DNA from: Rhodanobacter sp.
Lineage (GTDB): Bacteria > Pseudomonadota > Gammaproteobacteria > Xanthomonadales > Rhodanobacteraceae
Reading direction: 5' to 3'
Length of the DNA stretch: 46,197 bases
Assembly: GCA_027307195.1 (NCBI GenBank)
Contig: DAHUXL010000253.1
Location: 1-46,197, forward strand
Shown: piece after piece, positions 1-46,197 of the stretch
Layout: every line of letters starts with the position of its first letter
Numbering within the stretch: the first letter of the stretch is position 1
Translations under genes and position numbers: made by a program
Notes under the pieces: generated by a model
Databases searched by the model: none
Told to the model about the DNA's origin: nothing
Seen by the model: only the letters and a program-made list of their open reading frames with translations

Positions 1-234
1 CTGGAGGAAGTGGGCGAGGGCGTGCTGGCCGGCAAGCAGAGCGCGCTTTATCCGGTGCTGCGCAATCTGGAAGGTGCCGGCCTGCTCGTCAGTGAGGTCG
101 AGCCTTCCGTCAGTGGTCCGCCACGTCGCTATTACCGCATCACCAAGCCGGGGCGCGAGGTGCTGCGCGAGTGGGTCGCTGCCTGGACGGCTACCCGCGA
201 TTCCGTCGATAACGTCTTGCAAGGAGGGGTGTAA
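1..234 (+). CDS. PadR-family transcriptional regulator (5' end cut off)
   Basis: The frame is open from base 1, so the window holds only the last 77 residues. They include the end of a winged helix: SALYPVLRNLEGAGLL is the typical PadR recognition helix and turn (small-molecule-responsive repressors, PF03551), followed by the wing with RRYYRITKPGREVL. A short C-terminal helix follows. The stop codon shares its last base with the ATG of the next gene (TAATG), so the two are translationally coupled. PadR regulators coupled to a HAAS/sensor-type membrane protein form a recurrent pair in bacteria, in which the PadR normally represses its own operon. That role is inferred; no ligand can be deduced. 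Confidence 0.85.
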   Translation: MEEVGEGVLAGKQSALYPVLRNLEGAGLLVSEVEPSVSGPPRRYYRITKPGREVLREWVAAWTATRDSVDNVLQGGV

Positions 235-1175
235 TGAACGCACCACGCAGCATCAATGCGCCACGCACAATCAATGATTATCTCGACCAGTTGCGCAGTG
301 CCCTGCGCGGCGCCGACCCGGCCCTGGTCCAGGACGCGTTGTACGACGCCGAGGAACACTTGCGCGCCGAACTGGCCGAACAGCCCGGCCGTGATGAAGC
401 GACGATGCTGGAACAAGTGGTCGGCAGCTACGGCGCGCCGGACGAAGTGGCGGAGATCTATCGCGATCAGGAGATCAAGATCCAGCGTGCGATCCGTTCG
501 CCGCCGCCGCCGCAACGCCGCTCGCTGGCGGGCCGGTTCTTCGGCGTGGCGGCCGATCCGCATACCTATGGCGCGCTGTTCTACATGGTGCTCGCACTGG
601 CCACGGGGATCTTCTATTTCACCTGGGCGGTGACGGGCCTGTCGCTGTCGGCGGGTCTGGCCGTGCTGATCATCGGCATCCCGTTCATGGTGCTGTTCCT
701 GGGCAGCGTGCGCGGGTTGTCGCTGCTGGAAGGGCGCATCGTGGAAACCATGCTCGGTGTGCGCATGCCGCGCAGGCCGCCGTATCCGTCGCAGCAGGGG
801 TTGCCGCTGATGAAGCGGATCGGCGCGATGTTCACTGATGGCCGCACCTGGGGCACGCTGTTCTATATGCTGCTGATGCTGCCGCTGGGCATCGTCTACT
901 TCACGGTCACGGTGACCTTGCTCAGCGTGTCGCTCAGCTTCGTTGCGGCACCGGTCCTGAGGTGGGTATCGGATCAGTTCCACTGGCAGATCAATACGTG
1001 CACCGGGGCACCCGCCGGGATCTGTGCCGGTGTCGACTGGCTGAACAGCTGGAGCGGTTCCGTCACCCTGTGCATCCTCGGCGTCGTGCTGTTGTTCGCC
1101 ACCCTGCATCTGGTCCGCGGCATGGGCCGGCTGCATGGGCAGATCGCAAAGCAGTTGCTGGTGCGCGGGAGCTGA
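234..1175 (+). CDS. HAAS/putative-sensor-domain membrane protein paired with PadR
   Basis: This is a 313-residue membrane protein. Residues 12–85 form a helical acidic domain (ALYDAEEHLRAEL, then YGAPDEVAEIYR) like the HAAS/DUF1700 domain found beside PadR regulators. The rest resembles the putative sensor domain (PF13796-like). There are hydrophobic segments at about 112–135, 137–165, 206–245 and 283–305. The core is internally duplicated: YGALFYMVLALATGIFYFT at 112–130 and WGTLFYMLLMLPLGIVYFT at 206–224 are clear copies. The start is well set: AAGGAGG lies at 221–227, six bases before the ATG. No enzymatic motif is visible. The gene is probably regulated by, or acts with, the coupled PadR protein; the signal sensed is unknown. 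Only 6 bases separate it from the convergent DUF1501 gene. Confidence 0.8.
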   Translation: MNAPRSINAPRTINDYLDQLRSALRGADPALVQDALYDAEEHLRAELAEQPGRDEATMLEQVVGSYGAPDEVAEIYRDQEIKIQRAIRSPPPPQRRSLAGRFFGVAADPHTYGALFYMVLALATGIFYFTWAVTGLSLSAGLAVLIIGIPFMVLFLGSVRGLSLLEGRIVETMLGVRMPRRPPYPSQQGLPLMKRIGAMFTDGRTWGTLFYMLLMLPLGIVYFTVTVTLLSVSLSFVAAPVLRWVSDQFHWQINTCTGAPAGICAGVDWLNSWSGSVTLCILGVVLLFATLHLVRGMGRLHGQIAKQLLVRGS

Positions 1176-1181
1176 GCGCCG

Positions 1182-2384
1182 TCACACCAGTTGCAGATCC
1201 TTTGGTTTTGACGCCGGAAAGACGGACTGCAACTGGTTGCCCGACAGGCCCCACACGCGACCGAGCACACCGCCAAGTACATCCCGGTAATTGTTGAGCA
1301 CGGGATAGTCGCGGTCCTGCAGCAGGTTCTGCTGGTTGACCGCGACCTGTTCGCCGGCGATGCGGCCGCCGTTGACCTTGCCGCCGAGCACCCAGTGCAC
1401 GGTGCCGTGGCCGTGGTCGGTACCCTTGTCGCCGTTCTCGCGGAAGGTGCGCCCGAATTCGGAAACCACCACGACGACGGTGTTGTTCCATTCGTCACCC
1501 AGCGCGTCGGCATAGGCGGCCAGCCCGTCGCCTAGATTGCGCAGGTTGTTGGCGAGGCCGCCGGTGACGCTGCCCTGGTTCACGTGGGTGTCCCAGCCGC
1601 CGATATCGAGGAAGCCGAGCCGGTAGCGATCGCGCATCAACGTGGCGATACGCTGCGTTTCGCTGGCAAAGCCTTTGGCACTGGGTGCGCCGCGACTGGC
1701 GTGGACCATCTCGTCGCGCAGATCCTGCGAGACGGTGTTCGGCAGGGTCAGGCCGTCCGCCGTGGCAGCGGCCAGTGAGGTGCCCTGGTACATCTGGGTG
1801 AGGATCGCCGACTGGCGCGCGTCGAAATGCGATTTGGTGTCGCCTTTCAGCGAAATGTTGGGAATGTCCGTGGTCGCGCCCTGAAAACTCAGCGGCAGCG
1901 ATTTGGTGAACGCGATCGGTGGCGTGCCCGGCAATGCGCCAGCCAGCCGGGCGAGAAAGCCGGAGCGGAAGCTGCCGCGATTCGCGGTGGGTTCGCCGGA
2001 TTCGATGTTGTCCTGGGTTTCGAAATGGCTGCGCGACAGATCGTCGGTGCCGGCAAACGGAACGAACGCAATCTGCTTGCGCTGCCACAGCGGGTAGATC
2101 GAATCGCGCAACACCGGGTTGAGTCCCCAGTTCGCATCCAGCGCGATCGCGCTGTCGGGGTTGCCCGGATCGGGGCGGGCGATCGCCAGTGTCGGTCGCG
2201 ATGCGTAGTAGAAGTCGCTGCCGTGCGGTACCAGCAGGTTGTTGCAGTCGTAGCCGCCACGCAGGAACACCAGCAGGAAGCGTGGCGCGTTGGCCGGCAT
2301 GGCGAACAGTTTTCCGGAGAACGACAGTGCCGGCAACGCGGCAGCAGCACTGGCGGCAGCGAACAGGAATTCACGGCGGTTCAT
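1182..2384 (-). CDS. DUF1501 protein with twin-arginine signal
   Basis: This 400-residue exported protein starts MNRREFLFAAASAAAALP, a twin-arginine (Tat) signal, which suggests folding or cofactor loading before export. The body matches DUF1501 (PF07394), a family with an alkaline phosphatase/sulfatase-like fold. Visible family features are FLRGGYDCNNLLVP near the N-terminus, DIGGWDTHVNQG in the middle and VVVVSEFGRTFREN with DHGHGTVHWVLGG near the C-terminus. These His/Asp/Glu-rich stretches are the likely metal-binding residues. It lies 35 bp downstream of the DUF1800 gene on the same strand. The DUF1800–DUF1501 pair recurs in many bacteria and its biochemical function is not settled. GAGG sits upstream of the ATG. 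Confidence 0.9.
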   Translation of the reverse strand: MNRREFLFAAASAAAALPALSFSGKLFAMPANAPRFLLVFLRGGYDCNNLLVPHGSDFYYASRPTLAIARPDPGNPDSAIALDANWGLNPVLRDSIYPLWQRKQIAFVPFAGTDDLSRSHFETQDNIESGEPTANRGSFRSGFLARLAGALPGTPPIAFTKSLPLSFQGATTDIPNISLKGDTKSHFDARQSAILTQMYQGTSLAAATADGLTLPNTVSQDLRDEMVHASRGAPSAKGFASETQRIATLMRDRYRLGFLDIGGWDTHVNQGSVTGGLANNLRNLGDGLAAYADALGDEWNNTVVVVVSEFGRTFRENGDKGTDHGHGTVHWVLGGKVNGGRIAGEQVAVNQQNLLQDRDYPVLNNYRDVLGGVLGRVWGLSGNQLQSVFPASKPKDLQLV

Positions 2385-2419
2385 GGCATGCCTCGATCAG
2401 ATGGGTGTGGGTTGGCGCA

Positions 2420-3976
<1,557 letters not shown>

Positions 3977-3998
3977 GTGGCACGTCCACGTTGGTTCG

Positions 3999-4017
3999 GG
4001 GCATCAGGCTGATGCCC
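3999..4017. repeat. 19-bp perfect palindrome upstream of the DUF1800 gene
   Basis: Two 9-base arms (GGGCATCAG and CTGATGCCC) flank a single central base, 22 bp upstream of the DUF1800 ATG (minus strand). A second inverted repeat (ATCGGAT, 6-base spacer, ATCCGAT) lies at 4048–4067, nearer the end of the small acidic gene. The first could be an operator or a 5'-leader hairpin. Neither has a clear U-run on the minus strand, so terminator function is doubtful. Confidence 0.45.
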
Positions 4018-4092
4018 TGGCCTTCGATTGAACGCAGGGAGGGCCAGATCGGATGACACGATCCGATTTTCCGCATGGTCTTGCCGAGCCGG

Positions 4093-4380
4093 TCAGAACT
4101 CGTCGACAAATTCGATGCCGGCATCGCGATCGTTCGCGATCACCTCGGCGCTGCCGCGCACGGTATCGGCAAGCTGGTCATTGGGGGCATCCACTTCAAT
4201 GAAATAGACCTGGCCTTCGCTGTCGCTTACCGACTCGCTGGAACTGGAGTCGTCGCGCATGCTGGGGATCAGGTCGTCGATTTCCTCGACGTGCTCGATA
4301 CCGTCGATACCGTGTACCGCGGCCATGACGGCATCGGCGTCGGCGCGGGTGCCGATCAGGCGAAAACGGACCATGGGCAT
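4093..4380 (-). CDS. Small acidic protein, unrecognised (ferredoxin-like pattern)
   Basis: This is a 95-residue, strongly acidic protein that I do not recognise. Predicted secondary structure reads beta (VRFRLIG), helix (ADADAVMAAVHG), beta (IEHVEEI), beta (QVYFIEVDA), helix (QLADTVRGSAEVIA), beta (IEFVDEF). This suggests a ferredoxin-like beta-alpha-beta-beta-alpha-beta fold, split by a Ser/Asp-rich linker (DDSSSSESVSDSEG). No cysteines or catalytic motifs are present. The start at 4380 is chosen because GAGGA lies just upstream of that ATG; an in-frame start at 4422 lacks such a site. The gene is monocistronic between the DUF1800 gene and a divergent methyltransferase. Function is not assignable from sequence. 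Confidence 0.7.
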   Translation of the reverse strand: MPMVRFRLIGTRADADAVMAAVHGIDGIEHVEEIDDLIPSMRDDSSSSESVSDSEGQVYFIEVDAPNDQLADTVRGSAEVIANDRDAGIEFVDEF

Positions 4381-4528
4381 GGGGTATTCCTCGATTCGAT
4401 GTGCGGGAGACCATGCTGGCAAGAGCGACGCATGCGGAAAGTGATGCCGCCGTGGCGAGGCTGCTTCATGGCAAAGGTGATTGAACCGCTATCATGCGAC
4501 CTTGCCCACCTGACGAACTTCGACACCG

Positions 4529-5140
4529 ATGCCCAAGACCTACGACCGCGACTATTTCGACAAGTGGTATCGCGATCCGCAGCACTCGGTCGCCTCGCCG
4601 GCCGAGCTGAAGCGCAAGGTGGCGATGGTGGTGGCGCAGGCCGAGTATTACCTCGGCCGACCGATCCGCAACGTGCTCGACGTCGGCTGCGGCGAAGCGA
4701 CCTGGCGCGCGCCGTTGCGCGCGTTGCGCCCGGGCATCGCTTATCGGGGGCTGGATGCCAGCGAGTATGCGGTGGCGCGCTACGGCCGCAGTCGCAACAT
4801 CGGCCTGGCGCGCTTTGGCCAGCTGGAACAGCTGCGTTTCGACACGCGCTTCGACCTGATCGTGTGTACCGACGTGCTGCACTACCTGAAGCCGGGCGAG
4901 ATCCGCGCGGGCCTGCAGGGTATCGGCGAGATGCTGGAGGGCGTCGCGTTTCTCGAGGTATTCACCAGCCGCGATGACGTGGCCGGCGATCACCACGGTT
5001 TCGTGTCGCGTGCGCCGGCATGGTACCTGGGCGAGTTCAGCCATGTCGGGTTGCTGCCATGCGGCTCGCATTGCTACCTGGGGCCGCGACTGGAGCGTCA
5101 TATCGCGGCGCTGGAACGGGCGCAACTGCCGAGCCGGTGA
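4529..5140 (+). CDS. Class I SAM-dependent methyltransferase
   Basis: This 203-residue protein has a Rossmann-type methyltransferase core. Motif I (NVLDVGCGEATW, residues 48–59) binds S-adenosylmethionine. An acidic residue at the end of beta2 follows (YRGLDASEYA, Asp76), and DLIVCTDVLHYL corresponds to motif IV. The N-terminal DRDYFDKWYRDPQHS resembles small methyltransferases that act on small molecules or unknown substrates. The substrate cannot be read from the sequence. The C-terminal part (SRAPAWYLGEFSHVGLLPCG) has no recognised motif. The gene is convergent with the porin gene, with a 9-bp gap, and divergent from the small acidic gene, so it is probably transcribed alone. Confidence 0.85.
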   Translation: MPKTYDRDYFDKWYRDPQHSVASPAELKRKVAMVVAQAEYYLGRPIRNVLDVGCGEATWRAPLRALRPGIAYRGLDASEYAVARYGRSRNIGLARFGQLEQLRFDTRFDLIVCTDVLHYLKPGEIRAGLQGIGEMLEGVAFLEVFTSRDDVAGDHHGFVSRAPAWYLGEFSHVGLLPCGSHCYLGPRLERHIAALERAQLPSR

Positions 5141-5149
5141 TTCGCCGGG

Positions 5150-6478
5150 TCAGAACTCCACATGCGCGCGCATGCCGACAAAGCGCGCCGGCCCGCGATT
5201 GCGGTTGTAGCCCGGGTTGCGGATCAGCTGGATATCGGGCGCGAGCGTGAGGTGGTCGATCACCGCAATGCTGTAATAGGCCTCGACGATGCGCTCGCGG
5301 CCATAGGCGAGTGCGCCATCGCCCAGCGTGAATCCCTGGCCGCCCAGGGCCAGATAATCGCGATGCGTCGGCGACAGCGCGTCGATGGCGAATGCCACGC
5401 CCAGATGATCTTTCGGCCGCGCCCAGTGCACACCGGAGAGCTGCATGCCGGCGCTCAGCGTGCGATCCACTTCGGTGAACGCAAACGATTCATTGCGACC
5501 GTCGTTCCAGCCCGCGCGGGCAAACAATCCGGTCTCACCATCGTCGGCCAGCGGCAGTTCGCCGTTGATGGCGAAGCCATACTTGCGCCGACCGGGACGG
5601 TCGTCGGCATGGATGTCCGGCATGGTGCCATGGGCCAGCGCATACGCGATGGCATCACGGTACACGCCCATGTTCGCAATGTTGCGGAACGCCAGCAGCC
5701 GCAGGACCGCACCGTCCGCGTGCGGCTGCAAGGTCAGTTCGAGTTGTTCGCCGCGAGCGTGCCGCGGCGAACTCTCCAGCCTGGTTCCGTTCGCCTCGGT
5801 GGGCATCAGGTAGACGCCATAGCGCAGGCTCCAGCGCGGGTTTATCCAGCCCAGCACCAGCCCGTCGGTGTAGCCGCGGGTGTCGGCGGCGAAATCCCAT
5901 GCAGTGTTATTGAGCAACGACCAGTTCAGGAATTGCGTGCGTGCCGCGTCGGCGTAGCGGTTCTTGTCGAAGTCGTCGCTCACCGCCATCTTGCCGAACT
6001 TGATCTCGATGCGTTGCGTGGCTTGTTCGCCCGGCAGCTGACCCTGATCGCGCGTGACCGATTCGTGCGCATCGTCCAGCGGCAGTGTCCAGCGAAGATA
6101 CCGGCGTGCGACATACGCAGTTTTGCTCAAGCTGCCGCCGCCGGAATGCACCACGTCGCCATTGGCAAATCCACCCAGACCGGTGGCTCCGCTGACCGCT
6201 TCGCCCTTGAACATTTCCACGTCGAAGTAGAACTGCAGACGTGCCGGCAGCGCGACGCCAAAGTAGGCGCCGAACGTATGCGAGCGCTCGGTATCGCCAC
6301 GTGCGCGCAGGCTCAACGGGCCGCTGTACGGCGAGTGCAGGGACGATTGGTGCTGGTCGATGAAGGTGTACTGCGCGCCCAGCCACTGCGGCACAAACAG
6401 TGGCGCGTCGTCAGCCAGCGTGGGGGTGGACGCCAGCGCGAGCCCGATGGCCGCGGCGAACAGGTGGATCTTTTTCAT
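5150..6478 (-). CDS. Carbohydrate-selective porin, OprB-like outer-membrane protein
   Basis: This is a 442-residue outer-membrane protein. Residues 1–22 form a Sec signal (MKKIHLFAAAIGLALASTPTLA). The mature part is rich in alternating beta-strand segments, aromatic and Gly residues, and ends in Phe (RAHVEF), the usual C-terminal signal for outer-membrane insertion. Similarity to the OprB family (PF04966) is suggested by the overall pattern: QWLGAQYTFIDQHQSS near the N-terminus, a strand with FYFDVEMFKGEAVSG, an IEIKFGKMAVSDDFD segment, and a late YYSIAVIDHLTLAPDIQLI segment. The substrate is probably sugars, but this is inferred. The ATG at 6478 is chosen because it gives a proper signal peptide, although the frame stays open far upstream. 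It is downstream of nth but separated by 266 bp that include a hairpin. Confidence 0.82.
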   Translation of the reverse strand: MKKIHLFAAAIGLALASTPTLADDAPLFVPQWLGAQYTFIDQHQSSLHSPYSGPLSLRARGDTERSHTFGAYFGVALPARLQFYFDVEMFKGEAVSGATGLGGFANGDVVHSGGGSLSKTAYVARRYLRWTLPLDDAHESVTRDQGQLPGEQATQRIEIKFGKMAVSDDFDKNRYADAARTQFLNWSLLNNTAWDFAADTRGYTDGLVLGWINPRWSLRYGVYLMPTEANGTRLESSPRHARGEQLELTLQPHADGAVLRLLAFRNIANMGVYRDAIAYALAHGTMPDIHADDRPGRRKYGFAINGELPLADDGETGLFARAGWNDGRNESFAFTEVDRTLSAGMQLSGVHWARPKDHLGVAFAIDALSPTHRDYLALGGQGFTLGDGALAYGRERIVEAYYSIAVIDHLTLAPDIQLIRNPGYNRNRGPARFVGMRAHVEF

Positions 6479-6572
6479 GCTCGTCTCCGTATGCGTCGCA
6501 CGGAGCGAGCGGATCAGCCAGGCAGCGATCCACTCGCGGCCGGGCCGCAAGAGTAGATGTCGATGTGCACCG

Positions 6573-6588
6573 AAAGCCCCGAAGGGGC
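6573..6588 (-). terminator. Probable weak terminator after nth
   Basis: On the minus strand GCCCC-TTC-GGGGC (6588–6576) is followed by TTT. It lies about 160 bp downstream of nth and 95 bp upstream of the porin start, so it probably separates the two units. The T-run is short, which limits confidence. Confidence 0.45.
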
Positions 6589-6744
6589 GGTCCGGCTGCA
6601 ACTGGTTGGGTCGCTGTCCATGGTGGATCAGGTCTCGTGGGTTTCTGATGCAGGTGAAGGCGCGCGCATGCTGACCGCAGGAGAGGCCCATGTCAATGCA
6701 TGGTGATGACTCGAAGCGCCGTATCTGTCGCGCCGTGGTATTGC

Positions 6745-7383
6745 TCAAGCGGCGACGGTCTTGTCCTTGTAGCGGCACAGGTCGCGGATCGCGCAGTGCG
6801 GGCAATCCGGTTTGCGTGCCTTGCACACATAGCGGCCGTGCAGGATCAGCCAGTGATGCGCGTCCTGCTTGAACTCGGCCGGGATCACCTTCTCCAGCTT
6901 GTCCTCGACCGCGCGCACGTCCTTGCCCGGTGCCAGTCCGGTGCGGTTGGCGACGCGGAAGATATGCGTGTCCACCGCGATGGTCGGTTCGCCGAACGCG
7001 GTATTCAAAATCACGTTGGCCGTCTTGCGGCCGACGCCGGGCAGGGCCTCCAGTGCTTCGCGACTGTGCGGCACCTCGCCGTCGTGCTGCTCGATCAAGA
7101 GCCGGCACAACGCGATCACGTTCTTCGCCTTCGCATTGAACAGGCCGATCGTGCTGATGTAGCGCTTCAGGCCTTCCTCGCCCAGCTTGATGATCGCCTG
7201 CGGCGTGTTCGCCACGGCATAGAGTTTCTTGGTCGCCTTGTTCACGCCGACATCGGTGGCCTGCGCCGACAACACCACCGCGACCAGCAGTTCGAACGGC
7301 GTGCTGTAGACGAGTTCGGTGGTTGGATGCGGGTTGAGTTCGCGCAGGCGCGAGAACAGCTCGATCACGTCGGCGCGCTTCAT
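6745..7383 (-). CDS. nth: Endonuclease III (DNA glycosylase/AP lyase)
   Basis: This 212-residue base-excision repair enzyme removes oxidised pyrimidines and cleaves the abasic site. The helix-hairpin-helix [15 protein letters not shown] carries the catalytic Lys, and [12 protein letters not shown] carries the catalytic Asp. The C-terminal [4Fe-4S] loop has the canonical spacing C-x6-C-x2-C-x5-C ([17 protein letters not shown]). The length matches the E. coli enzyme (211). The start at 7383 gives an ATGA overlap with the end of rnfB, so the two are translationally coupled. The nth–rnfB linkage is also seen in enterobacteria, where nth ends the rsx/rnf operon. A longer upstream extension of this frame overlaps rnfB and is not used. 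Confidence 0.97.
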
Positions 7384-7982
7384 GGCTTCGGCTCCTGCTG
7401 TTTCGCCTTGGCACGGGCCAGCGCTTCCAGCACCGGATTGCGTTGGTCGCTGATATCGACGGCCGCCTTGCGTGCGGCCAGCTCTGCCTCGCGTTCGACA
7501 CGCAGGCGTTCGAGTCGTGCCTCGCGGCGCTGAAAATGCGCACGCGCCGCATCGGCATGCGCCGAGTCGATCTGCGCTTCCGGCATCGGCAGCAGCACGA
7601 TGCAATCGACCGGGCAGGCCGGCACGCACAGTTCGCAGCCGGTACAGTCGTCGGCGATCACCGTATGCATCAACTTCGCCGCGCCCACGATCGCATCGAC
7701 CGGGCAGACCTGGATGCATTTGGTGCAGCCGATGCAATCGGCCTCGACGATGCGCGCCAGTGTGCGCGGTTTTTCGATGCCGTGTTCGGGATTCAGCGGC
7801 AGCACCGGTTGCTGAAGCAGCGCAGCAAGTTGCTCGATCCCCGCCGCGCCACCGGGCGGGCATTGGTTGATCTCGGCCTCACCACGCGCGATCGCTTCGG
7901 CATACGGCCGGCAGCCGTGATAGCCGCACTGCTCGCATTGCGTCTGCGGCAACAGCGCGTCGATACGATCGGCCAGGGTCAT
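7380..7982 (-). CDS. rnfB: RnfB-type iron-sulfur protein lacking the membrane anchor
   Basis: This 200-residue protein carries 12 cluster-type cysteines. First comes a RnfB-type 4Fe-4S domain: C16, C19, C24 and about C41 ([16 protein letters not shown], then INQCPPGG). Two ferredoxin repeats follow: [12 protein letters not shown] and [13 protein letters not shown] charged coiled-coil tail (residues about 145–200) ends the protein. Canonical RnfB/RsxB has an N-terminal transmembrane helix; here the protein begins directly at [11 protein letters not shown]. No rnfA, C, D, G or E is nearby. It may still deliver electrons, for example to an Fe-S regulator or to the adjacent Nth, but this is inference. 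The ATG at 7982 lies 7 bases past the metG stop; a GTG 24 bases upstream is the alternative. Confidence 0.9.
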
Positions 7983-7989
7983 GGCGACA

Positions 7990-10101
7990 TCAGCGAACGG
8001 TGGCACCCGGCTTGGCGCCCTGATCGGCGTCGAGCAGGAACAGGTCGCTGCCGCCGTCGCCGGCCGACAGGATCATGCCTTCGGACAGGCCGAAGCGCAT
8101 CTTGCGCGGGGCGAGGTTGGCGATGAACACCACGTTGCGGCCGACCAGTTTCTCCGGCTCGCCGTAGGCGGCGCGGATGCCGGAGAAGATCTGCCGCGTG
8201 CCCAGCGGGCCGGCATCCAGTTCGAAGCGCAGCAACTTGTCGGAGCCGTCGACGAATTCGCAGGCGTTGACCTTGCCGATGCGCAGGTCGAGCTTGGCGA
8301 AGTCGTCGATCGCGATCGTCGCTGGCGCTGTGGCGGCTTCGTTACTGGCAGGGACGTTCTCGCTCATGGGCTTGCCCGGTTCCTTTGCTTTCTTGTGCTT
8401 GATCGGTGCGGCAACGGGCTCGGCGGGGCCGCCGAGCGAATCCTTCGAAGCCTCGACCATTGCCTCGATGTGCCTGGGATCGATGCGGCCGAGCAGCGGT
8501 TCGAAGGCATGGATGGCGTGGTTGCGCAGTGCGGCGCGGGCATCGTCGAAGTCGGCGATCGGCGCGACCAGGAACTGTTCGGCCGCGGCCACGGTGGCCG
8601 GCAGGATCGGCTTGAGCATGCCGGCCAGCAGGCGGAACGCGGTCAGCGCGAACGAGCAGACCTGGTGCAGCTCGTCGCGCAGACTTTCGTCCTTCGCCAT
8701 CGCCCACGGCGCCTTGGCGGCGATGTGGCCGTTGACGATGTCCGCCATCAGCACGAAGCGGCGGATGACCTCGGCAAAGTCGCCGCTGTCATACAGCGCG
8801 GCGATGCCGTCGTAATGTTCCAGCAAGCTGTGCCACAGCACGATTTCCTGTGTGCCGAACTGCGGCGCCAGGCGGCCGCCGAAGAACTTGTGCACGAAGC
8901 CGGCGGTACGGCTGGCGATGTTCACCCACTTGCCGACCAAGTGCGAGTTGACGCGCTCCTCGAACGCCTTGAGGTCGAGATCCACATCGACCGGTGCATC
9001 GCTGAGCATGGTGGCGAAGTAGTAGCGCAGGAATTCCGGATGGATGCCCGCGTCGAGGTAGGTGCGCGCCTGGATGAAGGTGCCGCGCGACTTGGACATC
9101 TTGGCGCCGTTCACGGTCAGGTAGCCGTTGACGTGCAGCGCGGTCGGCGTGCGGAAGCCGGCGCCATGCAGCATCGCCGGCCAGAACAGGCCGTGGAAAT
9201 TGATGATGTCCTTGCCGATGAAGTGGTGCATCTCGGCCGTGCTGCCTTCGGCGAGGAAGTCGTCGAACTTCAGGTGGGTCCTGTCGCACAGTGCCTTGAA
9301 GCTGGCCAGATAGCCGACTGGCGCGTCCAGCCACACATAGAAGAACTTGCCCGGCGCGTCGGGAATCGGAAAGCCGAAGTAGGGCGCATCGCGCGAGATG
9401 TCCCAATCCTTCAGGCCGCCGTCCAGCCATTCCCTCAACTTCGCGGCGACGCCGCTGTTCGCCACTGGTGCGCCATGGGTGAACTTGCCCGCGAACCAGT
9501 CGCGCAACAGCCCTTCGAACTTGCCCAGTTCGAAGAAGTAATGCTCGGAGTCGCGCAGCACCGGTGTGGCGCCGGACATCACCGAGTAAGGGTTGATCAG
9601 GTCGGTCGGCGCGTAAGTGGCGCCGCAATGCTCGCAGTTGTCGCCGTACTGGTCCGGCGTGCCGCAGTTCGGGCAGACACCCTTGATGTAGCGATCCGGC
9701 AGGAACATCTGTTTCTCGGGATCGAACAGCTGCTGGATGCTGCGCTTGGCGATGTAGCCGGCGTCACGCAGGCGCGTATAGATCAGCGTCGCCAGCTCGC
9801 GGTTTTCTTCCGAATGGGTGGAGTGATAGTGGTCGAACGCCACGCCGAACGCGGTGAAATCGGCTTCGTGGCCCTGACGGATACCGTCGATGAAAGCCTC
9901 CGGCGTCATGCCGGCCTTTTCCGCGGCCAGCATGATCGGCGTGCCATGCGCATCGTCGGCGCAGACGTAGATCGCCTTGTTGCCGGCCATTCGCTGCGCG
10001 CGCACCCAGATGTCGGCCTGGATGTAGCCCAGCAGATGACCCATGTGCAGTGGACCATTGGCATAGGGCAGCGCATTGGTAACAAGGAGGCGACGGCTCA
10101 T
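7990..10101 (-). CDS. metG: Methionyl-tRNA synthetase
   Basis: This 703-residue class I synthetase attaches methionine to tRNA-Met. The HIGH motif reads HMGH at residues 19–22 ([17 protein letters not shown]). A zinc knuckle pair (CPNC...CEHC) follows in the connective-peptide region. The KMSKS motif is AKMSKSRGT at about residue 340. An anticodon-binding helical domain follows. After a Lys/Pro/Ala linker, the C-terminal tRNA-binding (Trbp111/EMAP-like) domain begins near [13 protein letters not shown], so this is the long, dimeric type. The ATG at 10101 ([13 protein letters not shown]) is chosen over a TTG three codons upstream. It is followed directly by rnfB and nth, probably as one transcript. 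Confidence 0.98.
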
Positions 10102-10187
10102 GGTGGGCAATCATTGCGGATGACTGCGCATTATGGCATGGCCGTCCAAACCCATGCCTGGTGCGGGCGTCGGCTGCAGCCACAAAA

Positions 10188-10214
10188 GAAAAGCGCGCCG
10201 ATGGCGCGCTTTTC
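10188..10214 (-). terminator. Rho-independent terminator after the DUF2147 gene
   Basis: GAAAAGCGCGCC-GAT-GGCGCGCTTTTC is a perfect inverted repeat with 7 GC pairs extended by four A/T pairs, giving a U-run on either strand. It lies 20 bp downstream of the DUF2147 stop (minus strand) and before metG, so it separates these two transcripts. Confidence 0.85.
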
Positions 10215-10234
10215 GACGCCCTGGATGCAGGCGA

Positions 10235-10699
10235 TTACTCCTGTCGTTCCCAGATTTGCGAGCGGCCGAGCAGGGCGAAGCCGATGTAGCCGTGCACGTC
10301 GAGCTTCTGGCCACCGCTGGTGAGCGCGAGTTTCACCTTGTAGATCTTGCCGTTCTTTGGGTCGAGGATCCTGCCGCCGTCCCACACGTCGTCGTCCTTG
10401 CGGACGCCCCACATGATCGTCATGCCCTCGATCGGCTTGTCCTTGCGCTCGCCGTCGCACTTGGTGCAGTTCGGGTGCTCGCCGTCGCGGGCCACATCTT
10501 CCGGCGAGCGGTTCAGCAGCTTCACGACCCTGGCCTGGAACTCGCCGTTGTGCTCGGTGATCTGCACGATCGACTTCGGCTTGTGGGTGGTGTCGTCGAT
10601 GGTTTTCCAGGTGCCGACCGGTGTGTCGTTGGCGGCGAGTGCCGTGCCGGCTGCCAGCAGCAGGCCGGCAGCGAAAGTGAGGCGAAAAGCATGCTTCAT
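10235..10699 (-). CDS. DUF2147 periplasmic protein
   Basis: This 154-residue secreted protein has a Sec signal (residues 1–22, RLTFAAGLLLAAGTALA, cut before ANDTP). The mature domain opens with PVGTWKTIDDTTHKPKS and ends with KLDVHGYIGFALLGRSQ, both typical of DUF2147 (PF09917), small beta-barrel proteins of unknown function. A CTKC pair (NCTKCDGE) could bind a metal or form a disulfide. The start at 10699 is supported by GGGAGG 8 bases upstream; longer in-frame starts lack this site. The gene is monocistronic, with its own terminator, and divergent from apbC across 194 bp. Confidence 0.88.
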   Translation of the reverse strand: MKHAFRLTFAAGLLLAAGTALAANDTPVGTWKTIDDTTHKPKSIVQITEHNGEFQARVVKLLNRSPEDVARDGEHPNCTKCDGERKDKPIEGMTIMWGVRKDDDVWDGGRILDPKNGKIYKVKLALTSGGQKLDVHGYIGFALLGRSQIWERQE

Positions 10700-10893
10700 T
10701 AGTGGTCCTCCCGTACGAAAGGGTATGGATGCGAGACTGGCGAGGATGTGCGAGGTCGTCAAGCTGCATTGCGCAAATGCCGGGAATGCTTGTTCATGCG
10801 TGTTGCAAGGGGCAGTCAGGCGCTGATCTGGGTCAGCCGGCTGGCGTCGGTGGACTGGCATAATGGACAACTCCCGCACACACCCGAGCCGAC

Positions 10894-11988
10894 ATGACAC
10901 AGGCGAATGAAGCCCTGGTCCGCCGCATCCTTGGCGACCTGATCGATACCCATACCGGCGCACCACTGGCCGAGGCCGTGCGCGCGGTCGGCGTGGACGG
11001 GGCGAAGGTGTCGGTCGATCTGCAACTGGGCTATCCGGCCGCCGGCGTGATCGTCAGCATGACGGCCCGCGTGCGCCAAGCACTGGAGGCCGATCCGGCG
11101 ATCGAATCGGCGGCCGTGTCGATCACCAGCCGCGTCCACGTGCACAAGGTGCAGGGTGCGCTGGGACCGTTGCCGAACGTGAAGAACATCATCGTGGTGG
11201 CGTCCGGCAAGGGCGGCGTGGGCAAGTCGACGGTATCGGCGAACCTGGCGTTGGCGCTGCAGGCCGAGGGTGCGAAGGTCGGCGTGCTGGATGCCGACAT
11301 CTATGGTCCCAGCCAGCCGACGATGCTGGGCGTGCATGGCAAGCCGGCTTCGCCGGACGGCAAGAGCATCATCCCGATGCAGGCGCACGGCATGCCGGTG
11401 ATGTCGATCGGCTTCCTGGTGGAAACGGATACGCCGATGATCTGGCGTGGCCCGATGGTGACGCAGGCGATGATGCAGCTCCTCACCGACACGCGTTGGG
11501 AGCAACTGGACTATCTGATCATCGATCTGCCGCCGGGCACCGGCGACATCCAGCTCACGCTGTCGCAGAAGGTGCCAGTGGCCGGCGCGGTGATCGTCAC
11601 CACGCCACAGGACATCGCGCTGCTGGATGCGCGCAAGGCGCTGAAGATGTTCGAGAAGGTCGATGTGCCGGTGCTGGGCGTGGTGGAGAACATGGCCACC
11701 CATATCTGCTCGAACTGCGGCCACGAAGAGCACATCTTCGGTGAAGGCGGCGGCGAGCGGATGTCGACGCAATACGGCGTGCCGTATCTGGGCTCGCTGC
11801 CACTGGATATTCGCATCCGCGAGCAGGCCGATGGCGGCACACCCACCGTGGTGGCGATGCCGGACTCCGATCTGGCAACCCGTTACCGCGAGATTGCCCG
11901 CAATGCCGCGGGGCGACTGTCACGGCAACCGCGCAACAAGTCGCTGGGACTGGGCAAGATTGTGGTGCAAGGCGCACCTGCCGCATGA
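10894..11988 (+). CDS. apbC: Iron-sulfur cluster carrier ATPase ApbC (Mrp/NBP35 family)
   Basis: This is a 364-residue P-loop ATPase that holds and transfers Fe-S clusters in the cytoplasm. The N-terminal MIP18/DUF59-like domain (residues 1–90) opens with ANEALVRRILGDLIDTHTG. The deviant Walker A motif GKGGVGKS is at residues 105–112. Switch regions include DADIYGPSQPTML, and IDLPPGTGDIQLTL corresponds to Walker B. The cluster-bridging CxxC is C272/C275 (HICSNCGHEEH). All key residues of the family are present. The stop overlaps the next start by ATGA, coupling it to a flavin reductase. The 194-bp upstream region holds a CATAAT (10859–10864) that may be a -10 element. Confidence 0.96.
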   Translation: MTQANEALVRRILGDLIDTHTGAPLAEAVRAVGVDGAKVSVDLQLGYPAAGVIVSMTARVRQALEADPAIESAAVSITSRVHVHKVQGALGPLPNVKNIIVVASGKGGVGKSTVSANLALALQAEGAKVGVLDADIYGPSQPTMLGVHGKPASPDGKSIIPMQAHGMPVMSIGFLVETDTPMIWRGPMVTQAMMQLLTDTRWEQLDYLIIDLPPGTGDIQLTLSQKVPVAGAVIVTTPQDIALLDARKALKMFEKVDVPVLGVVENMATHICSNCGHEEHIFGEGGGERMSTQYGVPYLGSLPLDIRIREQADGGTPTVVAMPDSDLATRYREIARNAAGRLSRQPRNKSLGLGKIVVQGAPAA

Positions 11989-12527
11989 CGGCGTCGCGCC
12001 GCGTGCTGTGCCTGTCCGGCAGTCTGCGTCGCGTGTCGTCAAATGCCGCCGCGCTGGAGGCTGCGCAACAGCTTGCGCCGGCAACGCTGGAGCTGGTGGG
12101 TTACACCGGGCTTGGTGAGCTGCCGCTGTTCAACCCGGATGACGATGTCGAACCGTTGCCGGCGTCGGTGGTGGTCTTGCGCGAAGCCGTCGGTCGCGCC
12201 GATGCCTTGCTGATCGCCTGTCCCGAGTACGCGCACGGCGTGCCCGGTGCGTTCAAGAACCTGCTCGACTGGCTGGTCGGCAGCCTGGAGTTTCCGGGCA
12301 AGCCGGTGCTGCTGCTGAATACGGCTGCGCGCGGTTCGTACCACGCACAGGAAGCACTGGACGAGATCCTGCGCACGATGTCCGCGCAATTGCTGACGAC
12401 ACAACCATGTGTCGTCTCGCTGCCGGGTGCTGGTTGCACGAAGGAGCAGGTGCTGGCCAGCGCGGAACGCTGTGCGGAATTGCGTGCAGCACTGGAGGTT
12501 CTCATCGAGGCTTTGCCCGTCGCATGA
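11985..12527 (+). CDS. NADPH-dependent FMN reductase family protein
   Basis: This 180-residue flavodoxin-like protein belongs to the NADPH-dependent FMN reductase family (PF03358). The flavin phosphate loop is LSGSLRRVSSNAAALE (residues 6–21). ALLIACPEYAHGVPGAFKNLLDWLVG is the conserved segment that contacts the isoalloxazine ring. Such enzymes reduce FMN or quinones/azo compounds with NAD(P)H; the physiological substrate is not evident. It overlaps apbC by ATGA, which suggests co-expression with iron-sulfur carrier function, perhaps supplying reduced flavin. That link is inference. The gene ends 93 bp before dcd. Confidence 0.88.
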   Translation: MTASRRVLCLSGSLRRVSSNAAALEAAQQLAPATLELVGYTGLGELPLFNPDDDVEPLPASVVVLREAVGRADALLIACPEYAHGVPGAFKNLLDWLVGSLEFPGKPVLLLNTAARGSYHAQEALDEILRTMSAQLLTTQPCVVSLPGAGCTKEQVLASAERCAELRAALEVLIEALPVA

Positions 12528-12620
12528 ATCTGCCGGCTGGCGTGGTGGCGGCCTGACCATGTATTTTTGCCGCTTTGCGCCCGGTCTGACCGGGCCGTAC
12601 CGCTATCGACCGGAGTCCGC

Positions 12621-13187
12621 GTGAGCATCAAACCCGACAAATGGATCCGCCGCATGGCCGAAGGCCACGGCATGATCGAGCCGTTCGAACCCGGCCAGGT
12701 CAAGCTGCGCGACAGCAACAAGCTGATTTCCTACGGCACTTCCAGCTATGGCTACGACGTACGTTGTGCGCGCGAGTTCAAGATATTCACCAACATCAAC
12801 TCGACCATCGTCGACCCGAAGGCGTTCGATCCATCGAGCTTCGTCGATGTCGAGGCAGATGTGTGCATCATCCCGCCGAACTCGTTCGCGCTGGCACGCA
12901 CGGTCGAATACTTCCGCATCCCGCGCAAGGTGCTGACGATCTGTCTCGGCAAGAGCACCTACGCGCGCTGCGGCATCATCGTCAACGTGACCCCGCTGGA
13001 GCCCGAGTGGGAAGGTCACGTGACGCTGGAGTTCTCCAATACCACGCCACTGCCCGCAAAAATCTACGCCAATGAAGGTGTGGCGCAGATGCTGTTCCTC
13101 GAATCCGACGAGGAATGCGAGACCAGCTACAAGGATCGCGGCGGCAAATACCAGGGCCAGCAGGGCGTGACGCTGCCGCGTACCTGA
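12621..13187 (+). CDS. dcd: dCTP deaminase
   Basis: This 188-residue enzyme deaminates dCTP to dUTP, feeding thymidylate synthesis. The trimeric dUTPase-like fold shows [15 protein letters not shown] (family N-terminal signature), [10 protein letters not shown] (substrate-binding Ser/Arg and structural turn), and [18 protein letters not shown], which contains the catalytic Glu. The C-terminal arm [12 protein letters not shown] closes the active site. The length fits the enterobacterial enzyme (193). The start is GTG at 12621, reading [13 protein letters not shown] as in other Dcd proteins, with GGAG at 12612–12615; an in-frame ATG further up gives an unlikely extension. A 7-bp stem hairpin (12579–12595) sits in the leader. 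Confidence 0.96.
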
Positions 13188-13284
13188 GCGCGCGGCTGAA
13201 CGGCGCACTTTCGCGCCCCGGCGATTGCCGCGGCCGGGCGTTACACTCCACCTGATTCAACCGAATGATTGCCAGGAGACCCGC

Positions 13285-13785
13285 ATGATCCGTTTTTCCA
13301 CACTGCTGACGCGCGCCACGGCCGCGCTCATCCTGGGCAGCCTGCTCGTACTCGCCGGCTGCCACCGCGGCAGCACCAAGGGTGAGATCAGCGCGGCTTC
13401 GGCGCAGGGACGATTCGATACCACCATTCAGGCCTACAAGGGCGGCCAGTTTCTGGTCGATGGCGCAGTACTCTCAGCGCTGGATACCGGCAGCCATTTC
13501 GCTTACTTGAAGGATCAGGGCAAACTGCCGAAGACGGTACTGCTTGAGCGCAGCGATGACTCGAAGATCCGCAAGGATCACCTGCAATACATGGCGCGGA
13601 TGCAGCTCGATTATGGCTTCACCGTGTATTACGACGATGGCGGTACCTTGAAGCAGATCAACCCGGTGGCGGTGAAGGCCCGTCAGCTTCAGGACTACCA
13701 CGCGCCGGTCGCCATGCCTGATCAGATGAAAGGCAAGGATGCTGCCGGCAGCTCGATGGAAGACCAGCAGCAACAGCACTATTGA
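13285..13785 (+). CDS. Putative lipoprotein, unknown function
   Basis: This 166-residue predicted lipoprotein has a basic n-region, a hydrophobic stretch and a lipobox LVLAGC, with the acylated Cys at residue 27. The next residues, HRG, carry no Asp at +2, so outer-membrane sorting is likely. The mature part is polar, with no recognised domain; it includes YKGGQFLVDGAVLSALD and ends in a Gln-rich tail (EDQQQQHY). AGGAG upstream supports the ATG at 13285. The gene stands alone after dcd and ends at a strong bidirectional terminator. I cannot assign a function. Confidence 0.75.
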   Translation: MIRFSTLLTRATAALILGSLLVLAGCHRGSTKGEISAASAQGRFDTTIQAYKGGQFLVDGAVLSALDTGSHFAYLKDQGKLPKTVLLERSDDSKIRKDHLQYMARMQLDYGFTVYYDDGGTLKQINPVAVKARQLQDYHAPVAMPDQMKGKDAAGSSMEDQQQQHY

Positions 13786-13798
13786 TTGCAGGATCCTG

Positions 13799-13839
13799 AA
13801 CGGCAACGCCCACTCTTGTGCAGTGGGCGTTGCCGTTTT
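13799..13839. terminator. Bidirectional terminator between the lipoprotein and HIT genes
   Basis: A 15-base perfect inverted repeat (AACGGCAACGCCCAC / GTGGGCGTTGCCGTT) with a 9-base loop is followed by T-rich sequence. It sits between two convergent genes, 13 bp past the lipoprotein stop, and very near the HIT stop at 13844. Confidence 0.9.
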
Positions 13840-13843
13840 CGTT

Positions 13844-14266
13844 TCATGCGTACGGTGCAAGCGCCTTGCGCAAGGCCAGGAGCAGCGATTCGGCTGCAAC
13901 CTGCTGATAGGGTTCGGCTTGGCCGTATCCCCATACCGGTCCCGGCCATGCCGCGTCGCGGTAATTGCGCGCCACCACGTGGACGTGCAGCTGTCGGACG
14001 ATGATGCCGAGCGCCGCGATGTTGAGCTTCTCGCACCGGGCAACCGACCGCAGCACCAGTGCTGCCCGGTTGACCTCCTGCCATAGCGCCTGTTGGTCAC
14101 TATCGGGCAGGTCGGTGATCTCGACCAGGCCGGCGCGGCGCGGTACCAGAATCAGCCATGCATAGCGTGCGTCGTTCATCAGCAGTACGTCGCACAGAGG
14201 CAGCGAAGTGACCGGGAGCGTATCTGCCGCCAGCCGGGGATCGAGCACGAAATCGCTGCCGCTCAT
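13844..14266 (-). CDS. HIT-family nucleotide hydrolase
   Basis: This 140-residue histidine-triad protein belongs to a family of nucleotidyl hydrolases and transferases. The signature near the C-terminus reads RQLHVHVVAR (H94, H96), so the first His of the usual HxHxH is Gln, a variant common in this proteobacterial subgroup. The N-terminal part (LCDVLLMNDARYAWLILVPR) matches the beta-sheet core of the fold. The substrate is unknown. It overlaps the dienelactone hydrolase-like gene upstream by ATGA, so the two are translationally coupled. Confidence 0.9.
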   Translation of the reverse strand: MSGSDFVLDPRLAADTLPVTSLPLCDVLLMNDARYAWLILVPRRAGLVEITDLPDSDQQALWQEVNRAALVLRSVARCEKLNIAALGIIVRQLHVHVVARNYRDAAWPGPVWGYGQAEPYQQVAAESLLLALRKALAPYA

Positions 14267-14931
14267 GCGTTGGCCAGATGCTGTTCGAAGAACGCCAGCG
14301 TGCGCTGCATGGCCAAGCGGGCGCTGGCTTCATCGTATTGCGCACCGACATCACGGTTGAAGCCGTGATCGGCCGGATAGGTGAAAGTCTCCATCTGCGG
14401 CAAAGCCTCGCGATGCTTGGCCACCATCTCCGGCGTGATGTGCTGATCCTTCTCGCCGAAATGGAACATCACCGGCGCCTTCGGTATCTCATGCAGGAAC
14501 GGCAGGTTGCGCGCGCCGTAATAGCTCACTGATGGCAATCCGAGCCGCAGAGCGGCCAGTAGTGCCACGGTGCCGCCCCAGCAATAGCCGACCGTGCCTA
14601 TCTTGCCGGATGACGTGATCGCCTCGGCCGCGCTGGCGACATCTTCCAGTGCACGATCCAGTCCCAGTTCGGTGACCAGTTGCTTGCCCTTGGCGTAGCC
14701 GGCTGCGTCGTAGCCCAGCTCCACACCGGATTCCAGGTGATCGAAGAATGCCGGCGCGATCGCGGTATAGCCGTGCTCGGCAAAGCGATCAACGACGCTG
14801 CGCATGTGTGCGTTGACGCCGAAGATTTCCTGGATCACCACGATGCCGCCTTTCGGCTTGCCTGCGGGCTGGGCCAGATACGCGCCGATGCACTGGGTGC
14901 GGGTGGTGGGTAGGTTGATCTGCTGGCCCAT
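14263..14931 (-). CDS. Dienelactone hydrolase family protein
   Basis: This 222-residue alpha/beta hydrolase belongs to the dienelactone hydrolase family (PF01738). GGIVVIQEIFGVNAHMRSV carries the Glu typical of the family. The nucleophile elbow is GTVGYCWGGTVAL (catalytic Cys), and DHGFNRD carries the catalytic His. The enzyme probably hydrolyses a lactone or ester, or is a general esterase; the natural substrate is unknown and no catabolic neighbours are present. The ATG at 14931 (MGQQINLPT) is preferred over a GTG 9 codons upstream. It is transcribed with the HIT gene and divergent from rimO. Confidence 0.88.
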   Translation of the reverse strand: MGQQINLPTTRTQCIGAYLAQPAGKPKGGIVVIQEIFGVNAHMRSVVDRFAEHGYTAIAPAFFDHLESGVELGYDAAGYAKGKQLVTELGLDRALEDVASAAEAITSSGKIGTVGYCWGGTVALLAALRLGLPSVSYYGARNLPFLHEIPKAPVMFHFGEKDQHITPEMVAKHREALPQMETFTYPADHGFNRDVGAQYDEASARLAMQRTLAFFEQHLANA

Positions 14932-14994
14932 GGGGGTTTCCGCCTGGTTGAAGGACACAAGCTTAGCGGTCCGGTGAGTTCGCCGGCGCTGACG

Positions 14995-15000
14995 TATAAT
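14995..15000 (+). promoter_or_regulatory. -10 box for rimO
   Basis: A perfect TATAAT stands out in GC-rich sequence 39 bp before the rimO ATG, giving a leader of about 30 nt. No good -35 hexamer was seen at 16–18 bp. Confidence 0.6.
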
Positions 15001-15039
15001 CGCCTGTTTCCCCGCACGTTTTCACGGTAATCCAAGCCC

Positions 15040-16359
15040 ATGTCACAGGCCGCACACAAGATCGGATTCGTCAGCCTCGGCTGCCCCAAGGCGCTGGTCG
15101 ACTCCGAGCGCATCCTGACCCAGCTCAAGGTCGAGGGTTACCAAATCGTGCCCAGCTATGGCGAGGCAGATGCGGTGGTGGTGAACACCTGTGGCTTCAT
15201 CGACGCGGCAGTGCAGGAATCGCTGGACTCGATCGGCACCGCGCTGAACGAGAATGGCAAGGTCATCGTCACCGGCTGCCTCGGCAAACGCGAAGGGCTG
15301 ATTCGCGAAGCGTATCCGGACGTGCTGTCGATCAGCGGCCCGCAGGACTATGTCAGCGTGATGAATGCCGTGCATGCCGCATTGCCGCCGCAGCGCAACC
15401 GCTTCCTCGACATCGTGCCGGACACCGGCGTCAAGCTGACCCCGAAGCACTACGCGTACCTGAAGATTTCCGAAGGCTGCAATCACCGCTGCAGCTTCTG
15501 CATCATCCCGTCGATGCGCGGCAACCTGGTCTCGCGGCCGGTCGATGAGGTGTTGCTGGAGGCGGAGCGGCTGGTCAAGGGTGGCGTCAAGGAACTGCTG
15601 GTGATCTCGCAGGACACCAGCGCCTACGGCGTCGACCTGAAATACGCCGAGCGCGAGTGGCGCGGCAAGTCGTACCGCACGCGCATGACCGAACTGTGCG
15701 AGGGCCTGTCCGAGCTGGGCGTGTGGACGCGGCTGCATTACGTCTATCCATATCCTCACGTGGACGAAGTGATGCCCCTGATGGCGGAAGGGAAAATCCT
15801 GCCGTACCTGGACATCCCGTTCCAGCATGCCAGCCCGCGCATCCTGAAACTGATGAAGCGCCCGGGCAATATCGACAGGACGCTGGAGCGCATCCAGAAC
15901 TGGCGCAAGCTCGTGCCGGACCTGACCATCCGCAGCACCTTCATCGTCGGCTTCCCCGGCGAGACCGATGCCGAGTTCGAGGAACTGCTGGATTTCCTGC
16001 GCGAGGCCAAGCTCGATCGCGTCGGCGCGTTCGCCTACTCGGCAGTCGATGGCGCCAAGGCGAACGAGCTGTCCGATCCCGTGCCGGAAGAATTGAAAGA
16101 GGATCGCCTCGAACAGTTCATGGCGGTGCAGGCGGAAATTTCCGCGGCCAAGCTGCAGCACAAGATCGGCCGCACCATCACCGTGCTGGTCGACGAGGCT
16201 GGTGCCGATGGCGCAGTCGCCCGTTCCGCGGCCGATGCGCCGGAGATCGACGGCACCGTGTTGATCGCCGACGGCCAGAAACTGAAGCCTGGTCAATTCG
16301 TAGACGTCGTGGTCGAAGCTGCCAGCGAGCACGACCTGCACGCGCGCCTCGCCGGCTGA
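15040..16359 (+). CDS. rimO: Ribosomal protein S12 methylthiotransferase RimO
   Basis: This 439-residue radical-SAM enzyme adds a methylthio group to the conserved Asp of ribosomal protein S12. The N-terminal UPF0004 domain has C15, C51 and C80, which bind the auxiliary [4Fe-4S] cluster. The radical-SAM cluster motif is C147-x3-C151-x2-C154 ([14 protein letters not shown]). HYVYPYPH and [17 protein letters not shown] are typical of RimO/MiaB, and a C-terminal TRAM domain (about 375–439) contacts RNA/protein. The N-terminal reading [17 protein letters not shown] distinguishes RimO from MiaB. DUF3025 follows 4 bp later on the same strand, probably as one operon. Confidence 0.97.
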
Positions 16360-16363
16360 TCGC

Positions 16364-17179
16364 ATGCGCTACCACGCGCCGTCGCGCGAGGCGGTCGACC
16401 CTTCGGTGTTCGGCCGGCTGCCGCTGGCGGCGTGGCGCGAGTATGCCGCACTGCTCGATGGCGCCGAATGGCCGTCCATCGAGGCCCTCAACCATCGCCT
16501 GCCTGCAGGGTTGGCACATCGCTTCGTGGCGCAGACCCCGGACTTGCTGGCCGATGGCCTGCACTACGAACAGCGCGTCGCCGAACGTGGCGAGATCGCT
16601 ACCCGCGAAGGCAACTGGCACGACCTGCTCAATGCGCTGGTATGGCTGCGCTACCCGGCCCTGAAGCAGATATTGAACCAGCGCCAGATGGCCGAGATCG
16701 CCCGCATGGGGACCAAGCTGCGTTCACGTGCGCAATATGCGATGACCCATTTCGATGAGGGTGGCGTCATTGTCGAACTGCGTGATCCGGCGCTGCTGGC
16801 GCTGTGGGATGTGCACGACTGGCACGGCCTGTTCTGGCGTCACCGGCAGGCGTGGCTGGACGGGTCGATCAGGCTCGAACTGTTCGGGCATGCGTTGCTG
16901 GAGCTTGCGCTGAACCCGGACAAGTTGCTGGTGGGCAAGGCGCTGGTCTTCGAGTCGACCGGTGCTGTCGATGCGGGGCCAGCGTCTGCCCGTTGCATGG
17001 AGGCAATTGTGTCAGGCCGGTTACTGCACGATCCGCTGGAACTGCGGCCGTTGCCGCTGTCGGGGATTCCAGGCTGGCATGTCGACAATGCGGACGAGGC
17101 ATTCCACCGAAGCACCATCTGCTACCAGCCGCGCCGCGCCGGCCGTGAATATCCACCCGCTTTCCCGCAGGCTGGCTGA
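16364..17179 (+). CDS. DUF3025 protein
   Basis: This 271-residue protein matches DUF3025 (PF11227). It contains the recurrent NWHDLLNALVWLRYPALK, followed by conserved Asp/His-rich stretches (AMTHFDEGGVIVEL, DWHGLFWRHRQAW, HALLELALNPDKLLVGKAL). The C-terminal portion ends around PLPLSGIPGWHVDN and STICYQPRR, also typical. The family is widespread in proteobacteria and has no assigned function. No signal peptide is present, so it is cytoplasmic. It begins 4 bp after the rimO stop, likely cotranscribed. About 80 bp of nondescript sequence follows before the PhnD-like gene. Confidence 0.85.
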   Translation: MRYHAPSREAVDPSVFGRLPLAAWREYAALLDGAEWPSIEALNHRLPAGLAHRFVAQTPDLLADGLHYEQRVAERGEIATREGNWHDLLNALVWLRYPALKQILNQRQMAEIARMGTKLRSRAQYAMTHFDEGGVIVELRDPALLALWDVHDWHGLFWRHRQAWLDGSIRLELFGHALLELALNPDKLLVGKALVFESTGAVDAGPASARCMEAIVSGRLLHDPLELRPLPLSGIPGWHVDNADEAFHRSTICYQPRRAGREYPPAFPQAG

Positions 17180-17257
17180 GCGCAGGCAGCGGCAGCTTGC
17201 TCCTATCCGCGTTCGCGACTATATACATGGAACAGGGGCGGGTCAGGGGCAAGCGCA

Positions 17258-18310
17258 TTGAACATCGCAAGATCTTGGTGGCGCTTCGGACTCGACCAGT
17301 GGGTTTTGGTACGTATCGCTCCGCGGTTGCTGTTAGTGGGTTTGCTGCTGTGCGCAGTCAGCGCGGCGGCAGCCGGCAGGAGTATGACCTCCGTGTCGCC
17401 GATCCGTTTCGGCATCCTGCCGATCGGCAGTGCCGCCGAGTCGCTGGAGCAGTGGCGACCGTTGCTGGATGATCTGCAGAAGCGGCTGGGCCGTCCGGTG
17501 ACGACCGTGTCGGTGAGCAGCTATGCCGGTCTTTCCGACGCGATCGGTGCGCAGCGGGTGGACGTCGCGTTTCTCTCCGGCAAACTGGCGGTCGAGGCGG
17601 TGTCGCATCAGCACATGCAGGTGTTCGCCCAATTCGTGCGCAACGATGGCGCCAGGGGCAACGTCGCCATGCTGGTGGTACGTGCCGACAGTGCCATCCA
17701 CAGCCTCGACAAGTTGCTGGCCACGCCCGGTACTTGGCGGTATGCCCGCAGCGAACACCTGTCGGTGACCGGCTACACGGCACCGGAGGCCTATGTATTC
17801 GCACCGCACGGCCTCAACTCCGATACGTTTTTCGCCAACGTGCGGGTCGGCGATCATCAGAGCAACCTGCTGGCCGTGGTCAATCGCGAAGTGGACGTTG
17901 CCAGCAGCAACAATCCGGACATGGACCTGTTCCGGCGCAACTTTCCGCAGGAGGTCGCGCAACTCAAGGTGATCTGGCGTTCCTCGCTGATTCCGTCCGG
18001 CGTGCTGGTGCTGCGTGACGGGATGCCCGAATCGTTGCGCCGGCAGTTGGTCGACTTTCTTCTTGCCTATGGCAAGGGCAGCGGCGAAAACGGCGTGCGC
18101 GAGCGTGCCAGTCTGGCGCGCATCCCCGATCTCGGCGGCTTCGCGTCAGAGAACAACCACGTGCTGCAGCCCTTTGTCGACATGCAGTACACGCTGTTGC
18201 GGCAGCAGGCCGAACACAGCCAGTGGGTCAGTCCGCAGGCGCGGCAGGCAAGGCTGGTGCAGATCGAGAAAGACTACCGGCGCGCTTCGCAGCCGTTGTT
18301 GTCACATTAG
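17258..18310 (+). CDS. PhnD-like periplasmic binding protein (orphan)
   Basis: This 350-residue periplasmic solute-binding protein belongs to the phosphate/phosphonate family (PhnD-like, PF12974). A signal segment is clear (RLLLVGLLLCAVSAAAAG, residues 23–40). The mature protein reads PIRFGILPIGSAAESLEQW, then SSYAGLSDAIGAQRVDVAFLSG; both are hallmarks of this clade, as is the later VNREVDVASSNN. No permease or ATPase gene is adjacent, so it may be an orphan receptor or feed a sensor. The ligand is undetermined. The start is TTG at 17258, supported by AGGGG 8 bases upstream; no in-frame ATG is available, so the N-terminus is somewhat uncertain. Confidence 0.8.
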   Translation: MNIARSWWRFGLDQWVLVRIAPRLLLVGLLLCAVSAAAAGRSMTSVSPIRFGILPIGSAAESLEQWRPLLDDLQKRLGRPVTTVSVSSYAGLSDAIGAQRVDVAFLSGKLAVEAVSHQHMQVFAQFVRNDGARGNVAMLVVRADSAIHSLDKLLATPGTWRYARSEHLSVTGYTAPEAYVFAPHGLNSDTFFANVRVGDHQSNLLAVVNREVDVASSNNPDMDLFRRNFPQEVAQLKVIWRSSLIPSGVLVLRDGMPESLRRQLVDFLLAYGKGSGENGVRERASLARIPDLGGFASENNHVLQPFVDMQYTLLRQQAEHSQWVSPQARQARLVQIEKDYRRASQPLLSH

Positions 18311-18363
18311 GCGCGGACGTCCAGACGATTGATTCCGGCGCGACGTGCTCGCTCCGCAGAGCG

Positions 18364-18864
18364 CTAGTCGTAATCCACCGCCAGCAGCGCGAACTCCGCC
18401 GGGCCGCCCGGCAGTTCGGCAAGGAACTCGTCGTCGACGCGCCTCTTCAGGACGGCACGGGCCAGCGGTGAATCGATGCTGATCCAGCCGAGCTTCGCGT
18501 CGGTCTCGTCGGGGCCGACGATCCGGTAGTGCAGGATTTCGCCGGTGTCGACGTTCTCCAGCTCGATGCGGGCACCGAAGAACACCAGGCCGCGATCGCC
18601 AGGCGCACCTTCGGCCACCTTGAGCGATGGAATCCGTTTGCTGAGGTAGCGGGCGCGGCGGTCGATCTCGCCCAGCTGTTTCTTGCGATAGATGTATTCG
18701 GCGTTTTCCGAGCGGTCACCTTCGGCAGCTGCGGCCGCGAGTGCTTTCACCACTTCCGGTCGCAGGACGTGCCACAGATGATCGAGTTCGGCCTTGAGCC
18801 GCTCGAAACCTTCGCGGGTGATGATCGCGGTCGAGCCGGGCGACGGTGGGCGCCAGCGACTCAT
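18364..18864 (-). CDS. greB: Transcription elongation factor GreB
   Basis: This 166-residue Gre factor rescues backtracked RNA polymerase by inserting its coiled coil into the secondary channel. The N-terminal coiled coil ([16 protein letters not shown], then [20 protein letters not shown]) has the acidic tip and a basic patch; the longer YRKKQ stretch favours GreB over GreA. The C-terminal FKBP-like domain follows ([16 protein letters not shown], then [15 protein letters not shown]). The length and the opening [10 protein letters not shown] fit the family. It overlaps the upstream membrane protein gene by ATGA, so the two are translationally coupled. Convergent with the PhnD-like gene. Confidence 0.93.
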
Positions 18865-20111
18865 GCGGAACCGACCAGCTGTCGCCGTTGCGCATCGATC
18901 TCGGCGCGCAGTGGATGCTCGGGCCATGCGGCCGCGAGCCGGTCCAGCAGCGCCGTCGCTTCGGCGTGCTGGTCGGCGTGTCGGGCGAGCTGGCGTACGG
19001 CCAGCAGGCCGTAGTGCGGCGTCTGCGGATCGCGCGGCCAGTGCGCGAGAAAGCCGTGGCACAAATGCAGCGCGATCCGGCTCATGCCCAGCCGTACCGC
19101 CAGATCGGCCAGTTCGCCACAGGTTCGCGGATCGTCCGGAACAAAAGTGGCATCGATGCCGCAGCATTCCTGCAGCAGCCCCAGCGCGCGGCGTGATTCG
19201 CCCTGGGCGATCAGCGCGGCGGTCCAGATCTGGCCGTGTACCAGCAATCCGTCACGCAGGTTCTGCCGCTGCAGCAATTGACGATAGGCCAGGTGCAACG
19301 ACGCCGGCGCAACCCGATCCTGCATCCGGGCGACCAGCAGTGCGGTGGCGGCGGCTGGATCGGCATGCGCGAGTGCATCGACCTCGGCCAGCAGGATCTC
19401 GTCGGCGTCCTGTCCGCCGGCCTTGGCCAGCTTCGGTGCTTCGGGTTCCAGTCCGAAACGCTCATGGCGCTGGTGGATCATCACGCCCATCAGATGGAAT
19501 GCGAGCACGATCAGATAGGTATAGGCGAAGGCGAACAGTGGCAAGGCCAGCAGCCGTGGCAGCAGCGCGCTGGTAAGCGAGGCCAGCACGATCAGTATGC
19601 CGAGCAGCAGGTTGATCGCCACCGGCACCAGATAGGCTGTGCCGAATGCCGCGATGACGCGACTCCAGTTCAGCGGACTGATCGCCAGCGCCAGGTTGCC
19701 GTCGAACGCCAGCGACATGTCGATCGCCGGCAGCGCCAGTGCGGCCAGGATCAACACCGGCAACAGCAGGCGCGGGAAGAACACAATGGCGACCACGCAG
19801 ATGGCGACCACCAGCAGATGAATCGCGGTCAGTCCCCAGCCGCTGGACTCATTGCCATCGCTGCCGACATCGGGCGGATCGGCGTAGCCGTTCGCGGTAT
19901 GCAGCAGGCAGTCCGCTGCATACCGCCAGGTGGCGGCCCATACCAGCGCACTGGCCAGCACGCCGATGTACGACGGCAACAAGCCGACATAGTGCAGCAG
20001 CGCCATGACCACGCAGGTGGGCAGCGCCGCACCACGCAGCGGATAGCCGAAGCCTGCCTGCAGGCGCTCCCCGAATGGGGTCTCGGGGGCCACTGTTTCG
20101 ATGCGCGGCAT
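18861..20111 (-). CDS. Membrane protein with C-terminal repeat domain, unknown function
   Basis: This 416-residue protein is not recognised. The N-terminal half is hydrophobic, with about six predicted membrane segments between residues 30 and 215 (for example [19 protein letters not shown] and [16 protein letters not shown]). The C-terminal half (about 235–416) is soluble and helical, with tetratricopeptide-like spacing ([62 protein letters not shown]). It may be a membrane-anchored scaffold. It ends in an ATGA overlap with greB and starts 12 bp downstream of a HerA-like ATPase gene, so all three are likely one transcript. Its work is inferred only from that linkage. Confidence 0.7.
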
Positions 20112-20123
20112 GCTAGTGCGCGC

Positions 20124-21638
20124 TCAACGCTTGCCGCCGAAGATGCCACCGAGCACGCCGCGAAGGATCTGCCGGCCGAGCTGGCTGCCGGCCGTGCGCA
20201 CCATCTGCTTGCCCATGGTTTCGATCATGCCCTGGCGGCGCTTGGTACCGAACAGCGCATCGTGCACGGCGCCGCCCCATGACGAGCCTGTTGCAGGATC
20301 GTCGCCCGCAGGCTTGCCCGCTGTGCCGGCAGCCATGTTGCCGGGATCGGCGGCCTTGTCGCTGGCACGCTTGGCCAGCATCTCGGCGGCGGATTCGCGA
20401 TTGATGGTGGTGTCGTATTTCGTGCCGACCGGCGAGCGTTGGCGAATGACGGCACGCTCGGCGTCAGTGATCGCGCCGATGCGGCAGCACGGCGTGGTCA
20501 CGAGTACCTGTTCGACCGGCGTCGGCACACCGCCATTGGCGAGCGTCGAGGCCAACGCCTCACCGACGGCGAGTTTGGTGATCGCTTCGGTGACATCGAG
20601 TTTCGGGTTGGCGACAAAGGTTTCCGCGGCGGCCTTGACCGCTTTCTGATCGCGCGGCGTGAACGCGCGCAGTGCGTGCTGGATGCGGTTGCCGAGCTGG
20701 CCCAGGATCACGCCCGGCACGTCGTCCGGGTTCTGCGAACAGAAATACACGCCGACGCCCTTGGAACGGATCAGCCGCACGACTTGTTCGACCCGCTGTT
20801 GCAGCGCCGGAGAGGCGTCGTCGAACAGCAGATGCGCCTCGTCGAAGAAGAACACCATCTTGGGTTGATCGAGGTCGCCCACTTCCGGCAACTGCTCGAA
20901 CAGTTCCGACAGCAGCCACAGCAGGAAGGTGGAATACAGCCGCGGCTTCAGGATCAGCTGATCGGCGGCGAGCACGTTGATGATGCCGCGGCCGCTCATG
21001 TCCTGACGCATCAGGTCGGCCAGTTCCAGCGCCGGTTCGCCGAAGAACTGGTCGGCCCCGTCGCCTTCGAGTTTCAGGATCGCACGCTGGATCGCCGCGA
21101 TGCTGGTGGTGCTGATCAGGCCGTAATGGGTGGAGATGTCCTTGGCGTTGTCGGCGGCATAGGTGAGCAAGGCGCGCAGGTCGGCCAGATCCAGCAACAG
21201 CCAGCCCTGATCGTCGGCGGCCTTGAAGATCACCTCGAGCACGCCCTCCTGGGTGTCGTTCAATTCCAGCACGCGACCGAGGAGGGTCGGCCCCATCTCG
21301 CTGATGGTGGCGCGCACCGGATGGCCGAGCTTGCCGTAGATGTCCCAGAACACTACCGGATTGGCCAGCGGCTTCCAGTCGGTGAGCTTGAGCTTGTCCA
21401 GTCTCGCCTTGAGTTTGTCGCCGGCCTCGGCGGCAGCCATCGACAGGCCGGCCAGATCGCCCTTCGCATCGGCCAGGAAGCACGGCACGCCAAGCCGGGA
21501 GAAACCTTCGGCCAGCACCATCAGCGAGACGGATTTGCCGGTGCCGGTGGCGCCGGCGATCATGCCGTGGCGATTGCCGTAATGCGGGTCGAGGCTGACG
21601 CTGGCGCTGTCGTTGCGGCCGATCAGGATGTCGGTCAT
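20124..21638 (-). CDS. HerA-like DUF853 ATPase
   Basis: This 504-residue P-loop ATPase belongs to the DUF853 (YjgR) family, related to HerA/FtsK. The Walker A motif is AGATGTGKS at residues 28–36. PCFLADAKGDLAGLS follows, and MVFFFDEAHLLFDDA is the Walker B segment with its glutamate. GVGVYFCSQNPDDVPG is the conserved region near sensor 1. The C-terminal tail is Gly/basic-rich (RQILRGVLGGIFGGKR). HerA-like ATPases are DNA translocases or helicases; YjgR relatives are cytoplasmic and their cellular role is not established. The start at 21638 matches the family N-terminus (ILIGRNDSASVSL). It heads a minus-strand unit with the membrane repeat protein and greB. Confidence 0.93.
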   Translation of the reverse strand: MTDILIGRNDSASVSLDPHYGNRHGMIAGATGTGKSVSLMVLAEGFSRLGVPCFLADAKGDLAGLSMAAAEAGDKLKARLDKLKLTDWKPLANPVVFWDIYGKLGHPVRATISEMGPTLLGRVLELNDTQEGVLEVIFKAADDQGWLLLDLADLRALLTYAADNAKDISTHYGLISTTSIAAIQRAILKLEGDGADQFFGEPALELADLMRQDMSGRGIINVLAADQLILKPRLYSTFLLWLLSELFEQLPEVGDLDQPKMVFFFDEAHLLFDDASPALQQRVEQVVRLIRSKGVGVYFCSQNPDDVPGVILGQLGNRIQHALRAFTPRDQKAVKAAAETFVANPKLDVTEAITKLAVGEALASTLANGGVPTPVEQVLVTTPCCRIGAITDAERAVIRQRSPVGTKYDTTINRESAAEMLAKRASDKAADPGNMAAGTAGKPAGDDPATGSSWGGAVHDALFGTKRRQGMIETMGKQMVRTAGSQLGRQILRGVLGGIFGGKR

Positions 21639-21665
21639 GGGGTTCCGTCCGTTGATGGTCGAATG

Positions 21666-21671
21666 ATTGTA
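21666..21671 (-). promoter_or_regulatory. Possible -10 box for the HerA-like gene
   Basis: TACAAT on the minus strand, 27 bp upstream of the ATG. No clear -35 element was seen. Confidence 0.4.
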
Positions 21672-21769
21672 GCCAACACGGTGATGCTTTCGCGTGGCGG
21701 TGCATGGCTGCGTTGAGTCGAAGCGTCGCGCCAGCTATGGTGGGTGTTTTTCCGCGGGTGAAGTTTCTG

Positions 21770-23254
21770 ATGTCGTCGTGTTCCGTGCTTCGTTCCATGC
21801 GTCTGGTGGCGATTGCCATGGCGCTCAGTCTGCTCGGCGCCTGCGCCACTGCGGGCGCAGGCAAACCCTCGGCCCCGGTGAATGCGCTTTACAGCCAGCT
21901 CGATCTGGCCAGCAAGGGCTACGAGACTGCCCTGCAGCAGTCGCGTGAAGGCAACCTGGAGGCTTCACGGTTGACGTTGACCCAGTCGCTCGACCGGCTG
22001 AAGGAAGCGTCGGCGCGGTGCGGCAACACGCCAGGCTGCGATCCGCAGCGGTTCTTCTCCGTGTTCGATCGCCTGTTGCGACTGAAGGATGGCGATTTCA
22101 GCGGCGACCAGGATCTGAACAGCGATGTTGCTCCATCGCAGGCAGCCTTGGCGGCCGGCAAGGGCGGCGTGTCCAGCCTACCGCAGGCGCAGCGCAGCGT
22201 GACCTTGCTGCACGGACAAAAACTGTCCGAACTGATCGCGATGAATGGACCGGTGAAAGCGGCGCTGGAAATGTGGTTGACCCAGATGCGCCCGCAGTTG
22301 ATGGATGCCTGGGTCAACTATCAATACTTGCGCTACCAGATGTGGCCGCAATACCAAAAGGCAGATCTGCCCGAGGCGCTGCTGTTCGGCATCATGGCGA
22401 AGGAGTCCGGCGGCAAGGTGCATGCCGTCTCGCGTTCGGGCGCGGCCGGGCCGCTGCAGTTCATGTACGCCACCGGCATGCGTTTTGGCCTGAGCAGCGA
22501 CAGCGGTTTCGACATGCGCTTCGATCCATCGGCGTCGGCGCGGGCGAATGCCGAATACATCAACGAGCAGCTGCGGATCTTCAACAACAATCTCGAGCTC
22601 ACCATCGGCGCCTACAACGGCGGCGAAGGGCGCATGCGGCGCGCGGTCGGCGACGACACCTCGGTGAGCTTCTACGACCCGCGCATCTACGACCAGCTGT
22701 CGCAGGAAACCCGTGACTACGTACCGTCCGTGCTTGCTGCGGCATGGCTGTTCCTTCATCCGGAAAGCTACAACCTGCACTTCCCGAAGATCGACGGCAT
22801 GCCCGGCACGGTCATTCTGAAGCGGCCGGCCTCGCTGTCCGAATTGACGGTGTGCCTGGGCTCGGCCGGTGGCATGAACGATGGCTGGTTCCGCACCTTG
22901 CGCAATCTCAATCCAAGACTGGATCCGCAGGTGACCCAGCCGGTGGGCACCTCGTTGCAGTTGCCCAAGCCTTTGGAGCAGTCATATGCGGCACGCTGTG
23001 TCGATGGCCCATGGCCGATTCTCGCCGGCGATCTGCATCATGCCGTGGTACCTGTCGTCGTGCAGGCGGCTCCGGTGGTGAGTGCGCCGGTGGTGCGCGG
23101 AACCAGCTACTACAAGGTTCGCCGGGGCGATACGCTGATCAGTATCGTGCGCGGCCTGCATTGCTCGAGCGTGCAGGAAGTGACCGAGATGAACGGGCTC
23201 AAGCACCATCATCTGGCTATCGGAAAGACGCTGAAGGTGCCGGTCTGCCGCTGA
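21770..23254 (+). CDS. Lytic transglycosylase with LysM, MltD-like lipoprotein
   Basis: This 494-residue envelope protein starts with a lipoprotein-type signal ending in LLGAC. The SLT domain has its catalytic Glu at residue 212 (IMAKESGGKVHAVSRSGAAG), followed by PLQFMYATGMRFGL and LELTIGAYNGGEGRM, which are conserved in family 1 lytic transglycosylases. A C-terminal LysM repeat spans about 447–493 (YYKVRRGDTLISIVRG...). It cuts the glycan strands of peptidoglycan to anhydro-muropeptides, so it likely acts in wall turnover. Several in-frame ATGs exist (21704, 21737, 21770, 21797); 21770 is chosen because GTGAAG precedes it and it gives a good signal, but this is uncertain. The domain order resembles MltD with one LysM. 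Confidence 0.9.
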   Translation: MSSCSVLRSMRLVAIAMALSLLGACATAGAGKPSAPVNALYSQLDLASKGYETALQQSREGNLEASRLTLTQSLDRLKEASARCGNTPGCDPQRFFSVFDRLLRLKDGDFSGDQDLNSDVAPSQAALAAGKGGVSSLPQAQRSVTLLHGQKLSELIAMNGPVKAALEMWLTQMRPQLMDAWVNYQYLRYQMWPQYQKADLPEALLFGIMAKESGGKVHAVSRSGAAGPLQFMYATGMRFGLSSDSGFDMRFDPSASARANAEYINEQLRIFNNNLELTIGAYNGGEGRMRRAVGDDTSVSFYDPRIYDQLSQETRDYVPSVLAAAWLFLHPESYNLHFPKIDGMPGTVILKRPASLSELTVCLGSAGGMNDGWFRTLRNLNPRLDPQVTQPVGTSLQLPKPLEQSYAARCVDGPWPILAGDLHHAVVPVVVQAAPVVSAPVVRGTSYYKVRRGDTLISIVRGLHCSSVQEVTEMNGLKHHHLAIGKTLKVPVCR

Positions 23255-23263
23255 GTCGAACCG

Positions 23264-23288
23264 GCGGTCGCCTGGGTCAGGCGACCGC
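23264..23288. terminator. Convergent terminator hairpin over a stop codon
   Basis: GCGGTCGCCT-GGGTC-AGGCGACCGC, a 10-bp stem with a 5-base loop, then GCTTTCC, lies 10 bp past the lytic transglycosylase stop. It also spans the stop codon of the opposing gene. The U-run is weak. Confidence 0.6.
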
Positions 23289-23714
23289 GCTTTCCTGCAT
23301 CCAGTGGTCGACGGTGTTGCCGCTGCCGTGGACTTCCTTCAGTTCACGCAGCAGCTGCATCAGCTGTCGGTGCTGCGGCTGCAGGCTGCTGTGCGGCGAG
23401 TTCTTGGTCTCGTGATAAGCCACGGCCAGCCATAGCGCGATGCCGCGCAGCGCTACTTCGGCATTGGTCGAACATGCGCGCTCGTAACCGGCGTCGGTGC
23501 CCTGACCCCAGGGCATGTAACGCGCTTCCGGCGCGGTTCCATACAGGTGCGGAAAATCGCTGCGCGAGGCCTGGCCGATCTCGCGCAGGGTCAGTGTGCT
23601 CAATCGTTCCCGGTTGCGCTTTGGCAGGGCCCGGATGCTGCGCTCGATATCGCGGAACTGGCGACCAAGCTGGCGCGCGCGCATCATCACGAAGAATGGA
23701 GTGAGTATCTGCAT
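23277..23714 (-). CDS. Conserved-looking small protein, unrecognised
   Basis: This 145-residue protein carries no domain that I recognise. The N-terminus reads QILTPFFVMMRARQLGRQF, a short amphipathic or hydrophobic stretch rather than a clean signal. A charged helical region follows (RDIERSIRALPKRNRERLS), then a His/Trp-containing middle (ARYMPWGQGTDAGYERACS) and a helical C-terminus (ALWLAVAYHETKNSP, then HRQLMQLLRELKEVHG). No catalytic signature is evident. It lies between the lytic transglycosylase and psd genes and is probably transcribed alone. The coding bias looks normal for the window, so it is a believable gene of unknown function. Confidence 0.65.
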   Translation of the reverse strand: MQILTPFFVMMRARQLGRQFRDIERSIRALPKRNRERLSTLTLREIGQASRSDFPHLYGTAPEARYMPWGQGTDAGYERACSTNAEVALRGIALWLAVAYHETKNSPHSSLQPQHRQLMQLLRELKEVHGSGNTVDHWMQESAVA

Positions 23715-23859
23715 GGGATCCCCTCGACGCTGGTCAGCCGCACTGGGAAGCGCGGCGAAGTGGCGAGCGTAGCGAAGCGATCCCTGCAGTTGCGCCTAGA
23801 GCGTCACAAAATGACGCATGGCGTCAGTTTTCCGGTTGGCGAGGATGCGTAGCCTGCTT

Positions 23860-24699
23860 TCAGCTGTGACCGAGCCGCTGTCCCACCAGTACCGCCTGTT
23901 GTGGCTGCAAGGCGTCCAGCGTGGCGGTGCCCTCGGGCAGCAGCAGGATCACGGTGGAGCCCATGTTGAAGCGCGCCATCTCGGCAAAGCGCTCCAGCGT
24001 GATGTTCTGACCGGCGAATGACTTGCGCCGGATCGACGAGGCATACGGCGGGATCACCAGCCCGTCCCACACGGTGGCTACCGACGACACCAGGATCGCG
24101 CCGACCATCACCACCACGAACGAGCCGTGTTCGCCCTCGAAGTGGCAGACCAGTCGCTCGTTGCGTGCGAACAGCCGGGGAATCGCCGCTACCGCGAACG
24201 GCGCCACGCTGAAGATGCGGCCGGGCACGTGCACGGTTTCCTTCAGCGTGCCTTTCAGCGGCATGTGCACACGGTGATAGTCGCGTGGTGACAGGTAAAC
24301 CGTGACGAAGCGGCCGTTGCGGTACGGCGCGGCGGCTGCCTCGTCGCCACCGAGCAGTTCGGCGGCGGTGTACTCCTGACCCTTGGCCTGGAAGATGCGC
24401 CCGTCGACGATCGCGCCGGACTGGCTGATGCGGCCATCGGCGGGTGAGAGCAGGGCGGCCGGATCGGCATCCGCACGGCGTGCATCGGGGCGCAGCTTGC
24501 GCGTGAAGAACGCATTGAAGTGCTGGTAGGCCAGCGGATCGGGCTGCGCCGCCTCGGCCATGTTCACGTTGTAATTGCGCACGATGGTGCCGATCAGCCA
24601 GTTCTTCCACGGCGCGAAGGTCCAGCGTGTGGCCCAGTAGACGATGCGCGACAGGAAGCGGTGCGGCAGGATGTACTGCAGGAATACGTTGAAAGTCAT
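23860..24699 (-). CDS. psd: Phosphatidylserine decarboxylase
   Basis: This 279-residue inner-membrane-associated enzyme makes phosphatidylethanolamine from phosphatidylserine. Its pyruvoyl group comes from self-cleavage within MGST (G247/S248), which replaces the commoner LGST. Other catalytic residues are D88 (LLSPADGRI) and H145 ([13 protein letters not shown]), matching the D/H/S triad of E. coli. [11 protein letters not shown] is typical of the bacterial family. The N-terminus reads [13 protein letters not shown] and is well conserved in this order, so the ATG at 24699 is likely right. A possible -10 (TATACT) lies only 6 bases upstream, so the mRNA may be leaderless. Divergent from prmB. 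Confidence 0.96.
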
Positions 24700-24705
24700 C
24701 CGCCC

Positions 24706-24711
24706 AGTATA
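24706..24711 (-). promoter_or_regulatory. Possible -10 box for psd (would give a leaderless mRNA)
   Basis: TATACT on the minus strand ends 6 bases before the psd ATG. Transcription would start at or near the A of the start codon. No -35 was recognised, and the site may be fortuitous. Confidence 0.35.
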
Positions 24712-24734
24712 CGGGGTGGGGCCGCTTCAGGCCT

Positions 24735-24740
24735 TATAAT
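24735..24740 (+). promoter_or_regulatory. -10 box for prmB, deciding its start
   Basis: A perfect TATAAT overlaps an in-frame ATG at 24739. Transcription would start near 24747, after that ATG, so the GTG at 24772 is the likely start. A 12-bp perfect palindrome (ATGGCCGGCCAT, 24739–24750) follows at the predicted start point. Confidence 0.6.
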
Positions 24741-24771
24741 GGCCGGCCATTCTGTTGCACTCTGGATCGCC

Positions 24772-25698
24772 GTGACCGCCGAACTCGCCTCCATCATCGA
24801 CTTCATCCGTTATGGCGCCAGTCGCTTCTCGGCCGCTGGACTGACCTTCGGCCACAGCCACGACAACCCGATCGACGAGGCCACCCATCTGGTGCTGGCC
24901 AGCCTGCACCTGCCGCCGGATATTCCGCCGGCCTACGGCGCGGGCAGGCTCACTGCTGCCGAACGCGAGAACGTGCTGGCGCTGATCGAGCGTCGCGTGA
25001 CCGAGCGCTTGCCGGTGGCCTACCTGGTCGGTGAAACCTGGTTCGCCGGGCTGAAGTTCAAGAGCGATCGCCGCGCGCTGGTGCCCCGTTCGCCGATCGC
25101 CGAGCTTATCGAGTCGGGCTTCGCGCCGTGGCTGGACGAGCGCCACATCGAACGCGCGCTGGACCTGTGCACTGGTTCGGGCTGCATCGGCATCGCGATG
25201 GCCGAGTACAACCCGGAGTGGAAGGTCGACCTCGTCGACATCAGCGACGAGGCGTTGTCGCTGGCGCGCGAGAACATCGTGTTCCAGCACGTCGAAGGCC
25301 GGGTCGAGGCGATCCAGTCCGATCTGTTCGCCGGCGTGCAGGGACGCAAGTACGACCTGATCGTCTCCAATCCGCCGTACGTCACCGAGGACGAGTACAC
25401 CGCGCTGCCGGGTGAATACGCGCACGAGCCGAAACTGGGTCTTACCTCCGGTGCCGATGGTCTGGATCTGTGTCTGCGCATGCTGGACGAGGCGGCCGAC
25501 CATCTCACCGATGACGGTCTGCTGATCGTCGAGGTGGGCGAGAGCGAGCATGCGCTGGCTGCGTTGCTGCCGGAAGTTCCGTTCATCTGGATCGAGTTCA
25601 AGGTCGGCCAGATGGGCATCTTCGCGCTGGCGCGGCGCGATCTGGTCGATCACGCTGCGGTGATCCGCGCGGTGGCTGCGGCGCGCCGCGTGGTCTGA
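24772..25698 (+). CDS. prmB: Ribosomal protein L3 N5-glutamine methyltransferase PrmB
   Basis: This 308-residue SAM-dependent enzyme methylates a glutamine side chain of ribosomal protein L3. Motif I is LCTGSGCIGIAM (residues 132–143). The catalytic NPPY is at 200–203 (IVSNPPYVTEDEY). EYAHEPKLGLTSGADGLD is typical for the PrmB/PrmC group. The early region FIRYGASRFSAAGLTFGHSHDNPIDEA reads like PrmB, not PrmC. The GTG at 24772 is chosen from the position of the -10 box and the matching N-terminus of the family; an ATG 33 bases upstream lies inside the promoter. It is divergent from psd and followed by a GNAT gene 14 bp downstream. Confidence 0.96.
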   Translation: MTAELASIIDFIRYGASRFSAAGLTFGHSHDNPIDEATHLVLASLHLPPDIPPAYGAGRLTAAERENVLALIERRVTERLPVAYLVGETWFAGLKFKSDRRALVPRSPIAELIESGFAPWLDERHIERALDLCTGSGCIGIAMAEYNPEWKVDLVDISDEALSLARENIVFQHVEGRVEAIQSDLFAGVQGRKYDLIVSNPPYVTEDEYTALPGEYAHEPKLGLTSGADGLDLCLRMLDEAADHLTDDGLLIVEVGESEHALAALLPEVPFIWIEFKVGQMGIFALARRDLVDHAAVIRAVAAARRVV

Positions 25699-25712
25699 AG
25701 GACTCGCGCCGC

Positions 25713-26264
25713 ATGGAGCTGAACACAGCGCGCCTGCGGCTCGATGCCTTGCGTCCGGCCGACGCCACGGCGTTGTTCGGCTACCGCGCCGATCCGGAGG
25801 TATCCCGATTCCAGGGGTGGTGTCCGGCCAGCGTGGCCGAGGCGGCAACCTTCATCGAGCGCCAGGCCGATGCCTCGCTGGATACGCCGGACAGCTGGTT
25901 TCAGCGCGCGATCCGTCTGCGTGATGGCGAGGCATTGATCGGCGACTTGGGCATTCACCTGCCTGCGGACGCCGAAGGTTCGGTCGAGTTCGGAATCAGC
26001 ATCGCGCCGGGCCATCAGGGCAGGGGCTTTGCCTGCGAGGCCGTACGCGCGGTGTTCGGACTGGTATTCGGCCAGTTGGACCGGCATCGCGTCCACGCTT
26101 CGGTCGATCCGCGCAACCTCGCCAGCATGGCGATGCTGCGCGCGCTGGGCATGCGGCAGGAAGCGCATCATCGCGAAAGCCTGTGGCTGCACGGCGAATG
26201 GGTCGACGACGTGGTGTTTGCGCTGCTGGCCAGCGAATGGCGCGCCGCGCAGCCGGCCCGCTGA
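25713..26264 (+). CDS. GNAT family N-acetyltransferase (RimJ/RimL type)
   Basis: This 183-residue acetyltransferase of the RimJ/RimL/RimI-like group opens with ELNTARLRLDALRPADATAL, as is usual for this family. The acetyl-CoA-binding segment is FGISIAPGHQGRGFACEAV (motif A, Q/RxxGxG/A: QGRGFA). RVHASVDPRNLASMAMLRALGM is the motif B region. The acceptor is unknown; relatives modify ribosomal protein N-termini or small molecules. It begins 14 bp after prmB, so they probably share a transcript. Whether it acts on ribosomal proteins as its neighbour does is speculation. Confidence 0.9.
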   Translation: MELNTARLRLDALRPADATALFGYRADPEVSRFQGWCPASVAEAATFIERQADASLDTPDSWFQRAIRLRDGEALIGDLGIHLPADAEGSVEFGISIAPGHQGRGFACEAVRAVFGLVFGQLDRHRVHASVDPRNLASMAMLRALGMRQEAHHRESLWLHGEWVDDVVFALLASEWRAAQPAR

Positions 26265-26321
26265 CCGGATCGGGCGCCGTCGCGCTAAGCTGTAGCGGTT
26301 TCCTTCGGACGTCCAAACCTC

Positions 26322-27425
26322 GTGTCCAGCAATTCCTTCGGCAAACTCTTCACTGTCACCACTTTCGGCGAAAGCCACGGACCGGCAATCGGCTGCGTGA
26401 TCGACGGATGCCCGCCGGGGTTGTCGATCCGTCCGGAAGAATTCAAGACCGATCTCGAACGCCGTGCCACCGGCCGCAGTCGCTACACCTCGCAGCGGCA
26501 CGAAGCTGACGAAGTCGAAATTCTCTCCGGCGTCTACGAGGGCAAGACCACCGGCACGCCGATCGCATTGCTGATCCGCAATACCGATCAGCGCAGCAAG
26601 GATTACGGCGACATCGTGTCGACGTTCCGTCCCGGCCATGCCGATTACACCTACTGGCAGAAATATGGCATCCGCGATCCGCGCGGTGGCGGACGTTCGT
26701 CGGCGCGCGAAACCACCATGCGCGTGGTTGCTGCGGTGATTGCGAAGAAGTGGCTGGCCGAGCGTTACGGTGTGCGTGTGCGCGGTTACCTGGCGCAGAT
26801 CGGCGAGCTGACGCCGGATGCGTTCGACTGGGAAGCGGTGGAGCAGAACCCGTTCTTCTGGCCGGATACTCCGCAGGTGCCTGCGCTGGAGACCTATGTC
26901 AACGCGCTGCGCAAGTCCGGCGATTCGGTCGGCGCACGCGTCAATGTGGTCGCCGATGGCGTGCCCCCGGGCTGGGGTGAGCCGATCTACGGCAAGCTGG
27001 ACAGCGATCTGGCCAGCGCGCTGATGTCGATCAACGCGGTCAAGGGCGTGGAAATTGGCGACGGTTTCGCCGCGGTCACCCAGCACGGCAGCCAGCATCG
27101 CGACGAGATGAGCATGGACGGTTTTGCCTCCAATCATGCCGGCGGCATCCTCGGCGGCATCAGCAGCGGTCAGCCGGTGACGGCTTCGATCGTGCTCAAG
27201 CCAACTTCCAGCATCCTGATCCCGGGCCACAGCGTGAACCTGGCCGGCGAGCCGACCGAGGTAGTGACCAAGGGACGCCACGATCCCTGCGTCGGCATCC
27301 GTGCCACTCCGATCGCCGAGGCGATGATGGCGCTGGTGCTGATCGATCATGCCTTGCGCCATCGTGCGCAATGCGGCGATGTGGGCACGGTCGAGCCGCG
27401 GATTCCGGCTAAAGCCGGACATTGA
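26322..27425 (+). CDS. aroC: Chorismate synthase
   Basis: This 367-residue enzyme makes chorismate from 5-enolpyruvylshikimate-3-phosphate with reduced FMN, the last step of the shared aromatic pathway that feeds tryptophan. Family signatures are [20 protein letters not shown] near the N-terminus, [31 protein letters not shown] with the conserved Arg residues, and [18 protein letters not shown] near the end. The GTG start at 26322 ([17 protein letters not shown]) fits the family N-terminus. It begins 57 bp after the GNAT gene. Length is typical (361 in E. coli). Confidence 0.97.
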
Positions 27426-27441
27426 AAGGCGGCGGTAGCAG

Positions 27442-28458
27442 ATGATCGACAAACCAAGAGTATGGGTTTCGCGTCCCACCTTTCCCGATGTCATCGCCCG
27501 CCTCGACGAGCACTTCGAGGTGGTCAGCGAGCCGGAAGAGATCACTTTTTCGTCGGCCGAGCTGGCGGCAAAACTGACCGATCAGGATGCCGCCATCGTC
27601 GGCCTCAAGGAGCACATCGGCGCGCTGGAAATTGCCGGTGCGAAACGGCTGCGCCTCGTCGCCAACCTAAGCGTGGGTTACGACAACCTCGACCTCGCCG
27701 CATTGAGTGCGGCCGGCATTGCTGCCTCCAATACCGCCGACGTGCTCAACGAAAGCGTGGCCGATTACACCTGGGCGCTGCTGCTGGGCGCGGCACGCCG
27801 GGTCGGCGCGGCCGAGCGCTGGGTGCGTGCAGGCGAATGGAAGGCCACGAAATTCACGCAGTGGCTGGGCATGGACGTACGCGGCCGCACGCTGGGCATT
27901 CTCGGCATGGGCCGGATCGGTCAGGCGGTCGCACGACGGGCGCAGGGATTCGGCATGCAGGTCATCTATCACAACCGCTCGGCGCTGCCGGTAGCGGTCG
28001 AACGCGAATGCAACGCCCGCTATGTAGACAAGCCGCAGCTGCTGCACGAATCGGATTTCCTGGTGCTGGTGCTGCCGCTGACGCCGCAGAACCGACACGC
28101 GATCGGCGCGCCGGAGCTGGCGCAGATGAAGCCGACCGCCGTGCTGGTGAACGTCGCGCGTGGCGGCATCGTCGATGATGCTGCCTTGGCTGATGTGCTG
28201 GCCCGCGGTGGTCTGGCCGCGGCAGCCCTGGACGTGTTCGAGGGCGAACCGGGCGTGCATCCGGCGCTGCTGGCTTTGGACAATGTGCTGCTCAGTCCGC
28301 ATATAGCCAGCGCCAGTCATGATGCACGGCGCGCCATGACGGCACTGGCGGTCGACAACGTGCTGGCGCTCTTCGGTCATGGCCCGCACGCCGGGCGGCC
28401 GCCGACTATCCTCAATCCCTCGGTGCTGGCTGCGGCCAACCCGGTCATCCAACCCTGA
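27442..28458 (+). CDS. D-2-hydroxyacid dehydrogenase (GhrB/hydroxypyruvate reductase-like)
   Basis: This 338-residue NAD(P)-dependent dehydrogenase has two domains. GILGMGRIGQAVARRAQGFG is the Rossmann dinucleotide loop. Catalytic residues are R240 (VNVARGGIVDD), E269 (FEGEPG) and H287 (LSPHIASAS). NLSVGYDNLDL and NTADVLNESVADY, the substrate-binding side, match glyoxylate/hydroxypyruvate reductase and 2-ketogluconate reductase relatives. After the Rossmann loop the residues (NRS) have Arg, compatible with NADPH. The exact substrate is not fixed by sequence. It lies 16 bp after aroC and 16 bp before asd. Confidence 0.9.
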   Translation: MIDKPRVWVSRPTFPDVIARLDEHFEVVSEPEEITFSSAELAAKLTDQDAAIVGLKEHIGALEIAGAKRLRLVANLSVGYDNLDLAALSAAGIAASNTADVLNESVADYTWALLLGAARRVGAAERWVRAGEWKATKFTQWLGMDVRGRTLGILGMGRIGQAVARRAQGFGMQVIYHNRSALPVAVERECNARYVDKPQLLHESDFLVLVLPLTPQNRHAIGAPELAQMKPTAVLVNVARGGIVDDAALADVLARGGLAAAALDVFEGEPGVHPALLALDNVLLSPHIASASHDARRAMTALAVDNVLALFGHGPHAGRPPTILNPSVLAAANPVIQP

Positions 28459-28474
28459 GCAAAGAACAACATCC

Positions 28475-29506
28475 ATGAGCAAGAAGAGCAGTTACAAAGT
28501 CGCCATGGTCGGCGCCACCGGGGCGGTCGGTGAGACCCTGCTGGCGATTCTCGCCGAGCGTGATTTCCCGGTCAGCGAACTGGTGCCGCTGGCCAGCGAG
28601 CGTTCGGCCGGTGGCAAGGTCTCGTTCGGCGGTCAGGAGATCACGGTGCAGCTGCTCGACACCTACGACTTCGCGGGCGTCGACATTGCGTTCTTCTCGG
28701 CCGGCGGCTCGGTCAGCCGCGAGCATGCACCGCGGGCGGCGGCGGCCGGTGCAGTGGTGATCGACAACACCTCGGAATTTCGCTACCAGGACGATATCCC
28801 GCTGGTGATCAGCGAGGTGAACCCGCATGCGATCGCGCAGTACACCAGCCGCGGCATCATTGCCAACCCGAACTGCTCGACCATGCAGATGCTGGTGGCG
28901 CTGGCGCCGATCCACCGGGCGGTGCAGATCGAGCGGATCAACGTGGCCACCTACCAGTCGGTGTCCGGTGCCGGCCGCACCGGCATGGAAGAACTGGGCA
29001 AGCAGACCGCGGCCTTGCTTAACTTCCAAAGCGTGGAGCCGGGCAAGAAATTCCCCGCGCAGATCGCGTTCAATGTGATTCCGCAGATCGACGACTTCCA
29101 GCCGAACGGCTACACCAAGGAAGAGATGAAGCTGGTGTGGGAGACCCGCAAGATCCTGGAGGACGAGTCGATCCAGGTGAACCCGACCGCGGTACGCGTG
29201 CCGGTGTTCTATGGTCATTCCGAGGCAGTGCATATCGAGACCAGCGACAAGATCACCGCCGAACAGGCCCGTGAACTGCTGCGACAGGCGCCTGGCGTGG
29301 TGCTGGTGGACGAGCGCAAGCCGGGCGGTTATCCGACCCCGGTGGGCGAGGCTGCCGGCACCGATGCGGTATATGTCGGGCGCATCCGCGAGGACATCTC
29401 GCACGAGCGCGGGCTGGACATGTGGATCGTCTCGGACAATATCCGCAAGGGCGCGGCGCTGAACGCCGTGCAGATCGCCGAACTGTTGATCGAGGACTAT
29501 CTCTAA
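28475..29506 (+). CDS. asd: Aspartate-semialdehyde dehydrogenase
   Basis: This 343-residue enzyme reduces aspartyl phosphate to aspartate semialdehyde, the branch point for lysine, diaminopimelate, methionine and threonine. The NADP loop is VAMVGATGAVGE (residues 9–20). The catalytic Cys134 lies in ANPNCSTMQM. SVSGAGRTGMEEL is a conserved family segment, and the C-terminal RVPVFYGHSEAVHIE carries the active-site His. The ATG at 28475 (SKKSSYKVAMVGAT) is chosen, as upstream in-frame codons would lie within the preceding gene. In many Gammaproteobacteria asd precedes fimV, as here. Confidence 0.97.
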   Translation: MSKKSSYKVAMVGATGAVGETLLAILAERDFPVSELVPLASERSAGGKVSFGGQEITVQLLDTYDFAGVDIAFFSAGGSVSREHAPRAAAAGAVVIDNTSEFRYQDDIPLVISEVNPHAIAQYTSRGIIANPNCSTMQMLVALAPIHRAVQIERINVATYQSVSGAGRTGMEELGKQTAALLNFQSVEPGKKFPAQIAFNVIPQIDDFQPNGYTKEEMKLVWETRKILEDESIQVNPTAVRVPVFYGHSEAVHIETSDKITAEQARELLRQAPGVVLVDERKPGGYPTPVGEAAGTDAVYVGRIREDISHERGLDMWIVSDNIRKGAALNAVQIAELLIEDYL

Positions 29507-29507
29507 G

Positions 29508-29804
29508 ATGCGTTGCGTGCAATTCGTGGGCTTTGTTGGCCTGATGCTGGCATCGACGGCCTGGGCCGGCACCGACCAGCCCAAGCCATTGCCAGCCGGG
29601 CAGGCAGCGACATCGCTGCCCCAGGTCAGGCAGCGGCTGACCCGGAACCAGGCCGAAGTGAGGCGGCTGGAGCAGGATCTCGCCAGGCAGGAGTCGGACA
29701 GCAAGCGCGCCAGTGAGCGCCTGCAACAGCAGGATCAGGCCATCGCCGAGCTGCAGAAGCAATTGCAGGAACTGCGGGCTACCCCGGCACCTGCGCAGCA
29801 TTAG
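29508..29804 (+). CDS. Small exported coiled-coil protein
   Basis: This 98-residue protein has a Sec-type signal (FVGFVGLMLASTAWA, residues 6–20) and a mature part of about 78 residues. That part is mostly a single helical, Gln/Arg/Glu-rich coiled coil (RRLEQDLARQESDSKRASERL, in two short heptad stretches), with a Pro/Ala tail. It begins 1 bp after the asd stop. It resembles small YbgF/LppE-like envelope helper proteins only in general pattern; I do not recognise a family. Its position between asd and fimV suggests an envelope role. No cysteine is in the mature part, so it is not a lipoprotein. Confidence 0.7.
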   Translation: MRCVQFVGFVGLMLASTAWAGTDQPKPLPAGQAATSLPQVRQRLTRNQAEVRRLEQDLARQESDSKRASERLQQQDQAIAELQKQLQELRATPAPAQH

Positions 29805-29971
29805 AGCGTGCCGCTGCGGTGAGAACACGCAGCAGCAATGCACTGCAAGTATTCGCCGCAGCTATTGTTGATTGCTCTGCATATAACTAAAGTGGCACCT
29901 CGTTTGCCGCAGTAGCCGCCACCGCGGCGACACCACAAGAGTTGCGCCAAAGATCGTTCGGGGGAACACGC

Positions 29972-32365
29972 ATGAATCGTTCGTTGAAGTTGTCGATGCT
30001 GGTGGCACTGGCCTTGGGCACTAGCCAGGCCATGGCACTGGACCTTGGTCAGATCCGGGTCAAATCGGCGTTGGGGCAGCCCTTGCTGGCGGAAATTCCG
30101 CTGCATCCTGCCAGTCCGGCGGAACTGCAGAACCTCACCGTGCAGCTGGCTTCCAGCGAGGAATTTGCCCGGGCCGGCATCGTCGGCGGTCGTACCACGA
30201 TCCCGCTGCATTTCAGCGTAGCCAACGCCGCGGGTGGCAAGGTCATCCGGATTACCAGCAGCCAGGCAGTCGACGATCCCTACCTCGACCTGTTGCTGGA
30301 AGTGAACAGCAATGCCGGCAAGAGCGTGCGCGAATTCGCGATCCTGCTTGATCCGGCCAATGCGCCGACCGCGGCCCCCGCCGCTGTCGCGGCCGCACCG
30401 GCGCAGGCAGCGACACCGAGCCGACCCGTGCAGGCCAAGCCGGCACCGACGCAGGCGCCGCCTGCTGCCGCGGCTCCCAAGGCGGCACCGGCTACCGTCA
30501 GCAATGGCCAGTACGGTCCGGTCGAGCATGGCCAGACATTGTCGTCGATCGCCCGCAGCACCGCACCGCCGGGAGTCGATGTGCAGCAGATGATGCTGGC
30601 GCTGAAGCAGGCCAATCCCGACGCGTTCTATCGCGACAACATCAATGCGCTGAAGAGTGGTGCGGTACTGCGCGTGCCGAATTCCTCCGAGGCGCAAGCC
30701 ATGACGATCGCCGCGGCCGTGGCCGAAGTGCGTCGCCAGAACAGCGATTGGCGCGCCGGGGCGCCGGGCAAGCCTGCGCTCGTGGCCGATACGGCAACGC
30801 GTGCGTCTGCCTCCAGTGCACCCAGCAGTACGTCCAGCGACGCGGGTGACCGTCTGGCGCTGGTGCCGGCGAAGGATGGCAGCGGAAGCGGAGCACAGGG
30901 CAGCCATGCCACCAGCAAGGGCGACAAGGCAGCCGCCGCCAGCCTTCGTCAGGATCTGCTGCGCAGCCAGGAGAGCCTGGCCAGTCTGCAGCAGCAGAGC
31001 ACCGATCTGAAAACCCGCCTGAAGGATCTGGCGGACATCAACAGCAAGAACGAACATCTGCTGTCGCTGAAGGACAACGAGATCGCGGACCTGCAGGCCA
31101 AACTGGCCGCAGCGCGCAAGTCCGCGGGTCTGCCGGCTGCAGCAGCGGTGACAACGACCGAGCCGACGCCGGCAGCCAGCGTGGCAAAGGCTGTCGTGGC
31201 AACGGCGCGGCCGGAGCATCTGGAAACCGCCTCGGCCAGTACCGCGGCCAGTGCGGGTTCGGCGCCTGTCGCCGCAAGTTCCACCGCGGTGACCACCACC
31301 ACTCCAGCTGCGGTCGCCGGTTCGCCGACAACGGGCAGCTCTGCGCAGGCTGCGGCTGCAGTCACGCCGGCGCCGGTCAAGCCGGTGGTCAAGCCGGCGA
31401 CCAAGCCGAGCTCCGCCGCTTCGGAGGTCGAGCAGCCGTGGTACATGCAGACCTGGGCATGGGGCGCCGGCGGCGCTGCAATCGTGCTGCTGATCCTGCT
31501 GGCCATGCTCGGTCGTCGCAAGCCGGCGGCTGCCGCATTGTCGAAGTCGGCACCATCGCTGGCCGATCGTTTCAATTCAGCGCCGCCGGCTGATCACGAC
31601 CTCGTCGGCAGCGACGACGTCGATCAGGAAGAACTGCTCGATCAGTTGGCCGAGCATCCGGACGACATCTATCTGCACCTGGAACTGGTCACCCTGTACT
31701 ACTCGCGGCGCGACGTCGAGCATTTCGAGGCCGCCGCCGAGGCCATGCACGCCCATATCACCGATCCACAGCAGGACGAGTGGCAGGACGTGGTGCACAT
31801 GGGCGAGGACCTGGTGCCGGGCCACCCGCTGTTCGACCACCATCCCGAATTGCCGGTGCATGAGGATGCGGAGGCCCGCCGCGAATTCGACATCGACGAC
31901 TATGCGGACGAACACGAAGCGCCCAGGGTCGTATCGTCGATGCCGCCGCCGTTGCCGTCGGGCGCACCGAAGAAGGTCAGTGAATACAACTTCAATTTCG
32001 ATCTGACCAAGCCGGTCGTCGCCGAATCGGCTATGGATCACCCGGGGGCCCCGGACGACGCTACTACCGTGGCGGCGCCGCTGATGGCGGACACGCACGC
32101 GTCCGACGCCCATGCAGCGACGACGGCCGAATCGGCTTCGAACTGGCATTTCGACGAGGCGGACAACGCACATCAGGCCGCTGACCCAGGCCATGATCTG
32201 GGCGAGTTCAACGACGACCCGATCGATACCAAGCTCGATCTGGCCCGCGCCTATCTGGACATGGGCGACGCCGATGGTGCCCGTGCGATGCTGGGCGAGG
32301 TGATGAAGGAAGGCAGCCAGATGCAGCGGGACGTCGCCAAGCGCCTGCTCGACAACCTGCACTGA
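29972..32365 (+). CDS. fimV: FimV/HubP-like polar inner-membrane protein
   Basis: This 797-residue protein organises the cell pole, type IV pilus assembly and twitching motility in relatives. The signal (residues 1–22) leads into the conserved FimV N-domain (LDLGQIRVKSALGQPLLAEI; IPLH). A LysM domain lies at about 181–235 (YGPVEHGQTLSSIARS...), a coiled coil at about 324–385 and a transmembrane helix at about 494–516. The cytoplasmic part is acidic (DHDLVGSDDVDQEELLDQL), and the FimV C-terminal motif is DPIDTKLDLARAYLDMGD. Pro/Ala/Thr-rich linkers join these parts. ATG at 29972 follows a GGGGGAACACGC stretch. Followed by truA and a strong hairpin. Length is shorter than the P. aeruginosa protein (about 919). 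Confidence 0.95.
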   Translation: MNRSLKLSMLVALALGTSQAMALDLGQIRVKSALGQPLLAEIPLHPASPAELQNLTVQLASSEEFARAGIVGGRTTIPLHFSVANAAGGKVIRITSSQAVDDPYLDLLLEVNSNAGKSVREFAILLDPANAPTAAPAAVAAAPAQAATPSRPVQAKPAPTQAPPAAAAPKAAPATVSNGQYGPVEHGQTLSSIARSTAPPGVDVQQMMLALKQANPDAFYRDNINALKSGAVLRVPNSSEAQAMTIAAAVAEVRRQNSDWRAGAPGKPALVADTATRASASSAPSSTSSDAGDRLALVPAKDGSGSGAQGSHATSKGDKAAAASLRQDLLRSQESLASLQQQSTDLKTRLKDLADINSKNEHLLSLKDNEIADLQAKLAAARKSAGLPAAAAVTTTEPTPAASVAKAVVATARPEHLETASASTAASAGSAPVAASSTAVTTTTPAAVAGSPTTGSSAQAAAAVTPAPVKPVVKPATKPSSAASEVEQPWYMQTWAWGAGGAAIVLLILLAMLGRRKPAAAALSKSAPSLADRFNSAPPADHDLVGSDDVDQEELLDQLAEHPDDIYLHLELVTLYYSRRDVEHFEAAAEAMHAHITDPQQDEWQDVVHMGEDLVPGHPLFDHHPELPVHEDAEARREFDIDDYADEHEAPRVVSSMPPPLPSGAPKKVSEYNFNFDLTKPVVAESAMDHPGAPDDATTVAAPLMADTHASDAHAATTAESASNWHFDEADNAHQAADPGHDLGEFNDDPIDTKLDLARAYLDMGDADGARAMLGEVMKEGSQMQRDVAKRLLDNLH

Positions 32366-32390
32366 ACCAGTTGCCGCAGTTCGCACTATG

Positions 32391-32419
32391 CAATCGGGTC
32401 GGCTTTGCCGGCCCGATTG
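32391..32419 (+). terminator. Hairpin terminator candidate after fimV
   Basis: CAATCGGGTCGGC-TTT-GCCGGCCCGATTG forms a 13-bp stem (one G–T pair) with a 3-base loop, 25 bp past the fimV stop and 53 bp before truA. The U-run is weak (CGTTG), so it could be an attenuating hairpin rather than a full terminator. Confidence 0.6.
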
Positions 32420-32471
32420 CGTTGTGGCCTGCTAATCTTCCGTGTCTTCCAGCGAACCCTTGCACGACTCC

Positions 32472-33239
32472 ATGCGTATCGCCCTTGGCATCGAATACGA
32501 CGGTACCGATTTTTCCGGCTGGCAACGGCTGAAGACCGATGCCAGCGTGCAGGGCGCGCTCGAGCAGGCGCTGTCGAAGGTCGCTGCACACCCGGTCGAA
32601 GTCAGCTGCGCGGGACGCACCGATGCCGGCGTGCATGGTCGTTGCCAGGTGGTGCATTTCGACACTGAGGCTCAGCGTGACATGCGTGGCTGGATGCTTG
32701 GCGCCTGTTCCAACCTGCCCACCAGTGTGGCGGTGCTGTGGGCGCAGCCGGTGCTGGAGAGTTTCCACGCACGCTATGCCGCGCGCAGTCGCCGTTACCG
32801 CTATCACATCCTCAATCGGCCGGTGCGCGCGGCGCTGGATGCCCGGTACGTCACCTGGGAACGCCTGCCGCTGGATGCAGAGCGGATGCATGCCGCCGCG
32901 CAGGCGCTGCTGGGCGAGCATGACTTCAGCGCGTTTCGCGCACTGTCCTGCCAGGCAGCGCACCCGCGGCGCACGGTGCTGGCGGTGAGCGTGTGGCGCG
33001 AGCGCGAGCAGGTCTTCGTCGAGATCGAGGCGAACGCGTTTCTGCATCACATGGTGCGTAATGTCGTCGGCTCCCTGCTGATGATCGGTCGCGGCGAACA
33101 GCCCGTCCCATGGATGGCCGAACTGCTGGCCGGTTGCGATCGCCAGGTGGCCGGGCCGACGGCCGCGGCCTCCGGCCTGACCTTCATCGGGCCGCGTTAC
33201 GAGCGGCACTGGAGGCTTCCGGCGGAGGTGAGTCAATGA
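32472..33239 (+). CDS. truA: tRNA pseudouridine(38-40) synthase
   Basis: This 255-residue enzyme forms pseudouridine at positions 38–40 of the tRNA anticodon arm. The catalytic Asp51 is in [12 protein letters not shown]. The opening [17 protein letters not shown] and the later [17 protein letters not shown] are canonical. The ATG at 32472 is preferred over a GTG 30 bases upstream, because the former gives the normal N-terminus. It overlaps trpF by ATGA, a coupling typical of the fimV–truA–trpF arrangement in Pseudomonas and Xanthomonas. Confidence 0.97.
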
Positions 33240-33859
33240 CCCGCATCAAATGTTGCGGCATGACCCGAGTCGAGGATGCGCTGCTGGCCGCGCGCCTCGG
33301 TGCCGATGCGATCGGGCTGGTGTTCACCGCGCGCAGCAAACGGCAGGTGGCGCTGGCGCGGGCGCGGGAGATCGTCGCGGCACTGCCGCCGTTCGTCGCC
33401 ACCGTCGCGTTGTTCATGGATGACGACGCTGATCTGGTGCGGCAGGTGATCGAGGAAGTGCAACCCACGCTGCTGCAGTTTCACGGCAGCGAAACCGATG
33501 ACTGGTGCATGCAATTCGGCCGTCCCTTCCTGAAAGCCATCGCGATGGGCGACGGCGCCGCTGCGTTGCCGCGGTTGCATGATTACCCGCATGCCGCTGG
33601 GCTGCTGCTGGATGGTCACGGCTTTGGTGAAGCGGGCGGCAGCGGCAAGGCGTTCGACTGGTCGTTGCTGCCGGGCGAGCGGAGGCAACCGGTGATCCTG
33701 GCCGGCGGTCTGCACGCCGGCAATGTGGCCGATGCCGTGCGCCTGTTGCGACCGTGGGCGGTGGATGTGGCCAGTGGCGTCGAGTCGTCGCCGGGGGTGA
33801 AGGATCCGGACAAGCTGGCAGCTTTCATTCGTGCAGTGCGCGCGGTGGAGGCGGGCTGA
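33236..33859 (+). CDS. trpF: Phosphoribosylanthranilate isomerase
   Basis: This 207-residue TIM-barrel enzyme carries out the third step of tryptophan synthesis from chorismate. Catalytic residues are Cys7 (IKCCGMTR) and Asp126 (AGLLLDGHG), matching the family numbering. [13 protein letters not shown] and the C-terminal [15 protein letters not shown] (phosphate site) are diagnostic. The start overlaps the truA stop by ATGA. The next gene, a JmjC-like protein, starts 5 bp after its stop, so the transcript probably continues. trpC and trpD are not in this window. Confidence 0.97.
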
Positions 33860-33864
33860 GGGCC

Positions 33865-34869
33865 ATGTCTACCGCCATCGAAGAGTATCGCGACACCGGC
33901 CAGCCGATCGGGCTCCGCGATATCGTCGGTCGCGAGCAGCCACTGGTCATTCGTGGTCTGTGCCGGGACTGGCCGCTGGTGAAACTGGCGAATCAGTCAG
34001 ACACGGCGTTCGCCAAGGGACTGGCTGCGCTGGACAACGGCAGCGAGGTCGATGCGTTGCTGCTGCCGCCTGGCGAAGACGGCATCATCGGCTACAACGC
34101 CGATTTCGATGGCTTCAACTACGAACATCACCGCGTCTCGATCACCCGGGGCCTGCAGCGGCTGGCGCATTACAGTCGCCAGGAAGATGCGCCGGGGCTG
34201 GCGATGCAGAGCGCGCTGATATCGGCCTGTCTTCCCGGCTTGCTCGACGACCACGCGCTACCCTTTCTTGACCCCGCGATCCAGCCGCGCATCTGGATCG
34301 GCAACAAGGTCACCACGCCGGCCCACTTCGACGAGTACCACAACATCGCCTGCGTCGTGAGCGGTTGCCGGCGCTTCACGCTGTTTGCGCCGGAACAGGT
34401 GCGCAACCTGTATGTCGGACCGCTGGATTTTGCACCGACCGGTGCGGCGATCAGCATTGCCCGGCTCGACTGTCCCGACGATCCGCGCTTTCCGCGGCTG
34501 AAGCTGGCGCTGGCCGAAGCACAGGTGGCGGAGCTGCGACCTGGCGATGCGATCTACATCCCGCCGATGTGGTGGCATCACGTCGAGTCGCTGGAGCGGA
34601 TCAACGCGCTGGTGAACTACTGGTGGAAGCACACCCCGGCCAATGGCCATGTGCCGGAAACGGCCTTGGGTTGTCTGATGCACTGCATCCTCACCTTCAA
34701 GTCGCTGCCGCCAGCGGAACGGGCCGCCTGGAAGGGGTTGCTGGATCACTATGTGTTCGACGACGAGTATCCGGTTGCTCATGTTCCTGTTGCACGTCGC
34801 GGCATGCTCGGCAGGCTCACGCCCGAGCTGATCGCAGGGCTGAAAGAAACCATTCGCCGGTATCTGTGA
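33865..34869 (+). CDS. JmjC/cupin-8-like 2-oxoglutarate oxygenase inserted in trp genes
   Basis: This 334-residue cytoplasmic protein looks like a JmjC/FIH-type oxygenase (Cupin_8). The iron facial triad is H154 and D156 (PAHFDEYHNIACVV) and H238 or H239 (IPPMWWHHVESL). VVSGCRRFTLFAPEQ follows the first strand as in FIH-like enzymes, and RPGDAIYIPP precedes the last His. Relatives hydroxylate proteins, RNA-modifying enzymes or small molecules; the substrate here is unknown. It begins 5 bp after trpF and lies upstream of trpB across a 147-bp gap. A role in tryptophan metabolism is suggested only by position. The ATG at 33865 follows a GGGCTGAGGGCC stretch. Confidence 0.85.
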   Translation: MSTAIEEYRDTGQPIGLRDIVGREQPLVIRGLCRDWPLVKLANQSDTAFAKGLAALDNGSEVDALLLPPGEDGIIGYNADFDGFNYEHHRVSITRGLQRLAHYSRQEDAPGLAMQSALISACLPGLLDDHALPFLDPAIQPRIWIGNKVTTPAHFDEYHNIACVVSGCRRFTLFAPEQVRNLYVGPLDFAPTGAAISIARLDCPDDPRFPRLKLALAEAQVAELRPGDAIYIPPMWWHHVESLERINALVNYWWKHTPANGHVPETALGCLMHCILTFKSLPPAERAAWKGLLDHYVFDDEYPVAHVPVARRGMLGRLTPELIAGLKETIRRYL

Positions 34870-34946
34870 GCCCACATCCATACCGCGGCTGAGGCCAGCG
34901 GTACCGCGACTCGCCTGGCACCCAGGATGCCGCTAAGATTACCGCT

Positions 34947-34961
34947 TGCCGCAGTGCGGCA
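34947..34961 (+). repeat. Inverted repeats in the trpB leader
   Basis: TGCCGCA-G-TGCGGCA is a perfect palindrome 55 bp before the trpB start. A second pair, GCAGGAG (34971–34977) and CTCCTGC (34991–34997), lies just after it. They may be an operator or a leader hairpin. No Trp-rich leader peptide was seen, so a classical attenuator is not supported. Confidence 0.45.
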
Positions 34962-35016
34962 TACGCTTTCGCAGGAGTGCACCCCCGCTGCTCCTGCCTT
35001 CCGGATCGAATGAAAG

Positions 35017-36228
35017 ATGAACAAAATCGTCGATTTCAACGCCTTCCCCGACGCGTATGGCCGCTTCGGCAACTACGGTGGCAGCTATGTCGCCGAAACC
35101 CTGATGGCGCCGCTGGCCGAACTGACCGAAGCGTATCTGCGCCTGCGCGAGGATCCGGCATTCATCGCCGAGCTCGACCACGACCTGAAGCACTACGTCG
35201 GCCGGCCCAGCCCGATCTATCACGCGGAACGGCTGTCGCAGCATGTCGGTGGCGCGCGCATCCTGTTCAAGCGCGAAGATCTGAATCACACCGGCGCGCA
35301 CAAGATCAACAACACCGTGGGCCAGGCGCTGGTCGCCAAGCGCATGGGCAAGCCGCGCATCATTGCCGAGACCGGTGCCGGCCAGCACGGCGTGGCCAGC
35401 GCCACGGTGGCCGCACGGCTTGGTCTGAAGTGCGTGGTCTACATGGGCGCGGTCGATATCGAGCGGCAGAAGATCAACGTGTATCGGATGAAGCTGCTTG
35501 GCGCGGAAGTGGTGCCGGTGACATCCGGTTCGAAGACGCTGAAGGATGCGCTGAACGAGGCGATGCGCGACTGGGTGACCAATGTCACCGACACCTTCTA
35601 CATCATCGGTACCGTGGCCGGTCCGCATCCGTATCCGCTGATGGTGCGCGACTTCAACGCGATCGTCGGCCGCGAGGCTCGTGCACAAATGCTCGAAGAG
35701 TATGGCCGCCTGCCGGATGTATTGACGGCTTGCGTCGGCGGCGGCTCCAACGCGATCGGCCTGTTCCATGCGTTCCTCAACGATGCCGATGTGCGCATCG
35801 TCGGTGCCGAGGCGGCAGGCGAGGGTATCGCGACCGGCCATCACGCAGCTTCGCTGGCCGCGGGCCGGCCCGGCGTCTTGCACGGCAATCGCACCTATGT
35901 GCTGTGCGACGATAACGGCCAGATCACCGAGACGCATTCGATCTCGGCCGGGCTCGATTATCCGGGTGTGGGTCCCGAACATGCGTTCCTGAAGGATGTC
36001 GGCCGTGCCGAGTACGTGGGTATCACCGATGACGAGGCGATGGAGGCATTCCATTTGCTGGCCCGGCAGGAGGGCATTCTCGCCGCGCTCGAATCGAGCC
36101 ACGCAGTAGCCCAGGCGATCAAGCTGGCGCGCGAGATGCCGAAGGACGGCATCGTGCTGTGCAACTTGTCCGGTCGCGGCGACAAGGACGTGCATACCAT
36201 CGCTGCACGCGAAGGAGTGCAGGTATGA
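35017..36228 (+). CDS. trpB: Tryptophan synthase beta chain
   Basis: This 403-residue PLP enzyme joins indole and serine in the last step of tryptophan synthesis. The PLP Lys is K96 in [12 protein letters not shown]. Other conserved parts are [25 protein letters not shown] (phosphate loop), and the C-terminal [12 protein letters not shown]. The N-terminus ([16 protein letters not shown]) gives a normal start, although only a weak ribosome-binding site precedes it. It overlaps trpA by ATGA, so the alpha2beta2 complex subunits are made together. The 147-bp gap upstream holds two inverted repeats and probably a promoter. Confidence 0.98.
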
Positions 36229-37025
36229 GCCGCATCGATCGTCGCTTCGCCGCCTTGAAAGCGACCCATCGCACCGGCCTGATTCCGTTCGTCACCGCCG
36301 GCGATCCGTCACCGCAACACATGGTGGCGTTGATGCATGCGCTGGTCGATGCCGGCGCCGACCTGATCGAACTGGGCGTGCCGTTCTCCGATCCGATGGC
36401 GGATGGTCCGGTGATCCAGCACGCCAGCGAGCGGGCGATCGCAAAAGGCGTCGGCCTCAACGAAGTGTTGGCCTGGGTCGCCGCGTTCCGCCAGCTTGAT
36501 ACGGACACACCGATCGTGCTGATGGGTTATCTGAATTCGGTCGAGATCCACGGCTATGCGCGGTTCGCGCAGGAAGCCGTGCAGGCCGGCGTCGATGGCT
36601 TGCTGCTGGTTGATTGCCCGCTGGAAGAATCGGCGGTTCTGCGGCCGCTGCGCGACGCAGGATTGCAGCAGATCCTGCTCGCCGCGCCGACCACCGCACC
36701 TGCGCGTATGGCGCAGTTGTGCGGTTCCGCGGAGGGTTTCCTGTACTATGTCTCGTTTGCCGGCATCACTGGTGCGGCACACTTGAGTACCGGCGATATC
36801 GCTGCGCGCGTGGCAGATATCCGCGCTCATGCAAAAGCGCCGGTGGCAGTGGGCTTCGGCATCCGCGATGCGGCGAGTGCCAAGGCGATTGCCGGTTTTG
36901 CCGATGCCGTGGTGATCGGCAGCGCGCTGGTCGAGCGGCTGGCCGGGGCGACGGACGCCGAAGAAATAGCCGTGCGGGTCCGCGCATTTCTCACGCCGAT
37001 CCGCACTGCGCTCGACGCGCATTGA
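36225..37025 (+). CDS. trpA: Tryptophan synthase alpha chain
   Basis: This 266-residue TIM-barrel subunit cleaves indole-3-glycerol phosphate and passes indole to TrpB. Catalytic E49 and D60 lie in [18 protein letters not shown], with the same numbering as Salmonella. The phosphate site includes FVTAGDP near the N-terminus and [13 protein letters not shown] near the C-terminus. [11 protein letters not shown] is the mobile loop 6 region. The start overlaps the trpB stop by ATGA. accD begins 48 bp later on the same strand, as in many Gammaproteobacteria. Confidence 0.98.
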
Positions 37026-37073
37026 GACCATGCGCCGCCTGTGGTGGTGCGCTCACGAATGTAGGGTGATGCG

Positions 37074-37943
<870 letters not shown>

Positions 37944-37968
37944 CTCGACGCAGTGGTTGCAGCGAACC

Positions 37969-37990
37969 GATGCCGCCGTCAGGCGGCATC
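37969..37990 (+). terminator. Terminator hairpin after accD
   Basis: GATGCCGCC-GTCA-GGCGGCATC (9-bp perfect stem, 4-base loop) followed by GTCGTTTC. It lies 26 bp past the accD stop, ending the truA–accD gene block. Confidence 0.75.
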
Positions 37991-38023
37991 GTCGTTTCTG
38001 CATCCGGATATTCGACGCACGGG

Positions 38024-38069
38024 TTTTCCACAATCGATGTGGACGCCTGTCGGTAAAGCCTGTGGACAA
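38024..38069 (+). repeat. 46-bp DnaA-box-like element, copy 1
   Basis: It begins TTTTCCACA and ends TGTGGACAA, with 28 bases between. TTTTCCACA fits the DnaA-box consensus TTWTNCACA; TGTGGACAA is TTGTCCACA reversed (one mismatch). Inside, TCCACA-ATCGA-TGTGGA also forms a 6-bp hairpin. GGTAAAGCC precedes the last box. Copies 2 and 3 have the same length and spacing. Confidence 0.8.
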
Positions 38070-38185
38070 GCCACATGTGTTGCTTGTCGATCAGGCACTT
38101 GCTACGCGGTGATCAGGAATTGCGCAGGTGCGTCGCGCGGTAGCGGACGAGTGACAGATGGGCATCGTCATGACCGATGAGATAG

Positions 38186-38231
38186 TTTTCCACAGCATCT
38201 GTGCACGTCTTCGCTGCAAGCCTGTGGACAA
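38186..38231 (+). repeat. 46-bp DnaA-box-like element, copy 2
   Basis: It runs from TTTTCCACA to TGTGGACAA with exactly 28 bases between, as in copy 1. The internal hairpin is imperfect (TCCACA-GCATC-TGTGCA). CAAGCC precedes the last box. The start is 162 bp from copy 1. Confidence 0.8.
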
Positions 38232-38311
38232 CCTGGTTCAGCCCCTTTGTCGACAGGTACTTGGCACGGCGTGCTGAGATTTTGCGCAGTGCCTGCCGCC
38301 GCGATGCGGAG

Positions 38312-38357
38312 TAATCCACAGTGATTGTGGAGCGTGAGCGGTAAAGCCTGTGGACAA
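38312..38357 (+). repeat. 46-bp DnaA-box-like element, copy 3
   Basis: It runs from TAATCCACA to TGTGGACAA, again with 28 bases between. The internal hairpin is perfect (TCCACA-GTGAT-TGTGGA). GGTAAAGCC before the last box is identical to copy 1. The start is 126 bp from copy 2. Confidence 0.8.
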
Positions 38358-38416
38358 GTGAGCTATCTGCCTGACCGTAAAGGCGCTTGTGACGACGTGC
38401 GCAAAGCTTGCTCAGG

Positions 38417-38992
38417 TCATGCGAGTTTCGTTGCCAGCGACAACAGCCACAGCGACGAGACACCGAGCCCGCTGCCGATGGCTATCGCCGCGAGCACGTC
38501 ACTGGGATAGTGCAGCCCGAGGATCACCCGCGAGGCTGCCACCAGCAGGGTGAAGCCGAGCAGCAGCGGCGCGAGTTGCGGATACCAGGCCAGCGCGACG
38601 ATGCTGAAGCTCACCGCCTGCAAGGTATGTCCCGACGGAAAACTGAATTCGTCCAGCGGTGGCACATGAGCGATAACGCCCGGGCAGACGCGATAGGGGC
38701 GCGGCCGGCGGGTCCAGCGTTTCAGCAGGCGATACAGCAATAGCGCAGTCAGTCCGGTGGCTGCCATATGCGCGGCGGCCGCGAGTCCGCGCGGGCCGCC
38801 GACCACGGCCAGCACCGCCATCAGTGCATACCAGAAGACGCCATCGCCGAGCCGGCTGATCGCACCGAAGAACAGACCCACGGCGCGTCGTGTGCCCCAA
38901 CGGTTCGCCGCCATGCAGACGCGACGATCCAGCGCGAGACGGGGCAAGCCGGTCGACAGCTCAGGCGTGTGCAGCGGCGGCAAGGTGCTCAT
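38417..38992 (-). CDS. PAP2-family membrane phosphatase
   Basis: This 191-residue integral membrane phosphatase has the three PAP2 signature motifs: KRWTRRPRP (motif 1), FPSGHT (motif 2) and SRVILGLHYPSD (motif 3). It carries several membrane segments (for example YALMAVLAVVGG, AAHMAATGLTALLLYRLL, LAPLLLGFTLLVAA). Such enzymes act on lipid phosphates, such as undecaprenyl pyrophosphate or phosphatidic acid; which is not clear here. It overlaps the glycosyltransferase gene by 32 bp. The ATG at 38992 is supported by GAGGAG 7 bases upstream, inside that gene. The pair suggests shared work on a lipid-linked glycan. Confidence 0.92.
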   Translation of the reverse strand: MSTLPPLHTPELSTGLPRLALDRRVCMAANRWGTRRAVGLFFGAISRLGDGVFWYALMAVLAVVGGPRGLAAAAHMAATGLTALLLYRLLKRWTRRPRPYRVCPGVIAHVPPLDEFSFPSGHTLQAVSFSIVALAWYPQLAPLLLGFTLLVAASRVILGLHYPSDVLAAIAIGSGLGVSSLWLLSLATKLA

Positions 38993-40121
38993 GGTGATTC
39001 TCCTCGGCCATCTCTCGCAGCAGGTTCTCGAAATCGCGGATCACGGCATCGGGCGACAACCCGGCCACGCCGACATGGGCGGCACGGCCCATGTGCCGGA
39101 TCAGACCAGGATTGCTGGCCAGCCGGGCGGCCGCGTCGATGAACGCCGAGGTATTGCCCGACTCGATGCAATAACCGTTGACACCATCGATCAGATGCTC
39201 GCGTGCGGCACCTTCGGCATACGCCACCACCGGCAGACCGGCGGCCAGTGCTTCGAGAATCACGTTGCCGAAGGTTTCGCTGAGACTGGGGAACGGAAAC
39301 AGGTCCGCGCTGGCGTAGTGCCGCGCCAGCGCCTCGTCACGCTGCACGCCGGCAAAGATGAAATCGGGATGCGCGGTTTCCAGCGCGGCGCGTGCCGGGC
39401 CATCGCCGACCCAGACATAACGCGCCTGCGGTACCCGTTGCTGGATCGCACGAAAAGCCTGTACCGCCAGTTCGAGATTTTTTTCCGGTGCAATGCGTCC
39501 CACGTACAGCACTACCGGAGTGGCGGCATCGACGCCCCAGCTGTCCCGCAGTCTGTCATTGCGCTGGTTTGGGTGGAACAGTTGCGTGTCCACCGCGCGG
39601 CGCAGCAGACGAGCGTTGCAGATACCCATGGTGTGCAACTCCTGTGCAAGAGCGTCGGTCGGCACCAGGGTGGCGGCAGCACGCTGGTGAAAGCGGCGCA
39701 GATAGCCACGCACCAGCGGCGTGAGCAGGCCCAGGCCATAGTGGTTGGCATAACTGTCGAAGCGCGTATGGAAACCGCTGCTGATGGGGATGCCCAATCG
39801 CGCGGCGGTGCGCACCGCCGACCAGCCGAGCGGCCCCTCGGTGGCGACATAGATCGCATCGGGGCGTTGCTGGCGCCAGTGCTGGCGCAGCGTGCGGCCG
39901 GCGGGCAGGCCGAAGCGCAAGCCGGGGTAGCGCGGCAGTGCAGCGCCACGCACGTTGAGTACGTCGATGCCGGGTTCGTCGTGGTGTGGTTGCGACTGGC
40001 GCGGCCGGATCAGATCCACTTGATGGCCGCGGGCGGCAAGCCCGGCGGCGAGGCTGTGCACAGTCAGTGCGACGCCGTTGATTTCCGGTGGATAGGTTTC
40101 GCTGACGATGCCGATGCGCAT
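38961..40121 (-). CDS. Glycosyltransferase, GT4-type (mannosyltransferase-like)
   Basis: This 386-residue GT-B glycosyltransferase opens with RIGIVSETYPPEINGVALT, with a GG/NG loop typical of the family. VVLYVGRIAPEKNLELAVQA marks the C-terminal nucleotide-sugar domain. The E-x7-E segment is SETFGNVILEALAAGLPVVA. The sequence resembles GDP-mannose-dependent alpha-mannosyltransferases (MgtA-like), but the donor and acceptor are inferred only. The start at 40121 is chosen as it gives the normal N-terminus; the frame stays open further upstream. Its 3' end overlaps the PAP2 gene by 32 bp, so the two are coupled on the minus strand. Confidence 0.93.
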   Translation of the reverse strand: MRIGIVSETYPPEINGVALTVHSLAAGLAARGHQVDLIRPRQSQPHHDEPGIDVLNVRGAALPRYPGLRFGLPAGRTLRQHWRQQRPDAIYVATEGPLGWSAVRTAARLGIPISSGFHTRFDSYANHYGLGLLTPLVRGYLRRFHQRAAATLVPTDALAQELHTMGICNARLLRRAVDTQLFHPNQRNDRLRDSWGVDAATPVVLYVGRIAPEKNLELAVQAFRAIQQRVPQARYVWVGDGPARAALETAHPDFIFAGVQRDEALARHYASADLFPFPSLSETFGNVILEALAAGLPVVAYAEGAAREHLIDGVNGYCIESGNTSAFIDAAARLASNPGLIRHMGRAAHVGVAGLSPDAVIRDFENLLREMAEENHHEHLAAAAHA

Positions 40122-40266
40122 GACGATACCCGTGCTGGCTTGGCACATCCTCGTCAGTTGGCGTTGCGGCGGTGTGGCGGGTGGATGACGCCGCGGTGAC
40201 GCCCGGGGTGCCTTGCTCAGGCTGACGCGTCTGCACTGGGTATTCCCGCCAACCTGGAGAGCCCCG

Positions 40267-40701
40267 ATGAAACGCATCCTGCTTGCGCTTGCCCTGACGG
40301 GACTGGTCGGCGCCGTGATGGCGGCGGATGCACCGCTGCTGCCGGTCACCAAGGCTCCCGTTGATATTGCGGTCTACATCATCTCGCCCGGCGATGGCGC
40401 CAGCGCCGGTCAGGAGTTCACCGTACGCTTCGGCCTCAAGGGCATGGGCGTGGCGCCGGCCGGCGTCGTCAAGGAACGCACTGGCCACCATCATCTGCTG
40501 GTCGACGTAAGGGAGTTGCCGCCCGCTGGTCAGCCGATTCCGAAGGACGACAACCATCTCCACTTCGGTGGTGGCCAGACCGAGGCCACGCTGAAGCTGA
40601 AACCCGGCACGCATACGCTGCAGCTGGAACTTGGCGACGAGAACCACATTCCGTTCGATCCGCCGCTGGTGTCAAAGAGGATTACTATTCATGTCAAGTA
40701 A
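40267..40701 (+). CDS. DUF4399 periplasmic protein
   Basis: This 144-residue exported protein has a Sec signal (residues 1–20, RILLALALTGLVGAVMA). The mature part reads YIISPGDGASAGQEFTVRFG, with the His-rich TGHHHLLVD and the later DDNHLHFGGGQTE. These are typical of DUF4399 (PF14347), small beta-sandwich proteins of unknown function; the His clusters may bind a metal such as copper. GGAG sits before the ATG at 40267. It is divergent from the glycosyltransferase and followed 40 bp later by a small secreted protein gene, possibly on the same transcript. Confidence 0.88.
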   Translation: MKRILLALALTGLVGAVMAADAPLLPVTKAPVDIAVYIISPGDGASAGQEFTVRFGLKGMGVAPAGVVKERTGHHHLLVDVRELPPAGQPIPKDDNHLHFGGGQTEATLKLKPGTHTLQLELGDENHIPFDPPLVSKRITIHVK

Positions 40702-40741
40702 ACCTGTTTGTAGCGGAAGCGGTTCATTCAGGAGTGGCGTT

Positions 40742-41104
40742 ATGAAATATTTTCTGTGTTTGCTCGCGTTGAGCATGCCGTTTGCCTCGCTCGCTGCCGC
40801 AACTTTTGCGCCGGAAGCCCAGCAGCAGGCGCAAGTCGATGGCACGCAGGGTGCTGAAGTGCGCCATCACCCGCTGATCGATGTGAAATTCGTGCTGCGA
40901 AAAGCGCCCGCAGAACAGGACGCGAGTCCACGCATCGAGTTTGGCGAAAGTCGCTCTGCTGTCAGACCCATGTCGGTGTCGGGCTCTTATTCTGTTCCGC
41001 TGAACTCGAATTACGTGAGTCCCAATATGGATGTATGCAGTGGCTGGGCATGCAATGATGCCGTAATGAATGCAGGTATCGCCCAAGGCCGTGGCAACAA
41101 GTGA
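40742..41104 (+). CDS. Small secreted protein, unrecognised, CSGWAC motif
   Basis: This 120-residue protein has a clear signal peptide (YFLCLLALSMPFASLAA, residues 3–19) and a mature part of about 100 residues with only two cysteines (CSGWAC), which may form a disulfide. The mature part is polar, with Gln-rich and Ser-rich stretches, and I recognise no domain. AGGAG lies 9 bases upstream of the ATG at 40742. The start of the gene looks less GC-rich than its neighbours. It follows DUF4399 by 40 bp and is convergent with the outer-membrane protein gene. It could be an orphan or lineage-specific exported protein. Confidence 0.65.
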   Translation: MKYFLCLLALSMPFASLAAATFAPEAQQQAQVDGTQGAEVRHHPLIDVKFVLRKAPAEQDASPRIEFGESRSAVRPMSVSGSYSVPLNSNYVSPNMDVCSGWACNDAVMNAGIAQGRGNK

Positions 41105-41143
41105 TCGCCAGTCCCGGTGGAAATGGCGTAGGCCATCGACGTA

Positions 41144-41158
41144 TGTCACCTCGTGACA
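41144..41158. repeat. Inverted repeat between convergent genes
   Basis: TGTCAC-CTC-GTGACA is a perfect palindrome 40 bp past the small secreted gene. It has no T-run and may be a weak terminator or a protein site. The rest of 41105–41255 holds nothing else I recognise. Confidence 0.35.
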
Positions 41159-41255
41159 ACCAAGGGCAAAACCTGCTTAGATCCTGAATCGCTGCTGCGG
41201 CCAGAATTGGGACAGTCATCGCGGATGTCTGAGGCATTCGTGATGTGTGCAGTCC

Positions 41256-42071
41256 TCAGCGCCCGAAGTAGATCGAGACGCCGAGATTGGTCTGCCATTC
41301 TGGCGCTGCTCCGCCCAGCCGACGATCGAGACCGGCATCGAGCTGCACGCGCGGCGTGATCATCCACGCCAGCCCGGCACCAGCCACAGTGCCGCTGCCC
41401 TGATCCGGCGCGTGCAGCCACGCGGCCTCGGCATACAGTGCCAGCGTCTTGCCTAGTGCGTAGTTGTCGCTGACCGCCACGGTGGTGCTGTCCGCGCCGC
41501 CGCTGCGCACATCCTGCAGATACAGGCCCAGCGAGTTGCGCTCGTTTGCCTGCAGGTTGAACTGCGCGCCGAGCAGGTATTGGCGCCGGGTGCTGCGGAA
41601 TGCCTTCGTGCCATCGGTGAATTCCACACTGCCCAGCAGTCCCCAGCTGAAGGCCTGGTTGGAGGAGGGCAATGCCAGCTTCAATCCAAGCACGGTATCG
41701 CCGTGTCCCTGACTGTAGGTGTCGCTGCCGCCGCCGCTTTGCCGCAGCGAATTCCACGGTGAGCTGCCCAGCTGCAGTTCCAGTGGTCCGCCCATGCCGA
41801 TGCGCAGCAGGCTGTCGGCGCTGTATTGCGAACTGGTGATGCCATCCTGCCGATCACGGCTCCAGTCCGGCAGTCCCTGTTCGATGGTGATTTCGCCAGC
41901 GCCGAGCACCACGGGTGTGAAACCATAGCCGGGGCGGTCGTAGCCCGGGTTGTCGGCCAGTGCAGGCAAGGCAAAGCCCAGCATGAGTATGGCGAGTGTC
42001 GCCAGACGAACGCATCGACGCGCATCTCGGCCGCGGCAACGGTTTGTGCCCCGGTATCGGCTAAAATCCAT
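41256..42071 (-). CDS. Outer-membrane beta-barrel protein (transporter family, PF13557-like)
   Basis: This 271-residue protein has a signal segment (VRLATLAILMLGFALPALA, residues 21–39) and a mature beta-barrel pattern with alternating strands and a C-terminal aromatic/basic end (GVSIYFGR). It resembles the MetA-pathway of phenol degradation/transporter barrels (PF13557). Supporting segments are TPVVLGAGEITIEQGLPDW, FSWGLLGSVEFTDGT and GLAWMITPRVQLDAGLDRRL. The substrate is unknown. ATG at 42071 is preferred, as GGAG sits 9 bases upstream; one 15 bases further up is too close to its AGG. It is divergent from gltX across 28 bp, so their promoters overlap. Confidence 0.8.
   Translation of the reverse strand: MDFSRYRGTNRCRGRDARRCVRLATLAILMLGFALPALADNPGYDRPGYGFTPVVLGAGEITIEQGLPDWSRDRQDGITSSQYSADSLLRIGMGGPLELQLGSSPWNSLRQSGGGSDTYSQGHGDTVLGLKLALPSSNQAFSWGLLGSVEFTDGTKAFRSTRRQYLLGAQFNLQANERNSLGLYLQDVRSGGADSTTVAVSDNYALGKTLALYAEAAWLHAPDQGSGTVAGAGLAWMITPRVQLDAGLDRRLGGAAPEWQTNLGVSIYFGR
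42062..42067 (+). promoter_or_regulatory. Possible -10 box for gltX
   Basis: TAAAAT 33 bp before the gltX ATG lies inside the first codons of the divergent barrel-protein gene. No -35 was recognised. Confidence 0.4.
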
Positions 42072-42099
42072 CGCTTCGCTCCGCATCCTTTGAATTCCC

Positions 42100-43500
42100 A
42101 TGACTGTCCGCACCCGCTTCGCCCCCAGCCCGACCGGTTTCCTGCACATCGGCGGTGCCCGCACCGCATTGTATTGCTGGCTGGAATCGCGTCGTCGCGG
42201 CGGCGAATTCATCCTGCGTATCGAGGATACCGATCGCGAGCGTTCGACCGATGAGGCGGTGAAAGCCATCCTCGATGCGATGCACTGGCTTGGCCTCGAC
42301 GCCGACGAAGGTCCGTTCTACCAGACCCAGCGGCTGGAGCGGTACAAGCAGGTGGCTGATGAGCTGGTTGCCGCCGGCAAGGCGTATTACGCCTACGAGA
42401 GCAAGGACGAGATCGAGGCGATGCGCGAGGCTGCGATGGCCAAGGGCGAGAAGCCGCGCTACAACGGCTACTACCGCGACCGCAACGAGTCTTTCCGCGA
42501 AGATCCCAATCGCGTGATCCGCTTCCGCAATCCGAGCGAAGGCTCGGTGGTGTTCGACGACAAGGTGAAGGGGCGGATCGAGTGGGCCAACAGCGAACTG
42601 GACGACCTGGTGATCTTCCGCTCCGACGGCTGGCCGACCTACAACTTCGCGGTAGTGGTCGACGACATCGACATGGGCATCACCGAGGTGATCCGCGGCG
42701 ACGACCACGTCAACAACACGCCGCGGCAGATCAACATCTATCACGCCCTCGGTGCGCAGGTACCGGAGTTCGCGCATCTGCCGATGATCCTCGACAAGGA
42801 AGGCAAGAAGCTGTCCAAGCGCACCAGCGCGGTCAGCGTGATGGATTACCGTGCCGACGGTTTCGTGCCGCATGCGCTGCTGAACTACCTGGTGCGCCTG
42901 GGCTGGTCGCATGGCGATCAGGAGATCTTCTCGCGCGAGCAGATGATTGCGCTGTTCGACATTGCCGACGTGAACAAGGCGGCCTCGCGTTTCGATACCG
43001 AGAAGCTGGCATGGCTCAACCAGCATTACCTGAAGACCGATGAGCCGCGATCGCTGGTGGCGGAGTTCGAATGGCATCTGGAACGTGCCGGCATCGACAC
43101 CGCGCACGGGCCAGCGCCGGTCGACGTGATCGTGGCGTTGCGCGATCGCGTGCACACGCTGAAGGAAATGGCCGAACGCGCGAAGATCTGGTACGCGCCG
43201 ATCGCCGAATGGGACGACAAGGCGGTCGTCAAGCATCTGAAGAACGACAGTGCGGTGGCGGTGCTCGATGCGGCGAAGTCATTGCTGGGCGCTTGCGAGT
43301 GGAAGCCCGAGCCGATCCACCAGGTGATCGAGCAGGTCGCCGCGAAACTTGAGCTGGGCATGGGCAAGATCGCCCAGCCCTTGCGGGTGGCGATGACCGG
43401 TACCCAGGTGTCGCCGTCGATCGAGCACACGATCTATCTGGCCGGTCGCGTCGAGGCGCTCAAGCGCATCGACGCTGCAATCGCCATGGCGCAAGGTTGA
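42100..43500 (+). CDS. gltX: Glutamyl-tRNA synthetase
   Basis: This 466-residue class I synthetase attaches glutamate to tRNA-Glu. The HIGH motif is in [17 protein letters not shown] (residues 8–24), and the KMSKS equivalent is KKLSKRTS (K237–R241). Between them, [18 protein letters not shown] is typical, as are the [22 protein letters not shown] strand and the C-terminal anticodon-binding region. No Zn-binding Cys motif is evident in the connective peptide. The length is near E. coli's 471. A small membrane protein gene and a zinc regulator gene follow downstream. Confidence 0.98.
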
Positions 43501-43535
43501 TCGCGCTGCCATGTCGATGACGCACTGAGCTCGAC

Positions 43536-43814
43536 GTGGACGAACTGATCGCGCGGGCATCACAAGGCGTCGACCCGGACGCGCCGGGCGCGTTCTGGCA
43601 GATCTTCGTCAACCTGTTGAATATGCTGCCGTGGGCCGCCATGTTCTGGTGGAACCTGCTGTTCATCGCCGTCGGTGCGCTGCTTGGCTGGTGGCGTGGC
43701 CGGACGACGGAAGGCATCGTCTGGGCGCTCGTGCTGGGGCCGATCGGCTGGGTCGTGATTCTCGTCAAGCCCCGTCCCGAACCACGTGCCGAGCCGCCGC
43801 CGCTTCGACATTGA
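43536..43814 (+). CDS. Small membrane protein, unknown function
   Basis: This 92-residue protein has two hydrophobic segments (MLPWAAMFWWNLLFIAVGALLG and IVWALVLGPIGWVVILV in part), joined by a short basic loop (WWRGRTTEG). It ends in a Pro/Arg-rich cytoplasmic tail (KPRPEPRAEPPPLRH). The start is taken as GTG at 43536, 36 bp after gltX; no ATG is available nearby. No family is recognised. It may share the gltX transcript, and it precedes the zur promoter. Confidence 0.6.
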   Translation: MDELIARASQGVDPDAPGAFWQIFVNLLNMLPWAAMFWWNLLFIAVGALLGWWRGRTTEGIVWALVLGPIGWVVILVKPRPEPRAEPPPLRH

Positions 43815-43844
43815 GCGGGCTCAGGGTCGGCGCGTACGGCAGTG

Positions 43845-43850
43845 TATGAT
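43845..43850 (+). promoter_or_regulatory. -10 box for zur
   Basis: TATGAT lies 20 bp before the first possible start. It implies a transcript start at about 43857, which leaves room for a ribosome-binding site only before the TTG at 43871. No -35 was recognised. Confidence 0.5.
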
Positions 43851-43870
43851 CTCCAGCTGAGGTGAACCCC

Positions 43871-44356
43871 TTGAGCCACGACGCCGCACACAGTTCGCAC
43901 GCGCATCATCCGCATCATCACGATGCCAAGGGATTCGTGCGCGCCGTGGAGCACGCCAGCGAGGAGCGCGGCCTGCGCCTGACTCCGCTGCGCAAGGAAG
44001 TGCTGGAGCTGATCGCGGCCGCGCACAAACCGGTCAAGGCCTACGATCTGCTGGACCAATTGCGCGAGAAGCATGGCAACGCGGCGCCCCCCACGGTTTA
44101 TCGCGCGCTCGATTTCCTGCTTGAAAACGGCTTCATCCACAAGCTGGAATCGATCAATGCCTTCGTCTCCTGTCACCACCCGACGGAAGCGCATCAGGTG
44201 CCGTTCCTGATCTGCGATACCTGTTCCAGCGCTGAGGAAGTCTGTGATGAGCGGGTGGCTGAGCTGATCGAGGCGCAGGCCAAGGCGCTTGGTTTCAAGC
44301 CGCAGGCGCAGACGCTGGAAGTGCACGGCACCTGCAAGCAGTGCCGCAAGGCCTGA
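43871..44356 (+). CDS. zur: Fur-family zinc regulator (Zur-like)
   Basis: This 161-residue Fur-family repressor has a His-rich N-terminus (SHAHHPHHH) that is probably an extra zinc-binding stretch. The winged-helix recognition region is PPTVYRALDFLLENGFIHKLE. Zinc-site cysteines are in LICDTCSSAEEVC and the C-terminal CKQCRK, typical of Zur. It most likely shuts off zinc uptake genes when zinc is plentiful. The start is set at TTG 43871, since GAGGTG lies 6–12 bases upstream; a GTG at 43862 is too near the likely transcription start. A palindromic operator candidate lies after it, before the MerC-like gene. Neighbouring zinc genes support the role. Confidence 0.85.
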   Translation: MSHDAAHSSHAHHPHHHDAKGFVRAVEHASEERGLRLTPLRKEVLELIAAAHKPVKAYDLLDQLREKHGNAAPPTVYRALDFLLENGFIHKLESINAFVSCHHPTEAHQVPFLICDTCSSAEEVCDERVAELIEAQAKALGFKPQAQTLEVHGTCKQCRKA

Positions 44357-44386
44357 ACCCCGGTTTCCGGATGTGGCGTCGGTGAG

Positions 44387-44401
44387 TGTTATAAAGTAAC
44401 A
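44387..44401 (+). promoter_or_regulatory. Probable Zur operator before the MerC-like gene
   Basis: TGTTA-TAAAG-TAACA is a perfect palindrome with 5-base arms, close to the known proteobacterial Zur consensus TGTTATAATATAACA. It overlaps a TATAAA that may be the -10 element, 53 bp before the ATG of the MerC-like gene and 31 bp after the zur stop. Confidence 0.65.
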
Positions 44402-44453
44402 TGACGGCCACTGGGTACAGAGTCACCGCATTTGGTGACGCCAGGGCAGGTCG

Positions 44454-44888
44454 ATGGATTCCGAACAGGCGAGCAAAACCCGCTGGTGGCGTATTGCCGA
44501 TCGCGTCGGTGCGGTGGCGTCTTTCCTGTGCGCGATCCACTGTGCGCTGCTGCCGTTCGTGTTGGTGCTGTTGCCGTTCGTGGGCCTTGAGTTTCTGGCC
44601 GACCATCGCTTCGAGCGCGGTTTCGTGCTGTTTGCCTGCACGCTGGCGCTGTTTGCCCTGGTGCGCGGTTTTCGCCGGCATCAGGCGCCGCTGCCGTTGT
44701 TGCTGGCGGCGCCGGGGCTGGCGTTGCTACTGCTTGGTATCACTTATGCCGAAAGCTATTCGATCATCCTGCACAGTGTACTGGTGACCTGCGGCGGCTT
44801 GCTGCTGGCCAGCGCGCACTTCATCAATCTGCGCCGGGACAGCCGCCACAACGATGACCACGTGCATGGCCCGCAATGCGCCCATTGA
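44454..44888 (+). CDS. MerC-domain membrane protein
   Basis: This 144-residue inner-membrane protein has four hydrophobic segments and the MerC signature CAIHCALLP (residues 26–34) in the first helix, with conserved cysteines for metal transfer. The tail is His/Cys-rich (HNDDHVHGPQCAH). MerC proteins take up mercury, but many chromosomal copies lie in zinc-linked loci, so a zinc-related role is likely here. It follows a probable Zur operator and is thus likely repressed by zinc. GTCGATGG precedes the ATG at 44454, without a strong ribosome-binding site. Confidence 0.85.
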   Translation: MDSEQASKTRWWRIADRVGAVASFLCAIHCALLPFVLVLLPFVGLEFLADHRFERGFVLFACTLALFALVRGFRRHQAPLPLLLAAPGLALLLLGITYAESYSIILHSVLVTCGGLLLASAHFINLRRDSRHNDDHVHGPQCAH

Positions 44889-44931
44889 ATGGTCGCATTG
44901 AACGGCATGATCAGGCCGCTGGTGATTGTGT

Positions 44932-44947
44932 AACGGCGGTCGCCGTT
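44932..44947. repeat. Inverted repeat before the CDF exporter gene
   Basis: AACGGCG-GT-CGCCGTT, 7-bp perfect arms, 14 bp before the CDF start. It has no T-run; it may be an operator or hairpin. Weak evidence. Confidence 0.35.
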
Positions 44948-44961
44948 CCTAGCATGCGCGC

Positions 44962-45906
44962 ATGAGTACCCACCAAACCCATCATCACGACCATCCGCAC
45001 ACGCACGAGCATGCTGGCTCCGGCGACAGGCGAAGTCGCAAGCTGTTGTTCGCGTTCTTGCTGACCACCGTGATGATGGTGGTCGAGGTGATCGGCGGCG
45101 TGTGGTCCGGCTCGCTGGCCTTGCTGGCGGACGGCGGCCACATGATGGTCGATGCGCTGGCTCTGCTGCTGGCGTTTATTGGTGCATGGATGGCGACCAG
45201 GCCGGCCGATGCACGGCGCAGTTACGGTTATGGCCGGATGGAAGTGCTGGTGGGGTTCGTCAATGCACTGAGCCAGTTCGTGCTGGTCGGCTGGATCATT
45301 TATGAAGCGGTGATGCGCTTGCTGGATCCGGCGGCCATCCTTTCCGGCGTGATGCTGGTGGTGGCGGTCATCGGCCTGCTGGTGAACCTGCTGGTGCTGC
45401 GCACCCTGCATGGTCATGCCCATGACGACGTCAACCTGGCCGGCGCAAGCCTGCATGTGCTGGGCGATCTGCTCGGTTCGCTGGCGGCGGTGCTGGCTGC
45501 GCTTGCGATTCGCTGGTTCGGCTGGTTGTGGGCCGATCCGGTGCTGTCGGTGCTGGTGTCGCTGCTGATCCTCAACAGCGCATGGCGATTGCTGCGGCAG
45601 TCCGCGCACATTCTGCTGGAAGGCGTGCCCGACGGCATGGACAGCGCCGAGGTGGAGGCATCGCTGCGCGGTGCCGACGCCTCGATCCGCGACATCCATC
45701 ACCTGCATGTGTGGCAGCTCGCTTCAGGCTCACGCATGGCTACCCTGCATGCCGAACTGCATGAACCTGGCGACAGCGCCAAGGCGTTGCAGGCGATCAA
45801 GCAGATGTTGTTGGAGCGCTTCGACATCCAGCATGTGACCGTGCAGGTTGATCCGGGCGAGTGCCTGGATCAGCCTAGGGGCTGTGCCGGACATAATCAC
45901 GGCTGA
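44962..45906 (+). CDS. Cation-diffusion-facilitator zinc exporter (ZitB/CzcD-like)
   Basis: This 314-residue inner-membrane exporter swaps cytoplasmic zinc (and perhaps cobalt or cadmium) for protons. The N-terminus is very His-rich (THQTHHHDHPHTHEHAGSG), probably a metal-sensing loop. TM2 holds H-x3-D (LADGGHMMVDALAL) and TM5 H-x3-D (LHVLGDLLGS), the transport-site pattern of zinc-specific CDF proteins. A C-terminal regulatory domain follows (IHHLHVWQLASGSR), and a HNHG tail ends it. It lies after the MerC-like gene. It may work with zur and the MerC-like protein to hold zinc balance, but no Zur operator was seen before it. Confidence 0.94.
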   Translation: MSTHQTHHHDHPHTHEHAGSGDRRSRKLLFAFLLTTVMMVVEVIGGVWSGSLALLADGGHMMVDALALLLAFIGAWMATRPADARRSYGYGRMEVLVGFVNALSQFVLVGWIIYEAVMRLLDPAAILSGVMLVVAVIGLLVNLLVLRTLHGHAHDDVNLAGASLHVLGDLLGSLAAVLAALAIRWFGWLWADPVLSVLVSLLILNSAWRLLRQSAHILLEGVPDGMDSAEVEASLRGADASIRDIHHLHVWQLASGSRMATLHAELHEPGDSAKALQAIKQMLLERFDIQHVTVQVDPGECLDQPRGCAGHNHG

Positions 45907-45930
45907 CTATGGCGGCTCCGGCTGACCTGC

Positions 45931-45936
45931 TATGAT
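45931..45936 (+). promoter_or_regulatory. -10 box for the bTHX-like gene
   Basis: TATGAT, 35 bp before the ATG. No clear -35. The gene is followed by a perfect terminator, so it is probably its own unit. Confidence 0.5.
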
Positions 45937-45971
45937 GCTCGATCATTCATCCAACGAATCAAGGAGTTCCC

Positions 45972-46094
45972 ATGGGTAAGGGCGATCGCAAGACCCGTGT
46001 ACACGGCGCGAGGCCGGCTGTCGTCGGCGCCAAGCCGACCGTGACCAAGCCGGCCGCTGCCAAGAAGGCCGCGCCGAAGAAAAAGTCGGCCTGA
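45972..46094 (+). CDS. Small ribosomal protein bTHX-like (40 residues)
   Basis: This 40-residue basic protein begins MGKGDRKT, the hallmark of the small ribosomal subunit protein bTHX, and is rich in Lys, Ala and Pro in its tail (KKAAPKKKSA). The middle (VHGARPAVVGAKPTVTKP) differs from the usual RGKI-type sequence, so the family call is moderate. It would bind 16S rRNA in the head of the small subunit. AAGGAG lies 5 bases before the ATG, a perfect spacing. A strong terminator follows 30 bp after the stop. Confidence 0.7.
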   Translation: MGKGDRKTRVHGARPAVVGAKPTVTKPAAAKKAAPKKKSA

Positions 46095-46124
46095 TACGGT
46101 CCCAGCTCAGGCTGGACTGACAAG

Positions 46125-46148
46125 AACCCCGCTTCGGCGGGGTTTTTT
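46125..46148 (+). terminator. Strong terminator after the bTHX-like gene
   Basis: AACCCCGC-TTCG-GCGGGGTT with a UUCG tetraloop is followed by a six-T run (46143–46148). It is the cleanest rho-independent terminator in the window. Confidence 0.95.
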
Positions 46149-46197
46149 GTTGGCGTGTACAACGGACGCCCGAGCGGCTTTGCAGCACGACCCTGCG

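Follow-up and report, generated by a model that had tools for sequence, protein, structure and literature searches.

Tandem 104-bp DnaA-box units between accD and a PAP2-family gene in Rhodanobacter: candidate DARS2-like modules

Why should three units of exactly the same length, each bearing DnaA-box-like sequences at the same inner spacing, lie between accD and a PAP2-family gene in a Rhodanobacter genome? The locus was found in a 46,197-nt stretch of a draft Rhodanobacter sp. assembly (contig DAHUXL010000253.1), hereafter termed the window, and its anatomy, fixed spacing, conservation, place between convergent genes and common facing-pair geometry were observed directly and are described first.

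Anatomy of the array and a second core at priA

The three 104-bp units of the original prediction (38023-38126, 38185-38288 and 38311-38414, plus strand) could be aligned without internal gaps, and a 104-position model, termed R2, matched them at 38023-38126 (79.5 bits), 38185-38288 (73.3 bits) and 38312-38414 (75.2 bits, model positions 2-104), so that both their length and their common inner spacing were upheld. Since their start-to-start distances are 162 and 126 bp, the units are repeated and non-contiguous. The predicted neighbours were also recovered: accD (37074-37943, plus strand; TIGR00515, 418.5 bits) and the PAP2-family gene (38417-38992, minus strand; PF01569, 68.5 bits) both match above cut-off and are convergent. 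A terminator-type scan found three terminator-like sites against 0.6 expected and placed a hairpin after accD and before the array (37968-37991, plus strand), which is also visible in the sequences of most relatives.

Each unit contains a 46-bp element (38024-38069, 38186-38231 and 38312-38357, plus strand) made of three boxes, termed A, B and C, in which A faces B while B and C point in the same direction. Counted from the first base of box A as zero, A occupies offsets 0-8, B 14-22 and C 37-45, leaving gaps of 5 bp between A and B and 14 bp between B and C in every unit. The core of unit 1, defined from sequence and conservation, consists of A at 38024-38032 (TTTTCCACA), B at 38038-38046 (TGTGGA core) and C at 38061-38069, with a weak candidate box, M, read from the sequence at 38051-38059 on the plus strand. 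By sequence, unit 2 holds A at 38186-38194 (again TTTTCCACA), B at 38200-38208 (TGTGCA core) and C at 38223-38231, and unit 3 holds A at 38312-38320 (TAATCCACA), B at 38326-38334 (TGTGGA core) and C at 38349-38357. Box C is a strong box and reads TGTGGACAA in all three units. In total, nine TCCACA, TGTGGA or TGTGCA hexamers mark the array (38027, 38038, 38061, 38189, 38200, 38223, 38315, 38326 and 38349).

An excess of DnaA-box-like nine-mers, put at seven to nine in the original prediction, is real at a count of six: eight nine-mers within one mismatch of TTATCCACA occur in the whole window, six of them within the array, and 60 first-order Markov shuffles of the window gave a mean of 3.1 such nine-mers per window and a maximum of 2 within any 340 bp. 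Box B keeps only the TGTGGA or TGTGCA core. Off the array, isolated DnaA-box-like nine-mers lie at 13294-13302 (TTTTCCACA) and 44133-44141 (TCATCCACA) of the window.

Across the 3.46-Mb draft genome, only four matches to the facing pattern TNCACA-N5-TGTGNA were found, one in each of the three units and the fourth in a canonical triad; the reversed pattern had no match. An interspersed repeat was rejected, as a DNA-similarity search of the same genome returned the array at a single place. The canonical triad, TTATCCACA-AGACC-TGTGGATAA-GTC-TGTGGATGC, lies upstream of priA (PriA_3primeBD domain) on another contig (G000:C237:9977-10011, minus strand), where the 5-bp facing pair is followed by a third box after 3 bp. 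It resembles the units in its facing pair and shares their genome; it differs in its form (TTATCCACA-5-TGTGGATAA-3-TGTGGA), in being a single copy and in standing without a 104-bp unit. When one mismatch was allowed, such a core was found in 138 of 147 family genomes (once in 136, twice in two; control 0), with priA present in 28 of the 30 loci fetched; when two were allowed, it was found in 266 of the 369 genomes sampled from Gammaproteobacteria, spanning 201 of 272 genera (control 0). Because DARS1/2-like sequences are conserved in many proteobacterial species according to a review (PMC10380432), the priA core may be already known. A similar site with TGGGGA for box B was seen about 5-12 kb from the priA core in seven genomes (G168 C1:4725826, G178 C1:2570509, G234 C1:1498343, G188 C1:3949839, G076 C1:2940151, G081 C1:2773065 and G102 C1:2690267).

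Recurrence, spacing and constraint

Recurrence at accD in relatives had been proposed as a check, and the array does recur: a DNA-similarity search of 60 genomes recovered it from 35 of the 36 that belong to the genus, its own among them (the exception is G023), and accD was identified in 28 of 30 loci (own included), PAP2 in 25 and both in 24. A pattern bound to the spacing counted three units in 16 of these 30 loci and two in 14, although the two-unit counts may be low for L010, where accD was not found, and for L026, where neither neighbour was. Searching with blastn matched none of 24 genomes from other families of the same order; this understates the range, because the geometry pattern later matched three of those 24 (G036, G047 and G056).

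Model R2, a sequence-only model built from 76 units which replaced an earlier one (R1) for searching, matches 136 of 197 family genomes and 24 of 26 genera at a threshold of E 0.001, with 1 to 16 matches each, the weakest of them near the threshold. When only the geometry was searched and up to two mismatches were allowed, matches came from 23 of 28 family genomes, often with several units at one to three places, and the reversed-pattern control in the same 28 gave no match in 27 and two in G076. At most one mismatch was allowed in the wider class, where 19 of 369 genomes matched and the reversed control gave one match (G293). Five of the 19 are convincing, two from the own family (G000 and G073) and three from a sister family (the G036, G047 and G056 named above). 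Thirteen of the other 14 read as canonical 5/3 cores, on one strand or the other, whose agreement at the third position is accidental, and were rejected as array units; G464 reads as neither.

A scan of named genomes with the pattern TTNTCCACA-N5-TGTGGA-N17-TGTGGACAA matched at least 117 stretches, of which 80 were listed and 62 of those entered closer comparison. The matches listed include Rhodanobacter, Dyella, Luteibacter, Frateuria, Fulvimonas, Xanthomonas, Stenotrophomonas, Thermomonas, Lysobacter and [Pseudomonas] boreopolis, together with outside records from Geobacter argillaceus, a Geobacteraceae MAG, two Deltaproteobacteria MAGs, Burkholderiaceae bacterium 16, a gamma MAG and a contig labelled Eremiobacteraeota. 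Xanthomonas contributes 31 stretches among the matches listed, 14 at one locus, 15 at another and 2 at a third, and one example taken from each of the two main loci has its unit between reading frames read as convergent. The contig labelled Eremiobacteraeota (L097) carries accD, PAP2 and two units at Xanthomonadales-like identity, and its bin label is therefore probably wrong. The Geobacter, Geobacteraceae and Deltaproteobacteria records show the A-5-B-14-C arrangement with a Fis-like palindrome near offset 85-86 (L146:3524-3623, L131:5846-5896, L107:4406-4463 and L143:4527-4581).

Since the 76-unit set was picked by a regular expression that itself fixes the spacing, we argue the constancy of spacing only from an unbiased count in 30 intergenic stretches, in which a gap of 5 occurred 63 times, a gap of 28 (A to C) 74 times and a gap of 15 twice, with no other box gap up to 30. 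Over the 76 units, columns have a mean identity of 0.997 for box C, 0.958 for box A, 0.925 for the core of B and 0.806 for the M stretch, compared with 0.653 for the 5-bp gap and 0.474 for the gap behind B. In comparisons of five close species, differences number 0/270 in C, 14/270 in A, 17/180 in the B core, 41/390 in an IHF-like 13-mer and 66/450 in a Fis-like 15-mer (both described below), 221/1500 in the rest of the unit and 271/730 between units. These counts indicate that the boxes are under the tightest hold and that the whole unit is held above the DNA between units; the Fis-like 15-mer varies as often as the rest of the unit.

Some protein other than DnaA, for example a transcription factor, might read the TCCACA-N5-TGTGGA palindrome that A and B form together, given that DnaA binding is a prediction. 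We regard this as improbable, because box C repeats the same core in one direction only, Luteibacter units contain a perfect TTATCCACA, accD and PAP2 converge on the array in 24 of 24 loci with both neighbours, and a search for a sigma-70-like promoter at the array found none.

A structured RNA family or small RNA, as the original prediction had also suggested, appears barely credible: unit 1 does fold better than its shuffles (z -3.79), but units 2 and 3 fold weakly or not at all (z -2.10 and 0.28), an Rfam search of the region returned no family at threshold, and none of the six pairs predicted by an alignment fold of the 76 units changed on both sides. We thus rejected this reading. A coding remnant was rejected as well, on the ground that the distances between units in relatives (113-162 bp) often fail to keep a triplet frame; the 162 and 126 bp of the own array happen to keep it.

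That the array is a second or decayed replication origin is suggested by a cluster of DnaA boxes in an intergenic stretch, and seems very unlikely nonetheless. Linkage to dnaA, taken here as a stand-in for the origin, is absent, for the own draft has dnaA on another contig and four relatives have it 1.4-1.5 Mb away from the array, in agreement with the earlier statement that this is not a standard origin. Moreover, no long AT-rich stretch was seen on reading the array sequence (57.7% G+C), and its boxes face each other, whereas those of oriC run head-to-tail according to a review (PMC10380432). Taking dnaA as the origin, the array is located at 40.7% of genome length in G025, 37.7% in G027, 35.0% in G031 and 38.3% in G033 (on the larger of two contigs), and the canonical core at 13.0% in G025 and 13.3% in G033. 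The chromosomal place of the array may simply follow accD.

Candidate Fis and IHF sites and a proposed function

About 41 bp after box C, most genera carry a palindrome that fits one or the other of two Fis consensus forms, the A/T-rich one being GNNNAWWWWWTNNNC. The other form is GnnYAnnnnnTRnnC, as quoted in PMC8682772, and its putative sites in the array are 15-mers on the plus strand at offset 87, located at 38111-38125 in unit 1 and 38399-38413 in unit 3, each with 6/6 consensus positions, and at 38273-38287 in unit 2, read from the sequence with 5/6. For the Fis and IHF counts, Rhodanobacter units were sorted by simple motif rules into first (28), mid (19) and last (29) classes; elsewhere the classes are by position. 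An exact consensus stands at offset 87 in 21/28 first, 27/29 last and 1/19 mid units, and allowing one mismatch brings in 28/28 first, 29/29 last and, of the 19 mid units, eight at offset 86 and seven at 87, against a background of 0.001 per base in the window. Exact matches in other genera comprise 16/19 Luteibacter units at 86 and 3/4 Frateuria, 1/2 Fulvimonas and 2/15 Dyella units at 87; Xanthomonas has 1/32 at 86 with five of six positions in 20/32, and there were none in 5 Thermomonas, 3 Stenotrophomonas and 1 Lysobacter units.

The A/T-rich form, with a window background of 0, occupies offsets 86-87 in 29/32 Xanthomonas, 5/5 Thermomonas and 1/1 Lysobacter units, in 0/19 Luteibacter, 0/15 Dyella and 0/3 Stenotrophomonas units, and in 1/28 first, 1/19 mid and 1/29 last units of Rhodanobacter. 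The two forms are thus complementary across genera, which fits one palindrome at one place but does not prove that it is a Fis site. Contig C116 encodes a protein of 117 aa whose end is of Fis type (NF001659, 74.9 bits, under the cut-off of 99).

In some unit classes only, an IHF-like core precedes the Fis-like palindrome. Unit 1 carries a putative IHF-like site at 38089-38101 (plus strand, offset 65), GATCAGGCACTTG, one mismatch from WATCARNNNNTTR; unit 2 carries a weak putative site with the CARnnnnTTR core alone at 38254-38263 (plus strand, offset 68), and this core was not found in unit 3. At offset 65, WATCARNNNNTTR with one mismatch was found in 25/28 first, 0/19 mid and 0/29 last units, and the CARnnnnTTR core in 28/28 first units, in mid units at offset 68 (11) or 67 (7) of 19, and in 2/29 last units. 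Among other genera the core is present in 15/19 Luteibacter units at 67 and 5/15 Dyella units at 68, and near offset 67-68 in 0/32 Xanthomonas units. Because the units are homologous, agreement between unit classes is not independent.

In E. coli, DARS1 and DARS2 turn ADP-DnaA into ATP-DnaA, as described in PMC5742627 and PMC4245941. We consider it moderately probable that the array is built of compact DARS2-like modules, which would reactivate DnaA in the same manner. From the arrangement of the sites we infer binding by DnaA, Fis and IHF and its outcome in nucleotide exchange: two DnaA molecules would sit on boxes A and B, face to face across 5 bp, and a third on the strong, B-oriented box C, one helical turn beyond its E. 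coli position, with the weak box M perhaps taken up between B and C. Fis, bound about 41 bp behind C, and in some unit classes also IHF, bound between C and Fis, would give the DNA a form in which DnaA releases its ADP and returns to the ATP-bound state, so that the initiation potential at oriC rises. The array would then probably act as lineage-specific switches that help to set the timing of chromosome copying. More tentatively, Xanthomonadales may have evolved a second, tandemly amplified DnaA-control element, A-5-B-14-C with a fixed Fis-like site, beside the canonical priA core, in which copy number and a place far down the replichore would tune the rate of DnaA recharging.

DARS biology was established in E. 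coli; Xanthomonadales are marked by a distinct variant that is repeated. Should the modules recharge DnaA, they would represent another architecture for the same job and offer a direct test of the spacing rules for head-to-head DnaA assembly. Our literature search, covering titles and abstracts and few subscription papers, found no DARS report for Xanthomonas or Xanthomonadales and nothing on this array.

Comparison with DARS1, DARS2 and datA

The E. coli K-12 bioD-uvrB stretch, which we take to contain DARS1, reads TTATCCACT-ATTCC-TGTGGATAA-CCA-TGTGTATTA, and the stretch before mutH, holding the DARS2 core, reads TTATTCACC-TTTTC-TGTGGATAG-AGT-TGTGAAGAA. The identity of the latter is confirmed by deletion primers quoted in PMC4585315. 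A head-to-head pair is characteristic of DARS and essential according to reviews (PMC10380432, PMC5742627), and boxes A and B of the units form such a pair with the same 5-bp gap as boxes I and II. DARS1 shares this pair with the units; unlike them, it has its third box 3 bp behind the pair instead of 14 bp, and the accounts consulted describe no Fis or IHF requirement for it, in contrast to the candidate sites of the units. In DARS2, too, boxes I and II face each other with 5 bp between them and the third box points the same way as II; beyond the core come IHF and then Fis sites (PMC4245941, PMC8682772), for which the units offer candidates of uneven fit. Yet its third box lies 3 bp behind II, whereas the strong box C lies 14 bp behind B, one helical turn more, and DARS2 extends over 455 bp compared with units of 104 bp whose Fis-like site is about 41 bp from the core. 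Also unlike DARS2, two or more units stand in tandem, and some of them miss the IHF-like site. A weak box-like nine-mer of the TGCATAACG type lies 4 bp behind B, plain in Luteibacter and degenerate here. Because the canonical spacing of the third box is not kept, we call the units DARS-like and do not file them as DARS.

The original prediction had proposed a replication-control locus acting on DnaA, possibly in the manner of datA. As a predicted DnaA-binding control locus it gains from the recurrence at accD, the near-invariant boxes and the 5-bp pair of DARS1/2 type, while datA proves to be the poorer model. If the array held DnaA by titration, or promoted its ATP hydrolysis as datA does, initiation would be lowered, whereas we read the units as reactivating and datA inactivates DnaA. 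The dense cluster of good boxes, the tandem copies in many genera and the IHF-like site in unit 1 would suit such a role, and datA is itself an intergenic DnaA-box cluster with an IHF site. Even so, we judge titration or inactivation, the main rival reading, rather unlikely, given that pure titration does not need an invariant spacing and that a 5-bp facing pair is a DARS trait in the reviews cited above. The datA region contains a facing pair with a 3-bp gap and no 5-bp pair was seen there, and the required datA boxes 2 and 3 flank an IHF site (PMC4585315), whereas the IHF-like site of a unit comes after every box of that unit. DARS fits the array better than datA does.
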